A DNA stretch of 64,000 nucleotides from Gammaproteobacteria bacterium (lineage in GTDB: Bacteria > Pseudomonadota > Gammaproteobacteria > SZUA-229): NCBI GenBank assembly GCA_029882215.1, contig JAOULC010000017.1, positions 1 through 64,000 of the forward strand, given 5' to 3'. Below the pieces are notes generated by a model, which saw nothing but the letters and a program-made list of their open reading frames with translations, ran no database searches and was not told the origin of the DNA. This document shows, piece by piece, positions 1 to 64,000 of this stretch (within the stretch, counting starts at the first letter, position 1; the number at the start of each line of letters is the position of its first letter). Position numbers and translations under genes: made by a program.

Positions 1-802
1 TATTCCATTTCTCCAACTCCTCCAGTCTTTCCTTAGGCCAGAAGTACCCCTCGAAAAAAGCCTTGATGAAGATCATCTGATCACGGGCGGTGGAAATGAT
101 GTCGTTTTTAGTAGAGCTTAGGAAGTTTGAAATGCTAATTTCTTCTTCTTTGTACCGGACCGGCACATAATTTTTGTCATTAATGTCACTAACAACATAT
201 GTATCTTTCATACCTAACTCTTGAAAAAGGCTGTTTAATACCTGGATATTGGGTTTGCCCGTGACTTTTTCTATGACCAATTCGAGTAGTTGATGGTTTG
301 TGTCGCTGTATTTGGCTTTGCCTGACTTTCCAGGAGGGAAGTGGGGTTTCATCTTCTTCACTTCTTCAACCACCTTTTCCACAGGCCAGGCCGGGTCCAG
401 ACCAGCTTCCAGATCTTTCATAACAATGTGGCCGTTTTTCTGTTTATCTTCGATATAATCTGGCAGGCCAGAAGTCTGGGATATCATTTGCTTCAATGTT
501 ATTTCTTTAGAATAATCCTTCCCGTTTAGAAAATGCAGGTTGGATATCACATCGTCCGACACAAAATCTGCAAATTTATTATCTAGCTGAATCCTGTCTT
601 CGGTGACCAGCCGGAGAATTATGGAAGACATGAATAACTTGTTAATGCTGGCAATGTAGTACTTACTATCATCCTGGAAATTTCCAGCCGAGCTGATCAC
701 GTTGAAACTACCGTCACCTGAGGATAAATAGATTACTGCACCAGCAATATTGTTTTTGCCTACTGTTTTTGAGACTAAATTGTCTACGTATTGTTTATCC
801 AT
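1..802 (-). CDS. Serine hydrolase / beta-lactamase family protein, C-terminus truncated by window edge
   Basis: Reverse-strand reading from ATG at 802 gives MDKQYVDNLVSKTVGKNNIAGAVIYLSSGDGSFNVISSAGNF...YYIASINKLFMSSIILRL (SxxK-type motif), open to position 1. Absent from the supplied track because it has no stop in the window. Confidence 0.75.
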   Translation of the reverse strand, partial: MDKQYVDNLVSKTVGKNNIAGAVIYLSSGDGSFNVISSAGNFQDDSKYYIASINKLFMSSIILRLVTEDRIQLDNKFADFVSDDVISNLHFLNGKDYSKEITLKQMISQTSGLPDYIEDKQKNGHIVMKDLEAGLDPAWPVEKVVEEVKKMKPHFPPGKSGKAKYSDTNHQLLELVIEKVTGKPNIQVLNSLFQELGMKDTYVVSDINDKNYVPVRYKEEEISISNFLSSTKNDIISTARDQMIFIKAFFEGYFWPKERLEELEKWN

Positions 803-945
803 TTAATTTAATTTAATTTATTTTGGTCGCTGATCGAGTATTTGAGGCTAACGAGACTGTAGAATGCTAAGGGAGCTGAGCCCTTTACCTGACCTAGCCC
901 TTTACCTGACCTTTACTCGACGATGGTGGTCAACTGAAGGCTTTG

Positions 946-1374
946 TTAGGGGCGCCAATATTTATAATCTCGTATCTGAAGCTTGATAACTTCTGTAGCT
1001 CCAGCAGGAACATATTCTACTTCTAAAGGAAATTGTTCTTCCTTTAACCCCCATGCTTTCATGCTAATACGGCACGCTTTAAAAATAACACCACGATTCG
1101 CTAATTTAGTTAGTAACTGTGATGTTTCCTTATTTTCTGCCAATAGTGCATGAATGCCATCTTCATAGGCAACCACTTCTATTTTTAAATTCTTTTCTCC
1201 TAAGTCGTTTAATACTTTATCTATTTGTAGAAAAGCACGTCGATGACCGTAGTTATCGCTTGTGCGAGTTAACTGCATAACGAAGGATGGAGAGACTATA
1301 TTTTCAGCATGACTTGGAATAGCCATAATTAAAGATATTAATATTAATAAAAAGTATTCGAGATGAAACTTCAT
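946..1374 (-). CDS. DsrE family protein with N-terminal signal peptide
   Basis: ORF with hydrophobic N-terminus ending SHA; NDLGEKNLKIEVVAYEDGIHALL...LANRGVIFKACRISMKAWGL resembles periplasmic DsrE-like proteins. Confidence 0.65.
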   Translation of the reverse strand: MKFHLEYFLLILISLIMAIPSHAENIVSPSFVMQLTRTSDNYGHRRAFLQIDKVLNDLGEKNLKIEVVAYEDGIHALLAENKETSQLLTKLANRGVIFKACRISMKAWGLKEEQFPLEVEYVPAGATEVIKLQIRDYKYWRP

Positions 1375-1484
1375 ACAGATTCCCTCATGTTTGTTTTTCC
1401 CCTGACGTTATAATTAAACGCGCTGATTTTCGGCGTCCGAACAGGGCAGTTTTTTCCCTGCGGTTTTAAATGACAAATGACTTG

Positions 1485-1826
1485 TTATATTTGTTCCCAG
1501 TTTATATGCATTAGCTTAATTTTATGAGTGTTTTTTTCAAATATTACATTCCAAAGAACTTCATCATCTGTTTTGCTGTAAGTTGCTTTCCAAAGTGTTA
1601 GTTCTGTTGATTTTCTATTTAGAGTTAAAATGTAATTTAATGAGGTAATATTACCTATTTCCTTTTCAATTGCTTCACAGACTTCATAAAACCGTTTTTC
1701 AGTAAACCACGTTTCTGCTTTTATTTCTGTTTCAGATATATGCGCAGATAACTTCTTAAAATCTTTTTTCTCATGCAAATCGATAATTTTTTCAACGTGA
1801 TTTTTAAGTTTATTTGTTTCTTCCAT
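1485..1826 (-). CDS. Hypothetical protein
   Basis: 113-aa ORF collinear with its neighbours; no recognised motif. Confidence 0.5.
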   Translation of the reverse strand: MEETNKLKNHVEKIIDLHEKKDFKKLSAHISETEIKAETWFTEKRFYEVCEAIEKEIGNITSLNYILTLNRKSTELTLWKATYSKTDDEVLWNVIFEKNTHKIKLMHINWEQI

Positions 1827-2128
1827 AAAACTATAACCGATAATGATTTTTTATTAAAAAACTTAACAAGACTATAGAATAAGCCAATAAATAAACAAAC
1901 TCCTGATACTACATATATTAATTGTTCTAATGTTATCAGGATTAAATTTAAAAGATTATTTTCAGTCTATTTTAATTTTTGTGTTCTTATCATGCACAAA
2001 TAAGTGTTTATCGGCCAGTCTTTCACCCTACAGCGCCATAATGCTGACCCCTTACAGTTTAACATTTATCACAGTTGATTTAGAAGCTTTTGATTTACCA
2101 TCCCATTTAAGCAAGCCGAGGAAGGAGT

Positions 2129-2380
2129 AATATTTACGGAGTTTTCTGCGAAGACTGTCTGAGCGAGTGCTTTTCTCGCGAGTTCCGCAGCAGCCGTAAA
2201 TATTGCGACTGACGAGGGTACTCTCATTGCTTTTTAATGAGAGCTTGGTTAACGGGGCGGCATTCTTTTGCTTACTTTTCTGATGCTGTAGTCAGAAAAG
2301 TGAGTTGCTGTCAGTCAACCACTGACGCCTTTGACTTTGATCCTAATATTAAAAAGCTGTTGGGTTTCGTTCCTCAACCC
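2129..2380. repeat. Composite intergenic repeat made of consecutive inverted repeats
   Basis: AATATTTACGG(2129-2139)/CCGTAAATATT(2194-2204); CTCTCATT(2221-2228)/AATGAGAG(2236-2243); ACTTTTCTGA(2274-2283)/TCAGAAAAGT(2292-2301); GTTGGGTT...CAACCCGAC near 2359-2382. Confidence 0.7.
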
Positions 2381-2444
2381 GACCTACGAGCTGATAGTGT
2401 ATTACGACAAAGCCCCTTGGTAATGACACTACTACATCTTTTAT

Positions 2445-3566
2445 CTAATCATTTATTTTATGATTAAGCTTAAACTGTTTTATTAACTCTATCCGCTCAT
2501 CTGTTCCAGGATGCGTCGAAAAGAAGTCGCTGATGGATTCCTCGTCTGACCGATTATCTGTCTGCTCATCTTTAGTAACGACCTGTTCTAAAGTGTTTTT
2601 ATTGTCCTCAGACTGTTCTGCATAATAGGCTTCCAGCCGTGTCATCACTGCGGCAAAATGGTCGACCGGTATATTGAACTTTTGCAATTGCTCTAATGCA
2701 AAAACATCCGCTTCACGTTCAAACTCTCTGGAGTAGGATAAGTCGAGCACCAGTGTCGGTAAGCCGGTAATCAGGTCGAAAGTATCCACATCGCCGGTGA
2801 CGAAGATTATCAACAGCGTGACCATGGAATCCTGCAGTGCTCGCCGCAGCAGGTGTTTGTGTTGAAGATGGCCTATCTCATGAAAAAACACAGCCAGTAG
2901 TTGCTGATCATTTTCTACCAGGTTAACAAAGTCATCGGTTAAGACAATATCGCCGCTGGGTAAGGCCAGCGCATTCGCGCCCATGCCTGAACGAAAGTTT
3001 AAGCGCGGCTGCAGGTCTTTATAGATTTCAAGGTAAGGTGCGGTTAGCCTGCTGACTTCTGCCTGTCGTGAATCACTCAGTTCGGACGCTTCAAACACTG
3101 TGTTATCCAGCACAGTAAGACTGCTGCCCAGCTTCTCGCTGGCAAAGTCTGGTAATTCAAAGGCAATGATTCTGGCCGATGCCGGTATGCCATAAATGAC
3201 TGTCGCCCAGATGATGGCGATGGTGACAACGACAGAAGCCAGTATCAGTGGTGAATTGTTTTCTAAGCGGTGCAGCAATGAACCTGTGTCAGACTTGCCA
3301 TGCTGCCTGATCAGCAGATCGACGGCATCATTATCTTCGGTAACAAATAAGCGTCCGTCACCGAATGCAATTTCCCGGGGGGTATTCCCCAGCCGGGAGG
3401 CAATTTTCAGTTCACTGTATTGAAGCGTTACTGATGTGTCTGATGTTTCATCATCTGAGATAAAAGCAATCCGGACAGACTCAGGATCATCATCAAACCT
3501 TTCCAGGTGCGCATTAACGCATCTGGAGGTTTTGCCATCATGGTAACTGCCGGCTATCCGCATCAA
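2445..3566 (-). CDS. M48 family metalloprotease
   Basis: HEIGH zinc-protease motif (FFHEIGHLQHKHLLRRA), internal TM segment, SREFEREADVFAL. Confidence 0.85.
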   Translation of the reverse strand: MMRIAGSYHDGKTSRCVNAHLERFDDDPESVRIAFISDDETSDTSVTLQYSELKIASRLGNTPREIAFGDGRLFVTEDNDAVDLLIRQHGKSDTGSLLHRLENNSPLILASVVVTIAIIWATVIYGIPASARIIAFELPDFASEKLGSSLTVLDNTVFEASELSDSRQAEVSRLTAPYLEIYKDLQPRLNFRSGMGANALALPSGDIVLTDDFVNLVENDQQLLAVFFHEIGHLQHKHLLRRALQDSMVTLLIIFVTGDVDTFDLITGLPTLVLDLSYSREFEREADVFALEQLQKFNIPVDHFAAVMTRLEAYYAEQSEDNKNTLEQVVTKDEQTDNRSDEESISDFFSTHPGTDERIELIKQFKLNHKIND

Positions 3567-3569
3567 TGA

Positions 3570-4568
3570 CTAAACGCCAAAGTCAAAGACCTGTCCAAAC
3601 TCTTCACCCAGTGCACTGATATTTTCTTTTTCAGCGGCTGCGTGATGATCAAGTGAACCGGCTGCATTCATTACCAGGCATGAGCACATATATTTTGCCA
3701 TACGCACTTTTGCCGCTGGCAGGTATAAGCCCAGGGTAATCACCGTTAGCAGCGCGTTGATTAAAATAACCTTTGCCAGACCCGATATGGTTAAATTTGC
3801 TGCAAAGGAATGCTCACCCAGTGTTGCACTGCGATAAAACAGATTTTGTGTTTCAACAATGAAATAAACGATCAGACCAAAGTACACCAGTATCATCAGA
3901 ACCGGCGTTATCACAGCCAGCGCCGGTACAAACACGGTTATGGCCCAGATAGGTATACCGAAAACAAGACCCACACCGATCATGATCAGAAAAATAATTC
4001 CGTAGTCTTTAAAGCTGGCGTTAAAATCAAACGACGTTGTTCCATAGGCGCTGTTTTTAACAATATACTGATTGGTTTTCAGAAATACCAGTGGATATAA
4101 AATACCTAAGCTCACTAACCCCAGCAATGGCCAGATATACATCACCATAAAGGCATCTTTGTATGAGCCTTTAAACCTGAATTGAATATTTTTATAGGCC
4201 GACATGCGATGATTGAATGCCAGTGATTTATTAAGAAAATATGGAAAAAGAAAAACAAACACAACGGCGATCGCAATAGCAGCAGGAGGAAACTGTGATG
4301 CCGCAACACTGTAGATAATAAAGGCCACAATCGCAATGATGCGGCCTTTTAAGATCGTTATCGGATCGGCCAGATAGCTAAAGCTGCTGTTATCGAGAAT
4401 GGTATTAGAGTAGAAATAACGACGATTTCTGACCGTTGCCCAGGCTGAATAGATACCCAAAGTGACAATTGTTAACAGGACATTAACGATCCATATTTTG
4501 AAATATTCCATGCCGTCGCCACGAAATTCGAAGCTTAATGCTTTGTTTTGTGCTGTATTATCTTCCAT
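3570..4568 (-). CDS. DUF898 (YjgN-like) membrane protein
   Basis: FEFRGDGMEYFKIWIVNVLLTIVTLGIYSAWATVRNRRYFYSNT pattern, multiple TM segments, paired with the M48 protease. Confidence 0.85.
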   Translation of the reverse strand: MEDNTAQNKALSFEFRGDGMEYFKIWIVNVLLTIVTLGIYSAWATVRNRRYFYSNTILDNSSFSYLADPITILKGRIIAIVAFIIYSVAASQFPPAAIAIAVVFVFLFPYFLNKSLAFNHRMSAYKNIQFRFKGSYKDAFMVMYIWPLLGLVSLGILYPLVFLKTNQYIVKNSAYGTTSFDFNASFKDYGIIFLIMIGVGLVFGIPIWAITVFVPALAVITPVLMILVYFGLIVYFIVETQNLFYRSATLGEHSFAANLTISGLAKVILINALLTVITLGLYLPAAKVRMAKYMCSCLVMNAAGSLDHHAAAEKENISALGEEFGQVFDFGV

Positions 4569-4780
4569 TAAATTTTCCCCGTATGCGGATTTTCTTTATT
4601 ATTGTTTTTTTGACAGCCGACAAAGGGGTTTAACCACTTTAGAAAGATGTCTGTTTTTTTATCATCAATATCCTAAATAAAATACGCCGGATATACAAAC
4701 ATAAAATCATAACTGCCTTATAAAAACACCGTTTTCAGCCACTGTCGCTGCATTGAATCCAGCGTTATTAAAGCACAGAT

Positions 4781-4814
4781 AATAAAAAGGCCGTCAGATG
4801 ACGGCCTTTTTATT
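4781..4814. terminator. Bidirectional intrinsic terminator
   Basis: AATAAAAAGGCCGTC-agat-GACGGCCTTTTTATT perfect hairpin between two gene ends. Confidence 0.9.
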
Positions 4815-4835
4815 GATGTCAGTGAAGCTAAATCA

Positions 4836-6422
4836 TTATGCCTGACTGGCCAGGTATTCTTCATATGTGCCGCTGAAGTTCACTACGCCGGTCGGTGTTA
4901 ATTCGATAATACGGGTTGCCAGTGAAGATACAAACTCACGGTCATGACTGACGAAGATCAACGTACCTTCATAGTTATCCAGTGCCAGATTGAGTGCTTC
5001 AATCGATTCCATATCAAGGTGATTGGTTGGCTCATCCATTAATATGACGTTAGGCGTTTGCTGCATAATTTTACCAAACAGCATGCGACCCTGTTCCCCG
5101 CCCGACAATACCTTAACCGACTTTTTAATATCATCGGCTGAGAATAAAAGTCGTCCTAAGGTCCCCCGTACAAACTGCTCATCTGCGCCTTCAGGTTTCC
5201 ACTGATCCATCCAGTCATAAACCAGTACATCTTTTTCAAAGTCCGATGCGTGATCCTGCGCGTAATAACCCATAGTGACATTTTCAGACCATTTAACCAC
5301 ACCGGAATCAGGCGTCATATCGCCATACAAACAACGCAATAAGGTGGTCTTACCAATTCCGTTAGGACCAATGATGGCGATACGCTCGCCCACTTCCACC
5401 ATCATATTGATACCACTGAACAATGGTTTGTCTTCAAATCCCTTGCTTAACTCTTCAACTTCTAACGCCAGACGGAATAATTTCTTACCCTGATCAAAAC
5501 GAATAAACGGGCTGACACGGCTTGATGGTTTGATCTCATCGAGTTTGATCTTTTCAATCTGCTTGGCGCGTGATGTTGCCTGTTTTGCTTTTGATGCATT
5601 GGCCGAGAAGCGGCTGACAAATGACTGTAGCTCTGAAATCTGTGCCTTTTTCTTCGCGTTGTCTGATAACTGGCGCTCACGAACCGCTGTCGACGCCGTC
5701 ATGTAATCATCATAATTACCCGGATACATACGAATTTCTCCGAAATCCAGATCAGCCATATGGGTACAAACACTGTTCAGGAAGTGACGGTCATGAGAAA
5801 TGATCACCATCGTGCACTGACGTTCATTTAAGATATTTTCCAGCCAGCGAATGGTATTGATATCCAGGTTATTGGTTGGCTCATCGAGCAGCATGATTTC
5901 AGGATTGGCAAATAACGCCTGCGCCAGCAACACACGCAGTTTCCAGCCCGGTGCAACAGCACTCATCAGACCAGTGTGCTGCTCCAGAGGAATCTCCAGT
6001 CCCAGCAGCAACTCACCGGCACGCGACTCCGCCGTATAACCGTCCAGCTCAGCAAATTCAACTTCCAGCTCGGCGACCTTCATGCCATCATCTTCGCTCA
6101 TATCGGGCAAAGAGTAGATGCGATCGCGCTCTTGTTTAACCTTCCACAGACGCTCATCGCCCATGATGACCGTATCCAGCACGGTAAACTCTTCATAGGC
6201 AAACTGATCCTGACGCAATTTACCGACCGTTTCCCCGACATCTACCGACACCACACCGGCTGTGGGGTCAAGATCACCCCCCAGAATCTTCATAAAAGTG
6301 GACTTACCACAACCGTTCGCACCGATCAGGCCATAGCGATTGTTATTACCAAATTTTACTGATACGTTTTCGAAGAGTGGTTTTGCACCAAATTGCATTG
6401 TGATGTTGGCAGTTGAGATCAA
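4836..6422 (-). CDS. ybiT: ABC-F family ATPase (YbiT-like)
   Basis: Two ABC domains: GANGCGKST and [19 protein letters not shown] and [10 protein letters not shown]. Likely TTG start at 6422 ([12 protein letters not shown]); the track ORF starts upstream at 6500. Confidence 0.85.
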
Positions 6423-6577
6423 GGTATTTTTCCAATGAGTAGTCTGTGAAATAAACAGCCGGGAAGTATCTGAGTAGCTGCTTGTCCGAATGGGCGGCAT
6501 TGTACCAGAATTACACTGTTTTTGATGTTTAAAGTCGGTTTTTTTATCTCAACAAAAAATACCGATATAATTGGCAC

Positions 6578-6991
6578 ATGTTAAGACTGTCTCATAATGT
6601 GTGTATTCCGGATGAAGAAATTCAGCTGTCAGCAATTCGGGCTCAGGGTGCGGGTGGTCAGCATGTTAATAAAGTCTCGTCGGCTATTCATTGCCGTTTT
6701 GATATCAATGCCTCCTCCTTACCTGAGTATTACAAGACCCGCTTATTAAACTTCTCGGATCACAGAATTACCAAAGAAGGCGTGATCATTATAAAAGCGC
6801 AAAACTCACGCAGTCAGGAACAAAATAAAGAAGCAGCACTACTGCGTTTACAAGAGCTCATCTTAACCGCCATAACGCCGGTAAAAAGACGAATTGCCAG
6901 TAAACCTAAAAAAAGTGCTGTGAAAAAACGTCTGGATAATAAAACAAAACTTTCGGGTAAAAAGCAGTTACGAAAAAAGCCTGCTTACTGA
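6578..6991 (+). CDS. arfB: Alternative ribosome-rescue factor ArfB (peptidyl-tRNA hydrolase, GGQ motif)
   Basis: IRAQGAGGQHVNKVSSAIHCRFDI plus basic C-terminal tail. Confidence 0.9.
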   Translation: MLRLSHNVCIPDEEIQLSAIRAQGAGGQHVNKVSSAIHCRFDINASSLPEYYKTRLLNFSDHRITKEGVIIIKAQNSRSQEQNKEAALLRLQELILTAITPVKRRIASKPKKSAVKKRLDNKTKLSGKKQLRKKPAY

Positions 6992-7053
6992 AGCTAGTTT
7001 AGAAAATTAGAAGACGCTAAAAAACCGAATTAGGCGACTAAAGCAGGCTTTTT
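6974..7053 (+). terminator. Long-loop inverted repeat overlapping the arfB 3' end
   Basis: AAAAAGCCTGCTT (6974-6986) pairs with AAGCAGGCTTTTT (7041-7053); second arm ends in a T-run. Confidence 0.6.
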
Positions 7054-7354
7054 ATTATCACAAAAAAAACGTATCTTTAATTTTTATTATTTTTCTGCTA
7101 TTTGAGTCTTTTTTTGCTGTTTTTTAATAAAATAAAGCATAAAAACCGCTCTAAACAGTTCCCAGCAAAATTTCAGTATGTTACGATCTTTGCCAGTTTT
7201 AGTTTGGTTAAACAATAATCAAACTGAATGCTTGGAAAGTTTTTTATTGCACGTTCTCTGGTTTTACAGAAGCTCCATCTGGTAACTCCTGACTTTACCC
7301 TGAATAACATGCAATTGATTACGAATGAATAATAAACAATTGAGGTAAGGCAGC

Positions 7355-7558
7355 ATGGCTACAGGTACTGTGAAATGGTTTAATGAAAGTAAAGGTTTTG
7401 GTTTCATCGTTGCAGATGATGGCAGTCAGGACGTTTTCGTTCATTTCTCTGTGATTGAAGGTGGCGGCTTTAAAACCCTGGCTGAAGGCCAGAAAGTAGA
7501 GTACGACGTAGAGAAAGGTCCAAAAGGCCCGCAGGCAACTAAAGTAACGGCAATCTAA
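7355..7558 (+). CDS. Cold shock protein, CspA family
   Basis: [32 protein letters not shown]. Confidence 0.95.
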
Positions 7559-7587
7559 ACACCCCGCTTTAATGTTAGCCCGAAGAA

Positions 7588-7613
7588 AAACCCCGCTAGT
7601 CGGGGTTTTTTTA
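7588..7613 (+). terminator. Intrinsic terminator of cold shock gene
   Basis: ACCCCG-ctagt-CGGGGTTTTTTT. Confidence 0.9.
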
Positions 7614-7733
7614 TATCGCCATTTTTTACTGGTTATAGCTTCCTTTTTAAACTATAAGAAAATGAATTAGCCGTGATTTTATCGTCAAAATCCACTACCA
7701 TTACGCCCCTTTCAATATTACTGGATCAGCTAA

Positions 7734-10664
7734 GTGCAATTATATATTCCCGGTCAACGCTGGATCAGCGACGCAGAACTTCAAATGGGTCTTGGTACCG
7801 TCATCTCAACCGACGAAAGAACCGTCACGGTATTATTCTTAGCCAGTAATGAAACTCGCCTGTATGCCCAACAAACCGCACCGCTGACCCGCGTTCGCTT
7901 CACACAGGGCGATAAAGTACCGTCACATGAGGGCTGGGAGCTGAGCGTTGACTCGGTGGTTGAGGAAAACGGCCTGCTCATTTATATCGGCAGAAAAGCC
8001 GATGGTACAAAAGCCGAACTGGCAGAAGCTGAGCTGGATAATTTTATTCAGTTAAACCGCCCGGTTGACCGGCTCTTTACCGGCCAGATAGATAAAGATA
8101 AGTGGTTCGAACTGCGTTACGAAACCCGCTTACACAGTCAGCGAAACACCAACTCAAGCCTGAGAGGATTAACCGGTGCGCGCACCAGTCTGATTCCGCA
8201 TCAGATGTACATTGCGCATGAAGTTGCCAACCGTTTTTCACCCAGAATTTTATTAGCCGATGAAGTCGGCCTGGGAAAAACCATTGAAGCCGGTTTAATT
8301 CTGCATTACCAGTTGCAAACTGAACGCGCACAAAGAGTACTGATTGTGGTGCCGGAAACGCTGGTTCATCAATGGCTGGTGGAGATGCTAAGGCGTTTTA
8401 ACCTGCACTTTAGTGTCTTCAACGAAGAACGCTGCCGCTCCATCGAAGGTCAGGATGCTGATGATGAGGCCTATGGTGAGGTTGAATATGAAAATCCATT
8501 TTTGACCGAGCAACTGGTCATCTGCCACCTTAACTTTTTCCTTGAGCAGCCACACCGGCATCAGCAGGCGCTGGAGGCGGGATGGGATTTGCTCATTATT
8601 GACGAGGCTCACCACCTGCAATGGTCGGAAGCAGACGTCAGCCCTGAATATGCCTGTGTTGAACAGCTGGCACAAAAAACCAGCGGCGTTTTGTTACTGA
8701 CAGCTACCCCGGAACAGCTGGGTAAGGAAAGCCACTTTGCCCGCCTGCGTTTGCTCGATCCTGACCGCTTCCCTGATTTAGAAAGTTTCTTAAAAGAAGA
8801 AAATAACTATGAGCCCATAGCCAATGCGGTTGAAGCCTTATTAGAGGGCCATGAGCTTAATGAAAAACTGATCAGTGACTTATATGAGATCAATAAAGAA
8901 GACGACAATAAAGCGCTCATTGCTATTTTGCAGGATGAGACGATTACAACAAAGCACCGTGACGAGACAGTTAGTCTGTTAATTGATCGCATGCTCGATC
9001 AGCACGGCACTGGCCGGGTGTTGTTTAGAAACACCCGGGAAACCGTTAAGGGCTTCCCTTTGCGTGAAGTCAATGAATACGCACTGGAATGTCCTGAGGC
9101 TTATCGACAATGTTTAAATTTATTTACTGAGGAGTCTCTGTCAGATGCTCAGTTACTGTTATCTCCCGAGCTGCTTTATCAGGCCGCCCAAACCGACGAT
9201 GCCGTACACTGGACACAGATCGACCCGCGTATCAACTGGTTAAAAGAAAAGCTCACCGGTCTCTACCCTGAAAAGGTTCTGGTGATCACCAGCAGCGCCG
9301 ACTCAGCTCTGGATATTGTGGATGCACTGAGAGCCTCGTCGGGCATTCAGGCATCGGTCTTCCATGAAGACATGAGCATTATTGAACGCGATCGCGCTGC
9401 GGCATATTTTGCAGATTTAGAATACGGCTGTCAGGTATTAGTGTGTTCGGAAATCGGCAGTGAAGGCAGAAACTTCCAGTTTGCTCATCACCTGGTCTTA
9501 TTTGACCTGCCACTGAACCCCGATTTACTGGAACAACGCATCGGCCGGCTCGACAGAATTGGCCAGCAGGACACCATCCAAATACACGTACCGTATCTGG
9601 CCGATAGCGCGCAGCACACCATGTTTGATTTCTACCATATGGGTCTGAATGCGTTTTCACACACCTGTCCAATTGGACACAGTGTTTTCAGCCACGTTGA
9701 AACGGCTCTGCTCAAAGCCCTGCACCATGGTCAGTCGGATCATGTCGAGCGCATCTCACTGATCGAACACAGCAAAGACAAACGCATCGCATTAACCGAT
9801 GCATTACATAAGGGCCGCGACCGCCTGCTGGAATACAATTCATGCCGACCGCATATTGCCAGTAAGATTTCTGCGCTGGCAAATGAAGCGGATGATGATG
9901 GCTCTATACTGCCTTATCTTGAAGAAATTTTTGACTGTTTCAATATTGAAAGCGAAGAGCATGGCCTCAACAGCATGGTCATCCGGCCCAGCGACCACAT
10001 GCAAAACAATAATTTCCCAGGACTGTATGAGGAAGGCATGACGGTGACATGGGACAGAGATACCGCGCTCAGTAACGAAGATATGCACTACCTGACCTGG
10101 GAACACCCGATGATCACAGGCGCCATGGATTTGATACTGAACAATGAGCAGGGCAACACAGCCGTTACCTCTATAAAGCACCCGGCCATTAAAGCCGGAA
10201 CAATGTTACTTGAATGTATTTTTATTCTGGAGACTGCCAGCAACTCTAAATTGCAGTCCAGCCGCTATTTACCGGCGACCAGTATTCGCACTCTGATTGA
10301 TGCCAATAAGAAAGATTGCGATGATATCGTTTCATACCGTTACATCACGCAAAACCGCGAGTTCATCAAAAAGAAAATGGCCAGCCAGGTGATCAATGCA
10401 TACAGCGAAGAAATAAGAGCGCTGATCGGCAGCAGCGAAGCTTTAGCCAATCAGAAAGCCCCTGCCATTTTAAAAGCGGCACACAAAGAAGCGGAACAAA
10501 CCCTGACGGCTGAAATTTCTCGTTTGAAATCGCTGAAAAAGATTAACCCGAATGTGCGTGAAGAAGAGCTGCAGTATTTTGTTGACCAGTACGAGGCACT
10601 GAATAAAGCACTCGACTCATCAAGCCTGCGCTTAGATGCCATCAGAATCGTGATTGTTACCTAG
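7734..10664 (+). CDS. rapA: RNA polymerase-associated ATPase RapA
   Basis: SWI2/SNF2 motifs LLADEVGLGKTIEAG, IIDEAHH, LTATPEQLG, EQRIGRLDRIGQ; length 976 aa. Confidence 0.95.
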   Translation: MQLYIPGQRWISDAELQMGLGTVISTDERTVTVLFLASNETRLYAQQTAPLTRVRFTQGDKVPSHEGWELSVDSVVEENGLLIYIGRKADGTKAELAEAELDNFIQLNRPVDRLFTGQIDKDKWFELRYETRLHSQRNTNSSLRGLTGARTSLIPHQMYIAHEVANRFSPRILLADEVGLGKTIEAGLILHYQLQTERAQRVLIVVPETLVHQWLVEMLRRFNLHFSVFNEERCRSIEGQDADDEAYGEVEYENPFLTEQLVICHLNFFLEQPHRHQQALEAGWDLLIIDEAHHLQWSEADVSPEYACVEQLAQKTSGVLLLTATPEQLGKESHFARLRLLDPDRFPDLESFLKEENNYEPIANAVEALLEGHELNEKLISDLYEINKEDDNKALIAILQDETITTKHRDETVSLLIDRMLDQHGTGRVLFRNTRETVKGFPLREVNEYALECPEAYRQCLNLFTEESLSDAQLLLSPELLYQAAQTDDAVHWTQIDPRINWLKEKLTGLYPEKVLVITSSADSALDIVDALRASSGIQASVFHEDMSIIERDRAAAYFADLEYGCQVLVCSEIGSEGRNFQFAHHLVLFDLPLNPDLLEQRIGRLDRIGQQDTIQIHVPYLADSAQHTMFDFYHMGLNAFSHTCPIGHSVFSHVETALLKALHHGQSDHVERISLIEHSKDKRIALTDALHKGRDRLLEYNSCRPHIASKISALANEADDDGSILPYLEEIFDCFNIESEEHGLNSMVIRPSDHMQNNNFPGLYEEGMTVTWDRDTALSNEDMHYLTWEHPMITGAMDLILNNEQGNTAVTSIKHPAIKAGTMLLECIFILETASNSKLQSSRYLPATSIRTLIDANKKDCDDIVSYRYITQNREFIKKKMASQVINAYSEEIRALIGSSEALANQKAPAILKAAHKEAEQTLTAEISRLKSLKKINPNVREEELQYFVDQYEALNKALDSSSLRLDAIRIVIVT

Positions 10665-10690
10665 TAATAACCGGCTCAACTGTCAGGGCG

Positions 10691-10772
10691 TTATGTTGTC
10701 CGCAAAAAACAACATAACAGGCCTGCTATTGTACCCTTTGTACACTCAATAGCTTTTCACCCGTTAAACATC
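10691..10772. terminator. Two tandem stem-loops between convergent genes
   Basis: GTTATGTTGT-ccgcaaaaa-ACAACATAAC followed by GCTATTG...CAATAGC. Confidence 0.55.
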
Positions 10773-10774
10773 AT

Positions 10775-10990
10775 CTAATGCTGCTGCAGGCATTCGCGCC
10801 GTGTTAAATCCTCTAATTTGCGGATATTGGACTGCAGCAAAACTTCACGCTTTTGTTGATCACTGAGCGAAGACCAGACTTTAATCTCATCCAGTGTTCT
10901 GAAGCAGCCCATACAGACATCGTTATCATCAAGGCAACAGTTTCTGATACACGGAGACTCTGTTTTTGACATAGACACTTCCCATCTCAT
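10775..10990 (-). CDS. DUF1289 family Cys-rich protein
   Basis: SPCIRNCCLDDNDVCMGCFRTLDEIKVWSSLSDQQK. Confidence 0.9.
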   Translation of the reverse strand: MRWEVSMSKTESPCIRNCCLDDNDVCMGCFRTLDEIKVWSSLSDQQKREVLLQSNIRKLEDLTRRECLQQH

Positions 10991-11118
10991 TTATAGCGCA
11001 TTATAACCCGGCCATTTGTTCTGCCAAATCAATCTGATAATTTTTTATCCTCTGTTTAACCCTTTTCAGTGCTGCTCTGCGTCTATAGCCCTGAAGACCA
11101 ATAACTGAGGATAAAAAA

Positions 11119-12909
11119 ATGAAAAATAACAAACACCGATATCAGCGTCTGGGCTATGCCATCGTATTAACCGCATTAGTCACAGGCTGCGCGCAGCAGC
11201 ATATTCCTGAAGCCAAAATAACGACCGATAAATCGCAATCCGTTACTGACCAGTTCGTTATAACAGAGCAGCTTTCAGCTCCCGCCACGGCTAATAAAAC
11301 GCGGCCGCAGCCAGTAGAAGAACAAGCGAGAGAACTTGCGAGAACAGCTCAACATGCAAAATCAGAACAGCAATACCGGCAAAAAGAAAAGCGCAGCTTA
11401 CGGCCTATGCACGGTAGCATCACACCATTTATACAGTCTTCCATTCAGTATAATGATTATGCATCTGGCAATATTCAGGACAAGGAAAAATATGCCAAGT
11501 ATGTAAAAAACTTAGTCAAGCAAACCGCTATTGAACCGCTATCCACTTTCTCAATTGATGTCGACACGGGCAGCTATAGCAACGTCAGACGGCTGATTAA
11601 CAGCGGCACTCTGCCACTCAAAGATGCCGTCAGAGTCGAAGAAATGCTTAATTATTTCAGTTACGATTATAAAAACACACCCGAGAATAATGCGCCGTTT
11701 ATTAGTCGCACAGAAACAGCACCCAGTCCCTGGTCAAAGCACCATCACCTATTACAAATAGGTATTAAAGCGATCGATATAGAAGCCCGTCAACTGCCCG
11801 CGGCAAACCTTGTTTTTTTAATTGATGTGTCTGGCTCGATGGCATCTGAAAATAAATTAGGCCTGTTAAAAAAATCACTGGGCTTATTAGTCTCAAAAAT
11901 GCGCAAACAGGATACGATTTCACTGGTGGTATATGCCGGTGCCAGTGGTATTGTACTTGAGCCCACTTCGGGTGATCAAAAATCACTTATCAATAACGCC
12001 TTATCAAGGCTGCGCGCCGGTGGCTCGACAAACGGAGCATCCGGTATACAACTGGCCTATCAGGTAGCGCAACAAGCCTATATAAAAAATGGTATCAACC
12101 GGATTCTGTTAGCCACCGATGGTGATTTCAATGTTGGTACCGTCAATTTTAACCAGCTAATAGAACTGGTGGAAGAAAAACGCAAAACAGGCATCAGCTT
12201 AAGTACACTGGGTTTTGGTCACGGCAATTACAATGACCAGTTAATGGAACAGCTGGCAGATTCTGCTAATGGTAAATATTCATATATCGATACGCTGAAA
12301 GAAGCACAGAAGGTACTGATTGATGAAATGTCATCGAGTCTGAAAACCGTTGCTAAAGATGTAAAAATTCAGATTGAATTTAATCCCTCGGTTGTGGCCG
12401 AATATCGTCTCATTGGTTATGAAAATAGAAGGCTCAATGAAGAAGACTTTAATAACGACAACGTGGATGCCGGTGAAATTGGTGCAGGTCATACCGTTAC
12501 CGCATTTTATGAAATTGTATTAAGCAGCAGCCAGTATCGTCAGATTGATCCGTTAAGATATCAGCAGGAATCAGCGGACAATGTAACAAATAGCAATGAA
12601 CTGGCTTTTGTAAAAATAAGGTACAAAGAACCACAACACGATGTCAGTAAACTGATAACACAAGCGGTGCCAGTATCCGCTATTCGCAGAACGATTGAGC
12701 AGACTAGCGATGACTTTCGTTTTGCCAGCAGTGTTATCGGCTTTGCTGAATTACTAAAAGACGAACAGCAGCACAAAGAGATTGATTTTGATCAGGTCAT
12801 AAAACTTTCCACTGCCGCCAGAGGTAAAGATTTATTCGGCTATCGCAGCGAATTCACGCAACTGGTAAAATTAGCACAATCACTCAAATTCACAGCACTG
12901 CAGCAATAG
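11119..12909 (+). CDS. von Willebrand factor type A domain lipoprotein (YfbK-like)
   Basis: Lipobox TALVTGC; MIDAS motif DVSGSMASENK; TFSIDVDTGSYSNVRR typical of this family. Confidence 0.9.
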   Translation: MKNNKHRYQRLGYAIVLTALVTGCAQQHIPEAKITTDKSQSVTDQFVITEQLSAPATANKTRPQPVEEQARELARTAQHAKSEQQYRQKEKRSLRPMHGSITPFIQSSIQYNDYASGNIQDKEKYAKYVKNLVKQTAIEPLSTFSIDVDTGSYSNVRRLINSGTLPLKDAVRVEEMLNYFSYDYKNTPENNAPFISRTETAPSPWSKHHHLLQIGIKAIDIEARQLPAANLVFLIDVSGSMASENKLGLLKKSLGLLVSKMRKQDTISLVVYAGASGIVLEPTSGDQKSLINNALSRLRAGGSTNGASGIQLAYQVAQQAYIKNGINRILLATDGDFNVGTVNFNQLIELVEEKRKTGISLSTLGFGHGNYNDQLMEQLADSANGKYSYIDTLKEAQKVLIDEMSSSLKTVAKDVKIQIEFNPSVVAEYRLIGYENRRLNEEDFNNDNVDAGEIGAGHTVTAFYEIVLSSSQYRQIDPLRYQQESADNVTNSNELAFVKIRYKEPQHDVSKLITQAVPVSAIRRTIEQTSDDFRFASSVIGFAELLKDEQQHKEIDFDQVIKLSTAARGKDLFGYRSEFTQLVKLAQSLKFTALQQ

Positions 12910-12969
12910 TGTTATGATGTCTGAACCTGAACCATCCACCTTTAAGTTCAGGTTCAGACAATTAATGAT

Positions 12970-13566
12970 ATGAAAGCAAAAGATACGCCTATTAAATCAC
13001 AACAAGCCGACGATCAGAACAGCGATGAAGAACTACTGGCACTATACTGCCATGGTAACAATCGCGCGTTCGATATGCTGTATAACAGGCACCGTGACAG
13101 TCTTTACCGTTTTCTGCTGAGGCAAAATAATAATATGACTGCGCAGGCTGAAGAAATTTTTCAGGAGGTATGGTTCAGTATTATTAATCATAAAAAGCAG
13201 TTCAGAAATGATTCAAAATTTTCCACCTGGCTATATCAGATTGCGAGAAATAAATTAACTGATAGCAGCAGAAAATCATTAAGCCGAAAAGAAAAGCTGC
13301 ACGATGATATTGCATCGCAGTCAGTGGAATCAGCCACTCCCGAACCGGATCACAAGACACAGCTGCAAATTTGCATTGAGCTGTTGCAGGGCTTTGTATT
13401 ACAACTTCCGCAGGAACAAAAAGAAGCCTTTGTACTGAAACATGATACCGATAAGAGTATCGATGATCTGGCCCTGATAACCAACACCACTCACGAAACC
13501 TTTAAAAGCCGTTTACGTTACGCCATGCAAAAACTACGCGACTGGCTACCCGGTGAATGTCTATGA
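12970..13566 (+). CDS. ECF-type RNA polymerase sigma factor
   Basis: ELLALYCHGNNRAFDMLYNRHRDSLYRFLLR, AEEIFQEVWFSI, KFSTWLYQIARNKLTDSSRK, LPQEQKEAFVLKHD. Confidence 0.9.
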   Translation: MKAKDTPIKSQQADDQNSDEELLALYCHGNNRAFDMLYNRHRDSLYRFLLRQNNNMTAQAEEIFQEVWFSIINHKKQFRNDSKFSTWLYQIARNKLTDSSRKSLSRKEKLHDDIASQSVESATPEPDHKTQLQICIELLQGFVLQLPQEQKEAFVLKHDTDKSIDDLALITNTTHETFKSRLRYAMQKLRDWLPGECL

Positions 13567-14480
13567 ACAAGCACGTCCCTTCCGATCCGCATGACGACAA
13601 GATCTCATCTTTGTACCAACAAGGGTCTGTTGAAACACCTGCCGCACACATTAACGAAAACATACGACTGCATGCGAGAAAACACTCGGCCAGCGTAATC
13701 TCTTTCCCTCTGCGCAGGGTATTAAATGTAATCAGTTCATCACGCTCACTACAGGTGGCCGCAGTTCTTGTTATCGGTGTCAGCATCATTCTGCAAATAC
13801 AGTTTGATCACCCGGCAGAAATGAGCCGGCCTGAACCTGCAGAATACTCCGTCAATGATTTACTTGCTGATAAGTCTGACGCTGAGCACGGCGTTGTTAC
13901 TGAGGATCAGTTACTAACACCATCTGTTTCATCTGACTCAGTGCAGGAATCACTGGCTGAAAGAAACCTTAACCCTGTTGCAAGGCCCGCATCACCCAGG
14001 CCTGCAATGAAAGCCAAAGCGGCACCTGAAAAGCCTGCTGCTGACGATGAAATGCAACAAACTGAAAAAAGCGAAACAATGATGCGCGAAAAGCGCCGTC
14101 TGACTAAACAATTCAGCGAAGAAAAGCAGGCTCACTCCAGTCATAGACAAGCTGAATTAATACTGCACAGCACAGCCACGTCAATGCAGAGCGTCAGTGA
14201 ACAAGACGCAGACGATCTGTGCAGAACACTGGATAATGCAGCGTGCTTAAACTCAGCGACTTGTGTGTTAAACAATATAAGTAATGACCTGGTTTGCCGG
14301 CCGGCACTAAATCACTGTGAACAGGATTTCAGTCAGCTGCAGGATCATCCGGACCTGTGCCAGCAAAAGCCACACTGTGAATACACAGCCAGTGACTGCA
14401 ACTGCCATAGCGATGGCTCATGCAGCTGTCTTGGCGATACACCACCAGCCTGCAAACTCACTGCCGGGGAAGATAAATAG
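13557..14480 (+). CDS. Hypothetical membrane-anchored protein with Cys-rich C-terminus; possible anti-sigma partner
   Basis: Overlaps the sigma gene end; single TM (LQVAAVLVIGVSIILQI); C-terminal region with about 12 Cys. Confidence 0.6.
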   Translation: MSMNKHVPSDPHDDKISSLYQQGSVETPAAHINENIRLHARKHSASVISFPLRRVLNVISSSRSLQVAAVLVIGVSIILQIQFDHPAEMSRPEPAEYSVNDLLADKSDAEHGVVTEDQLLTPSVSSDSVQESLAERNLNPVARPASPRPAMKAKAAPEKPAADDEMQQTEKSETMMREKRRLTKQFSEEKQAHSSHRQAELILHSTATSMQSVSEQDADDLCRTLDNAACLNSATCVLNNISNDLVCRPALNHCEQDFSQLQDHPDLCQQKPHCEYTASDCNCHSDGSCSCLGDTPPACKLTAGEDK

Positions 14481-15378
14481 CCGGGTCTTTTATCCGCTTT
14501 TTCAGGCACACATAACCCAGCACATAACCCGTCACAGCACCGGCAACATGGGCGACAAGATTAATTGCCGGGTCACCCGTGCCCAATAAAAGATTAAGAC
14601 TATCCCAGCCTATGAACCAGAGCGCAAGCAGCCAGGCGGGTATATAGACATTACCGAAGTAAATTAGTATCCAGACAAACACGCGGATTTTTTCACGCGG
14701 CATCAGTGCTGCAAACAGCCCAATCATACCCATCACAAGCCCCGACAGGCCTAATGCCGGTAGGGCCTCCTGCCCCAGCCACACCGAAGCAGAATAAGCC
14801 AGCGAGCTGCTAACAATAATAACAATACAAATTCCGAGAAAGGCCCAGGCTCTTGCCATAACGATTTCTATTGCCGGCGCGAATGCCAGAAAGAAAATAA
14901 GATTGCCGATTAAATGCCATATATCACCATGGGCCAGTGCTGAAGTCAGCATTTTGAGAGGATCGGCTGATTGCGGAAAATAAACTAAATCTTTCTTTAA
15001 GCTGGCCGTATATTTTTTCGCATAATCTGCATGATGCTGCTCTACATATGCTGTCAGTGCTGAAAATTGTCCCGGCGTTAAATCTTCAAACCAGAAGTAG
15101 CGGTGAATAAGTGCAGAGACTGTTAAGTCCGGCCGCTGCTCTATACGCTTTATCATTAACCGACAAAGGTTGTTATCCGTTACCATCTTATTCATTGCGC
15201 TGACGTCACTGGCTACGGACTTAATCTCACTACAAAATGCGCTAATATCCTGCTCGAGTAAATTCTCATTTTTATACTGGAAATAAAAAACCACAATACA
15301 CAGCAAGGCAATTAAATAGCTGATGAGTGGCAAATTCATGCGATTAAAACGCGTACTGTGTGGCATCAATAAGAGCAT
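14458..15378 (-). CDS. Rhomboid family intramembrane serine protease
   Basis: GLSGLVMGMIGL (GxSG) and AHVAGAVTGYVLG catalytic His helix, multiple TM. Confidence 0.85.
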   Translation of the reverse strand: MLLLMPHSTRFNRMNLPLISYLIALLCIVVFYFQYKNENLLEQDISAFCSEIKSVASDVSAMNKMVTDNNLCRLMIKRIEQRPDLTVSALIHRYFWFEDLTPGQFSALTAYVEQHHADYAKKYTASLKKDLVYFPQSADPLKMLTSALAHGDIWHLIGNLIFFLAFAPAIEIVMARAWAFLGICIVIIVSSSLAYSASVWLGQEALPALGLSGLVMGMIGLFAALMPREKIRVFVWILIYFGNVYIPAWLLALWFIGWDSLNLLLGTGDPAINLVAHVAGAVTGYVLGYVCLKKRIKDPAIYLPRQ

Positions 15379-15649
15379 ATTAAATATTTAATCTGGGTAT
15401 TTCCTTACAGTTTATAACAAAATCAATAAGCATAATGAATTGATTACATAAGAAAAAGCTATACGCAATCACAAATCACTCTTATCACAACCATGATAAG
15501 CTACCACTCATCAAATAAACCAAATCTTCATAGCAATATTTAATCAAAAATGAAAATACTGCTTATACTTAAAACGTACAATTTATATTTTCATTAACTA
15601 TCAGGAGAAAACAGCCTACTCACATTGATTCACACTTGGAGAAGTTAAT

Positions 15650-15994
15650 ATGAATTTTAATGTTAATAGTAAAAGTATTGAAACAAACGAACAGGGTTTC
15701 TTATGCAACCTTGAAGACTGGAGTGAAGAGTTTGCGGAGAAAGTAGCAGACCATGATGGTGTAAAATTATATAATGATCACTGGGAACTGATCTGGTACT
15801 TCCGTGAATACCATGAGGAAACCTTAGTCGCCCCCACCATGCACACCGTTGTCAGAACGCTGGGGAAAAACAAAGGCGAGCACTTTCATGATCAAAAAGA
15901 ATATGAAAAACACATTTACAGTTTATTTCCTAAAGACCCTACTCATGAAATTTGCAAACTAGCGGGCCTGCCAATGCCGCAACCTGATACATAA
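15650..15994 (+). CDS. TusE/DsrC/DsvC family protein lacking the penultimate cysteine
   Basis: DHWELIWYFREYHEE and LAGLP signature; C-terminus EICKLAGLPMPQPDT. Confidence 0.85.
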   Translation: MNFNVNSKSIETNEQGFLCNLEDWSEEFAEKVADHDGVKLYNDHWELIWYFREYHEETLVAPTMHTVVRTLGKNKGEHFHDQKEYEKHIYSLFPKDPTHEICKLAGLPMPQPDT

Positions 15995-16005
15995 CCATTT
16001 ATGCA

Positions 16006-16036
16006 AAAAAGGCAGCTAATAAGCTGCCTTTTTATT
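16006..16036. terminator. Bidirectional intrinsic terminator
   Basis: AAAAGGCAGCT-aata-AGCTGCCTTTTT. Confidence 0.85.
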
Positions 16037-16052
16037 TTTATTCAACGAATAG

Positions 16053-17435
16053 TTATATCTGTCTTGCCCGATATGAACGTCCTTTTAGCTTGCCTTCAGA
16101 CAACTTTTTCAAAGCCGCTTTTGCCACGCCTCGGTTTACCGCCACATAAGACCAGCTGTTAGCCACCTGGATCTTGCCAACCTGATTACCTGCTATACCA
16201 CCTTCGGCCGTCAATGCCCCTAAAATATCACCGGGTCTGATTTTTTGTTTTTTACCGGCATCGATTCGCAGTGTGACCATCGCAGCTCTGTATATTTCCT
16301 GTTCCAGCACCTCAAAGCCCGGTAATTTTTCCGGCGAGATACGCTGCCCCAGATACTCTTCCAGCTGAGCCAATTTATGGTGTTCATTTTCTGCATATAA
16401 AGTGCAGGCAAAGCCTTTACTGCCTGCACGGCCTGTACGCCCGACACGATGTACGTGTACTTCGGTATCGTGAGCCATCTGATAATTAATCACCAGATCC
16501 AGTGCTTCAATATCCAGTCCACGGGCGGCCACATCGGTGGCTACCAGAATAGAAATGCTTTTGTTGGCAAAACGTACCAGCACCTGATCACGGTCGCGCT
16601 GCTCTAAATCACCATTCAGAGACAATGAGTCAAAACCATAACGGCGTAATTCATCTGATATATCGCTTGTTTCTTTTTTCGTCTTGCAAAAAATGACGGC
16701 CGATTCAGGCCGGTGTTTCATTAGTAACAAACGTACCGCAGTCAGGCGGTCAATTTCGTTATCAATCTTGTACAAGTGCTGCTGGATAGTCGAGTTATCA
16801 TGCGCTGAAACCGCTTCTACTGATACCGGATCATTCATTATGCGCTTGGCAATCGACTGAATCTGGCTGGAGAATGTCGCACTGAATAATAAAGTCTGAC
16901 GTTTTGCAGGCAGTTCATTGATGATTGCTTCCAGCGAGGTCTGGAAACCCATATCCAGCATTCGGTCAGCCTCATCCAGTACAAAGGTATTTAAGTGTGC
17001 AAGATTCAGCTTGGCTTTGCTTAAATGATCTTCAATACGTCCAGGCGTACCCACTACAATATGAGCACCGTACTCTAAAGAAGCCACCTGAGCTGCCGAA
17101 GGCATACCACCACATAGGGTAATCACTTTGATATTGGGGATACCACGTCCCAGCCTGCGCACTTCTGTCGCCACTTGATCCGCCAATTCACGTGTGGGAC
17201 AAAGCACCAGTGACTGCACCGATAAATTCTTTACATCCAGATTCTGCAGCATGCCAAGCGCAAAAGCAGCTGTCTTACCCGAACCGGTTTTACCCTGCGC
17301 AATAACATCTTTAGCATCAAGAATTGGCGGCAGGCTCTGTGCCTGAATCGGTGTCATCTCCAGATATTCAAGTGTTTTCAGATTATCAAGGAGAGCTGTG
17401 TTTAAATTTAGAGTGGAGAAATCGGTCTGGCTCAA
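16053..17435 (-). CDS. dbpA: ATP-dependent RNA helicase DbpA
   Basis: DEAD motif VLDEADRMLD, AQGKTGSGKT, HRVGRTGRAG, C-terminal DbpA RNA-binding domain. Confidence 0.93.
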   Translation of the reverse strand: MSQTDFSTLNLNTALLDNLKTLEYLEMTPIQAQSLPPILDAKDVIAQGKTGSGKTAAFALGMLQNLDVKNLSVQSLVLCPTRELADQVATEVRRLGRGIPNIKVITLCGGMPSAAQVASLEYGAHIVVGTPGRIEDHLSKAKLNLAHLNTFVLDEADRMLDMGFQTSLEAIINELPAKRQTLLFSATFSSQIQSIAKRIMNDPVSVEAVSAHDNSTIQQHLYKIDNEIDRLTAVRLLLMKHRPESAVIFCKTKKETSDISDELRRYGFDSLSLNGDLEQRDRDQVLVRFANKSISILVATDVAARGLDIEALDLVINYQMAHDTEVHVHRVGRTGRAGSKGFACTLYAENEHHKLAQLEEYLGQRISPEKLPGFEVLEQEIYRAAMVTLRIDAGKKQKIRPGDILGALTAEGGIAGNQVGKIQVANSWSYVAVNRGVAKAALKKLSEGKLKGRSYRARQI

Positions 17436-17531
17436 TGCATTATTCCTGTGTGGGCTGTATTCAGTCTAGCTCTAACGAGGATAAAGAGCCTGCTTACTAT
17501 CAGATATGATATGGAAGTATTATCTGGACAA

Positions 17532-17565
17532 TAAAAAAGGGCAAGACCTAAGTCCTGCCCTTTCA
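17532..17565 (-). terminator. Intrinsic terminator of cold shock gene
   Basis: Minus-strand GGGCAGGACttagGTCTTGCCC followed by a T-rich tract. Confidence 0.75.
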
Positions 17566-17640
17566 TCCCGCATCTGCTTGGATTAAGCAAAAACGGGCTG
17601 GTCACTAGCTAAAAAGCCGTGACCAGATAGCGATTTAAAA

Positions 17641-17847
17641 TTAAAGCGCTACGATGTTTTCTGCTTGAGGACCTTTAGCGCCCTGAGTAACAGTGAACTC
17701 AACTTTTTGGCCTTCAGCAAGAGTCTTGAAACCACCGCCAGAGATTGCGCTGAAATGTGCAAAAACGTCAGGGCCATTTTCTTGCTCAATAAAACCAAAA
17801 CCTTTAGCTTCGTTGAACCATTTTACAGTACCAGTTACAGTAGACAT
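17641..17847 (-). CDS. Cold shock protein, CspA family
   Basis: [31 protein letters not shown]. Confidence 0.95.
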
Positions 17848-18305
17848 ATTTTTTTCCTAATTTAATCAATAGTAAGTTTTTTAAGCCATAAATATCTGTG
17901 ATAGTTAAGGCTTGGTTTTGCTGGAAGTATTATTTTACTTATGAAGAACAGGACGAGGTACTAAGATGGAACATCGAAATGTGGTGTGCATAAATATAAG
18001 TCGAACTTTCAAGCTGAAGAGATTATACAACAACGCAATCCACAGTAACAACGATTTATTCCTTTTAAATCAATAAAAATGATCTATTTTTGGATTATTC
18101 TGGACATTTTAGTCAATTTTATGACTTTTAATATTTTTTTTAAACATATAGCGATTCAAAACCGGTAAATTTACCGGTCAACATCCCCTGCAAGTCATAT
18201 GGATAAATCGTATTATCAGGTATCGCTTACTACAAACAAGCGGTACTGCACGTTTAATAATTCATTTATACTGCCCGTATTCAGCGTTACTCTACTGGAC
18301 TTACA

Positions 18306-19187
18306 ATGCTACTTTGTTATGAAGAACCTCTTTATCGACCTCCTAGTGAAGCCAATAACCTGATCTTGCAGGTTACTATTGGTTGTCGTTTTAATCAGTG
18401 CAGCTTTTGCTCCATGTATAAGCACAAAGAATACCGCTTAAAATCGATCGAAGACATCCAGCTGGAGATTGACCGTGTTAAACAATTTAACGCGGACGTC
18501 AGTCGTATTTTTCTCGCCGATGGCGACGCATTTAATCTCGACAGTGCGCAGTTATTAGAGATCCTAAAACGATTACAGGCCGCTTTCCCAAAATTGACAC
18601 GGGTTTCCTGTTATGCAACGCCCGCCAATATTTCAGCTAAGTCAGCTGATGAACTGGCTTTGCTCAAGGCCAATAAATTATCGTTAATATATGTCGGTAT
18701 TGAAACCGGCTCGAATCTGTTGCTTAAAAAAATAACCAAAGGTGCCACACAAAACAGCATTGCCCGCTCACTAAAGCTGGCTGATGCCGCCGGCATTAAA
18801 GTATCAGCAACCATCATACTCGGGCTGGGAGGCCATCAATTCTGGCAGCAACATATCACTGAAACGGTCGCGCTGTTAAATGCCGCACCGGTCAGCTACC
18901 TTTCTACCTTACAGCTTTATCTCGATAAAAGCGCTGAGGCCGAATTCATTGATAAATTTGCTGAGGAATTTCAGCCGCAGTCTGATGCCGATATTTTACA
19001 GGAACTGGCACAGCTGATCAGTCAGCTCAGACCGGTGAAAAAAATAATATTCAGATCGAACCATGCATCCAATGCACTGGCTCTGGCGGGTAATTTGCCA
19101 AAAGACCGTGATAAATTACTTGCCCAAATTAGCCGCGTCATGAACTTACCTGACAGACTCAGGCCACAAAGCTCCCGCTCGTTATAA
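18306..19187 (+). CDS. Radical SAM protein
   Basis: CRFNQCSFC (CxxxxCxxC-type cluster motif) and TIM-barrel-like sequence. Confidence 0.85.
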   Translation: MLLCYEEPLYRPPSEANNLILQVTIGCRFNQCSFCSMYKHKEYRLKSIEDIQLEIDRVKQFNADVSRIFLADGDAFNLDSAQLLEILKRLQAAFPKLTRVSCYATPANISAKSADELALLKANKLSLIYVGIETGSNLLLKKITKGATQNSIARSLKLADAAGIKVSATIILGLGGHQFWQQHITETVALLNAAPVSYLSTLQLYLDKSAEAEFIDKFAEEFQPQSDADILQELAQLISQLRPVKKIIFRSNHASNALALAGNLPKDRDKLLAQISRVMNLPDRLRPQSSRSL

Positions 19188-19276
19188 GCGCCAGCTGACA
19201 ACCGGGCATATAACGCTGATCAGCTTAAGCAGTGCGCATGATCGCTGTTTACTTTTGCCGCTTTATCAGTGCCATA

Positions 19277-20614
19277 TTAGGGCCAGATGCCGCGCATCAG
19301 TGTCGCACTGGCAACCCTCTCGATTGCAATCGACAGCGCAATACTTCTAAACAGTGGTTTCTCAGCACCGGCTAATTTCACAAGGTCCTCATCAGCCACA
19401 ACCTCCTCACCGACAACGTATCGCTGCCAGCGATCAAACACCGTATCCATTACCTTATGCATGATTTTTTCAAGCCGGGTATTCACTTCATCAAGATCCC
19501 AGCGCTGATTATCCTGATTTTGCACCCACTCAAAATAACTCACCGTAACACCACCCGCATTGACAATAATATCCGGTAACAAATAAATGCCGCGCTCACA
19601 CAGGATCTTATCAGCATCCGGGGTGGTTGGATTATTGGCAGCCTCAACAACCAGTCTCGCTTTGATATTGTATGCATTGGCGGCATGTATCTGATTACTC
19701 AGCGCTGCCGGAATTAAAATATCACATTCCAGCTCAAGAATTTCTTCATTGGTGATAGTCATTGTGTTGGGCATACCGACAACGGTTCCATGCTCGGCTT
19801 TAAAAGCCATCAACTCTTCAAAGTTCAGGCCATCTTCATGATACACACCACCTGCACTGTCACTAACCGCAAGAATTTTGGCTCCCTTTCGCGAGAACGC
19901 ATCAGCCGTTACGGCTCCAACATTACCAAAGCCCTGAATCACTACACTGGCACCGGCGATAGTCTGCTGCTCAGGAATCAGTGATTTAGATAAAAAACGT
20001 TCAGTTACATGACAAACACCGTTGCCGGTTGCCTCATTTCTGCCAAGCGAGCCGCCCATTTCAACCGGTTTACCCGTGACAACAGGACGATTATTTTTAC
20101 CGGGGTGCAACATATCATAAGTATCAAATATCCACGCCATGGTCTGCGCATTGGTGTAGAGATCCGGTGCCGGTATGTCGGTGTGCGGACCGATATTATC
20201 CGCCAGCTCGGTTGTAAAACGGCGGGTGATACGTCTCAGTTCGCTTTCACTTAACCCTTTGGTATTACAAACCACACCGCCTTTAGCGCCGCCAAAAGGA
20301 ATATTAACCAGCGCGCATTTCCAGGTCATTAACTTGGCCAGCGAAACGACTTCCTCCATGGTGACATCCGGGTGATATCGCATACCGCCTTTGCCGGGGC
20401 CAAACACCTGATTATGCAGAACACGGTAGCCCTGAATAGACTGCACAGAGCCATCATCCATTTCAATCGGGAAGTTAACAATAGTGATACGCTTGGGCTT
20501 TTTTAAGAAATCAATCAGGCCTTTTTTAAGGTCTTTGATATAACAGGCTGCCTGAGTGAACTGCTGCTCACTCATAATAACAGGATCAAGATTTTCGGTG
20601 CTGGGCTCTGACAT
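19277..20614 (-). CDS. Glu/Leu/Phe/Val dehydrogenase (glutamate dehydrogenase family)
   Basis: GGMRYHPDVTMEEVVSLAKLMTWKCALVNIPFGGAKGGV, VIQGFGNVGAVTA. Confidence 0.93.
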   Translation of the reverse strand: MSEPSTENLDPVIMSEQQFTQAACYIKDLKKGLIDFLKKPKRITIVNFPIEMDDGSVQSIQGYRVLHNQVFGPGKGGMRYHPDVTMEEVVSLAKLMTWKCALVNIPFGGAKGGVVCNTKGLSESELRRITRRFTTELADNIGPHTDIPAPDLYTNAQTMAWIFDTYDMLHPGKNNRPVVTGKPVEMGGSLGRNEATGNGVCHVTERFLSKSLIPEQQTIAGASVVIQGFGNVGAVTADAFSRKGAKILAVSDSAGGVYHEDGLNFEELMAFKAEHGTVVGMPNTMTITNEEILELECDILIPAALSNQIHAANAYNIKARLVVEAANNPTTPDADKILCERGIYLLPDIIVNAGGVTVSYFEWVQNQDNQRWDLDEVNTRLEKIMHKVMDTVFDRWQRYVVGEEVVADEDLVKLAGAEKPLFRSIALSIAIERVASATLMRGIWP

Positions 20615-20723
20615 AACTGAAGTTCCAAAAATAGCTGCTAAAGATTGTTAAATACATGCTTTTATAATAAACCAGACAGCTGAGAAAAACTCAGCAGATA
20701 CAGTCTATGTATAAACACGCTGC

Positions 20724-21860
20724 TTAATTTGCAGATAAATCAGGCCGTATACGATAGATTTTCCCGCTATCCGTAGAAAAATAAATCCAGCCTTCAACAC
20801 TTTGCACCAGCGCCCGTATACGCTGACCAAGGTTTTCCAGTAAGCGTTCTTCTTTCACCGCCTCACCTGCATTATTCAGGACCACACGGTTAATATGTTG
20901 CAGTTTTAATGCACCGGAAAATAAATTGCCTTGCCAGGACGGAAACGCAGCACCCGAATAAATCATTAAACTACCGGGAGCAATAGACGGTATATACGTT
21001 TTAACCGGTTGCTCCATTCCCTTTTTATGCGTTGCTTCACCAACCGCAAGCGGACCCCAGTATTCTTTACCGTAAGAAATAACAGGCCAGCCGTAATTCG
21101 CTCCGGCCCTGATCAGGTTGACTTCATCACCGCCTCTCGGCCCATGTTCTATCTCCCAGAGCCTGTTATGCACAGTATCATAACTCAGGCCCTGTGGGTT
21201 GCGGTGCCCATAACTCCATATTTCAGGCAACACATCTTTTTTGTTTATGAACGGATTATCAGCCGGCACTGAGCCGTCTAAATTTAACCGTAGAACCGAA
21301 CCGGCATGGTTCATTAAATTCTGACCATTAGGTCTGTGACCGCGATCACCAATACTAAAAAAAACATGGCCCTTTTGATCGAAGGTAATGCGACTGCCAA
21401 AATGACGACTGGTAGCTGTTGTGGATTTTGATAACAGCAAATCCTGCCAGTCTGTGAACTCATCGCTCGCAAGTTTTGCCCGCGCCAGAACAGTGGCTCC
21501 CTGGTCCTCCACATTCTTCACATAAGTAAAATAAAGCCAGCCACTGGTTTTATAATCCGGAGATAATGCAACATCCAGCATACCCCCCTGACCTTCAGCA
21601 AACACTTTTGGAGGATTCTTTATCGTGAGCTTGTTTCCGTTCTTTATATTCAGAATACGCACCGAACCTTCACGCTCTGTAATTAATAACTGTTCAGCCG
21701 ACAGAAATACCATTCCCCATGGCACTTCTAAGCCTTCAGCGATTAACTCAAGCTGAAAGCGCACATCATCACTGTCAAAAGTATCCACCGGCTTTTCTGC
21801 CGGAACTGAAAATGAAATACACAGAAGTACTGCCAATACGATAAATCCGACTACTTTCAT
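20724..21860 (-). CDS. PQQ-dependent sugar dehydrogenase (YliI/soluble aldose dehydrogenase family), secreted
   Basis: GLEVPWGMVFL, EIWSYGHRNPQGLSYD, WEIEHGPRGGDEVN, signal peptide. Confidence 0.9.
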   Translation of the reverse strand: MKVVGFIVLAVLLCISFSVPAEKPVDTFDSDDVRFQLELIAEGLEVPWGMVFLSAEQLLITEREGSVRILNIKNGNKLTIKNPPKVFAEGQGGMLDVALSPDYKTSGWLYFTYVKNVEDQGATVLARAKLASDEFTDWQDLLLSKSTTATSRHFGSRITFDQKGHVFFSIGDRGHRPNGQNLMNHAGSVLRLNLDGSVPADNPFINKKDVLPEIWSYGHRNPQGLSYDTVHNRLWEIEHGPRGGDEVNLIRAGANYGWPVISYGKEYWGPLAVGEATHKKGMEQPVKTYIPSIAPGSLMIYSGAAFPSWQGNLFSGALKLQHINRVVLNNAGEAVKEERLLENLGQRIRALVQSVEGWIYFSTDSGKIYRIRPDLSAN

Positions 21861-22169
21861 TTCATCTCACCTTTCCTCTTTCCTTATCAGTCAGGATACA
21901 GGCAATATCAGTACATTCATATTTGTTATGGCAAATAATCTCACCATAACAGGTAAATGGTGTTTGATAATGCTATGGCGGAATAACAGCACTATTGTCT
22001 GATATCAGAATGAATTATAACTAATAAAACACAGCGTAATATATCGTAAGGTATTTAAAAAACGCCATGAAAGAGTATGATTATTACAGTCGTAGTTAAA
22101 ACAACTGGGCTGCTCATCGTCCAGTAGATCAACAGGAATAATTTTCAAACTCAATGTACTGATTGAGGT

Positions 22170-23162
22170 ATGTTTATGAAAGCGATGATCTATCATCAAT
22201 ATGGTTCAGTCGCTGCTCTTCATCTCGAAGAGGTCGCGCAACCGGTACCAGATGATAATGAAGTACTGATTAAAGTGTATGCCGCATCCGTCAATGACTG
22301 GGACTGGGGACTGCTCAAAGGCGTGCCTTTCGCAAACCGTGTTATGGCCGGTCTTTTTAAACCAAAAAAAATAAAGATACTCGGATGTGACATTGCAGGT
22401 CGTATCGTAGCCACGGGTAAAAACATTAAACACTTTAAGCCCGGCGATGAAGTATTCGGCGACATTTCTGCCTGTGGTTTTGGCGGCTTTGCTGAATATG
22501 TCTGCGCCAGTGAAGCCGCTTTAAGGCTAAAACCGGCTAGCATGACATTTGAGCAAGCGGCTGCGTTGCCACAGGCATCACTGCTTGCCTTGCAAGGCCT
22601 TGTCGATAAGGGCCGGATTCAGTCCGCCAGAAAAGTTTTGATCAATGGTGCAGGCGGCGGTGCCGGTACCTATGCAATTCAAATTGCCAGATCTTTCCGC
22701 GCTGAAGTGACTGCTGTCGACAGCGCAGAAAAGTCAGCGCTTATGCTATTTATAGGTGCAGATCATGTCATAGATTACCGGGCTGAAGACTTCACTAAAA
22801 GTGCTCAGTCATATGATCTGGTTCTTGATTGCGCATTACAGCGCTCGGTTTTCGATTGCAAGTCTGTTTTAAAGCCCGGCGGCAGATATATTGTATTGGG
22901 TGGATCATCGCTACGAATTTTACAGTTTGTACTGATAGGTTTTCTGTTTTCACTGTTCAGTGACAAAAAAATGAGTCTGCTGTTATTAAAACAAAACAAA
23001 GGCCTGGATTCATTAATTGATTTTTTTGAAGCCGTTAAAGTCGTACCGGTTATTGATAAATGTTACCCGCTAAGCGAACTTGCTGAAGCACTGCAATATT
23101 TTGGCGAAGGGCATGCCAAAGGAAAACTGGTGATCACCATACAAGCAGATAATAACAGCTGA
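22170..23162 (+). CDS. NAD(P)-dependent zinc-type alcohol dehydrogenase / quinone oxidoreductase family
   Basis: MKAMIYHQYGSVAALHLEEV, GCDIAGRIVATG, INGAGGGAGTYAIQIAR. Confidence 0.9.
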   Translation: MFMKAMIYHQYGSVAALHLEEVAQPVPDDNEVLIKVYAASVNDWDWGLLKGVPFANRVMAGLFKPKKIKILGCDIAGRIVATGKNIKHFKPGDEVFGDISACGFGGFAEYVCASEAALRLKPASMTFEQAAALPQASLLALQGLVDKGRIQSARKVLINGAGGGAGTYAIQIARSFRAEVTAVDSAEKSALMLFIGADHVIDYRAEDFTKSAQSYDLVLDCALQRSVFDCKSVLKPGGRYIVLGGSSLRILQFVLIGFLFSLFSDKKMSLLLLKQNKGLDSLIDFFEAVKVVPVIDKCYPLSELAEALQYFGEGHAKGKLVITIQADNNS

Positions 23163-23377
23163 ACTCTGTATCTTCATAGGAGATTAGATTACTGCAAACA
23201 GCCTGTTTAAATTTTTATAAAATTAACGTTTCTGGTGAATAAAATGGCACACGATCTCCGTTTTTATCATCATGAAAACAGACTAAGTTAAGTAAGGAGC
23301 CATCCGTGGCGGGGATTGCTAATAACGCACAGAATCCGCCTGTACGCATCGGGAGTGATAGTGCAGATGTATGACAT

Positions 23378-24181
23378 TCAGGCCACTTTATCTGCAGGAT
23401 TACGCTGACGTTCATATAAAAATTTAAATACCTCGGCTCGATAGTGGTTATATTCTTCATTATCCGCCAGCTCTACCCGGTTACGCGGCCGTGGTAATTT
23501 AATATCAAGAATTTCGCCTACAGTGGCCGCCGGCCCATTGGTCATCATCACGATACGATCAGAAAGCAAAACCGCCTCATCGACATCATGGGTAATCATT
23601 ATGACTGTGTTATTCAACCGTGCCTGAATCTCTATTAGCGAATCCTGCATATGGGCACGCGTCAACGCATCAAGCGCACCAAATGGTTCATCCATCAGCA
23701 TCACTTCCGGCTCCATTGACAGTGCACGGGCAATGCCTACACGCTGTTTCATACCGCCTGAAATTTCAGAAGGGCGCTTGTGCATTGCATGTTCCATATG
23801 AACCAGCTCAAGATTATGTTCGATCCACTCTTTGATTTGCTGTTTGCTTTTTACGCCGGTAAATATTTGTTTAACGGCCAGCTCTACATTTTCATACGCT
23901 GTTAGCCAGGGAAGCAAAGAATGATTCTGGAATACAACTGCACGGTCAGGCCCCGGTGCATTAACTTCTTTACCATTTAAAACCACACCGCCTTCGCTGG
24001 CCTGATACAAACCAGCCACAACATTTAACACGGTAGACTTGCCACAGCCGGAGTGTCCGATCAGTGATACAAACTCACCCTTTTCCATTCTCAGGTTGAC
24101 ATTTTCCAGCGCTTTATAGGGACCATCCGGTGTCGGGAACTCCATCGACATACCGGTGATGACTAAATGTTCTTTTTTCAT
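23378..24181 (-). CDS. Nitrate-type ABC transporter ATP-binding protein
   Basis: GHSGCGKST, EISGGMKQRVGIARALS, LMDEPFGALD; operon with NrtA/NrtB-like genes. Confidence 0.85.
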   Translation of the reverse strand: MKKEHLVITGMSMEFPTPDGPYKALENVNLRMEKGEFVSLIGHSGCGKSTVLNVVAGLYQASEGGVVLNGKEVNAPGPDRAVVFQNHSLLPWLTAYENVELAVKQIFTGVKSKQQIKEWIEHNLELVHMEHAMHKRPSEISGGMKQRVGIARALSMEPEVMLMDEPFGALDALTRAHMQDSLIEIQARLNNTVIMITHDVDEAVLLSDRIVMMTNGPAATVGEILDIKLPRPRNRVELADNEEYNHYRAEVFKFLYERQRNPADKVA

Positions 24182-24240
24182 TGTCTTTTCCTCTGCCTCA
24201 GTCTATACAGGTGTTTAGCTATCACGATAATTCTTAACAG

Positions 24241-25287
24241 TCATCTAATCTCAGCTGTTTTATCCCAGCTAACTACACGCTGAATCATCAGCATTATTCT
24301 GTCCAGTGCAAAGCCAACCAGACCAATGACAAACACCGCCACCATAATGCGAGCCAGTGAATTTGAACTGCCATTTTGAAATTCATCCCAGACAAATTTC
24401 CCAAGCCCCGGGTTTTGCGCCAGCATTTCCGCTGCTATTAATACCATCCAGCCTATTCCCAGTGAAACACGCAGACCGGCAAACATCATTGGCACCGATG
24501 AAGGTAAAACAATTTTAATAATATGTGTAACCCAGTGCAGACGAAGCACACGGCTGACATTAATCAGGTCTTTATCAATCGACGCCACACCCACTGTCGT
24601 ATTGATAATGGTTGGCCACATGCAGCAGAGCATCACAGTAATGGCAGAGGTCACAAACGACTTGGCAAACATCGGATCATCACTGACATAAAGCGCACTC
24701 ACAATCATGGTTACAATCGGCAGCCATGCAAGTGGCGATACCGGTTTGAAAATTTGTATCAATGGATTAAGCGCACGATACATAGTGGCACTCAGACCAC
24801 AAAGAATGCCCACCGGTATCGCAATTACCGATGCAAATGCAAAACCAATTAACACCGTGTAAATACTTGTAAATACCTGATCAATAAATGTCGGCTTACC
24901 GGTGTACTGTCGTATTTTAGTTTCTGCATCAGGGTTAGCAGCCAGCTTTTTGGCATTACGTTTTTCCTGACGCTGATAAAACGCGGCTTCTTTAACACGC
25001 TCGGCACTGTGCTCATCTATTAAAACCGTAAACTGCTCCCAGACTGCAGCAGGCCCCGGTACCACACCTAAAGAAGTTTCTATTTGCGAAGCGGATGCCG
25101 CCCAAAATCCTAAAAACAAAAGAAACGCCACAACGGGTACTGCTACTGTACTCATAGCCTGACGGATATATTCACTGCGGTTTTTTTTAATATGTCTGAT
25201 AACTGATTTGATCTTTGACCAGAAATTAAAATTGCTTTTACTTTCTTTAAGACTCGTTACCACGCTCTCAACTCGAGTATTCATCAT
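24241..25287 (-). CDS. nrtB: Nitrate-type ABC transporter permease (NrtB-like)
   Basis: BPD permease features (GIGWMVLIAAEMLAQNPGLGKFVWDEFQNGSS). Confidence 0.85.
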   Translation of the reverse strand: MMNTRVESVVTSLKESKSNFNFWSKIKSVIRHIKKNRSEYIRQAMSTVAVPVVAFLLFLGFWAASASQIETSLGVVPGPAAVWEQFTVLIDEHSAERVKEAAFYQRQEKRNAKKLAANPDAETKIRQYTGKPTFIDQVFTSIYTVLIGFAFASVIAIPVGILCGLSATMYRALNPLIQIFKPVSPLAWLPIVTMIVSALYVSDDPMFAKSFVTSAITVMLCCMWPTIINTTVGVASIDKDLINVSRVLRLHWVTHIIKIVLPSSVPMMFAGLRVSLGIGWMVLIAAEMLAQNPGLGKFVWDEFQNGSSNSLARIMVAVFVIGLVGFALDRIMLMIQRVVSWDKTAEIR

Positions 25288-25389
25288 TTTGTACCTATAC
25301 CATTAGCAATCAACTTTTCAGCCTTGTTGCCGGCTGCCTGTAAGTTCCCTGCTTTCAGATCTGATAGCAGGGAATCCCGTCTTACATGT

Positions 25390-26796
25390 TTAAAGCTTGT
25401 CAGAGGCCTTTAAACCAATCTTGAATTTCTCAAGATAAGCGTTTGGTTGTGAACCGTCATAAACAATGTTATCGATAAAATGCTTCTGTGGTTTTTTAAA
25501 GCCTGTTTCTTTTGCAAAATCAGGGAAGTCCTTTTTCAGTACCTTACCTTCAGCAATCAGCTCTTTAGCAGCCAGCGCATAAATATCCGGGCGATAAACT
25601 TTTTTTGCTGTATCTTTAAACCAGCTGTCTGATTTCTTGTCTGCAATCTGCCCCCAGCGACGCATCTGCGTTAAATACCAGATCGCATCTGAGTAGTACG
25701 GATAGGTTGCGTTATGACGATAGAACACGTTGAAGTCAGGTACTGAGCGTTTATCGCCTTTTTCATATTCAAACGTTCCTGTCATTGAGTTGGCAATCAC
25801 ATCGTAATCTGCACCCACGTACTGAGACTTGGCTAATATCTTCACCGCTTCCGGGCGATTTTTATTGTTATCAGCATCCAGCCATTCTGCTGCACGAATC
25901 AATGCCTTAACCACTTTGATATGTGTGTTCGGATTTTTCTTTGCCCAGTCAGCGCTCACACCAAATACTTTTTCAGGGTTATCTTTCCAGATTTCATAAT
26001 CGGTTACTACAGGAACACCAATGCCTTTAAAGACAGCCTGCTGATTCCACGGCTCACCAACACAGTATCCATCAATTGTTCCGGCTTCCATGGTCGATGG
26101 CATTTGTGGTGGCGGCGTTACCGATAAAAATGTATCTGCTTTAATCTTGCCGCTGGTGTCACCTTTATGCGGTGCGTAAAAACCCGGGTGAATTCCGCCA
26201 GCTGCTAACCAGTAGCGTAACTCGTAGTTATGCGTCGACACCGGGAAAACCATACCCATGTTAAAAGGCTTGCCTGCATCTTTGTATTGCTCAATCACCG
26301 GTTTTAGTGAGTCGGCTTTAATCGGGTGAACCGGTTTGCCGTTTTCATGCGGGATGTGTTTTTTCATTTCAGCCCAGACTTTATTTGAAACCGTAATCGC
26401 ATTACCGTTCAAATCCATACTGAAAGCGGTTATGATATCCGCCTGTGTTCCGAATCCAATTGTTGCGCCTAAAGGCTGTCCTGCCAACATATGTGCACCA
26501 TCTAGCTCACCGTCGATAACTCTATCCAGCAATACTTTCCAGTTAGCCTGCGGTTCCAGAGTGACGTATAAACCTTCATCCTCAAAAAAGCCTTTTTCAT
26601 AAGCTACAGCTAAAGGTGCCATATCGGTTAATTTAATAAATCCAAATTTTAATTCTTCTTTTTCTGCTTCACCTGTTACTGCCAGTGCGTTTGTTGATAC
26701 TGTGCCGAGCCCCAATGACATTGCCGTTGCTAATAAGGTGTTCCTTAGAACACGTTTTCCCAGGTTAAGATTAAATCGGAGTTTATAAGTTTTCAT
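25390..26796 (-). CDS. nrtA: Nitrate-type ABC transporter substrate-binding protein (NrtA/CmpA family)
   Basis: [62 protein letters not shown] with signal peptide. Confidence 0.9.
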
Positions 26797-26841
26797 TATC
26801 GCCTCTCTATTGCCGTTTCAAAACTTCAGTTTGTCGGCCCC

Positions 26842-26922
26842 AAAAGGTGCCCATACGCGAGGCAAACAATCCCTGTGTATGGACGCCTTCGTCCGTTAAT
26901 TCAGGCTTCCCGCCACTGGGAA
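26842..26922 (-). promoter_or_regulatory. nrtA leader: ANTAR-target two-hairpin antiterminator overlapping a terminator stem
   Basis: Minus strand: TTCCC-AGTGGC-GGGAA (26907-26922), GGAC-GAAGGC-GTCC (26881-26894); GGCGTCCATAC (26877-26887) can instead pair with GTATGGGCACC (26846-26856), followed by TTTT. Confidence 0.7.
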
Positions 26923-26955
26923 ACTATCAATTCTTTATATTGTTATTTCTATTCG

Positions 26956-26971
26956 TGCAATGGCTATGCCA
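26956..26971 (-). promoter_or_regulatory. Sigma54 (-24/-12) promoter upstream of the nrtA leader
   Basis: Minus strand TGGCATAGCCATTGCA, matching TGGCAN6TTGCA with exact spacing; about 34 nt upstream of the first leader hairpin. Confidence 0.65.
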
Positions 26972-27141
26972 ATAATTAAACCAATATTATTGCTCACAGA
27001 ATCAATTACTTAAGATTATTTAATATACATGAGAGGGTTAAGGGAGATATTTTTCGTGCATCATCACAGAGCATTTGTATTTATTTTAGTGCTGCAATTG
27101 AGGGCATTTACTGACTTTAACCACAGAATATAATATAAGAA

Positions 27142-27756
27142 CTAACAATTACTTTGTAACGAGCCAAATATTTCTGAAAGCTCGATGACATTGACAGCGA
27201 CATCAATCAGTTTTTTATTCTGTTCCATTGCCACTTTGCGAATCGATTGATAGGCCTGGTCTTCGCTGATGTTTCGCTGCTGCATTAAAATGCCTTTAGC
27301 GCGCTCTATGACTTTACGTTCATTCAGGCATTTTTTCGTTTCTCTCAGTTCGTGGCGTAGTGACAAAGCATCCAAAAAGCGTTCTATCGATAATTCAATA
27401 ATCGGTCTGATTTTTCTGCTGCTAATGCCATCGATGATAAAAGCCCCTACACCGGCTTTCACAGCTCTTTTTATTATTTTTGTTTCGGCGACTTCTGTGA
27501 AAAATACGACGGGTTTAGGGCATTCCTCGTTCACTTTAGTCAGGCGGTCAAAGATCAGATCATCTGGTGACCCCATAGCTATCACCAGCACATCGGGACG
27601 ATACTGCTGAATACTAGAAATAAGATCATCATATGAGACACTACAGATGACTTCAAAACCCTCATTATATAAAGATTCGACCAGCATCCCGTTGCTTACT
27701 GTGAGCTTTTCAATTAGCATAACTCTTAACTTATCCGGCACTATTTTGATCACCAC
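27142..27756 (-). CDS. nasT: ANTAR-domain response regulator NasT
   Basis: Receiver-like N-terminus and ANTAR C-terminus (ECLNERKVIERAKGILMQQRNISEDQAYQSIRKVAMEQNKKLIDVA). Confidence 0.9.
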   Translation of the reverse strand: MVIKIVPDKLRVMLIEKLTVSNGMLVESLYNEGFEVICSVSYDDLISSIQQYRPDVLVIAMGSPDDLIFDRLTKVNEECPKPVVFFTEVAETKIIKRAVKAGVGAFIIDGISSRKIRPIIELSIERFLDALSLRHELRETKKCLNERKVIERAKGILMQQRNISEDQAYQSIRKVAMEQNKKLIDVAVNVIELSEIFGSLQSNC

Positions 27757-28147
27757 TGTTTGTATTCGCTATGACCAATGCAAACATAGTGCCAAATGAT
27801 TCCTGTGATTTACTCGCGGACAGGGACTCGCTATTGTTCTTAGCAATGCTTTAGCAGCAAGATTTCATGCAATGAATTTTTTATGGTAACGCATTAAGCT
27901 GACTTCTCCTTGCGGACTCAAGGCAAAAGACCATGCTAATTCTCAACGTCATTCTAGCGCTGATCCACGTTTGCAACGTCTGATCGTTCCTATCATTCGC
28001 TGCAAACGCAAGTGAGCTGTACTGAATTTTGCACTAATCAGGAATTAGTCGCAGCTAATTCCGTCCTAATTCTGTCCTATATTTATTTATTAGGCTGCGG
28101 CTATTTAAAATCATTGCATTTTAATCTTTTACACATACAATACACGC

Positions 28148-28174
28148 GTGACAAAACTGTAACATGTTTGTCAC
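28148..28174. promoter_or_regulatory. Candidate operator: 8-bp perfect inverted repeat
   Basis: GTGACAAA-actgtaacatg-TTTGTCAC in the nasT/roadblock-cluster divergent region. Confidence 0.4.
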
Positions 28175-28449
28175 ACAGTTGGATAAAGGCAGCTCTGCTC
28201 GAAAGTCAGATACGCAAAACTACCAGTCTAAAAGCCATATTGGCTCATGATCGTGGGGTTACCGGACAGTCAGTATTACTGTAGTCAGATTCATGGCTCC
28301 AGTCCTTTTGTCTTCAGTGTTAGTTATAACACCTGCCTTCCTCCTATTAATTGCTTATAGAAGCGTGTACCACCTCGCCCGGCAACCCTTCGATGCCATC
28401 GATAAGCTACTTGAAATTTGGTTTACCTAGCATTAAGGCAGAAATTGTA

Positions 28450-29076
28450 ATGTCGGCTCAAATCTACGATCCAAATCTATCAGCTGATGATACTTTCTCA
28501 GCCGAGAATTATTTCATACACATCATTAAACGAGCGGTAAAAAACGCCCAGAATATACATGTTAATTTACCCGGGCAGGGACATATCAATATATTAGCCA
28601 GCGCAGGTGAATATTTTAATTATACCGATGATATAGAATTATTTTGTAAAGCAGATATCTCCGATTTCAAAGTCACCGTACTGAATAAAAATGACAGTAC
28701 AGCCGGTGATGATATTGGCCGTAATATTGACGAATTAATGTGGATAGCAGGCTTTCATGCATCTGACGGCCGGCTGATGGAAGGCTGTTTTCGCGATGAT
28801 GTTGTAGAGCTAATGCACTGGCCAAACTTAACCAGATTACCGAGCACGCCAAACACTATGCGTATTGCTTCACTGTTATCGCACCATCCTACATCGATTA
28901 CATTAGCCCAGCGATTTTTAAAAGTTGATAAAACCGAAGCTTACCAGTTTTATAGTGCTGCCCGCTGTGCCGGTCTGGCACGTGCTGTTAACCGCACTCC
29001 GCAGGAACCCTCTCTAAAGCCTCATCGAAATCAGGCTTTATTAAGCCTGTTGTTAAATAAAATTTCACGAATATAG
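28450..29076 (+). CDS. Hypothetical protein with C-terminal winged-helix-like segment, first gene of roadblock/GTPase cluster
   Basis: ATG at 28450 (MSAQIYDPNLSADDTF...); C-terminal LPSTPNTMRIASLLSHHPTSITLAQRFLKVDKTEAYQFYSAARCAGLA looks like a wHTH. Confidence 0.65.
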   Translation: MSAQIYDPNLSADDTFSAENYFIHIIKRAVKNAQNIHVNLPGQGHINILASAGEYFNYTDDIELFCKADISDFKVTVLNKNDSTAGDDIGRNIDELMWIAGFHASDGRLMEGCFRDDVVELMHWPNLTRLPSTPNTMRIASLLSHHPTSITLAQRFLKVDKTEAYQFYSAARCAGLARAVNRTPQEPSLKPHRNQALLSLLLNKISRI

Positions 29077-29090
29077 GCAAAGGATTTCTC

Positions 29091-29624
29091 ATGGAACACA
29101 AGATTATATTTACCGGCCCGGTTGGCGCTGGAAAAACCACAGCGATATCCAGTATAAGTGATATACCGGTAGTTAAAACAGAAGCCAATGCATCGGATGA
29201 GGTAGCACTTCGCAAATCAAATACAACCGTTGCAATGGATTACGGTATTCTGAACCTGGATGAGAATGCAAAAATTCATTTATATGGCACACCGGGACAG
29301 GAACGCTTTAGCTTTATGTGGGACATCCTGACCGTTGGCGGCGTCGGCTTAATTTTAATGCTGGACAATGCACGTGAAGATCCGATCAAAGACATGGAGT
29401 TTTTTCTGGAAGCGTTTAAACCCTTCATTGAAAAAAACGGGGTTGTTATTGGCGTAACACGTACCGATATCAGTCCAAGACCTGGTCTCTATACCTTTCA
29501 TAAAAAATTATATGAATTAAAAATGAACGTCCCAATATTTGAAGTTGATGCGCGCGACAGAGGCGATGTTAAAACATTATTACTGGGTTTGCTGTCTGTA
29601 CTTGATCCCGGACTAAAACGGTAA
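29091..29624 (+). CDS. Small Ras-like GTP-binding protein (MglA/CvnD-like)
   Basis: P-loop GPVGAGKTT, G3 GTPGQERFSFMWDIL, degenerate G4 TRTD. Confidence 0.85.
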   Translation: MEHKIIFTGPVGAGKTTAISSISDIPVVKTEANASDEVALRKSNTTVAMDYGILNLDENAKIHLYGTPGQERFSFMWDILTVGGVGLILMLDNAREDPIKDMEFFLEAFKPFIEKNGVVIGVTRTDISPRPGLYTFHKKLYELKMNVPIFEVDARDRGDVKTLLLGLLSVLDPGLKR

Positions 29625-29626
29625 TT

Positions 29627-30967
29627 GTGAATACTATTATGAAAAGTATTGATACATCGTTATCGACTGTTCTGCGACTTAAAAACTTTGGCGCCTCTTT
29701 CGGTGACAAAATTATTTTAAGCGATGTTAATTTAAATATTTTAGAGCGTGGTGTCTTTGTCCTTTTAGGACCGAGCGGCACCGGAAAATCCACTTTACTG
29801 CGCTCAATAGCCGGATTAAATGAAACAAACCCGTCGTTTCGTACCTGGGGTAATGCCTATTACCTGGGTAAGGAGCTCGGCGATGAAAACCGTCCATTAC
29901 TTGTATCACAAAGTGCAAGACTGATGATGGCCAGTATATTTGATAACGTCGTACACCATCTTTCAGAAAGAGATAATCTGACATTAAAACAACAACGGGA
30001 TCTGGCAGTAAGACTGCTTGAACAGGCCGGACTTAGTGAACTTAATGATGCATTAGATGATAGTGTGATGAGTCTAACACTTGCCCAGCAAAGACATCTG
30101 GCTATATTGAGACTGACAGCAGCCAGTCCGAAGTTATTGTGTCTTGACGAGCCAACAACGGGTATTTCAGACACTGAGGCAGCGGCATTGTTGACATATA
30201 TAAAAAATGAAAGTCAGAGACGGGCAATATTAATTGTACTACACAACCTCGAACAGGCTAAATCATTAAGTGGCCATACTGCATTACTCGCAGGCGGGTA
30301 TATACAGGAAGTTCAGGACACAGATAATTTTATTAATTCACCAAAATCGGAACACGCTAAACAATGGGTTAAGCTAGGTTCATGTAATGTACCGTCCCCC
30401 GATGCACTGGCTGAAAACCTGGCTGATGATGTAACACCGCCGCCACCGTTACCGACGATTGTTCAATATGCACCCAGTGAAAGCTTTGGGCCAAGAGGTT
30501 TTTTATGGCTCAAGCGTGGACTTCTTGCTGGCACACCGCTTCCCGGTGTTTTTCACGATATTGAATATGATATGCAGATGCTTAAGAAAGTTGGTGTTAC
30601 CACACTGATTACTTTAATGACAAAGCCTGTCAATCAGACTGTACTGGATAAATTTTCTGTTAAAAGTATCTGGCACTCCATTAAAGATATGGGAGCGCCT
30701 GATAACGAACAGGCCGTTACCATATGCAGGGAAATTGACCTGGCTATTAACAATAAAGAAGTCGTTGCCGTGCATTGCCGCGCAGGCATGGGGCGAACAG
30801 GAACAATCCTGGCCGCCTACTTAATATGGGAAGGAAGCCCTGCGTTACTGGCACTGGATACTGTCAGAAATATTGAACCCCGATGGGTACAGTCAGAAGA
30901 ACAGGTAAACTTTTTAGAATCTTTTGCCAAGTATTTAGCAAAGGATAAACACAAATTACAAAAATAA
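29627..30967 (+). CDS. Fusion: ABC ATPase domain plus dual-specificity/tyrosine phosphatase domain
   Basis: Walker A GPSGTGKST, Walker B LLCLDEPT, H-loop VLHN; C-terminal PTP signature VHCRAGMGRTG. Confidence 0.85.
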   Translation: MNTIMKSIDTSLSTVLRLKNFGASFGDKIILSDVNLNILERGVFVLLGPSGTGKSTLLRSIAGLNETNPSFRTWGNAYYLGKELGDENRPLLVSQSARLMMASIFDNVVHHLSERDNLTLKQQRDLAVRLLEQAGLSELNDALDDSVMSLTLAQQRHLAILRLTAASPKLLCLDEPTTGISDTEAAALLTYIKNESQRRAILIVLHNLEQAKSLSGHTALLAGGYIQEVQDTDNFINSPKSEHAKQWVKLGSCNVPSPDALAENLADDVTPPPPLPTIVQYAPSESFGPRGFLWLKRGLLAGTPLPGVFHDIEYDMQMLKKVGVTTLITLMTKPVNQTVLDKFSVKSIWHSIKDMGAPDNEQAVTICREIDLAINNKEVVAVHCRAGMGRTGTILAAYLIWEGSPALLALDTVRNIEPRWVQSEEQVNFLESFAKYLAKDKHKLQK

Positions 30968-31005
30968 ATTATCATGCCATTTACCGAATTGGCGGATAAT
31001 TTTTG
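30967..31005 (+). terminator. Stem-loop with T-rich 3' flank between phosphatase and roadblock genes
   Basis: AATTATC-at-GCCA-tttaccgaat-TGGC-g-GATAATTTTT. Confidence 0.55.
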
Positions 31006-31052
31006 TAGTAACAAGCAAGACTAAATAACCCCCAACAGAATGAGAGAACAAA

Positions 31053-31460
31053 ATGTCTAATTCATTAGAAAATCAGTTACAACAAGCAATTACTTCAGTT
31101 CCAGAATGCGTGGCATCTGGTTATGTAGATTTAAGCACCGGCATGCTGCTGGGTGTTAAAACAGTAGATTCACACCCTGCTGAAGTACTGGAATTACTGG
31201 CAGCAGCAACTGCTGATATGTTTCAGGGTTCAAACGTTGTTGCTATCGAAAACATGTTCAAGAAAGCACGTGGCGTTGAAGACGGCAAGCATTACTTTAA
31301 TGAAATGATTGTTAACAGTGACAATCTAATTCACGTATTCATCCGTGGAAAAGTTAACGATGAGCACGTTGTTGCTTTTGTCTGCAGAAAGTCAGCTAAC
31401 TTAGGTATGGCTCTGACTAAAGCACGATCTGCACTGCCAGCTATAGAAGCAGCATTGTAA
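31053..31460 (+). CDS. Roadblock/LC7-like small protein
   Basis: 135 aa; VASGYVDLSTGMLLGVK...VVAFVCRKSANLGMALTKARSALPAI resembles a roadblock fold. Confidence 0.65.
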   Translation: MSNSLENQLQQAITSVPECVASGYVDLSTGMLLGVKTVDSHPAEVLELLAAATADMFQGSNVVAIENMFKKARGVEDGKHYFNEMIVNSDNLIHVFIRGKVNDEHVVAFVCRKSANLGMALTKARSALPAIEAAL

Positions 31461-31469
31461 AATAGTTTT

Positions 31470-31556
31470 ATGCAAGTCTTTTATGATACTCATTTAAGAC
31501 TTGCATATTGATATTATGAAATTCCTCATGCGTAGATATTTCATAATATCAATATG
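31470..31556 (+). promoter_or_regulatory. Two adjacent, mutually overlapping hairpins, the second enclosing a start codon
   Basis: TATGCAAGTCTT/AAGACTTGCATA (31469-31480/31496-31507) and CATATTGATATTATGAAAT/ATTTCATAATATCAATATG (31504-31522/31538-31556). Confidence 0.8.
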
Positions 31557-31976
31557 GCTACAACACTGGAGACTGGTTTGGAATATTTAGACAACAATGA
31601 TGTGAAAAGTAAAGCTCTTCGTCCTATTTTACGTGCATTTAACGGCTCATCAAATGAAATAGAAGCCTCTGCTGTGATTACCAGTGATGGTTTTACACTT
31701 GCATGGGTTCTGGATGCTAATGTTGATCAGGACCGCTATGGTGCAATGTGTGCTTCACTACTCGCCTTATCAAATCGTGCAGCACAGGAAATAGCAAGAG
31801 GAAAATTAAAACAAGTGATGATTGAGGGTGAAAACGGTTCAATGTTACTGGTACAGGCAGGTGATGACACAGTGCTGGCACTGGCAGCCAAATCAACTGC
31901 TAACATGGGCATGATATTTATAGATGCCAGAAAAACTGCACAAAAAATCAAAGAAGCATTAGATGCATTTAACTAG
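31554..31976 (+). CDS. Roadblock/LC7 domain protein
   Basis: IEASAVITSDGFTLAWVLDANVDQDRYGAMCASLLALSNRAAQEI... typical roadblock sequence. Confidence 0.85.
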   Translation: MATTLETGLEYLDNNDVKSKALRPILRAFNGSSNEIEASAVITSDGFTLAWVLDANVDQDRYGAMCASLLALSNRAAQEIARGKLKQVMIEGENGSMLLVQAGDDTVLALAAKSTANMGMIFIDARKTAQKIKEALDAFN

Positions 31977-32142
31977 AGCATCTGGTCCTGAACCTGCTGA
32001 CAAAACCGCCTGCATTAAACACGGTGATGAAGGTCACAGGCATTTAAAACGCATAGGTATATGGAGCTTTGCTTTTTTTGCAACTAAAGGCCTACTCTGG
32101 ATCATCATTAGTTTCTCCGTGTATCTTGGCACTACCGAATAA
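31963..32142 (+). CDS. Small (59 aa) predicted membrane protein, not in supplied ORF track
   Basis: ATG inside the end of the roadblock CDS: MHLTRASGPEPADKTACIKHGDEGHRHLKRIGIWSFAFFATKGLLWIIISFSVYLGTTE*. Confidence 0.6.
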   Translation: MHLTRASGPEPADKTACIKHGDEGHRHLKRIGIWSFAFFATKGLLWIIISFSVYLGTTE

Positions 32143-32169
32143 TATAATATACATACAAGAGGCTCTGGT

Positions 32170-32544
32170 ATGTCTGTACGTAGCGATGTTGATTGCAATA
32201 AAGGCAGGGAGATCGGCTGTCAAACCTATTGTTGCCGGCTATTAATCCGCCTTGAACCGGAAGAAAGAATACCTCAAAAAAACGGTTTACCGTCTCCTAG
32301 TTTTGTCGAAAAAAACGAAAGTGGCTATTGCATACACCTTGATCGGGAAAATAATTTATGTGACATCTGGCATACGAGACCTAAAGTTTGCCGGCAATAC
32401 AGCTGCAATACAGACCCGCTGCTTCAGATAGCGCTGAGAGAACCGGTTACCTCTATGGTCGCACTGGTAAAGAGAGAACAAACACTGTTTATTCCCAAAG
32501 AAAAATTCATACAGATACCGTGCTGCGGTGATGATGAGTTATAA
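32170..32544 (+). CDS. YkgJ family cysteine cluster protein
   Basis: CNKGREIGCQTYCCRLL, CDIWHTRPKVCRQYSC. Confidence 0.8.
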   Translation: MSVRSDVDCNKGREIGCQTYCCRLLIRLEPEERIPQKNGLPSPSFVEKNESGYCIHLDRENNLCDIWHTRPKVCRQYSCNTDPLLQIALREPVTSMVALVKREQTLFIPKEKFIQIPCCGDDEL

Positions 32545-32583
32545 ACAATTAACAACTTATTTAACTCGAATAGATGATCAATT

Positions 32584-34191
32584 TTGCATAATATAAAATT
32601 TAACAACAAAACATATCAGTGCCGTGACAATGAAAACTTACTGGATGCGCTGTTAAGACAGGGTGTAGAGCCATCCTTTTCGTGCCGCAAAGGCAGCTGT
32701 CATGTCTGTATGCTAAAGTGTTCCAGCGGAGATGTTTCTGGCGATGCACAAAAAGACTTGCGACCTGTGTTCGTTGACAATGGTTTTTTTCTGCCCTGCA
32801 TGTGCAAGCCTGGCGGTGATTTAGAAATCCGTGAAATTGATCGTGATGAAATTTATACACCCGCCTACGTACAGAAAAAGGAATACCTGTCAGACAATGT
32901 ATGCAGGTTACTCATCGAATGCAATGGTATTACCGACTACCAGCCAGGCCAGTTCATTAATTTAAGCCGTCCGGCTGATGGTCTGACCCGTAGTTACTCC
33001 CTTGCCAGCTGTCCGGATGAAGATTATTTTCTTGAGTTACATGTACAACGCATGCAAGGCGGTGAACTCAGCAACTGGATATTTAACGAGCTCAATGAAT
33101 TCGACGAAGTCGAAATACAGGGACCTAACGGCCACTGTCATTATCAACAAGGCATGTCATCTGCACCAATTCTAATGGCGGCAAGCAATACAGGACTGGC
33201 TCCAGTAATAGGTATCCTGCGCCAGGCTATCATCAGCAAGCACAGCGGCGACATTTATATCTATCATGAATGCAACACATTAAATGACTTATACCTCAAT
33301 GAGTACATCCAGAATCTTGCTGACAGCCATGAAAATATTCACTATCGTCCTTGCGTACTAGATGAAGACAATGGTTCTGTAGCTGCACAATCAGCTGCAA
33401 AACGCATCAGTTCAGATCATGAAAACTTTAATAACTGGCTTATCTATCTATCCGGCTCAGATCGCATGGTATCTCAGTTACAAACTGATGTACTTACAAA
33501 AGGTGCACAGGATACGCTGATTTTTACCGATGCATTTGATCACAAAGACTTAAGAGTGAATAACCAGGCTCAAAGAAGTACCTATGACAAGTCAGCCATT
33601 AAAGAAAATATTAAACCGCCGCCTCAGTATACCGAGAGCGGTTACCCTGCTCCCGACCCTGAGTTATGGCAGGCGCTGGACAATGGTAAGACACTGAACT
33701 TAATCCTGCATGATTTTTACACTATTGTTTATGCTGATCCTATATTGTCACCATTCTTTTCTAAGATTACTATTCAGAGATCTATTGAAAAATCATACCT
33801 GTTCTTACGTCAGGTAATAACAGGCGAGAAGGTTTATATTGGTGACAGACCCAGAAACGCTCACCACTGGATGGTTATTACTAACGAAATATTTGATTAT
33901 CGCGAAGCTATAATGGCGAAATGTATCAGGGACTACGATATTCCTGAGCAGATAGTTAAACGCCTGATCGATATCAATGAAAGTTTCCGTAAAGATATTG
34001 TTAAAGACACGCCATGGAACAAAATTGTTAACGGTGTTGAAATCCCCGTCGATGGTTTTGAAGAAATCGAGATCGACTGTGGATGCATATGCGATAGTTG
34101 CCAGCAGGCAATAGAGCCCGGCGAAACAGTGCGATATCACACCCGGCTTGGTGAAGTCTATTGTTCAACCTGCATGACCGGTGACAACTAG
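32584..34191 (+). CDS. Fusion: 2Fe-2S ferredoxin, FAD/NAD ferredoxin reductase, truncated haemoglobin, Cys-rich ribbon
   Basis: TTG start; CRKGSCHVC...LPCMC; TRSYSLAS; ILMAASNTGLAPVIGILR; globin-like LILHDFYTIVYADPILSPFF...RNAHHWMVITNEIFDYR; terminal CGCICDSCQ...CSTC. Confidence 0.85.
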   Translation: MHNIKFNNKTYQCRDNENLLDALLRQGVEPSFSCRKGSCHVCMLKCSSGDVSGDAQKDLRPVFVDNGFFLPCMCKPGGDLEIREIDRDEIYTPAYVQKKEYLSDNVCRLLIECNGITDYQPGQFINLSRPADGLTRSYSLASCPDEDYFLELHVQRMQGGELSNWIFNELNEFDEVEIQGPNGHCHYQQGMSSAPILMAASNTGLAPVIGILRQAIISKHSGDIYIYHECNTLNDLYLNEYIQNLADSHENIHYRPCVLDEDNGSVAAQSAAKRISSDHENFNNWLIYLSGSDRMVSQLQTDVLTKGAQDTLIFTDAFDHKDLRVNNQAQRSTYDKSAIKENIKPPPQYTESGYPAPDPELWQALDNGKTLNLILHDFYTIVYADPILSPFFSKITIQRSIEKSYLFLRQVITGEKVYIGDRPRNAHHWMVITNEIFDYREAIMAKCIRDYDIPEQIVKRLIDINESFRKDIVKDTPWNKIVNGVEIPVDGFEEIEIDCGCICDSCQQAIEPGETVRYHTRLGEVYCSTCMTGDN

Positions 34192-34239
34192 TGTCGTTTG
34201 TGTTCACCAGTTGCCAACATCAGCTCAGGACTTTTTAAC

Positions 34240-34857
34240 ATGTCTGCACGGTTTACTTTTACACAATCCGGAATTGATCATTTCATCTCTTCACCTGAGA
34301 AAAATGAAGACCGTGATTTTATTCTGGATTATTTACGTAAAAGTCACTGTATTTCAATGTCTGTATCAGAGCTTGACAACACTATTGATATGGACAAAAA
34401 ACAGATCACAAAAAAAATATACCACATGTTAAAACACGGCTGGATGAGCAGCATCAATGAAAGTGAAAATAAAAGTAGCGACAGCGAAGTATTTGAAAAT
34501 TTCTCATTAGACACCCAGTTAGCAGAGCTCTCCATTTCACATTCAGCTATGCTTGTTGATATGAGCGGACTTATAATAGCATCCAGTGGTTTTTCAACAA
34601 TAGACTGTGATTATCTTGCAGCCAGTGCCACTGCACTGGCACTTATAAATGATATAACACAATCAAGAAACAAAGAATTATGTAACAACACTCCCTGGTC
34701 ACTTAATATGAACTGGGGGGAATTAAAAGTGATGACGCAGTTAGTTTGTATTGGACCATTGAAATTTGTACTCATTACTGGTGATCACTCAGACTTGAAT
34801 GTTCAGGCATTAATTAAACTCATTGCGATGTTAGCCAGGAGATATATCAGTGGATAA
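34240..34857 (+). CDS. Hypothetical protein: N-terminal winged-helix-like plus C-terminal degenerate roadblock-like domain
   Basis: ATG at 34240 (MSARFTFTQSGIDHF...); ITKKIYHMLKHGWMSS; SISHSAMLVDMSGLIIASSGF...DYLAASATALALIND. Confidence 0.6.
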   Translation: MSARFTFTQSGIDHFISSPEKNEDRDFILDYLRKSHCISMSVSELDNTIDMDKKQITKKIYHMLKHGWMSSINESENKSSDSEVFENFSLDTQLAELSISHSAMLVDMSGLIIASSGFSTIDCDYLAASATALALINDITQSRNKELCNNTPWSLNMNWGELKVMTQLVCIGPLKFVLITGDHSDLNVQALIKLIAMLARRYISG

Positions 34858-35272
34858 CGACAAGCCAACAGCCAACCTGCTCATAGAGCCATTAAGTACA
34901 TTATCAACCGGTGGCACAGAAGAGCTTAACAGCATACTTGAAGACTTACACAGTGCCTGTGTCGGTGTTCAGTTATCAATGATTGCGACTACCGATGGAT
35001 TAACAATGGCATCTCTAGGCACTGTTCTGGATCCAGATCAGGTAGGAGCGATGTGCTCAGAGTTACAGACTGTTTGCAACAAAACAGCAACTGAGTTACA
35101 ACAAGGTACACTGCAACAAATGTTATTGAAGTGCTCTGATGGCTATATGCTGGTTACAACAGCTGGTGAGCAGGCCGTTCTGGCTATGATGACAAAGCCA
35201 AATGTTAATCTTGGCTTTGTTATTATCGAATCACAGCGGGCTGCCGATGCAATAAGACAATCACTGGGATAA
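34850..35272 (+). CDS. Roadblock/LC7 domain protein
   Basis: VGVQLSMIATTDGLTMASLGTVLDPDQVGAMCSELQTVCNKTATEL; paralogous to 31554..31976. Confidence 0.85.
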   Translation: MDNDKPTANLLIEPLSTLSTGGTEELNSILEDLHSACVGVQLSMIATTDGLTMASLGTVLDPDQVGAMCSELQTVCNKTATELQQGTLQQMLLKCSDGYMLVTTAGEQAVLAMMTKPNVNLGFVIIESQRAADAIRQSLG

Positions 35273-35301
35273 AGAGTTTTCCGGACTAAAGTCAGCCAGC
35301 A

Positions 35302-35943
35302 TCACTCATAATCAAACTCAGCCTGATAATCATCCGGGTTAATCCCTTCCGCTTTGAGAGGTGCAACCAGGCGGATTCTGGTCACTTTAGCCGATGATGT
35401 AATATAGCCTTTTATCACATGCTCACGTGTAACCGGAGAGTCATCTTCTTTAGCCAGCTGCTCAACCACCCGGGTTACTTTGCGACGTGCAAGCATGCGA
35501 AAAAAAGCCGGCACATGCGACAACAACTTTACGACCAGTTCTTCAGCTTCCGGTAACCAGTCACCTGTTTTAGGTAAATCCGGTACAAAGCTCCACTCAT
35601 CTTCAGTTAAGTCACGCCAGATTATAATAGAATTACCGTCTGCATCAGACACACAGGCAATTTTTTCCAGATCGGGTGTATCCATTGGTTCATAGCGTGA
35701 AATGGCTTTGGCATTAATCAGATGAGCATAAGCCTTAGAGACACTGGGGACACTGAGTCTGACTGTCGCAGTGTGTTCGATATAAGGCACCTCAATAAGC
35801 CTCAGATACACATTACCGGAATTCAGCTCCACAAAACCATCGCCATTTTTTGAAACAACAAAGCCTATTGTATCCGACCATAAATGCAGTGCCGACTTTA
35901 GATCTTTAACTTGTAAATCAAAATGACTGATACCATGAAACAT
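35302..35943 (-). CDS. VOC (glyoxalase-like) domain fused to PCP_red-like C-terminal domain
   Basis: N-terminal MFHGISHFDLQVKDLKSALHLWSDTIGFVV; C-terminal WLPEAEELVVKLLSHVPAFFRMLARRKVTRVVEQLAKEDDSPVTREHV. Confidence 0.75.
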   Translation of the reverse strand: MFHGISHFDLQVKDLKSALHLWSDTIGFVVSKNGDGFVELNSGNVYLRLIEVPYIEHTATVRLSVPSVSKAYAHLINAKAISRYEPMDTPDLEKIACVSDADGNSIIIWRDLTEDEWSFVPDLPKTGDWLPEAEELVVKLLSHVPAFFRMLARRKVTRVVEQLAKEDDSPVTREHVIKGYITSSAKVTRIRLVAPLKAEGINPDDYQAEFDYE

Positions 35944-36158
35944 ACTGACCCCGGGGAGTGTTTTACCTTAAATAACTTTTATATTATATCGGTTATTGAG
36001 CTTTAACGCGCAGCTTAATTAGCAAGAAAGCAGCATTAATAGACAGCAGGTCAGAGAAAACACCCGCTGATAGAGGAATATGATTCTGCTGTTAATTTAG
36101 CATATAAAAAATAGTGTCACTAACACAGACCTTTAGTTTATGCATAAACACTAAGCTT

Positions 36159-37409
36159 TTATTTTATAGTATTAATCAAAACCTTTATCTTAGTGCCTGT
36201 ACTAACTGAAACCAAACCGGTAACACCTTCAAGATCCCCGCTCTGCCCTATCGCTGATCCGCTTTTAGAAATTCTTGCACCTACGCTGACTTCGGCAAAT
36301 GATGACAGCTTCATTTGCGGCATCATTGCCATGCTGTCATCTAATGTGACCGTTATGGGTAAATCACTGATGCGTTTGCGAACCGCAGCAAGTGGCATTG
36401 GCGGCCCCTGGCTGGCTTTTGCAAAAATGAAAACAACATCATCCGGACTGACCATACTTTGAAATTTTTCTGCCAGACTGACAGTGACGATAATCGAAGC
36501 AGCGCCATTAACCGGATCAGTGCCAACTTCTTTTGATACGGCATTGTTAACATTAGCTGCATGACCCAGCTTTTGTTCGGCTTGCGTTATTAAGCTTAGT
36601 ACCTGATTTCGAGAAGCCTCATCCGCCTGCAATAGCGGTACTAATTGCTGCCAGTATTGTATGGCCGTGTCATATTGACCAGCTTCGCTGTAACCTAATC
36701 CGGTTAACCATAAGGCTGTTATACTGTCTGGCGACAACTGTAGTGCCTTTTTAATCAGTGCAAATGGCTGTCCTGTGATTTTACCGCCTCTCGACATAGA
36801 CAGTGCATCTGCATAAGCCAGCATAACAGCTGGCTTATCACCGACTAACTGGTACAGCTTGCCATAGCTATCGGCCGCCATATCATAACGTTTCACTGAC
36901 ATATAACTTCGTGCCAGCATCTGCCAGCCTTTAATGTTGGTTGGATCCTGCTCCAGCCGGCGGGCCAGGTTATTTAATGCCTCTTCCATAGAAACCATCC
37001 CCTGTTTCTCATGACTGTCGGCTGAAGCTGATCCGGGATTATTTGGATCATCAAATACCGAAGGCGTACCGAGACTGAAATACATAGGTATTGTAATCAA
37101 AGGGATAATAATCAGCGCCAGTATAATTTGTGTTTTTGAAGCCGTTTTATCATCCAAAGCGATGCCTGATTCTGTTACATCTGTGACCAGTGACTTCTGA
37201 CATTCGGTCTTTTGTTGCTGATACAGCTCTTCATCAATCAGACCGTTATTAAACTCCTGTTCTAATTCCAGCAGCCGTTCTTTGGCAATGGCAATATTTA
37301 GTTCATTGCGATCTGCATTTCGTAAATATGTTTTACCCAAAAGAGCAGGTAAAATAAAGCCGGCAGCTAGCAATAACATTAAAACAATAACAAACCAAAA
37401 CATTAACAT
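36159..37409 (-). CDS. ccmI: Cytochrome c biogenesis protein CcmI (TPR)
   Basis: N-terminal two TM, TPR-like region, position at end of ccm operon. Confidence 0.9.
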   Translation of the reverse strand: MLMFWFVIVLMLLLAAGFILPALLGKTYLRNADRNELNIAIAKERLLELEQEFNNGLIDEELYQQQKTECQKSLVTDVTESGIALDDKTASKTQIILALIIIPLITIPMYFSLGTPSVFDDPNNPGSASADSHEKQGMVSMEEALNNLARRLEQDPTNIKGWQMLARSYMSVKRYDMAADSYGKLYQLVGDKPAVMLAYADALSMSRGGKITGQPFALIKKALQLSPDSITALWLTGLGYSEAGQYDTAIQYWQQLVPLLQADEASRNQVLSLITQAEQKLGHAANVNNAVSKEVGTDPVNGAASIIVTVSLAEKFQSMVSPDDVVFIFAKASQGPPMPLAAVRKRISDLPITVTLDDSMAMMPQMKLSSFAEVSVGARISKSGSAIGQSGDLEGVTGLVSVSTGTKIKVLINTIK

Positions 37410-37411
37410 GA

Positions 37412-37891
37412 TTAATGATTTCCTTTACTGGAATCTCTGCTGAGTAAATCAGCTACTTTATCAGCCTCACTGCTATCCAGTTCAATCGAGCTGATGTTGT
37501 TATTTTTTCTGATAAAAATGACAATCAGTAACACCGCAAGAATCAAAACAGCAAATGGTCCAACCCATAATAAAAAAGTTATTGCTTTGAACGGCGGATT
37601 GTAGAGCACAAAATCGCCGTATCTGGCGACCATAAATTCAATAATTTCAGCATCTGTATCACCTGTTTGAATCATACTATACACTTCTTTACGCAAATCC
37701 TGTGCAAGCTCTGAGTTAGAGCCTGACAAGTTCTGATTCTGACAGACCAGACAACGCAGTTCATTCACCAGCTTGTTATATTGTTGCTCCTGCTCTGCTG
37801 AGGCAAATTCATTAGCTTCAATATCCGCAATAACAGCGGATGACTGAATAAAACTAAAGACAACAAACAACAAAAAAGTATACGGTTTCAT
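37412..37891 (-). CDS. ccmH: Cytochrome c biogenesis protein CcmH
   Basis: LRCLVCQNQNLSGSNSELAQDLR. Confidence 0.95.
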   Translation of the reverse strand: MKPYTFLLFVVFSFIQSSAVIADIEANEFASAEQEQQYNKLVNELRCLVCQNQNLSGSNSELAQDLRKEVYSMIQTGDTDAEIIEFMVARYGDFVLYNPPFKAITFLLWVGPFAVLILAVLLIVIFIRKNNNISSIELDSSEADKVADLLSRDSSKGNH

Positions 37892-38424
37892 TATGCTGCT
37901 TCCTTCATTAAAGACCGTACCAGCGGCATAATTTTTTCTTCCACATCTTTCCAGCTGACAGGGCCGGTGTGTTTATGCCGGACAATGCCGTTCTTGTCGA
38001 TAACAAATGTTTCAGGTACACCATAAACACCCCAGTCAATTCCGACACGGCCATCCTTATCAAAAGCATTTGATGCATACGGGTTACCTCGCTGCCTTAA
38101 CCAGTCGATACCATCCGCGCGTTTATCTTTATAATTCAAACCGATAATATTGAGTTTGTATTCTTGTGATAACTGATTTAACACAGGGTGTTCTGCCCGG
38201 CAGGACACACACCAGGAGGCCCAGACATTTAACAGCCAGACCTCTCCATCAAACTGTGCAGGAGATATTTGCCTGTCTTTATTATGCAGATCAGGCAGAC
38301 TAAAGGCCGGTGCGGTTTTACCAATTAACGGTGACGGCACTTCTCGCGGATCAAGGTTCAGACCGATACTTAAAAAAACCACCAGTACAACAAACAAGCC
38401 TAAAGGAGCCAGATAACGCCACAT
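37891..38424 (-). CDS. ccmG: Thiol:disulfide interchange protein CcmG/DsbE
   Basis: NVWASWCVSCRAEHPVL, GVYGVPETFVID. Confidence 0.95.
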   Translation of the reverse strand: MWRYLAPLGLFVVLVVFLSIGLNLDPREVPSPLIGKTAPAFSLPDLHNKDRQISPAQFDGEVWLLNVWASWCVSCRAEHPVLNQLSQEYKLNIIGLNYKDKRADGIDWLRQRGNPYASNAFDKDGRVGIDWGVYGVPETFVIDKNGIVRHKHTGPVSWKDVEEKIMPLVRSLMKEAA

Positions 38425-40403
38425 TACACCGTCGCCTCTTTTATCCCGGCTTTATTATGCTGTTTTTTTCTCACAGCCGACCGTCTGTAACGTCCGTCGG
38501 TTGATGCCAGCAATCCACCCAGCGCCATGATCACAGCACCGATCCAGATCCAGCGAATGAACGGTTTAACATATAAACGAACACTCCATGCACCTTTGTC
38601 ATCCAGCGGCTCACCTAATGCAACAAACAGATCACGGCTGATACCGGCGTTGATTGCGGCTTCCGTCATCGGCATTTTTTGCACACGATAGATCCGTTTC
38701 TGTGGTTGCATTATCTGCAGTAACTGTGCACCTTTGCGGACTTTAACCCTGCCCTGATTTGCCGTGTAATTAGGACCCTGTATCTGCGTTACACCTTCAA
38801 ACTCAAAACTGTATTCACCCATCTGATACATCTGACCCGGCTCCAGCCGGATGTCTTTTTCCTGACTGTATAAGCTGGTTAATGTAATGCCAACAATAAA
38901 AACAGCCACACCCACATGCGCCAGCGTCATACCGTAAAAACTTCTCGGGATTTCCAGTAATGCAACAGACAAACTTTTATTTTTATTGATCCGCGATACA
39001 AACAGTCGCATTGCGGACAGCACCACCCAGACAGATAACAACAAACCGATAACGGCAGCCAGTTTAAACGCTGGCAAAGTCAGTGATAACAGAGCGGTAA
39101 TCACCACGCTTGCCAGTGCTGTTAATTTCACTTCGGAAAAAATTCGCTTTGGTTCATCTTTTTTCCAGCGACTGAAAATACCAAAACCAAGTAATACCGC
39201 AAGTGGTGCCATCAGCGGTACGAACACACTGTTAAAATACGGCGGACCCACTGAAATTTTACCAAGCCCCAAAGCATCCAGCAGTAACGGATAAAGCGTC
39301 CCTAACAAAATACTGCCGGTGGCCACTATCAGTAGAACATTATTCATTAACAACGCCGTTTCTTTTGAAAACAAAGAAAACTGTGCGGTTGTTTTTATCT
39401 TAGGTGCCCGCCATGCATAAAGCAGCAGTGAGCCTCCAATAACAAGCACAAGGAAAATAAGAATAAAAACACCACGCGCCGGATCAGTAGCAAAAGCATG
39501 TACTGATGTCAGCACCCCTGAGCGAACCAGAAAGGTGCCTAACAGGCTGAGTGAAAACGCCAGAATGGCCAGTAACACCGTCCAGGCTTTAAATGCGTTT
39601 CTTTTTTCGGTAACAGCTAAAGAATGAATCAGTGCCGTACCTACCAGCCACGGCATAAATGATGCGTTTTCAACCGGATCCCAGAACCACCAGCCGCCCC
39701 AGCCAAGTTCGTAATAAGCCCACCAGCTTCCAAGAGTAATTCCCAGCGTCAGAAAAACCCATGCAATATTTGCCCAGGGACGGGACCATCTTGCCCACGC
39801 CGCATCCAGCTGACCACCCATCATTGCCGCAATGGCAAATGCAAACGGCACGGCAAAACCAACATAACCGAAATATAACATCGGCGGATGAAATGCCAGA
39901 CCGGGGTCCTGTAATAATGGATTCAAGTCCCGGCCTTCCAGCGCCGCCGGTAACAATCGATCGAAAGGATTGGAGGTTAATAACATAAACAGCAGAAAAC
40001 CAATGCTGATCATTCCCAATACCGCAATAACCCGTGCCACCATTTTTGCCGGTAAACTGGCAGAAAACAGAATGACGGCATTGGTCCAGATGACCAGCGT
40101 ATAACCCCATAACAGCAAAGAACCTTCATGTGCGCCCCAGACTGCCGAGACTTTATACAGCATCGGTAAATGTGTATTTGAATTATTGGCCACATAGGCA
40201 ACAGAAAAATCACTGATTACAAAAGAGTAGACCAGCACGAAAAAAGCAATGCTAATGAAAAAAAACTGCCCTTGTGCAGCCGTTTTTGCAACAGCCATCA
40301 GGCTGGCATTATTTTTTGCAGCCCCCCATAGCGGCACGGTAGCCTGAAAGAATGCCATAGCTAAGGCCAGTATTAATGCCAGGTGTCCGATTTCTGCAAG
40401 CAT
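38424..40403 (-). CDS. ccmF: Heme lyase CcmF
   Basis: WGGWWFWDPVENASFMPWL. Confidence 0.97.
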   Translation of the reverse strand: MLAEIGHLALILALAMAFFQATVPLWGAAKNNASLMAVAKTAAQGQFFFISIAFFVLVYSFVISDFSVAYVANNSNTHLPMLYKVSAVWGAHEGSLLLWGYTLVIWTNAVILFSASLPAKMVARVIAVLGMISIGFLLFMLLTSNPFDRLLPAALEGRDLNPLLQDPGLAFHPPMLYFGYVGFAVPFAFAIAAMMGGQLDAAWARWSRPWANIAWVFLTLGITLGSWWAYYELGWGGWWFWDPVENASFMPWLVGTALIHSLAVTEKRNAFKAWTVLLAILAFSLSLLGTFLVRSGVLTSVHAFATDPARGVFILIFLVLVIGGSLLLYAWRAPKIKTTAQFSLFSKETALLMNNVLLIVATGSILLGTLYPLLLDALGLGKISVGPPYFNSVFVPLMAPLAVLLGFGIFSRWKKDEPKRIFSEVKLTALASVVITALLSLTLPAFKLAAVIGLLLSVWVVLSAMRLFVSRINKNKSLSVALLEIPRSFYGMTLAHVGVAVFIVGITLTSLYSQEKDIRLEPGQMYQMGEYSFEFEGVTQIQGPNYTANQGRVKVRKGAQLLQIMQPQKRIYRVQKMPMTEAAINAGISRDLFVALGEPLDDKGAWSVRLYVKPFIRWIWIGAVIMALGGLLASTDGRYRRSAVRKKQHNKAGIKEATV

Positions 40404-40453
40404 ATGCTTTTAATCTCTGTTGTAGTCGTTATTATTTGATTACGATATCAGAA

Positions 40454-40879
40454 TTACTTTTTGACTTTCATGCTATCGGCCACTTCAGGCGGCATGTAGT
40501 TTTCATCATGCTTTGCCAGCACTTCATCGGCTACAAAAACGCCATCGCTTCGCAGCTTACCTTTAGAGATAATACCCTGACCTTCACGAAACAAATCCGG
40601 TAATATACCGTCATAATAGACACTGATGACTTCCGCGTTATCAGTCAGCTGAAAGCTGACGGCAAGACTGCCGGCATCTCTTTTGACACTGCCATTGACC
40701 ACCATACCACCGAGCCTGAAATCTTTTGTTGCCGGTGCTTTACCTTTGACCGTATCTGTCACTGAGAAAAAGAACATTAAATTTTCATTAAATGCTTTTA
40801 GTGCGAAGCCGGTTGCTATGGATACGCCTGCAACCATTAATACAATTAAAAATATTCGTTTTTTTCTGGCCGGTGTCAT
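40454..40879 (-). CDS. ccmE: Heme chaperone CcmE
   Basis: FRLGGMVVNGSVKRD, LAKHDENYMPPEV. Confidence 0.95.
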   Translation of the reverse strand: MTPARKKRIFLIVLMVAGVSIATGFALKAFNENLMFFFSVTDTVKGKAPATKDFRLGGMVVNGSVKRDAGSLAVSFQLTDNAEVISVYYDGILPDLFREGQGIISKGKLRSDGVFVADEVLAKHDENYMPPEVADSMKVKK

Positions 40880-41040
40880 TTAAGCTGCTCCGCTCTTAGC
40901 ATTTTTTTAGTCAGTGTTTTAAGCATTCTTTTATGCTGTAATTTAGGTATAACAATATTGGCAATTAATATAACTGCAGCGACAGCATAAGACAGCCAGA
41001 CATAAAGTGCATAGCCCCCCATATGAAAAAACTCACTCAT
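40876..41040 (-). CDS. ccmD: Heme exporter protein CcmD (54 aa, below the ORF-track cutoff)
   Basis: MSEFFHMGGYALYVWLSYAVAAVILIANIVIPKLQHKRMLKTLTKKMLRAEQLK*; overlaps ccmE start by 4 bp. Confidence 0.92.
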   Translation of the reverse strand: MSEFFHMGGYALYVWLSYAVAAVILIANIVIPKLQHKRMLKTLTKKMLRAEQLK

Positions 41041-41046
41041 AATGAC

Positions 41047-41790
41047 TTATCCTTTGAGCTGCTTCAGCAAGAGTTTTACCCATTGGGTATTGCGTTCACG
41101 CTCCAGTAATTCAACTCTTACTCGTAACAACAATGCCCAGACATAGTAAAACTTAAAAGCCGTTGCCATGATGAGTAACGGAATCAGCATACGCAGATCG
41201 ATTGATGGCTTATCAAATTTTGCAATGGTTGGGCCCTGATGCAGAGTATTCCACCACTCAACAGAGTAATGGATAACAGGAATATTCACCACCCCGACCA
41301 GTGCTAATAGTGCCACCGCACGACTGGCCACCCGCTTATCTGCAATGGCGGCATACAGTGACATCACGCCAAAATATAGAAACAGTAGTAACAATTCAGA
41401 GGTTAAACGCGCATCCCATACCCACCATGCACCCCACATCGGCTTACCCCACATTGAACCGGTGATTAATGCCAGCAGGGTAAAGCCTGCACCTATCGGC
41501 GCACTGCAAACGGCAACGCTTTCTGCCAGCTTAATACGCCAGATTAAACCGATGGCTCCCGCCACAGCCATGGCGATATAAACAAACAGTGACATCCAGG
41601 CCGCGGGAACATGTATAAAAATAATCCGATAGCTTTCACCCTGCTGGTAATCCGTCGGTGCCACAATCAGTCCACCATACAAGCCTGCCAGTAACAATAA
41701 AACTGTGATACCTGCCAGCCATGGTATCCAGCGGCCACTCAGCTGATAAAAATATGGCGGCGATGCGGTCTTATGAATGAATTTCATCAT
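41047..41790 (-). CDS. ccmC: Heme exporter permease CcmC
   Basis: FIHVPAAWMS, WGAWWVWDARLTSELLLLFLY. Confidence 0.95.
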   Translation of the reverse strand: MMKFIHKTASPPYFYQLSGRWIPWLAGITVLLLLAGLYGGLIVAPTDYQQGESYRIIFIHVPAAWMSLFVYIAMAVAGAIGLIWRIKLAESVAVCSAPIGAGFTLLALITGSMWGKPMWGAWWVWDARLTSELLLLFLYFGVMSLYAAIADKRVASRAVALLALVGVVNIPVIHYSVEWWNTLHQGPTIAKFDKPSIDLRMLIPLLIMATAFKFYYVWALLLRVRVELLERERNTQWVKLLLKQLKG

Positions 41791-41791
41791 A

Positions 41792-42475
41792 TCAACTTAA
41801 ACTCAATTTTAGTGCTGCAGCCGTTGGCCACGGCGTTAGTGTAATGGCTAATAATAAAAATGAACCCAGTATCCATAATTGTGCCGTTACCGGCAGGCCT
41901 GACATGGCCATTTCAATCGCATTGGTTGCAAAAATGAGTACCGGCACGTAAAACGGTAACACCAGCAGTGATAATAAAATACCACCGCGCTTTAAGCCGA
42001 CGGTTAAAGCAATGGCCACAGCACCAATTAAACTGAGTACCGGTGTACCCAGAAATAATGTTACAACAAGTAAACCGATCAGCTCTTGATCCATACCAAG
42101 AAACAGTGCCAGTAACGGTGCAATGATCATCAACGGCAGGCCGGTAATTAACCAGTGTGCCAGCACTTTTGCCAGCACCAGAATACTGGTCGGGTGGGGG
42201 TTTAATAACAACAGCTCAAGTGAGCCATCTTCAAAATCAGACCTGAAGATAGTATCCAGTGACAACATGGCTGCCAGTAGAGCCGCTACCCAGATGATGC
42301 CCGGCGCTATTGCCTGTAGTAGTTTTGTATCGGCCCCTGTTCCCAGCGGGAATAAGGTCACTACCAGCACAAAAAATAACAAGGGATTGAATAACTCAGA
42401 GCGGTGGCGAAAAGCCAGTAATAAATCGCGTTTTAATAATGCAAAAAATACCCTGGCTAATGAAGATTTAATCAT
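41792..42475 (-). CDS. ccmB: Heme exporter permease CcmB
   Basis: FEDGSLELLLLNPHPTSILVLAKVLAHWL. Confidence 0.95.
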   Translation of the reverse strand: MIKSSLARVFFALLKRDLLLAFRHRSELFNPLLFFVLVVTLFPLGTGADTKLLQAIAPGIIWVAALLAAMLSLDTIFRSDFEDGSLELLLLNPHPTSILVLAKVLAHWLITGLPLMIIAPLLALFLGMDQELIGLLVVTLFLGTPVLSLIGAVAIALTVGLKRGGILLSLLVLPFYVPVLIFATNAIEMAMSGLPVTAQLWILGSFLLLAITLTPWPTAAALKLSLS

Positions 42476-42484
42476 TGAACTGGC

Positions 42485-43123
42485 TCACTGACTGAGGTTA
42501 ATACTGATGATCATGGTTCGATCGAATGAAACACGATGATGCGATGTCATGATCACCAGTCCTCCCTGCTGAAGGTGCCCGGAGATGATCTGCTCAACCA
42601 TTTCAATGCCCTGCTGATCCAGCGCTGTAAACGGCTCATCCAGAATCCATAAACTGGCACCCGACATCAGCACCCGTGCCAGCGCCAGCCTTCTGCGCTG
42701 ACCGGCCGATAAATTCGACACCTGCAAATCTTCAAAATGCTTCAGACCCACTCGTTCGAGTGCCTGCGCTATGCTGCAGTCATTGCCTAATGCCAGTGAA
42801 CGTGAAAATTCCAAATTTTCGGCCACTGTCAAATCCAGCTTATTGCCATCCAAATGACCGAGAAACACCATGTCGCCTGCATAACTTTCATTACTGTGAA
42901 CAGCCACCTCTGCCTTGAGTTGCTCCGCGCCGGTATGCCAGCTAACCCGACCCTGCTCCGGCAGACGAATGCCACATAAAATACGCAGTAAAGAGGTTTT
43001 ACCGCTGCCGTTATCACCTTCAATAAGCAGCAGCTGACCGGACGCCAGATCAAAATCTAATGCCTTAAACAAGCTTCGGTCATCGCGAACACAGCTAAGA
43101 TTACGAACTTCAAGATACTTCAT
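42485..43123 (-). CDS. ccmA: Heme exporter ATP-binding protein CcmA
   Basis: EGDNGSGKTSLLRIL, LSAGQRRRLALARVL; likely start MKYLEVRNLSC. Confidence 0.93.
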   Translation of the reverse strand: MKYLEVRNLSCVRDDRSLFKALDFDLASGQLLLIEGDNGSGKTSLLRILCGIRLPEQGRVSWHTGAEQLKAEVAVHSNESYAGDMVFLGHLDGNKLDLTVAENLEFSRSLALGNDCSIAQALERVGLKHFEDLQVSNLSAGQRRRLALARVLMSGASLWILDEPFTALDQQGIEMVEQIISGHLQQGGLVIMTSHHRVSFDRTMIISINLSQ

Positions 43124-43222
43124 ATTTTTATTATTCTCAGCCGGGCTCTCTATTGATTCTATGCAAGCTGACAGTAGCACATCGTATAAATCACAACCAG
43201 CTGACTATTGCTAAGATAAAGT

Positions 43223-43597
43223 CTATTTTGCTGACTCGATACATTCAACGGCATTGGCGTCCGGATCCCGACAAAACAACGCCCTGCGTCCGGACTTACT
43301 CAAGGTATAGCGTATATCAGCACTATCGAGTGTCTGAATCAGTTCATCTAAGTCATCAACCAGTAAGGCCATATGACGATCACGGCCAGCGTGTTCAGGC
43401 CGGCCATCCAGTGGATCCGGATTTGGCAGCTCTAACAAGTGAATTTGTTGCTGCCCGACATTAAGCCAGGCGCCGGGATACCCCAGTTCCGGCCGGCTCA
43501 TATCCAGTGTCAGGCCGAGGATATCCCGATAAAAGACCAGTGATTGCCCGGTATTACTGACGATTACACTGCAATGATGCATGGCTAATAGCGCCAT
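43223..43597 (-). CDS. VOC family (glyoxalase-like) protein
   Basis: HHCSVIVSNTGQSLVFYRDILGL...RALFCRDPDANAVECIE. Confidence 0.85.
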   Translation of the reverse strand: MALLAMHHCSVIVSNTGQSLVFYRDILGLTLDMSRPELGYPGAWLNVGQQQIHLLELPNPDPLDGRPEHAGRDRHMALLVDDLDELIQTLDSADIRYTLSKSGRRALFCRDPDANAVECIESAK

Positions 43598-43738
43598 ATT
43601 TCCCCCAAAACGTCTATAACAGACTGCATTCAGCCTTTGATTCCCCTATAATAGCTGACTTTTGTGGCCGACTTCAGCATTTTGCTTGTCGAAAATATCC
43701 CGCTAACCCTGAATACACCCCCAGACGAACTCTGCCAA

Positions 43739-44944
43739 ATGAATACAAAACTAAAGCAACTGCATCCTTATCCTTTTGAGAAACTGGCTGTACTTAAAGC
43801 CGGCATAACACCCCCTGATGCACATCGCCACATTGCCTTATCAATCGGTGAACCAAAGCATGATGCACCTCAATTTGTCATTGATGCACTGGTCGGTGCG
43901 ATGGGAACGATAAACACCTACCCATTAACCAAAGGCACAGCTGAATTACGTCAAAGCATTTCCAACTGGCTTATTCAGCGTTTTAAGCTGGCTCAGGATT
44001 CACTGGATATCGAAAAACATATCCTACCGGTTGCCGGCACCCGTGAAGCACTGTTTGCTTTTGCTCAAGCCGTTATCAATACCGACAGCGAGCAGCCTCC
44101 GCTGGTACTGATGCCCAACCCGTTTTACCAGATTTATGAAGGAGCGGCCTTTTTAGCCGGTGCCACACCTTATTACTACGATACCCCGGCAGACAATAAC
44201 TACCTGCCCGACTTTGATGCCATTTCAGACCAGGTCTGGCAACAATGCCAGCTACTCTATATCTGCTCACCCGGCAACCCGACTGGCGCTGTGCTCAGTA
44301 TCGAGAGCATGCAGTCACTGATTCAAAAAGCCCGTCAGTTTGATTTTATTATTGCATCGGATGAATGTTATTCAGAACTGTATTTTGACGAAGCCAGTCC
44401 GCCAACCGGCTTATTAGAAGCCTCAGAAGCCATGGGTAATACCGACTTTGCAAACTGCGTGGTCTTTCACAGCTTATCCAAACGCTCTAATCTGCCGGGG
44501 CTGCGCTCCGGTTTTGTGGCCGGTGATGCCGAGGTGATGAGTGATTTTCTCAAATACCGTACCTATCACGGTTGCGCGCTGCCGCCAACCCACCAGGTTG
44601 CCAGCATAGCCGCCTGGGGTGATGAAGCACACGTCAAACAAAACCGCGTGTTTTATAAAGAGAAATTTAAAGCCGTTCTCGATATACTACAGCCCGTTAT
44701 TGATGTGCAGATGCCAGCGGCATCATTTTATATCTGGCTGAAAACGCCAATTTGCGAACAGGAATTCGCCAAACAACTGTTTGCCACTCAAAACGTCACC
44801 GTATTGCCGGGCTCATACCTGTCACGAGAAAACAACGGATTTAATCCCGGCAGCGGGCATGTACGTATGGCACTGGTCGCTCCTCTGGATGAATGCATCG
44901 AGGCAGCAAACCGTATTAAACAATTTATAGAATCACTTATTTAA
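43739..44944 (+). CDS. dapC: Succinyldiaminopimelate transaminase DapC
   Basis: PLP aminotransferase: LYICSPGNPTGAVLS, SLSKRSNLPGLRSGFVAGD; adjacent to dapD. Confidence 0.9.
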   Translation: MNTKLKQLHPYPFEKLAVLKAGITPPDAHRHIALSIGEPKHDAPQFVIDALVGAMGTINTYPLTKGTAELRQSISNWLIQRFKLAQDSLDIEKHILPVAGTREALFAFAQAVINTDSEQPPLVLMPNPFYQIYEGAAFLAGATPYYYDTPADNNYLPDFDAISDQVWQQCQLLYICSPGNPTGAVLSIESMQSLIQKARQFDFIIASDECYSELYFDEASPPTGLLEASEAMGNTDFANCVVFHSLSKRSNLPGLRSGFVAGDAEVMSDFLKYRTYHGCALPPTHQVASIAAWGDEAHVKQNRVFYKEKFKAVLDILQPVIDVQMPAASFYIWLKTPICEQEFAKQLFATQNVTVLPGSYLSRENNGFNPGSGHVRMALVAPLDECIEAANRIKQFIESLI

Positions 44945-45002
44945 GTACTTAATGTGCCGTTTTGCTTAAGCGCAAATACCGACATTAAATAAACCGGAGA
45001 AA

Positions 45003-45830
45003 ATGATGGAAGACATCAAGAAAATAATCGATGAAGCCTTTGAACGTCGGGCAGACATCACACCACGCAATGTAGAAACGCATGTTAGCGATGCGGTAAA
45101 TGCTGCGATAGCCATGCTGGATTCGGGCGAAGCCCGTGTTGCAGAAAAGAAAGACGGCGACTGGGTCACTAACGAATGGCTGAAAAAAGCGGTTTTATTA
45201 TCTTTCCGTATTAATGACAATGAATTCATCAAAGGTGGTTTCACTAACTACTACGATAAATGTCCGTCAAAATTTGCCGACATGAACTCTAAAGACTTCC
45301 GCGCAACCGGTGTACGTGTTGTACCGCCTGCAACTGCACGTTTTGGCTCTTACATTGCTTCAGGCACAGTTTTAATGCCGTCATATGTCAACATCGGCGC
45401 TTATGTCGATTCCGGCACCATGGTTGATACCTGGGCAACGGTTGGTTCATGCGCACAAATCGGTAAAAATGTTCATCTCTCAGGTGGCGTTGGTATCGGT
45501 GGTGTATTAGAGCCATTACAGGCAACTCCAACCATCATTGAAGACAACTGCTTTATCGGTGCGCGATCAGAAGTCGTAGAAGGCGTGGTCGTGGAAGAAG
45601 GTTCTGTTATCTCAATGGGTGTTTACATTGGCCAGAGCACAAAAATCCTTAACCGTGAAACCGGTGAAATCACTTACGGCCGTATCCCTAAAGGCTCGGT
45701 CGTTGTGTCAGGTAACCTGCCGTCTAAGTGCGGTACTTACAGCCTGTACTGTGCTGTTATCGTCAAACAGGTTGATGCAAAGACTTTAAGTAAAACCGGT
45801 ATTAATGAATTGCTTCGTTCAATCGACTAA
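45003..45830 (+). CDS. dapD: 2,3,4,5-tetrahydropyridine-2,6-dicarboxylate N-succinyltransferase
   Basis: Left-handed beta-helix [34 protein letters not shown]. Confidence 0.95.
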
Positions 45831-45863
45831 GACCTGTTTAGCATTCACTCAAGAGGCGCTGTT

Positions 45864-45893
45864 TGATATCATTCAACAGCGCCTTTTTTACGC
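45864..45893 (+). terminator. Intrinsic terminator after dapD
   Basis: GGCGCTGTT-tgatatcattc-AACAGCGCCTTTTTT. Confidence 0.85.
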
Positions 45894-45905
45894 ACAGAGA
45901 AAAAA

Positions 45906-46250
45906 ATGATTACTGTATACGGCATCCCCAACTGCGACACAATGAAGAAAGCCAGAAAATGGCTGGACGAAAACAACATCGACTATGCATTTCATGATTA
46001 TAAAAAGCAAGGCATCAGCAAAGCCAAATTAAAAGACTGGTGTACGCAAGCTGACTGGGAAGTTCTGCTTAATCGCCGGGGTACCACCTGGCGCAAGCTG
46101 GATGATGAAACTAAAGCCGCTATCAATAAAACATTAGCGATAGATATCATGGCGGAAAACACCAGCGTTATTAAACGCCCGGTGGTTGAAACCGCTGATG
46201 ACTTACTGGTTGGTTTCTCTGCTGAAAGTTTTGAAGCGGCATTCAAGTAG
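45906..46250 (+). CDS. ArsC-family reductase (YffB-like)
   Basis: MITVYGIPNCDTMKKARKWLDENNIDYAFHDYKKQG. Confidence 0.9.
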   Translation: MITVYGIPNCDTMKKARKWLDENNIDYAFHDYKKQGISKAKLKDWCTQADWEVLLNRRGTTWRKLDDETKAAINKTLAIDIMAENTSVIKRPVVETADDLLVGFSAESFEAAFK

Positions 46251-46257
46251 TTGAAAT

Positions 46258-46638
46258 ATGAAAATACTATCACTCGACCATTTAGTTCTTACGGTTAACG
46301 ATCTGAATACCAGCATCGATTTTTATTGCTCGCTGCTGGGTATGAAGCATATTCAGTTTGCTGATAACCGTCATGCGCTGGCGTTTGGTGAGCAAAAGAT
46401 AAACCTGCACCAGGCGGATAAGATTTTTCAACCGGCAGCTCACGCACCAGTAGCAGGCTCAGCTGATTTGTGTTTTATTGTTGAGACTCCGCTTAAGCAG
46501 ATAATTGCTGAGTTAAATGCAGCAGGGGTAGATATTTTTGAAGAGCCGATAGAGCGAACAGGTGCCACCGGGAAACTTTTGTCGATTTATATTCGTGATC
46601 CAGATTTGAATTTGTTGGAGCTGTCTAATAGGGTTTGA
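46258..46638 (+). CDS. VOC family protein
   Basis: LDHLVLTVNDLNTSIDFYCSLLGM...YIRDPDLNLLELS. Confidence 0.88.
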   Translation: MKILSLDHLVLTVNDLNTSIDFYCSLLGMKHIQFADNRHALAFGEQKINLHQADKIFQPAAHAPVAGSADLCFIVETPLKQIIAELNAAGVDIFEEPIERTGATGKLLSIYIRDPDLNLLELSNRV

Positions 46639-46648
46639 ACTTTTTACA

Positions 46649-48032
46649 GTCAAAGGCGTCGGTGGTTGTATATGGACTCCACCTATTTTACAACCATAAT
46701 TTTGCATAAAAATGTAATCACTTGCGTATATACGGCTTCTTATTGAGGGAGCTACCCTCTAGCCTTTGATGTTTGCGCACCCATCATCCTTTCCGACCGA
46801 ATAGCTTTTTCTAGCTTTCAACCACCACAGGTTTTTAACGGGTTGGTCTTACCATTTATGCTACGTTATCGTTGTAGAACTCTTTTTAACTTCTATGTGC
46901 ATGGGAACGAAGTTGTTATTTCATTAATAATACCGGCTCGTATTCTTTGCCAGTGGCGAGTAGTGCCCATGCTGTTCTCACTGTTTTATTCGCCAATGCA
47001 ATACAAGCTCTTTTAATACCCGCGCGTTTTACTAAAGCGATCAACCAGGCTTGTTTTACGGTTGTTGGTTCATCGGGAAGCCGGCAGATAATGGACAATG
47101 CGCCTTGGTAAAGAGCCGCCCTTAAGGCTTTGTCGCCGCCGTATTTATCAATGCCTCTTAGATAAGTTTTACCCCCTGAGCTATGCTGTTTGGGTGTTAA
47201 ATCAATATAAACAGATGCCTGTCGGCCATTTTTAAATTCACAACCATTACCAATGCTGGCGTACAATAATGACGCGCATACATCGCCCACACCCTCTAAA
47301 CCCAACAGACGTTGACAAGGTTCAAGTTGGCGCACCAGTGCGGCTTTGTGCTTCTCAGCTTCATTTAATTGTGTAGCAGTGAGTTGATAACGATCCCATA
47401 ATAACTGCAATGTGTTCAACAAACTTCGTGGTAAGACAGGATCAGCACTACCCAATATAGCCGTGATTTTTTCTCGTAACGCTTTTTTACCTTTTGCTGT
47501 GGTGATACCGTACTCATAGCAATATGCGCGGATATGATTACCTAAGGCGGTTAATTCTTTTTCCAAAAACTGTCGACTTTTTTCTAAGGTTTGAAGTGAT
47601 TGCTGCTCTTCATTTTTGATCTGACTAAACACCATCCCCCATTGTGTTGCAGCAATCGCGATGGCAAATGCATCATTGGCATCCGTTTTATGCCCTTGTA
47701 AAAATGCTTTCACTTTTTTTGGACTAATGATGCGAGCTTCATGCCCAAATGACTGAGCTAAACGAGCCCAATAATGGCAACTGCCACAACCTTCCATGGC
47801 CACAATAGATTGAGTAGCATTCGCTAATAACTGTTTGAGCTTCAGCGGGCTCATCGCTTTATTAGAAATCAATTCACCATCTTTACTGATTCTACAAACT
47901 TGAATCACATTTTTTGCTAAATCGAGACTAATTACGTTAGACTTTGTCATTGTATGGACTCCTTTGTTTTTGTCGACTACCAGCCTACTTCGGTAGGTTG
48001 GTGGAGTCCATACAACCACCGACGCCTTTGAC
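46649..48032 (-). mobile_element. IS110-family (IS1111-like) insertion sequence with about 33-bp terminal inverted repeats
   Basis: GTCAAAGGCGTCGGTGGTTGTatATGGACTCCACC (46649..) inverted as GGTGGAGTCCATACAACCACCGACGCCTTTGAC (48000-48032), flanking the transposase. Confidence 0.85.
46916..47950 (-). CDS. IS110 family transposase (DEDD)
   Basis: SLDLAKNVIQVC, KTDANDAFAIAIA, LLGLEGVGDVCASLLYASIG; likely start ATG at 47950 (MTKSN). Confidence 0.92.
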   Translation of the reverse strand: MTKSNVISLDLAKNVIQVCRISKDGELISNKAMSPLKLKQLLANATQSIVAMEGCGSCHYWARLAQSFGHEARIISPKKVKAFLQGHKTDANDAFAIAIAATQWGMVFSQIKNEEQQSLQTLEKSRQFLEKELTALGNHIRAYCYEYGITTAKGKKALREKITAILGSADPVLPRSLLNTLQLLWDRYQLTATQLNEAEKHKAALVRQLEPCQRLLGLEGVGDVCASLLYASIGNGCEFKNGRQASVYIDLTPKQHSSGGKTYLRGIDKYGGDKALRAALYQGALSIICRLPDEPTTVKQAWLIALVKRAGIKRACIALANKTVRTAWALLATGKEYEPVLLMK

Positions 48033-48118
48033 GTTAATTTTGATTTTTTTATAAATAAATTCAGCGCTCTAAAGTGTTTTTAATTTGCCGAGCTCTGCCT
48101 AGTACGCACCCTACACCC

Positions 48119-48514
48119 TTAATGCCTAAACTGAGATTTTTGTTGTTTTTTCTTCTTATGCATCATCAACAACAACCCCGCCTCACCTTCTGATAACTCA
48201 CAGGTCGCCATTAAATCCTCTTTATTAATACCTTGCTTAACCAGATTAATGGCCTGCGTGTACGAAGCATTACCGTTAGCATGTAACTCAAGCTGTTCAA
48301 GCCGCTGTATCAGTAATTTTTGCTGTCGTTCGATTTTGAGAAGCCGCTCCCCCAGACCGATAGAACCGGCATTGAGTGCAACAAGGTCACTGGCAACACG
48401 ATTTGACCCGGGGTTTTGAACTAAAAAGCGCCTGGCTTTTCTGCTGTGCCATAACTGTAAATTAATCATGGCTAAGAATAATATAATGCTTGTTATAACT
48501 AACAGTGCGTTCAT
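48119..48514 (-). CDS. DUF2802 family protein
   Basis: N-terminal TM, ASYTQAINLVKQGINKEDLMATCELSEGEAGLLLMMH; adjacent to cheW as in Pseudomonas flagellar loci. Confidence 0.8.
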   Translation of the reverse strand: MNALLVITSIILFLAMINLQLWHSRKARRFLVQNPGSNRVASDLVALNAGSIGLGERLLKIERQQKLLIQRLEQLELHANGNASYTQAINLVKQGINKEDLMATCELSEGEAGLLLMMHKKKKQQKSQFRH

Positions 48515-48553
48515 GTGTTACTCCACAAGTGGCACTGTGCTGATATGTGTACT

Positions 48554-49024
48554 CTAAAGTGCGCCGACATCCAGCCATTCGTCTTCGGTCAGTAACTTAT
48601 TAAGATCCACCAGGATCAGTAACTCATCACCGCGACTAACAACACCTTCAATATAACGTGCGGTCTGGTCATTACCCACGCTAGGTGCCGATTCAATTTC
48701 ATTCCGGCTGACATTAACAACTTCAGAGACACCATCCACCACAATACCAACCGTTTGCAGGTCAGATTCAATGATGACAATTCGTGTCGAATCATCCATC
48801 TCTTTAGCGGGCAGAGCAAAACGCTTGCGCGTATCAATTACCGTCACCACATTACCACGAAGGTTAATGATACCAAGTACAAAATCAGGCGCACCCGGAA
48901 CAGGCGCTATTTCTGTTACCCTAAGTACTTCTTGTACCAGCATCACATTAATGCCGTAAATTTCACCTTCGAGATGAAATGTTACGCATTGTAATGGTTC
49001 TGCGCTGTTTACAGCATCAGTCAT
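48554..49024 (-). CDS. cheW: Chemotaxis protein CheW
   Basis: CheW domain FVLGIINLRGNVVTVIDTRKRF. Confidence 0.95.
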   Translation of the reverse strand: MTDAVNSAEPLQCVTFHLEGEIYGINVMLVQEVLRVTEIAPVPGAPDFVLGIINLRGNVVTVIDTRKRFALPAKEMDDSTRIVIIESDLQTVGIVVDGVSEVVNVSRNEIESAPSVGNDQTARYIEGVVSRGDELLILVDLNKLLTEDEWLDVGAL

Positions 49025-49237
49025 TTTGTTATCCCGCCTTTACAAAACCTGGCTGAGCGTCAAAAATATTACACCCGTCAGGTCTTAGTTGTTAATCTGC
49101 ACAATATATGCCAAATATATAGATACTTTGGAAGTATTAATATTCTGAGTGTAGCCTACTCTGCCGGAAACACCAGAGTCCGTACTATTCATCTATTGAG
49201 AATATGTAATCAATTCAAGCACATCACTGACAGGGGC

Positions 49238-50182
49238 TTACTTTTGCTTCGCTAACATATCGGCAAATGCTTCAGTATCCATCACCGCACACATATGATC
49301 AATAACGGTACCTAGTAACCATGGCCTTTTTGTTTTATTACTTCGCCACTTGACCTCATTCTTATTCAGCCAGATAACCTCGCCGATCGAATCACAAGCC
49401 AGCCCCCAGCGCTGGTTATCCACCAGCAGAATATGGCTGAACCTGTCGGCTGGCTCTGCTGGCATTTGCGCACGATGCTCTGCCGGCAATACCATAACTG
49501 CTGTATCAATGACTTCTACTTTTTTGCCGTGGTTCATCAACACTCCCAGATACCAGTCTGTCTGGTTAGGCGTTTCAACCACTTTTTCAGGCCAGGGAAT
49601 AACGCCATTCAGTTTGACTAAGGGTACTGCCAGCGATAAGCCGCCAACCTTAAAGAGTAAGCATTGAAAATTCGACTCGGCCCAGTCAGGCGTAGCAGGT
49701 ATTTCTTTTGCCGGTTGTGTTTTTGTCACTTCCTCTTGTGCCTGAGCGACCACCACATCAACAACTTCTGTTTCCTCTTCGACGACAACATCCACTTCAG
49801 CTTCTACTTCCACTACCGTTTCCGGCAGTTCGGAAACCTCAGGCATTGGTATATTAATTTCTGCTGCCGGCTCGGCAAATTCTGTAAGTCGTATGGGTTC
49901 ACTAGTCACCAGCTTTTCAACATCTGCCAGCATATCGGCGACACTTGGGCGGTTAGCTGGTGACAGGCTGTCACTAGTCACTTCAGCGGCTGCTTTGTCT
50001 AATCCAGTTGCGGCAATAGCGGTCTTGCTGTCATGACTAATGGCATTATCGGTCTTAACATGGGTATCTATTTGCTGATTATCAGAGGCTGTTGCAGGCA
50101 TGTCCTGCATCTCATCACCTAATAAAGATAGAAAGTAATCTTCAAGTGCTGACTTCTGATTGCTGAAGTTATGCTCACTCAT
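49238..50182 (-). CDS. CheW-like domain protein, candidate ParP
   Basis: Long variable N-terminus plus CheW-like domain FQCLLFKVGGLSLAVPLVKLNGVI; adjacent to a ParA-type gene. Confidence 0.75.
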   Translation of the reverse strand: MSEHNFSNQKSALEDYFLSLLGDEMQDMPATASDNQQIDTHVKTDNAISHDSKTAIAATGLDKAAAEVTSDSLSPANRPSVADMLADVEKLVTSEPIRLTEFAEPAAEINIPMPEVSELPETVVEVEAEVDVVVEEETEVVDVVVAQAQEEVTKTQPAKEIPATPDWAESNFQCLLFKVGGLSLAVPLVKLNGVIPWPEKVVETPNQTDWYLGVLMNHGKKVEVIDTAVMVLPAEHRAQMPAEPADRFSHILLVDNQRWGLACDSIGEVIWLNKNEVKWRSNKTKRPWLLGTVIDHMCAVMDTEAFADMLAKQK

Positions 50183-50973
50183 AATATAAGGTCCGGCGCT
50201 TTGGCCTCAGTACTCTGACTGTCCAGACTTAATAAGTAATCCAGTAAATGTGCGTATGCTCTGCAGCCACGACTACTGGGCCGGGCAATCGACAGCGGTA
50301 CTCCACGCCTACTCGCTTCACGAAACAAGGTATCAATCGGAATAACCCCGTTCCAGATTTTTGTATTATAAGTGGCCTTTAGCAGTTTCAGTGTATCGTG
50401 CGAGGCACGTAGTCGCTGATCAAAAAAGGTCGGCACAATGGTATAACTAATGGGCTGTTTGCGCGCTTTTATAATCATATTGAGCGTATTAACCATACGC
50501 TCTAATCCTTTCGCTGCTAAGAATTCCGTTTGCACAGGCACCAGCAAATGATTACAGGAAGCCAGTGCATTGACCATTAATAAACCCAACACAGGCGGAC
50601 AATCGATGATGGCATAATCATACTGATCTGAAATGGAGGCCAGTGATTTTTTTATTACCAGCCCCATACCACCGTTGGTACCTAACTGACGGTCCAGTGT
50701 CGCCATCGCTGATGAGGCCGGTAGAAATGACAGGTTGTCGTATTTGCTTTTAATCACAACTTGTTCCGGGCTGGCTGTTTTATGGAACAGGTCGTAAACA
50801 GTAGGCTCCAGATCATCCGGATCCTGTCCAAAGTAACTGGTCATAGAGCCATGCGGATCGAGATCGACTAACAATACGCGTTTACCACGCATACTCAAAG
50901 TGCCCCCGATCGTAATAGCCGTGGTTGTTTTTCCAACCCCGCCTTTTTGATTTGCTACTGCCCAGACTTTCAT
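50179..50973 (-). CDS. ParA/Soj-type ATPase, candidate ParC
   Basis: KVWAVANQKGGVGKTTTAITIGG; DLDPHGS. Confidence 0.85.
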   Translation of the reverse strand: MKVWAVANQKGGVGKTTTAITIGGTLSMRGKRVLLVDLDPHGSMTSYFGQDPDDLEPTVYDLFHKTASPEQVVIKSKYDNLSFLPASSAMATLDRQLGTNGGMGLVIKKSLASISDQYDYAIIDCPPVLGLLMVNALASCNHLLVPVQTEFLAAKGLERMVNTLNMIIKARKQPISYTIVPTFFDQRLRASHDTLKLLKATYNTKIWNGVIPIDTLFREASRRGVPLSIARPSSRGCRAYAHLLDYLLSLDSQSTEAKAPDLIL

Positions 50974-50990
50974 TTTATGTCGTTATCATT

Positions 50991-51776
50991 TTATGGTTTT
51001 GATTCTGCAAACAAATCTTCGCCAGTAAATATTCTGACGACGACCCGGCGATTTTTACTTCTGCCGAGTGCAGAATTATTATCCGCCACCGGCCGGTGCT
51101 CTCCAAAGCCAATGGCGCCTAAGCGTTTTGGCTCTACCCCCAGACTAGAAAACAGATTAACCACACTGACCGCTCTGGCTGCAGATAACTCCCAGTTTGA
51201 TGAGAACTTTTGTGTATAGATGGGAACATTGTCGCTATAGCCCAGTACATAAACCGGTTTATCACTACCCAGTAGTTCATAACTTAACGGCTCAAGAATT
51301 TTACGGGATTCATTTAATAATGCAGCACTACCACTGCGATATAAAGCACCGGAGCTGATCTCTACATCGAGCCAGAAATTGCTGGATTTTATTTTGACAT
51401 CGCCTTTATTAACCCAGGTCTTGAGACTGTCAGTTAAGTCTTTTTTTATCGCTGCAGGTGTTTTCCGGCTGTTTTTACTGGCATCCTGTACAGGCAACTT
51501 ATTCGCAATCGGCGCCAGCATTTTTGGTGTTTTACCTATCTGGATAGGCGTTTTACTCACCACTGACTGACTTTGCACACTGGCCTTATCATTATTGACA
51601 GTCTGGAATGCCGAAACAAGGGAGTCGGAAAGTACCCGGTATTTACCTTCGTTAACAGACGAGATGGAATACATCATGACAAAAAAGGCAAATAACAGAG
51701 TAATAAAATCCGCGTATGAGACGAGCCATCGTTCATGATTTTCCGGTTCTTCTTCTGTTCTTCTTCGACGAGACAT
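50991..51776 (-). CDS. motD: Flagellar motor protein MotD (MotB-like)
   Basis: ERWLVSYADFITLLFAFFVMMYSISSVNEGKYR plus OmpA-like C-terminus. Confidence 0.92.
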   Translation of the reverse strand: MSRRRRTEEEPENHERWLVSYADFITLLFAFFVMMYSISSVNEGKYRVLSDSLVSAFQTVNNDKASVQSQSVVSKTPIQIGKTPKMLAPIANKLPVQDASKNSRKTPAAIKKDLTDSLKTWVNKGDVKIKSSNFWLDVEISSGALYRSGSAALLNESRKILEPLSYELLGSDKPVYVLGYSDNVPIYTQKFSSNWELSAARAVSVVNLFSSLGVEPKRLGAIGFGEHRPVADNNSALGRSKNRRVVVRIFTGEDLFAESKP

Positions 51777-51785
51777 ATCAGTCCT

Positions 51786-52526
51786 TTACTGCAGGAAGCC
51801 ATGTAATTTAGTTTCAATATTTCTTGGGTTCTCACCTTCCGCTACTGAAACAATACCCTCGGTAATCAGCTCTTTTAACTGCGTCTGTTCATTGACAATC
51901 ATTTTAAGTTTACTGGCCACCGGCAGAAAAATCAGATTTGCAAATCCGACACCGTAAATAGTTGCAACGAATGCAACAGCTATACCGGATCCCAGTTTAC
52001 CGGGGTCGGCCAGATTATTCATAACATGAATAAGCCCCATGACTGCACCGATAATACCTATCGTCGGGCTGTATCCCCCCATCGACTCAAATACTTTTGC
52101 ACCTAACTTGCCGGTACGGTCACTCGCATCCACATCAACTTCGAGAATATTTCTGACAACCTCCGGCTCATTACCATCAACCACCAGCTGCAGGCCTTTA
52201 CGGATAAACAGCGACTGTTCTGAATCGAGAAATTTTTCTAAACCAAGTAACCCTTCCTTGCGGGAAATATTACTCCAGCTAACAATTTTTGAAATATGTG
52301 TTTCTAAATCAATTTTAGGCGGTATAAATATCCAGGTCATCATCCGCATAGAACGAAGGAATGTTGGCAAAGAATACTGAACCATCACCGCACCGGTAGT
52401 ACCACCGATAACAATCAGAAATGCCGTCACCTGAAATAATGAAGACAGATGCCCGCCCTCAAGTACATTGCCGCCGATAATGGCACCAATACCTAAAAGC
52501 AATCCTAATATTGTCATTATATCCAT
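51786..52526 (-). CDS. motC: Flagellar motor protein MotC (MotA-like)
   Basis: GGYSPTIGIIGAVMGLIHVMNNLADPGKLGSGIAVAFVATIYGVG. Confidence 0.92.
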   Translation of the reverse strand: MDIMTILGLLLGIGAIIGGNVLEGGHLSSLFQVTAFLIVIGGTTGAVMVQYSLPTFLRSMRMMTWIFIPPKIDLETHISKIVSWSNISRKEGLLGLEKFLDSEQSLFIRKGLQLVVDGNEPEVVRNILEVDVDASDRTGKLGAKVFESMGGYSPTIGIIGAVMGLIHVMNNLADPGKLGSGIAVAFVATIYGVGFANLIFLPVASKLKMIVNEQTQLKELITEGIVSVAEGENPRNIETKLHGFLQ

Positions 52527-52556
52527 AGGGTCACTGGCTCTCTTTAATACCGGCTA

Positions 52557-53624
52557 TTAGCCGGCCAGTAGTTTTGCAACGGTTGCTAATGGTAGAATCT
52601 GATCGGCAAGATTTGCCTGAGCGACTGCGGCAGGCATACCATAAATCAAACTGGTTTCTTCATCCTGCGCCCAGATTTTTGCACCCGTCTGTTTCATGCG
52701 TCGACAGCCTTCGCGACCATCCGCTCCCATACCGGTTAGAATAATTCCCAGTGCTTTTGCTCCGGTTGCCACCGCGATACTTTCAAAGGTAGCATCTACA
52801 CACGGTTTATAATTCTGACTCGGTAATGATTCTTTAATATTAACCGTTAATTCGCGCCCTTTCTTTACAACATCAAGCTGCATACCACCCGGTGCAATCA
52901 GCGCAACACCCGCCACTAATTTTTCGCCCTGTTTTGCTTCTCTTACATTTATTTTACAAATTTTATCAAGCCGGTTGGCAAAGGCCTCTGTAAACTTTGG
53001 CGGCATATGCTGAATGATTATTATCGGTGCCTTAAAGTCAGCGGGTATTGTAGTTAAAACTGTTTGCAAGGCAACCGGACCGCCCGTGGAGGTACCGATT
53101 GCAACCAGCTCAACTGTTGACGAATCAAATGAGCGGATTGCAGGACCCCGTGTCGTAACGGTTTCTTTTTTAATAGTATTTGTTGCAGTACCAGCTACCG
53201 GAGCACGAGCCTGCATTGTTAACTGTTTTCCACGGCCGAGAGTTTTAATTCTTGAAGTTAATAATTTAACAGCCTCTTCTCGCTGATTAGATATATCTTC
53301 AAATCGTTTTGGTAGAAAATCCGCCGCGCCTGCTTCCAGTGCGTTTAAGGTCGCTGTCGCTCCGTCATACGTTAATGAAGAAAACATTAAAATACTGGTC
53401 GGGTTGCTGCGCATAATTTGTTTCGTGGCTTCAATACCATCCATGACTGGCATCTCGATATCCATGGTAATAACGTCTGGTTTCAGAAGCCGCGCCTGCT
53501 CGATGGCCTCCTTGCCATTATTTGCGCTGCCAATGACTTCTATAAGCGGATCACTGCTGATAATTTCAGTTAATCGTCTTCTGAAAAAACCTGAGTCATC
53601 GACAATTAAAACTTTAACAGTCAT
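52557..53624 (-). CDS. cheB: Protein-glutamate methylesterase CheB
   Basis: Receiver domain plus GTSTGGPVALQTVL, LTGMGADGREG. Confidence 0.96.
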   Translation of the reverse strand: MTVKVLIVDDSGFFRRRLTEIISSDPLIEVIGSANNGKEAIEQARLLKPDVITMDIEMPVMDGIEATKQIMRSNPTSILMFSSLTYDGATATLNALEAGAADFLPKRFEDISNQREEAVKLLTSRIKTLGRGKQLTMQARAPVAGTATNTIKKETVTTRGPAIRSFDSSTVELVAIGTSTGGPVALQTVLTTIPADFKAPIIIIQHMPPKFTEAFANRLDKICKINVREAKQGEKLVAGVALIAPGGMQLDVVKKGRELTVNIKESLPSQNYKPCVDATFESIAVATGAKALGIILTGMGADGREGCRRMKQTGAKIWAQDEETSLIYGMPAAVAQANLADQILPLATVAKLLAG

Positions 53625-53680
53625 ATATATTTATAAACCTTTAAAATAATTTTCTAATAAATAACAAACTGAGAAGCGGA

Positions 53681-55810
53681 TTAAAAACCTTTCACCGCTC
53701 TGTGTTTAAATAAATTTCCAAGATCAAGAATTAATGCAATACCACCGTCACCGGTAATCGTCGAGCCGGCAAAACCAATCGAGCTGCTTAAAAAAGCACC
53801 CAGCGGTTTAATCACCACCTCTTCCTGACCGATCACTGCATCCACCACAATACCGGCCGGCTGATTACCTAACTGGGCAATAATAACCTGCCCTTCACCT
53901 TCACCTTTGTCAGCGGTTTCACCATAGGGCAATAACCATTTTGATAAATAAAACAGCGGCACGGCTTTTTCTCTTACCATAATGACGGGCTGGCCATCGA
54001 TAATATTCGGTGTTTTCGTTTCCAGCTCAATAATTTCACGCACGGTAGACAGCGGCAATGCAAACGCATGTTGTCCAATCTTAATCATCAGAGTCGGTAA
54101 TATAGCCAGCGTCAGCGGTACTTTTATACTTAGCTTGGTACCCTTACCTAATTCAGAATCGATATCAAGATGACCATTTAACTGTGTGATACGTGTTTTC
54201 ACCACATCCATGCCAACACCACGGCCGGAGATATCTGAGATTTGTTCTTTGGTTGAAAAACCGGCCATAAAAATCAGGTTAAAACACTCTTTATCCTCAA
54301 GTCTGGAGGCGGTCTCTTTATCCATCAAACCCTTCTTCACGGCAAGGCCACGCAACACATCGGCATCCATACCGGCACCGTCATCCTCAATTGATAACAG
54401 GATATGATCACCTGCCTGCTCGGCTGCCAGTGTCACAGTTCCCTGCCTTGGCTTACCAGCTCTCTCTCTGTCATCCGGCATTTCAATACCATGATCGACC
54501 GAGTTACGCACCAGATGCACCAGCGGATCAGCTAATGCTTCGACCAGATTTTTATCCAGATCTGTTTCCTCACCAATCATTTCCAGCGCAATGTCTTTAT
54601 TAAGACTTCTTGCCAGATCACGAATAACACGCGGAAAGCGACCAAACACTTTTTTAATTGGCTGCATTCTGGTTTTCATTACCGACGTTTGCAGGTCAGC
54701 TGTCACGATATCCAGATTGCTGATGGCTTTACCCATTTCAGAGTCACCGATTCCCAGGTCCAGCTGAAGTTTCCCAAGGCGGTTTCTGACCAGTACTAAC
54801 TCACCGACCAGATTCATAATATCATCGAGCCGTTCGGTATCAACACGGACAGTGGTTTCACCTTTTGGTGCTGCAGCATGAGCCGGTTTATTCGGTGCAG
54901 CTTCAGCTGTCTGACGCGGGGCTTCAACTTTAGCTACGGCAGCTTTTTCTGCTAGCGGTTCCGGCGCAGGTTTATCTGCACTACTTTTTGATGTAGGCCC
55001 TGCTCCTTTACCATGCATTTGATCAAGCAAATTTTCAAATTCATCATCAGTAATCAGTTCACTTTCAGCGGATGATTTTTCAGTTTGCGAACTTTCTGAC
55101 TTATCAGCACTGTTATTTTCAGGCGCTGTTTTTTCTACGGTTTTATCACCGGGTTTACCTGAACCATGTAGCTGATTAAGTAACTCTTCAAACTCATCAT
55201 CGGTGATTAACTCACTACCATCAGAAGAGACTTTTTCTGCTGCTGTATTGTTTGCAGGCTTGCCGCCATGCGCACCTTTACCATGCAACTGATCCAGCAG
55301 GTCTTCAAATTCATCATCGGTGATATCTTCTGAACCTGCATCAGATGTTGCAGCAGAAGCTGACTGCGGATCTGGTTCGGGTTCGGGTTCGGGTTCTGAT
55401 ACAGCAACAGGAGCCGCGTCACCCGCAACCGCAAACACCCTTAAACGCGTGAGTAATTCCTGATCGGCGGGGTCCGGATCTTTGCCTGACTGAATATCAT
55501 TGAACATGATATTAATCACATCGAGTGCCTTCAGAATTTCATCCATTAATTCCGGCGTTGCAATACGCTCGCCCTGCCTGAGTATATTGAAAATATCTTC
55601 GGACACATGACAGGTCTCTACCATGGGCTCAATTGACAAAAAGCCGGCACCACCTTTGATCGTATGAAAGCCCCTGAAAATGGCATTCAGCAGATCTGTG
55701 TCCTCCGGGTTTCGCTCTAATTCAACAAGCTGTTCACCCAGTAGCTCAAGTATTTCTCCGGCCTCAACCAGAAAATCCTGTAAAATTTCGTCGTCAAGAT
55801 CGATACTCAT
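53681..55810 (-). CDS. cheA: Chemotaxis histidine kinase CheA
   Basis: HPt FHTIKGGAGF, H-box LVHLVRNSVDHGIE, CheW-like C-terminus. Confidence 0.96.
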   Translation of the reverse strand: MSIDLDDEILQDFLVEAGEILELLGEQLVELERNPEDTDLLNAIFRGFHTIKGGAGFLSIEPMVETCHVSEDIFNILRQGERIATPELMDEILKALDVINIMFNDIQSGKDPDPADQELLTRLRVFAVAGDAAPVAVSEPEPEPEPDPQSASAATSDAGSEDITDDEFEDLLDQLHGKGAHGGKPANNTAAEKVSSDGSELITDDEFEELLNQLHGSGKPGDKTVEKTAPENNSADKSESSQTEKSSAESELITDDEFENLLDQMHGKGAGPTSKSSADKPAPEPLAEKAAVAKVEAPRQTAEAAPNKPAHAAAPKGETTVRVDTERLDDIMNLVGELVLVRNRLGKLQLDLGIGDSEMGKAISNLDIVTADLQTSVMKTRMQPIKKVFGRFPRVIRDLARSLNKDIALEMIGEETDLDKNLVEALADPLVHLVRNSVDHGIEMPDDRERAGKPRQGTVTLAAEQAGDHILLSIEDDGAGMDADVLRGLAVKKGLMDKETASRLEDKECFNLIFMAGFSTKEQISDISGRGVGMDVVKTRITQLNGHLDIDSELGKGTKLSIKVPLTLAILPTLMIKIGQHAFALPLSTVREIIELETKTPNIIDGQPVIMVREKAVPLFYLSKWLLPYGETADKGEGEGQVIIAQLGNQPAGIVVDAVIGQEEVVIKPLGAFLSSSIGFAGSTITGDGGIALILDLGNLFKHRAVKGF
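55011..55335 (-). repeat. Three intragenic repeats in cheA encoding ITDDEFExLLxQ(L/M)HG
   Basis: EDITDDEFEDLLDQLHGKG, ELITDDEFEELLNQLHGSG, ELITDDEFENLLDQMHGKG. Confidence 0.9.
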
Positions 55811-55817
55811 AAACTAC

Positions 55818-56579
55818 TCAAAATCCAAGGCTTGCTAATAAATCATCCACGTCATCCTGATTGGTCATGACATCCTCTGCTTCCAGACCAGGAACTTGCG
55901 GGCCTTCCAGCTTGCTGACTACATCCGCTTCTTTTTTACTGCTTACTTTTGCCTTTTGGCCAGCGGCACTCGCACTATCACCTTGTAAGCGAATAAGGTT
56001 CACCAGATTATTTTCAACATCTTCTACCAGTGTAATAACCTGACGAATAATCTGGCCCGATAAATCCTGAAAGTCCTGCGCCATTAAAACACTGTTTAAA
56101 CTGGCACTAAGTTCGGATGTAATCGATTTTGATGCCGAAAAAAAATCGCTCATATCACCGGCAAGTTGTCTGAATTCATCGGCACTGAGTTCCTTGTTTT
56201 TAAAGCGCGACCATCTTTGCTGCAGATCTGCCAGACTGTTTGTTAATCCGTCAACCTTAGGCTGGCTTTCTTCAACCGCCGTTAACGTGGTATCTGCAGA
56301 TTTTTCGGTCATCGTCAGTACATATTCCAGACGCTCTTTTGCATTTGGAATTTCAGACTCGGCGATATCATTAAAACGGTCATCAAGCTGAAAATTTCTG
56401 ATTGAGTCGTGTAATTCCCGGGTGAGTTTTCCCAGCTCCTGAAACAGACTGCTTTCTCTAAACGCCGCCACTTCATCCAGCACTTTTTCTATGTCTTTGT
56501 CGCTGCCATTCTCGAGTTGCTCAGTTAGCTTTTTGCTAACAGCGAGTAAACCTGCTCTATCTATTCCAGAAGCTTCCAT
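55818..56579 (-). CDS. cheZ: Protein phosphatase CheZ
   Basis: VLMAQDFQDLSGQIIRQVI and C-terminal VDDLLASLGF. Confidence 0.95.
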   Translation of the reverse strand: MEASGIDRAGLLAVSKKLTEQLENGSDKDIEKVLDEVAAFRESSLFQELGKLTRELHDSIRNFQLDDRFNDIAESEIPNAKERLEYVLTMTEKSADTTLTAVEESQPKVDGLTNSLADLQQRWSRFKNKELSADEFRQLAGDMSDFFSASKSITSELSASLNSVLMAQDFQDLSGQIIRQVITLVEDVENNLVNLIRLQGDSASAAGQKAKVSSKKEADVVSKLEGPQVPGLEAEDVMTNQDDVDDLLASLGF

Positions 56580-56596
56580 ATCAAACCCTTATTTTG

Positions 56597-56983
56597 TTAA
56601 CCTTCAATCCGCTCAAAAATTTTATCTATTTTTTCTTTCAGCGTAATCGCAGTAAAAGGTTTGACAACATAACCATTGACTCCCGCCTGAGCAGCCTGAA
56701 CGATCTGTTCTTTTTTGGCTTCTGCTGTTACCAGTAAAACAGGCAATGATTTTAAGTCTGCATCTGCCCGTACTTTTTCAAGTAATTCTATACCCGTCAT
56801 AACGGGCATATTCCAGTCAGTCACCAGAAAATCAAAATTACCTGTTTGCAGCATCGGCCAGGCTGTCTGACCATCATCAGCTTCCTGAGTATTATTAAAC
56901 CCAAGATCGCGTAACAGGTTTTTAATGATTCGACGCATTGTAGAAAAATCATCCACAATGAGAATTTTCATATTCTTGTCCAA
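56597..56983 (-). CDS. cheY: Chemotaxis response regulator CheY
   Basis: [34 protein letters not shown]. Confidence 0.96.
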
Positions 56984-57033
56984 TTGAAACTCCCCAGTTC
57001 AATATAACTTCATTTATTAATAAGATAGTATAG

Positions 57034-57735
57034 CTAACCTATCCAGGAATGTAAGCGACTCCGCAGCCTTATTAAGGCTTGCCCGTGTATCTGACTGACC
57101 CTTGACTCACTGACATTTAATACAGCTCCTATCTCTTTCAGGTTCAACTCTTCGTTGTAGTATAGCGACATCATTAACTGCTCTTTTTCCGGTAATTTTT
57201 GTATTTCTTTGGCTAAGGCTTGCTTGAAATTACTGTGTTCCAGCTTTGCATGTGGTTCAGGCAGATTTGAGCGGCCCAGCACGCCGTTTTCATCCTCAAC
57301 CTGCTCAAGACTAAAAAGACGGGACGTCATACTGTCTTTTAATATGGTGTGATAATCATCCAGACTAATGCCCATATGTTCAGCCACTTCAAAATTTGTA
57401 GGGTCACGTCCCAGCGCATTTTCAACTTCGTGAACGGCCTGAGTCACTTCACGAACTTTGCGGGTCACAGAGCGAGGTGTCCAGTCTGTACCTCTTACTT
57501 CATCTAAAATGGCACCACGGATTCTGATACTCGCATAGGTTTCAAAGCTTGCCCCCTGACTGGGGTCATAGTTTTTTGCCGCTTCCAGTAAACCGATCAT
57601 GCCCGACTGAATCAGATCATCAATCTGAATATTACTGGGCAGGCGATTACCGATATGATGGGCAATACGTTTCACCAGAACCACGTGTTCTGTGACCAGT
57701 TTGTCCCGTTCATCGTGCTGAATTTGGTTATACAT
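57034..57735 (-). CDS. fliA: Flagellar sigma factor FliA
   Basis: DDLIQSGMIGLLEAAKNYDPSQGASFETYASIRIRGAILDEVR. Confidence 0.95.
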   Translation of the reverse strand: MYNQIQHDERDKLVTEHVVLVKRIAHHIGNRLPSNIQIDDLIQSGMIGLLEAAKNYDPSQGASFETYASIRIRGAILDEVRGTDWTPRSVTRKVREVTQAVHEVENALGRDPTNFEVAEHMGISLDDYHTILKDSMTSRLFSLEQVEDENGVLGRSNLPEPHAKLEHSNFKQALAKEIQKLPEKEQLMMSLYYNEELNLKEIGAVLNVSESRVSQIHGQALIRLRSRLHSWIG

Positions 57736-57757
57736 GACACAACCTGATGACATTAAG

Positions 57758-58639
57758 TTAATCTGCTCCGGCCATCGAGCTGTATTTAATTAACCGCTCG
57801 ACAAAAAATTCAAGCTGTCCAGTTGCCTGATCCGGTTTTGGCCATCTGTTAATTTTCCCGGCAAGCTCTCTGAAAGAACGCGATGCCGGACTGGACGGAA
57901 ACATTTTAAACACGGCTTTTTGTTGTCTCACGGCTTTTTTAAGGCTTTCATCTGTCGGAATGTAACCCGCCAGATTAAGGTTCACATCAAGGTAGAGACC
58001 GGACACATGGCTCAGCTTTGCAAATAAATGCCGTGCCTCCTGTTCATTCTGCACCATATTTGCCAGCACCTGAAAACGCTGTATGCCATGATCAAGGTTA
58101 AGCACTTTAATTAAGGCATAAGCATCGGTCAGCGAAGCCGGCTCATCACACACCACAACCAGTACTTCATGCGCGGCCTTACAGAAACTGACAACGCTGT
58201 CACTGATACCGGCTGAGCTATCTATCACCAGTACATCCAGATCCATATTCAGTTCACTGAAAGAACGGATCATGCCGGCGTGTTGTTGCGAGGTCAGCTC
58301 TGCCATCATCTGTGTGCCGGATGCGGCTGGCACTATTTTTAAATTATCAGGGCCGGTGATAATGATGTCTTCGAGACGTTTCTCACCCTTAATCACATGC
58401 GACAGATTAAACGGGCTTTTTAAGCCCAGCATTAAGTCAACGTTTGCCAGGCCCAGATCCGCATCCATTAACAGTACTTTATTACCTGCATCAATTAAGG
58501 CCAGCGATAAATTAACCGATACATTTGTTTTGCCTACCCCACCTTTGCCACTGGCAACAGCAATTACTCTTACGGGTTTTGGGTTATTCATACGTCTTAG
58601 GCCTGCAGCTTGATCCATAAATTGTTTATCAATGAGCAT
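57758..58639 (-). CDS. flhG: MinD-like flagellar number regulator FlhG/FleN
   Basis: VIAVASGKGGVGKTNVSVNLSLAL; next to flhF. Confidence 0.93.
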   Translation of the reverse strand: MLIDKQFMDQAAGLRRMNNPKPVRVIAVASGKGGVGKTNVSVNLSLALIDAGNKVLLMDADLGLANVDLMLGLKSPFNLSHVIKGEKRLEDIIITGPDNLKIVPAASGTQMMAELTSQQHAGMIRSFSELNMDLDVLVIDSSAGISDSVVSFCKAAHEVLVVVCDEPASLTDAYALIKVLNLDHGIQRFQVLANMVQNEQEARHLFAKLSHVSGLYLDVNLNLAGYIPTDESLKKAVRQQKAVFKMFPSSPASRSFRELAGKINRWPKPDQATGQLEFFVERLIKYSSMAGAD

Positions 58640-60071
58640 GAATCATGCCTTCGTTAAAGGCCATCGCGAGATCATTTTCATCAATCGGTTCCGCCCTGGC
58701 TTTTAATAAATCCAATGCTTTTGCCACCAGCTCGCGGGCAAAAGCGCTTTGTAAGTCTTCCGGTACGGCCTGTCCCTCACTGATATAAGTGATCGGTAAC
58801 TGATGGCGAATCAGCATGCTAATGGCACCACCCAGACTCGCCGTCTCGTCCAGTTTAGTGAAAATGCAGCCACTGATATCGGTCTGTTTGAAGGCCCGGA
58901 TAATTTCATCCAGCGCACTGGTCTGCGCATTAGCCGCCAGCACCATATAAGAGCGGACGCCTTCGGCACCCTGTTTCAGGGTATTAAACTGTTCACAGAT
59001 CCGCATATCCTTCTGACTCATGCCTGCAGTATCAATCATTACCAGTTCTTTATCGTAAAGATTTTGTAAAACTTCATGTAACTCATTAGAATCTTTAGCA
59101 TTATGTACCGGCACTCTGAGTATTCTTGCGTAATTAAAGAGCTGTTCCTGAGCGCCAATTCGGTAATTATCCAGCGTCACCAGTGCGATTGTGTCCTGTC
59201 CGTGCGCCATCACATAACGAGCCGCCAGTTTTGCAATCGTGGTGGTTTTACCAACCCCGGTAGGGCCAACCAGAGCCACGATGCCTTTACGTTGCAAGAT
59301 ATCATCAGTGGCCACCGGAATTGACTGAATTAAGCCGTTGATGGCCTCTTTAGATGCCTGTTGTACATCCGTTTTATTTTTAACCTTATCAATCACTTGT
59401 TTAGAAATATCTACGCTTAAGCCTAGTTCAGAAAAGCGTTTTAGCAAGCCAATAGATACCGGGTTCTGCTTTTTTTGTTGTTCCCAGTTGAGCATGCTGA
59501 CCTGGGTTTCCATCATTGAGCGCAGTGCGCGTAATTCTTTTTTCAGGCTCTCTGTTTCCTGCTGCTGATATTGTGTCTGCTGAACGCTGTTCTGGTTTGA
59601 CGAGGCAACCGGCTCTTCATCAATAAATTTTGAATAATCGACTTTTTCTCTGAACGGCTTTCTGGCTTTTTCAGGCGCCGGCTCCAGCGTATATGATGAG
59701 GCTGTTCCAGTGCTATTTAACGACTCATCCAGTTTTTTTCTGTGATCAAATATGCCGCCAATTTTGCGCGTTTTTTGCGGTTTTTTTTCAGCCATTGAAG
59801 ATGTCAGACCGCCAGACAACATCACTTTATCATCTTCAAAAGATGGCCTGACCGGCTCGTCTTTAATTTCGCCATAAGTCCGGTATGAACGTCTGGTCTT
59901 ACTGGCCGGTTCTTCGGCATGCGCAGTATCGTCATAATCATTCGATGCCAGTATCTCTACTCCCTCTGCCACCATGCGGTTAGAGAGAATAACCGCTTCT
60001 GCACCCAGGCTTTCTCGTACCTGTTGCATAGCGGATCTCATATCTGATGCTATAAAACGTTTAACTTTCAT
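58629..60071 (-). CDS. flhF: Flagellar SRP-type GTPase FlhF
   Basis: MKVKRFIASDMRSAMQQVRESLGAEAVILSN; GPTGVGKTTTIAKLAARY. Confidence 0.95.
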   Translation of the reverse strand: MKVKRFIASDMRSAMQQVRESLGAEAVILSNRMVAEGVEILASNDYDDTAHAEEPASKTRRSYRTYGEIKDEPVRPSFEDDKVMLSGGLTSSMAEKKPQKTRKIGGIFDHRKKLDESLNSTGTASSYTLEPAPEKARKPFREKVDYSKFIDEEPVASSNQNSVQQTQYQQQETESLKKELRALRSMMETQVSMLNWEQQKKQNPVSIGLLKRFSELGLSVDISKQVIDKVKNKTDVQQASKEAINGLIQSIPVATDDILQRKGIVALVGPTGVGKTTTIAKLAARYVMAHGQDTIALVTLDNYRIGAQEQLFNYARILRVPVHNAKDSNELHEVLQNLYDKELVMIDTAGMSQKDMRICEQFNTLKQGAEGVRSYMVLAANAQTSALDEIIRAFKQTDISGCIFTKLDETASLGGAISMLIRHQLPITYISEGQAVPEDLQSAFARELVAKALDLLKARAEPIDENDLAMAFNEGMIHAH

Positions 60072-60149
60072 CATCTTCTCTTTGATCAATACTTAAGGTT
60101 TAACCCTGTCAGTTCCCTTTTTGCCGCTTCACAAACACACTGCACAGTC

Positions 60150-62276
60150 TTAATTAGTCTCCAGTGCATCCGTTGCACCGCCCACTGTTGCCACCACTTT
60201 GATCTGTTTGTTATCAGGAATTTCGTTATATGCCATTACATGTAAACCACGGATACTGTGTCTCACCAGTTTTGACAGATATGCCCTGATCGGTGGAGCC
60301 ACAACTAAAATAGAGGCTTCGCCTTTAATTTCCTGCTGTTGGGTTGCCTGCTCCAGTGATTTAAACAATTTGTCAGCCATGTTCGGTTCGATTCCCAGCG
60401 CGCCATTTGATGCGCTCTGTACTGACTCAAGCAATAACTGTTCCAATGATGGATCTAAGGTGATGACCGGCATCTCAGGGGCCACACCAATGATGTTTTG
60501 AATGATTGAGCGGCCTAAAGCCACCCGCACATAAGCTGTTAAGACGTCAGGATCCTGACTTCTGGCACCGTTATCCGCCAAAGTCTCGGCAATCGATCGC
60601 ATATCACGAATCGGCACCGATTCTTTTAACAGGCTTTGCAACACTTTAACGATGGTGCCAAGGCTCAGTGTTTTAGGTACCAGGTCTTCTACCAGTTTTG
60701 GCGAGCTTTGCTCGAGTTTATCCAGCATCTGCTGCACTTCTTCGTAGCCAATCAAATCATACGAGTGTTCTTGTAATAACTGGCTTAAATGCGTGGCCAC
60801 CACCGTCGCCGCATCGACCACGGTATAGCCCAGTGTCTGGGCATGATCGCGCTGATTGCTGTCAATCCACACCGCTTCCAGACCAAAAGCCGGATCAGTG
60901 CCTTTAATACCCTGCAACTCGCCATAAACCGTGCCCGGATTAATCGCCATTTCACGATCAGGATAAATTTCAGACTCCCCCAGCGGCACGCCAAGTAAAG
61001 TAATGCGATAAGCATTCGGATTCAGATCAAGATTATCTCTGATATGAACGGCCTGAATCAGAAAACCAAATTCCTGCGACAGTTTTTTACGCACACCCTT
61101 AATACGATTCAGTAACATGCCGTCCTGATTGCGGTCTACTAACGGAATCAGGCCGTAACCAACTTCCAGACCAATCAAATCAACCTGTTTAACATCGTCC
61201 CAGCTCAGCTCTTTATTTTCTTCTGCACTCTGCGGAGCCGCTTGTGTATTGGCTGCCTGTGCCGGCAGCACATCGCCAGTCAGGGTTTCATCAACAGCGA
61301 CCCGATGATCAAAATAATAAGCTGAAAGCGCCATCACCAAAGCCAGAAACAAAAAGGCCATATTTGGCATTCCCGGAATGATACCCAGCAAACCCATAAT
61401 GGCCGCGGTAACCCACAAAGGTTTGGTATTTTCAAACAACTGGCTGAAAACCTGCTGACCAAGATCACGCGCTTTTGAATTACGCGTAATGATAATGGCC
61501 GTGGCCGACGACAATAGTAAGGAAGGTATTTGTGCCACCAGACCATCGCCTATGGTTAATAAGGTATAAAACTGGACTGCATCGGCGGCAGCCAGATCAT
61601 GCTGCACAATACCGATCGCCAGACCGCCGATCACATTGATAAATAAAATCAGAATACCGGCAATGGCATCACCCTTTACAAATTTACTGGCACCGTCCAT
61701 CGAGCCGTAAAAATCAGCTTCGGCAGAAACATCTTCACGACGCGCTCTTGCGGTCTCCTGATCAATTAAACCGGCATTTAAATCGGCATCAATCGCCATC
61801 TGTTTACCCGGCATTGCATCGAGTGTAAAGCGTGCGCTGACTTCTGACACACGACCCGCGCCTTTGGTCACCACGACAAAATTGATAATCACCAGAATGG
61901 CAAAAACAACCAGACCCACCGCATAATTTCCGCCAATAACAAACTCACCGAAGGCTTCGATCACATTACCGGCAGCACCGGTACCGGTGTGGCCTTCTAA
62001 TAACACCACCCGCGTTGAGGCCACATTGACTGATAAACGCATCAGCGTGGTGATTAATAAAACCGTCGGGAAAACCACAAAATCTAATGGCCGCGCCGCA
62101 TAAATACAAACCAGTAACACCACCAGTGAGATGCCGATATTAAGGGTGAAAAACATATCCAGCGCGATAGTAGGCATAGGCAAAACCATCATCGCTAACA
62201 TGGCGACTAATAAAAGTGGCGCGGCAACACCACCTCTTCTGGTTTGCGGGGAATTATTTAATACGGCTTCCATCAT
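60150..62276 (-). CDS. flhA: Flagellar export protein FlhA
   Basis: FVVVTKGAGRVSEVSARFTLDAMPGKQMAIDADLNAGLI. Confidence 0.97.
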   Translation of the reverse strand: MMEAVLNNSPQTRRGGVAAPLLLVAMLAMMVLPMPTIALDMFFTLNIGISLVVLLVCIYAARPLDFVVFPTVLLITTLMRLSVNVASTRVVLLEGHTGTGAAGNVIEAFGEFVIGGNYAVGLVVFAILVIINFVVVTKGAGRVSEVSARFTLDAMPGKQMAIDADLNAGLIDQETARARREDVSAEADFYGSMDGASKFVKGDAIAGILILFINVIGGLAIGIVQHDLAAADAVQFYTLLTIGDGLVAQIPSLLLSSATAIIITRNSKARDLGQQVFSQLFENTKPLWVTAAIMGLLGIIPGMPNMAFLFLALVMALSAYYFDHRVAVDETLTGDVLPAQAANTQAAPQSAEENKELSWDDVKQVDLIGLEVGYGLIPLVDRNQDGMLLNRIKGVRKKLSQEFGFLIQAVHIRDNLDLNPNAYRITLLGVPLGESEIYPDREMAINPGTVYGELQGIKGTDPAFGLEAVWIDSNQRDHAQTLGYTVVDAATVVATHLSQLLQEHSYDLIGYEEVQQMLDKLEQSSPKLVEDLVPKTLSLGTIVKVLQSLLKESVPIRDMRSIAETLADNGARSQDPDVLTAYVRVALGRSIIQNIIGVAPEMPVITLDPSLEQLLLESVQSASNGALGIEPNMADKLFKSLEQATQQQEIKGEASILVVAPPIRAYLSKLVRHSIRGLHVMAYNEIPDNKQIKVVATVGGATDALETN

Positions 62277-62286
62277 TTACTCCGGT

Positions 62287-63453
62287 TCAGTGAGGTCGAC
62301 CATTCGATGGGTCAAAATATTCATCGGTGAATTGTTTGTATTCATCCGGCAAGGTTGTTTTCGGGAAATCAGGTTTTTCGGTACCGTTTTTATTGGCCGT
62401 TTTCAGATGGAAAACATAGGCCAGTATTTGTGCCACAGCCAGATACAGGGCTTCAGGAATTTCATCACCAATCTCAGCATTATAAAAAATGGCACGCGCC
62501 AGCGGCGGTGCTTCGACTAATGTCACATCATTATGTATGGCCACTTTACGAATGCTGGCAGCGACAATATCAGCACCTTTAGCCACCACTAACGGTGCTT
62601 TACCCTGTGTCTGGTCATACTTTAATGCCACCGCGAAATGCTCAGGATTGGTGATAACCACATCGGCATCCGGTACGTCTTCTAACATTCGCCTTTCAGA
62701 CATTTCACGCTGCAGCTGGCGTATCCGGCCCTTCACTTCCGGCCGCCCTTCCGAGTCTTTCATCTCATCTTTGACTTCCTGCAACGTCATTCTCATCTGC
62801 CGCATGTGATCCCAGATTTGAAACGGTACATCAATCGCCGCGATAATCATTAATGCCACACTGAGCATTAAAAAGCCCCAGCCAAATAATTCACCGGCAT
62901 GTGCCAGCGCTGTTTCAATCGACTGATCGCCCAGTTTTAAAAAGCTGCCAGCCTGCGACCACAAAACGATCACGGCGACTGCTGCCACCAGCACAAACTT
63001 GGCCATGGTCTTCACCAGCTCAACCAGACTCTTCATCGAGAACATTTTTTTAACACCACTGATCGGGTTCAGCTTGCTGAACTTTGGTGTCAGCGACTCC
63101 CAGCTAAATGCCCAGCCGCCAATTAAAATGGGCGACAACAGCGATGCTAAAAACATCAGCACCAAGAATGGCAAAATAATAACAATCGCCTCGAATATAT
63201 TGTCCAGCAACAAATCGGCCATTTGTATCGGATCAAAAATTTGCTCTCTGGACAGCGATAAACCGTTAGTCAGCAGACGCGCTAACTCATCGGTTAAAGT
63301 TCGTCCCATGATTAACAAACCCGCGGCCGCTAAAGCCACAATCGTCATGGTATTAAAATCACGCGAACGGGCAATCTGACCCTTTTTGATCGAGTCCGCT
63401 TTACGTTTGGGGGTAGGGTCTTCGGTGCGTTCCTGACCGCTCTCTTGTGCCAT
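62287..63453 (-). CDS. flhB: Flagellar export protein FlhB
   Basis: EKTEDPTPKR-like N-terminus (ERTEDPTPKRKADS), NPEHFAVALKYD autocleavage region. Confidence 0.95.
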   Translation of the reverse strand: MAQESGQERTEDPTPKRKADSIKKGQIARSRDFNTMTIVALAAAGLLIMGRTLTDELARLLTNGLSLSREQIFDPIQMADLLLDNIFEAIVIILPFLVLMFLASLLSPILIGGWAFSWESLTPKFSKLNPISGVKKMFSMKSLVELVKTMAKFVLVAAVAVIVLWSQAGSFLKLGDQSIETALAHAGELFGWGFLMLSVALMIIAAIDVPFQIWDHMRQMRMTLQEVKDEMKDSEGRPEVKGRIRQLQREMSERRMLEDVPDADVVITNPEHFAVALKYDQTQGKAPLVVAKGADIVAASIRKVAIHNDVTLVEAPPLARAIFYNAEIGDEIPEALYLAVAQILAYVFHLKTANKNGTEKPDFPKTTLPDEYKQFTDEYFDPSNGRPH

Positions 63454-64000
63454 CAGATTCTCCCTGCCGCAATCGCCGCATAAGCCGAATCAAAAGCATG
63501 CATAATTTGATTGGAAAACTGCGGCAGTACGCTGGGTAATGTCAGCATCAGCAACACAAAACCCAGTAACAACATCAGCGGAAAACCCACCGCAAAAATA
63601 TTTAATTGCGGTGCGGCACGGGTGACAACCCCCATCGCAATATTCGACATTAATAAGGCCGTCACAGCAGGCAGTGCAACCAGTACCGCACCAATGAACA
63701 TCTGACTACCCCAGCTAACCACCAGCCAAAGCCCCTCACGACTCATACCGGTTTGTGACACCGGCAAAATTTCAAAGCTCTGTATAATCATCTGCAAAAG
63801 TAACAAATGGCCGTTCATTGAAAGAAACAACAAGGTGGCGACAATGATAAAATACTGCGCCACAACCGGTACCTGCACTCCGTTTTGCGGATCCATCATG
63901 CGCGCAAAACCCAGGCCCATCGTCATCGCGATCGCCTCCCCTGCAATAACCAGCAGCTGAAACGCCATCTGTAAAAAGAACCCCATGGCGGCACCAATAA
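63453..64000 (-). CDS. fliR: Flagellar export protein FliR, N-terminus beyond window
   Basis: AIAMTMGLGFARMMDPQNGVQVPVVAQYF; reading frame continues to the window edge. Confidence 0.9.
   Translation of the reverse strand, partial: IGAAMGFFLQMAFQLLVIAGEAIAMTMGLGFARMMDPQNGVQVPVVAQYFIIVATLLFLSMNGHLLLLQMIIQSFEILPVSQTGMSREGLWLVVSWGSQMFIGAVLVALPAVTALLMSNIAMGVVTRAAPQLNIFAVGFPLMLLLGFVLLMLTLPSVLPQFSNQIMHAFDSAYAAIAAGRI

Follow-up and report, generated by a model that had tools for sequence, protein, structure and literature searches.

The start codon of a bacterial gene for a roadblock protein, a partner of GTPases, forms the end of a long perfect inverted repeat in the DNA described here. This raises the question whether the repeat governs the initiation of translation, or whether it is a passive structure between two genes. 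The window, meaning the whole stretch of DNA that was analysed, is 64,000 nucleotides (nt) long. The features on which the following text is based are these:

28178..28266, + strand: c-di-GMP-I riboswitch aptamer, heading the gene cluster (60 bits)
31053..31460, + strand: gene D, coding for a conserved 135-aa protein, upstream of both hairpins, with no match in Pfam or NCBIfam
31470..31506, + strand: hairpin 1 (H1), a perfect stem of 11-12 bp, ATGCAAGTCTT / AAGACTTGCAT
31504..31506, + strand: CAT common to H1 and H2, identified from base-pair probabilities
31504..31556, + strand: hairpin 2 (H2), a 19-bp perfect A/T-rich stem with a 15-nt loop, ending with ATG 31554
31554..31976, + strand: gene E, coding for a Roadblock/LC7 protein of 140 aa from the ATG (Pfam Robl_LC7, E 3e-16)
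31568..31580, + strand: alternative start, GGAG and TTG 31578, just outside H2 (Shine-Dalgarno (SD) analysis)

H2 is located between the co-directional genes D and E. Its left arm, CATATTGATATTATGAAAT at 31504-31522, is matched by a perfect reverse complement at 31538-31556, so that all 19 of 19 base pairs can form. The stem consists almost only of A/T, and GCTACAAC comes directly after it. In an earlier sequence-only reading the repeat had been described with exact coordinates and arms, its last three bases had correctly been assigned to the ATG of the open reading frame 31554-31976, and the roadblock identity proposed there is confirmed by the Robl_LC7 match. Two hairpins lie side by side between D and E, and H2 is the downstream one; the other, immediately 5' of it, with arms at 31470-31480 and 31496-31506 and the CAT 31504-31506 in common with H2, had been overlooked in that reading.

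Chance does not account for H2. Among the perfect hairpins of the window it is the longest by 4 bp, the runner-up having 15 bp, and 30 windows simulated with a Markov-1 model contained no perfect hairpin of more than 12 bp. In local simulations of 100 nt, a stem of at least 19 bp was obtained in 0 of 20,000 cases. Nor does any longer perfect hairpin occur in the sampled stretches of the same genome, which amount to 829 kb or about 24% of it. Every other stem of at least 16 bp in this sample is located between convergent genes and resembles a bidirectional terminator, whereas H2 lies between co-directional genes, is built almost only of A/T and has a 15-nt loop.

Several known classes of hairpins were considered for H2 and rejected. 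A dispersed palindromic repeat (REP or MITE-like) or a mobile element was rejected, since H2 is present as a single copy: a search of the whole genome with the arms revealed no further copy at up to 2 mismatches and, at 3 mismatches, only five scattered matches to single arms. An intrinsic terminator would consist of a G+C-rich stem and a U run, but the H2 stem is almost only A/T; no U tract was found 3' of either H1 or H2, and no terminator-like site was predicted at the D/E hairpins. A promoter or operator was rejected because no promoter was predicted across the repeat. In Rfam, the site gave no match above the gathering score, and the matches below this threshold, all far below the cut-off, were mostly to eukaryotic hairpins of the microRNA type. 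H2 is real and rare in its genome, and it is ordinary in kind.

H1 starts 9 nt past the stop codon of gene D. The two hairpins share the CAT at 31504-31506, which pairs with the ATG at 31470-31472 in H1 and with the start ATG at 31554-31556 in H2, so that both pairings are mutually exclusive. At 37 °C, energies of -17.4 kcal/mol for H1 and -20.8 kcal/mol for H2 were predicted, and the predicted pairing probability of the CAT, by base, is 0.51-0.95 with H1 and 0.05-0.46 with the start AUG. The presence of a neighbouring hairpin that has three bases in common with H2 alters how the start codon of gene E should be read.

A structure at this position is also found in other genomes. The 60 nt past the stop codon of gene D are in the top 5.5% of predicted stability within this genome, and they are strongly structured in 8 of the 13 loci in which the next gene does not overlap D (the window, G005, G017, G066, Methylotenera, G362, G177 and G217, with z from -3.5 to -9). 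The sequences of these hairpins are unrelated among the 8 loci. In G177 the gene after D is not E and the hairpin is still present, which shows that the hairpin goes with gene D. Within the 60 nt tested, no structure was identified in G249, G276, G597 and G417, nor in four Burkholderiales loci in which the roadblock gene E overlaps the stop codon of D. In G412, a G+C-rich inverted repeat, read by eye, surrounds the D stop itself. Judged from these sequences, H1 is the recurrent part of the hairpin pair, though not a universal one. Its position, its stability and the lack of a U tract suggest that H1 most likely has a protective function for the 3' end of the mRNA segment that precedes it.

H2 does not recur in this way. 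In the three closest relatives (G005, G017 and G066) a counterpart is absent and a spacer with an ATG is present instead, and in the three congeneric genomes searched the cluster of genes D and E is absent. The H2 region has a z of -7.9 in the window versus +0.6 in G005 and -1.4 in G017, and G066 has at this position a short SD-bearing spacer with GGAGG. When anchored at the H1 end, the left arm and the loop of H2 align to the G005 spacer with a score matched by 21 of 5000 shuffles, in a test that was chosen after a first unanchored local alignment (45 of 1000 shuffles as good). For the right arm, with the anchor at the ATG, no alignment to the same spacer was obtained (3265 of 5000 shuffles as good). 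The G017 spacer has no similarity to the left arm. In the G005 spacer, a weak pairing of the CAT at the H1 end with its ATG is possible, with a predicted energy of -5.1 kcal/mol. This weak pairing, together with the one-sided similarity, fits a template switch that corrected a weak quasipalindrome, and this comparison with one relative gives moderate evidence that H2 may have arisen in this way. Template switching is a known maker of perfect hairpins and has been described for RNA hairpins (PMC8794818). Like the hairpins described there, H2 consists of a perfect reverse-complement copy beside a sequence which a relative keeps one-way only; unlike them, its putative ancestral state is derived from a single relative.

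For gene E, two start codons have to be compared. The lack of an SD 5' of ATG 31554 and the presence of GGAG before the in-frame TTG 31578, both noted in the sequence-only reading, were borne out, the GGAG having a spacing of 6 nt. As to the further proposal that TTG 31578 is the true start, the chances of this codon against ATG 31554 are about even. The anti-SD energy of this GGAG is at least as good as that of 89% of the reference starts, versus only 15% for ATG 31554, and properly spaced SD matches of 4 bases occur about 5 times as often at starts as at internal codons. Against this, starts at TTG are about 8 times less frequent here than starts at ATG, and the TTG rate is an upper bound, since a simple ORF rule was used to call the reference starts. 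An SD is likewise lacking at 46 of 98 reference ATG starts. Weighing start codon and SD statistics, based on 127 reference starts and 6080 internal start-like codons, left the ATG and TTG candidates about even, at about 0.9 to 1 by our own arithmetic. In the sequence comparison, ATG 31554 occupies a position colinear with the ATGs of the orthologues, which slightly favours this codon, while freedom from the hairpin favours TTG 31578, the only one of the two left free by an intact H2.

The start AUG of gene E provides only the last 3 pairs of the H2 stem. Base-pair probabilities predict it to be about 40-50% unpaired at 37 °C, because these terminal pairs compete with H1 for the CAT. Sequestration of the start codon, as suggested in the sequence-only reading, is thus possible as a pairing, but is predicted to be partial, with the three terminal pairs contested by H1.

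The explanation favoured here, to which we give a little better than an even chance, is that H1 is protective and that H2, a palindrome specific to this lineage, arose by a template switch and acts as a mechanical barrier, with gene E being translated at a reduced rate or from the TTG. A short template switch would have copied the region just past the older H1 as its reverse complement, and the copy would have overwritten the stretch 5' of the E start, giving rise to H2. The most likely effect is a mechanical one: H2 would lengthen the barrier between D and E and hold the stretch 5' of ATG 31554 in double-stranded form. Gene E would then be translated at a lower rate from ATG 31554, or from TTG 31578 with the GGAG just outside the stem, while H1 would guard the 3' end of the mRNA segment of gene D. 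H2 was thus probably added, in this lineage, to an intercistronic stability hairpin, and this addition probably lowers or uncouples the translation of E; dampening or separating the expression of the downstream gene is more likely than a temperature or ligand switch.

In E. coli, stable hairpins without a U tract have been identified at the 3' ends of stabilised operon segments (PMC5927463), and in other operons intergenic stem-loops set the stoichiometry (PMC10311766). Both H1 and H2 are, by their predicted energies, stable hairpins between co-directional genes without a U tract. H1 is similar to the protective hairpins of the malE-malF type, which act in differential decay (PMC5927463), in being stable, in being located just past an upstream operon gene, in lacking a U tract and in recurring after the same gene. 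In contrast to this type, H2 is an added, A/T-rich and non-conserved second hairpin which extends up to the next start codon, and H1 and H2 are known from sequence and predicted folding. If the favoured explanation is true, the locus provides a natural example of a perfect RNA hairpin that arose next to a start codon in a single step, while the earlier sequence survives in a relative, and it would illustrate a way for an operon to change the proportions in which the products of two adjacent genes are made.

One of the other explanations assumes that TTG 31578 behind GGAG is the real start, and that H2 is a non-coding intercistronic hairpin without a role in initiation. The favourable SD and the location of this start region outside H2 speak for it, the rarity of TTG starts, the many ATG starts without an SD and the colinear orthologous ATGs speak against it, and as a full account of the locus it is unlikely. 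Another is a start-codon gate, in which H1 and H2 compete for the CAT 31504-31506 in a cluster already headed by a c-di-GMP riboswitch. The AUG would be exposed when H1 is fully closed and hidden when a ribosome at the D stop opens the foot of H1, so that the translation of E would be negatively coupled to that of D. The mutually exclusive pairing is exact and the two states are predicted to be near balance at 37 °C, but only 3 bp switch their partner, the other 16 bp of H2 occlude the region 5' of the AUG in both states, and the arrangement is absent in the relatives compared; we regard such a gate as distinctly improbable.

An RNA thermometer or another physical switch hiding the AUG had been the proposal of the sequence-only reading, and it is the explanation to which we assign the least probability, a very slight one. 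As in the ROSE and FourU thermometers, the stem touches the start codon, and the AUG is at the end of a stem of almost only A-U pairs. Unlike them, H2 is perfect and very stable, carries no SD in the stem, is not conserved and has no Rfam match above the gathering score. For the isolated stem, the predicted energy of -20.8 kcal/mol at 37 °C weakens only to -11.4 kcal/mol at 55 °C, and the accessibility of the AUG is predicted to change little from 4 to 37 °C. A thermosensor is disfavoured because the fold of the stem is predicted to persist at temperatures above 50 °C, and for a trans-acting RNA or a protein switch, also named in that reading, nothing was found that points to either. The perfect symmetry at the DNA level would also be consistent with an operator for a DNA-binding regulator, the remnant of a mobile element or an assembly artefact. 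The single copy in the genome and the lack of a predicted promoter across the repeat count against an operator or an element, and the half-sites of usual operators are far shorter than the H2 arms; this group of explanations is, taken together, a poor candidate.

The passive hairpins favoured above belong to a larger gene cluster on the + strand, which consists of the riboswitch, a 241-aa ORF without a known family, a small GTPase (29091), an ABC-ATPase/phosphatase fusion (29627), gene D (31053), the roadblock gene E (31554), a CxxCxxCC protein, a ferredoxin-reductase/globin fusion, a 219-aa ORF and then a second roadblock gene. The c-di-GMP-I riboswitch at 28178-28266 is the only one found in this genome, and in G017 (L033) and Methylotenera (L034) the cluster is likewise preceded by such a riboswitch. 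The gene order is the same in G017, and shorter versions were identified in Methylotenera and others. Gene D has an identity of 56-84% across distant Proteobacteria, and the ABC-phosphatase gene precedes it in every locus with enough upstream sequence. Between the latter gene and D, an imperfect hairpin followed by a T run was seen by eye at 30967-31010. This may be a terminator, in which case D and E may be transcribed as a separate unit. A search of the literature for c-di-GMP riboswitches with roadblock or MglA genes gave nothing relevant. The wider cluster, with its c-di-GMP riboswitch, small GTPase, ABC-phosphatase fusion and roadblock protein, is probably the more valuable lead.

Some other features of the window were observed. 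A 15-bp perfect hairpin with a 13-nt loop is located at 12918-12960, between a large ORF (11119-12909) and an ECF-sigma-like ORF, which starts at 12970 without an SD. It lies just past a TATGAT-like hexamer and is possibly a 5'-end mRNA hairpin; in the congener G002 (L090), the corresponding position has a hairpin of different sequence, preceded by TATAAT. The window also contains two cspA-type thermoregulator RNAs (Rfam RF01766, about 95 bits each), at 7202-7613 and 17596-17953. On the - strand, 27142-27756 codes for a probable ANTAR-type response regulator, which adjoins the gene for a nitrate-transport-like binding protein (25390-26796), both as judged from their translations.

Follow-up and report, generated by a model that had tools for sequence, protein, structure and literature searches.

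Bacterial fusions of a reductase with a globin are known mainly as flavohaemoglobins (Hmp), single chains in which an N-terminal 3/3 globin is joined to an FNR-type FAD/NAD reductase, with no ferredoxin and no ribbon. In the eukaryote Heterosigma akashiwo, the nitrate reductase-trHbN fusion NR2-2/2HbN, reported as an NO-metabolising enzyme, carries within a larger chain an FNR-type reductase to which a truncated haemoglobin is covalently attached, and a review proposes FNR-like proteins as donors to truncated haemoglobins (PMC3820574). The glbN-ferredoxin reductase operon of Legionella is a target of NsrR and has been proposed to serve NO oxidation (PMC1274295). In HGbRL of Methylacidiphilum, the roadblock domain itself carries a fused globin of sensor type, a precedent for tying a globin to a roadblock/MglB-type partner (PMC4476040). 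Among MglA GTPases, Groups 2 and 3 have a lysine-less G4 motif and a DAR G5 motif, and the beta/gamma-proteobacterial Group 3 systems comprise a receiver/winged-helix-like protein, MglA and one or two MglB proteins (Wuichet and Sogaard-Andersen, PMC4316618).

Here we describe a protein, encoded in a 64,000-nucleotide stretch of gammaproteobacterial DNA (hereafter the window), that differs from all of these. Relative to Hmp, its globin is C-terminal and of 2/2 group-I type, and the chain also includes a [2Fe-2S] domain and a ribbon; the reversed domain order and the globin class rule out membership of the flavohaemoglobins. NR2-2/2HbN, by contrast, is based on nitrate reductase and lacks a plant-type ferredoxin, the ribbon and the GTPase set. 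The Legionella operon, like two loci of our genome scan (L006 and L007) whose reductases fall in the same clade as the fused one, likewise partners a truncated haemoglobin with a ferredoxin reductase, but as two separate proteins, with a truncated globin of another clade and no GTPase set. HGbRL is without reductase, ferredoxin and ribbon. Group 3 MglA systems resemble the window in their lysine-less G4/DAR G5 MglA and one or two roadblock proteins, and may also do so in having a conserved first gene; the ABC ATPase-phosphatase fusion and the globin protein described below go unmentioned in PMC4316618, whose main text has zero occurrences of globin, ferredoxin or phosphatase. No earlier description of the fusion, or of a globin-MglA operon, was found in the open-licence literature.

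Domain make-up of the fused protein

The gene opens with a TTG codon at 32584. No good Shine-Dalgarno sequence is obvious there, and the start is supported by the ATG of homologues, which aligns at this position. Its parts are as follows.

32584-34191, plus strand: four-part protein of Fer2, FNR, truncated haemoglobin and Cys ribbon, 535 amino acids (intact open reading frame)
32584-32859, plus strand: [2Fe-2S] ferredoxin domain, residues 1-92 (Pfam, invariant ligands)
32860-33153, plus strand: FAD-binding domain, residues 93-190, with RSYS motif (Pfam, fold match, alignment)
33154-33549, plus strand: NAD(H)-binding domain, residues 191-322 (Pfam, fold match, alignment)
33556-33630, plus strand: flexible linker, residues 325-349 (pLDDT under 50)
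33631-34017, plus strand: group-I truncated haemoglobin domain, residues 350-478 (Pfam, predicted fold, alignment)
34081-34176, plus strand: C-terminal Cys4 ribbon, C503, C506, C527 and C530 (alignment, model)

Four Pfam families exceed their curated cut-offs: Fer2 (residues 8-76, 1.5e-12), FAD_binding_6 (95-187, 4.6e-12), NAD_binding_1 (201-298, 1.7e-7) and Bac_globin (368-472, 2.5e-8). A full-length AlphaFold2 model from a 52-sequence alignment has a pLDDT of 88, with one floppy linker at 325-349. The first-pass annotation, made from the sequence alone, had read the gene as a redox protein of ferredoxin, FAD/NAD reductase, truncated haemoglobin and Cys ribbon; Pfam, the fold model and the homologues agree with it. 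The order Fer2, reductase, globin, ribbon is repeated in over 50 homologues (identity about 31-52%), and the fusion is therefore not a chance one. An artefact, in which a reductase gene has run into an unrelated globin-like segment, could be argued from the modest score of the globin part as a single sequence (phmmer against PDB, 1e-5, to Mycobacterium HbN and other group-I truncated haemoglobins). Set against this are the shared architecture, the invariant ligands and the confident globin fold; conservation across homologues excludes a chance or mis-called fusion for practical purposes, and we give chance adjacency next to no weight.

In the first half, Fer2, FAD_binding_6 and NAD_binding_1 follow one another in the order of a three-domain reductase, with cluster and FAD ligands present, and the model matches GcoB, T4moF and the carbazole and benzoate dioxygenase reductases. 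GcoB, BenC and T4moF have the same Fer2-FAD-NAD order and fold but supply separate oxygenases, whereas the fused protein continues into globin and ribbon. Residue conservation was scored over 52 full-length homologues. The ferredoxin ligands C34, C39, C42 and C72 are invariant (52/52), as are R136, Y138, G204 and G291; both the ferredoxin Cys motif and the flavin motif (R136-S-Y138-S) lie where they had originally been placed.

Modelled separately, the globin-ribbon half reaches a pLDDT of 92. The best solved match in Foldseek is 1dlw (TM 0.90), the top matches are group-I truncated haemoglobins (rmsd 1.6-1.7) and the TM to HbN 1idr is 0.83. The globin is thus predicted to be of truncated group-I (HbN) type with a 2/2 fold. 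A fold model had been suggested at the outset as the check for a globin fold, and this one returns it; together with the Pfam order, it upholds the placing of a truncated globin after the reductase. TyrB10 (Y379) and the proximal HisF8 (H427) are invariant in all 56 globin-ribbon rows, the latter being the first His of the AHH segment in which a candidate proximal His had been pointed out. The PxNAHHWMVI stretch around it is invariant in the 52 homologues at every position except the second. Like Mycobacterium tuberculosis HbN, the family has the truncated fold, TyrB10, the proximal His and usually GlnE11; HbN, however, is single-domain, and the family adds PxNAHHWMVI, the fused ribbon and, in most cases, the reductase.

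In the ribbon, C503, C506 and C527 are invariant and C530 nearly so (52 homologues). The initial reading of this region as CxCxxC/CxxC holds for the pairs C503-x2-C506 and C527-x2-C530 and fails for the extra cysteines, which are not conserved (C501 is present in 2/52). No Pfam family matches the ribbon confidently, the best being VATC (E 0.08).

The window copy has peculiarities of its own. E11 is Gln in 49/56 globin-ribbon rows and Ser404 in the window copy, which lacks the distal Gln of HbN at this position. E11 is variable among truncated haemoglobins, and GlnE11 is therefore not treated as defining trHbN. The NAD glycine motif reads SNTG, against TGTG in the family, with N202 in place of a Gly found in the other 51 homologues. 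Given SerE11 and N202, the window copy may differ from the family in ligand affinity or NADH binding.

Reductase origin and family architectures

The closest stand-alone relatives of the Fer2-FNR half are those of L006 and L007, each directly adjoining a trHbN gene; in L007, an NsrR-like gene comes next, scoring 151.5 bits against a curated threshold of 182. With 15 ordinary reductases as the root, a tree groups both with the fused reductases (support 100/100) and apart from the ordinary ones. Their arrangement matches the Legionella glbN-ferredoxin reductase operon under NsrR (PMC1274295) and accords with the proposal that truncated haemoglobins draw on FNR-like donors (PMC3820574). These relatives lend support to a reading of the fused protein as mainly an NO dioxygenase, that is, a flavohaemoglobin analogue made from a ferredoxin reductase and a truncated haemoglobin, which would detoxify NO while the GTPase module shares its regulation only. 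Such an enzyme requires just this kind of reductase chain and the distal Tyr/Gln pair that is usual in the family; TyrB10 never varies, and most members share GlnE11 with HbN. Several observations speak against it. In the globin tree, the family globin falls in another clade than the trHbN of the L006/L007 operons; the window copy has Ser at E11; and its genome has no NirS match and no NirK above cut-off. By eye, no nitrogen-oxide genes occur among neighbour clusters common to at least four loci, and a denitrification link was rejected on these grounds. Nitrate-type ABC transporter genes and an ANTAR regulator lie upstream in the window (23378-27756, minus strand) and are not conserved neighbours. 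The same genome also encodes a second truncated globin and a PF00042-type globin (G000:C23:50975-51265 and G000:C142:141-446), the latter near a contig end.

The family itself bears on the purpose of the reductase. A genome scan recovered 80 loci, and the family occurs in Gamma-, Beta- and Alphaproteobacteria and in Myxococcota; among the genomes are many MAGs, and mis-binning may have made some taxon labels wrong. About 54 of the 80 have the full Fer2-FNR-globin-ribbon architecture. Fer2-globin-ribbon occurs at six loci (five Marinobacter, one other), Fer2 followed by a degenerate FAD remnant and globin-ribbon at five, and globin-ribbon alone at 11; the remainder are partial. In the remnant type, the NAD domain has no match, the RxYS FAD motif is lost and the FAD domain is matched weakly in 4/5. 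The globin tree, with weak support for many inner branches, sets the Marinobacter type next to the clade of the window, splits the remnant type between two positions and gathers the stand-alone type into a single group. From these architectures and tree positions, loss or decay of the reductase most likely happened on more than one occasion, with globin and ribbon kept together. The constant element of the family, as far as sequences indicate, is globin plus ribbon, the reductase being missing or decayed in some lineages. Because the two are kept together in nearly every sampled homologue and the reductase is optional, the ribbon would belong with the globin. Dispensing with the reductase while keeping globin-ribbon and the GTPase set, as several lineages do, is a further point against the NO dioxygenase, as is the steady partnership with a signalling set rather than with NO-metabolism genes. 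As the main role, we consider NO detoxification less likely than not, yet a strong competitor of the reading proposed below.

The GTPase module and its recurrence

The fused gene is seventh in an operon-like run with gaps of -8 to 193 bases. Its companions, in order, are the following.

28351-29076, plus strand: conserved first gene of the module, short form, function-unassigned protein (homologues; no Pfam match)
29091-29624, plus strand: small GTPase of MglA type, with GPVGAGKT, GTPGQERF, VTRTD and VDAR (Pfam, motifs)
29627-30967, plus strand: ABC ATPase fused to a DSP/PTP phosphatase (ABC-PTP), HCRAGMGRTG intact (Pfam, homologues)
31053-31460, plus strand: highly conserved roadblock-like protein (no Pfam match; profile alignment)
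31554-31976, plus strand: Roadblock/LC7 (MglB-type) protein (Pfam Robl_LC7)
32170-32544, plus strand: CxxCxxCC putative metal-binding protein (homologues in 15/80 loci, mostly just upstream)
34198-34857, plus strand: downstream protein with no significant family match and weak HTH-type matches (Pfam)
34850-35272, plus strand: third roadblock/LC7 protein (Pfam Robl_LC7)

The GTPase has a G4 motif without Lys (VTRTD) and VDAR at G5, and so fits the motifs of Group 3 MglA, which Group 2 shares. Group 3 systems are expected to have one or two MglB/roadblock proteins beside MglA; here the 31554 and 34850 proteins match Robl_LC7, and the 31053 protein can be aligned to the roadblock family along 50 C-terminal columns (probability 86%). 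Mean column identity of the 31053 protein across phyla is about 71%, exceeding the conservation of the globin protein. Where Group 3 systems begin with a receiver/winged-helix-like protein, the window has a conserved first gene in a short form; longer forms of it occur at L106 and L107. The ABC ATPase is PstB-like, and the counterpart of the fusion is two separate genes in Rhodobacteraceae (L052, L060, L063, L064).

Across the 80 loci, a 31053-type gene lies near the family gene in 50, the ABC-PTP fusion in 44, the GTPase in 37, a 31554-type gene in 27 and the first gene in 25. Homology was scored by phmmer to the window proteins, leaving uncounted distant replacements such as the dynamin-like GTPases that, in Rhodobacteraceae and their relatives, stand between an ABC-type piece and the globin gene (L051:6180-7379, L052:4654-6747). 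Several loci with globin-ribbon alone have these module neighbours too. The fused or globin-ribbon gene is apart from the core in about a third of loci; in 24 of the 28 tested that lack a local copy, the 31053-type gene is elsewhere in the genome (kinship ignored). Within a sample of 275 genomes of the class, a strong 31053-type match is present in 3/3 genomes with globin-ribbon and in 2/272 without (kinship ignored); the 28-genome set takes in other classes than this control. The proposed link of the fused gene to a GTPase module therefore extends far beyond the single window, the set recurring across loci and genomes. Two sampled genomes have the ABC-PTP/31053 pair without any globin-ribbon, and on this basis the minimal core would be the ABC-PTP fusion plus the 31053-type protein, with the globin as an accessory input.

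Other neighbours were observed in passing. A glyoxalase plus DUF2621 protein is encoded at 35302-35943 of the window; in Myxococcota and Acidobacteriota (L091, L093, L094) its homologues adjoin the globin-ribbon gene, and in L072 they lie near it. A CDGSH iron-sulphur protein overlaps the end of the globin-ribbon gene in L098 (8441-8776). L105 (5938-11050) has a sister-like set of GTPase, two roadblock-type genes and a calcineurin-type phosphatase, adjoining a protein with tandem 3/3 and truncated globins. Anti-phage defence was considered and rejected: PADLOC has no match for the globin protein, and for the other proteins only partial ATPase and dynamin-type matches.

Proposed role and implications

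We propose, at chances that we put at about even, that the protein serves a Group 3-like MglA system as a self-reducing haem sensor subunit. Electrons would pass from NAD(P)H through FAD and [2Fe-2S] to the haem of the truncated globin, keeping it ferrous and able to bind O2 or NO. The ligand or redox state of globin-ribbon would then be relayed to the set of roadblock, ABC-PTP and MglA-type GTPase proteins, probably by binding of these proteins to the conserved PxNAHHWMVI face or to the ribbon. The sensor arm is based on domain content, cofactor-ligand residues, the predicted globin fold, gene linkage and genome co-occurrence, from which we infer haem and cofactor binding, the electron route, the ligand, the contact with the GTPase set and the direction of signalling. 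Two constants favour it: the haem domain, as opposed to the electron chain, and the signalling set that keeps the haem domain company. The sensor and NO dioxygenase roles are compatible, since consuming NO and O2 can let an enzyme reset itself as a sensor: dioxygenase turnover, in which O2-haem reacts with NO to give nitrate and is re-reduced, may run alongside and reset it.

Alternatively, the ferredoxin-reductase could report the NADH pool, the globin serving as an electron sink, such that metabolic redox state rather than gas is sensed. The complete NADH-FAD-[2Fe-2S]-haem chain predicted from sequence and the retention of ferredoxin where the reductase is lost are consistent with this idea. 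The globin-ribbon-alone lineages, however, keep the same neighbours, which makes the haem domain, rather than the NADH chain, the input that stays constant, and we find a redox sensor of this kind improbable.

Returning to the haem sensor, the wider reading is of an undescribed, widespread signalling system: a self-reducing truncated haemoglobin would supply the O2/NO input to a Ras-like (MglA) GTPase switch that acts via roadblock proteins and the ABC-ATPase/tyrosine-phosphatase fusion. We advance it tentatively, at somewhat under even chances. The fused protein is a second, independent build of the reductase-globin fusion, in which both the reductase and the globin class differ from those of flavohaemoglobins. 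The natural series in its family, of full chain, dead-reductase chain, ferredoxin-globin and bare globin-ribbon, amounts to a ready-made experiment on the purpose of the reductase. The open-licence literature examined identifies no trigger of Group 3-like MglA systems; the regular gene company of the globin suggests an input for them and makes the question of their trigger directly testable. That the gene travels with an uncharacterised small-GTPase signalling set across several phyla suggests, finally, that the chemistry of oxygen or nitric oxide is linked directly to a Ras-like switch in bacteria.
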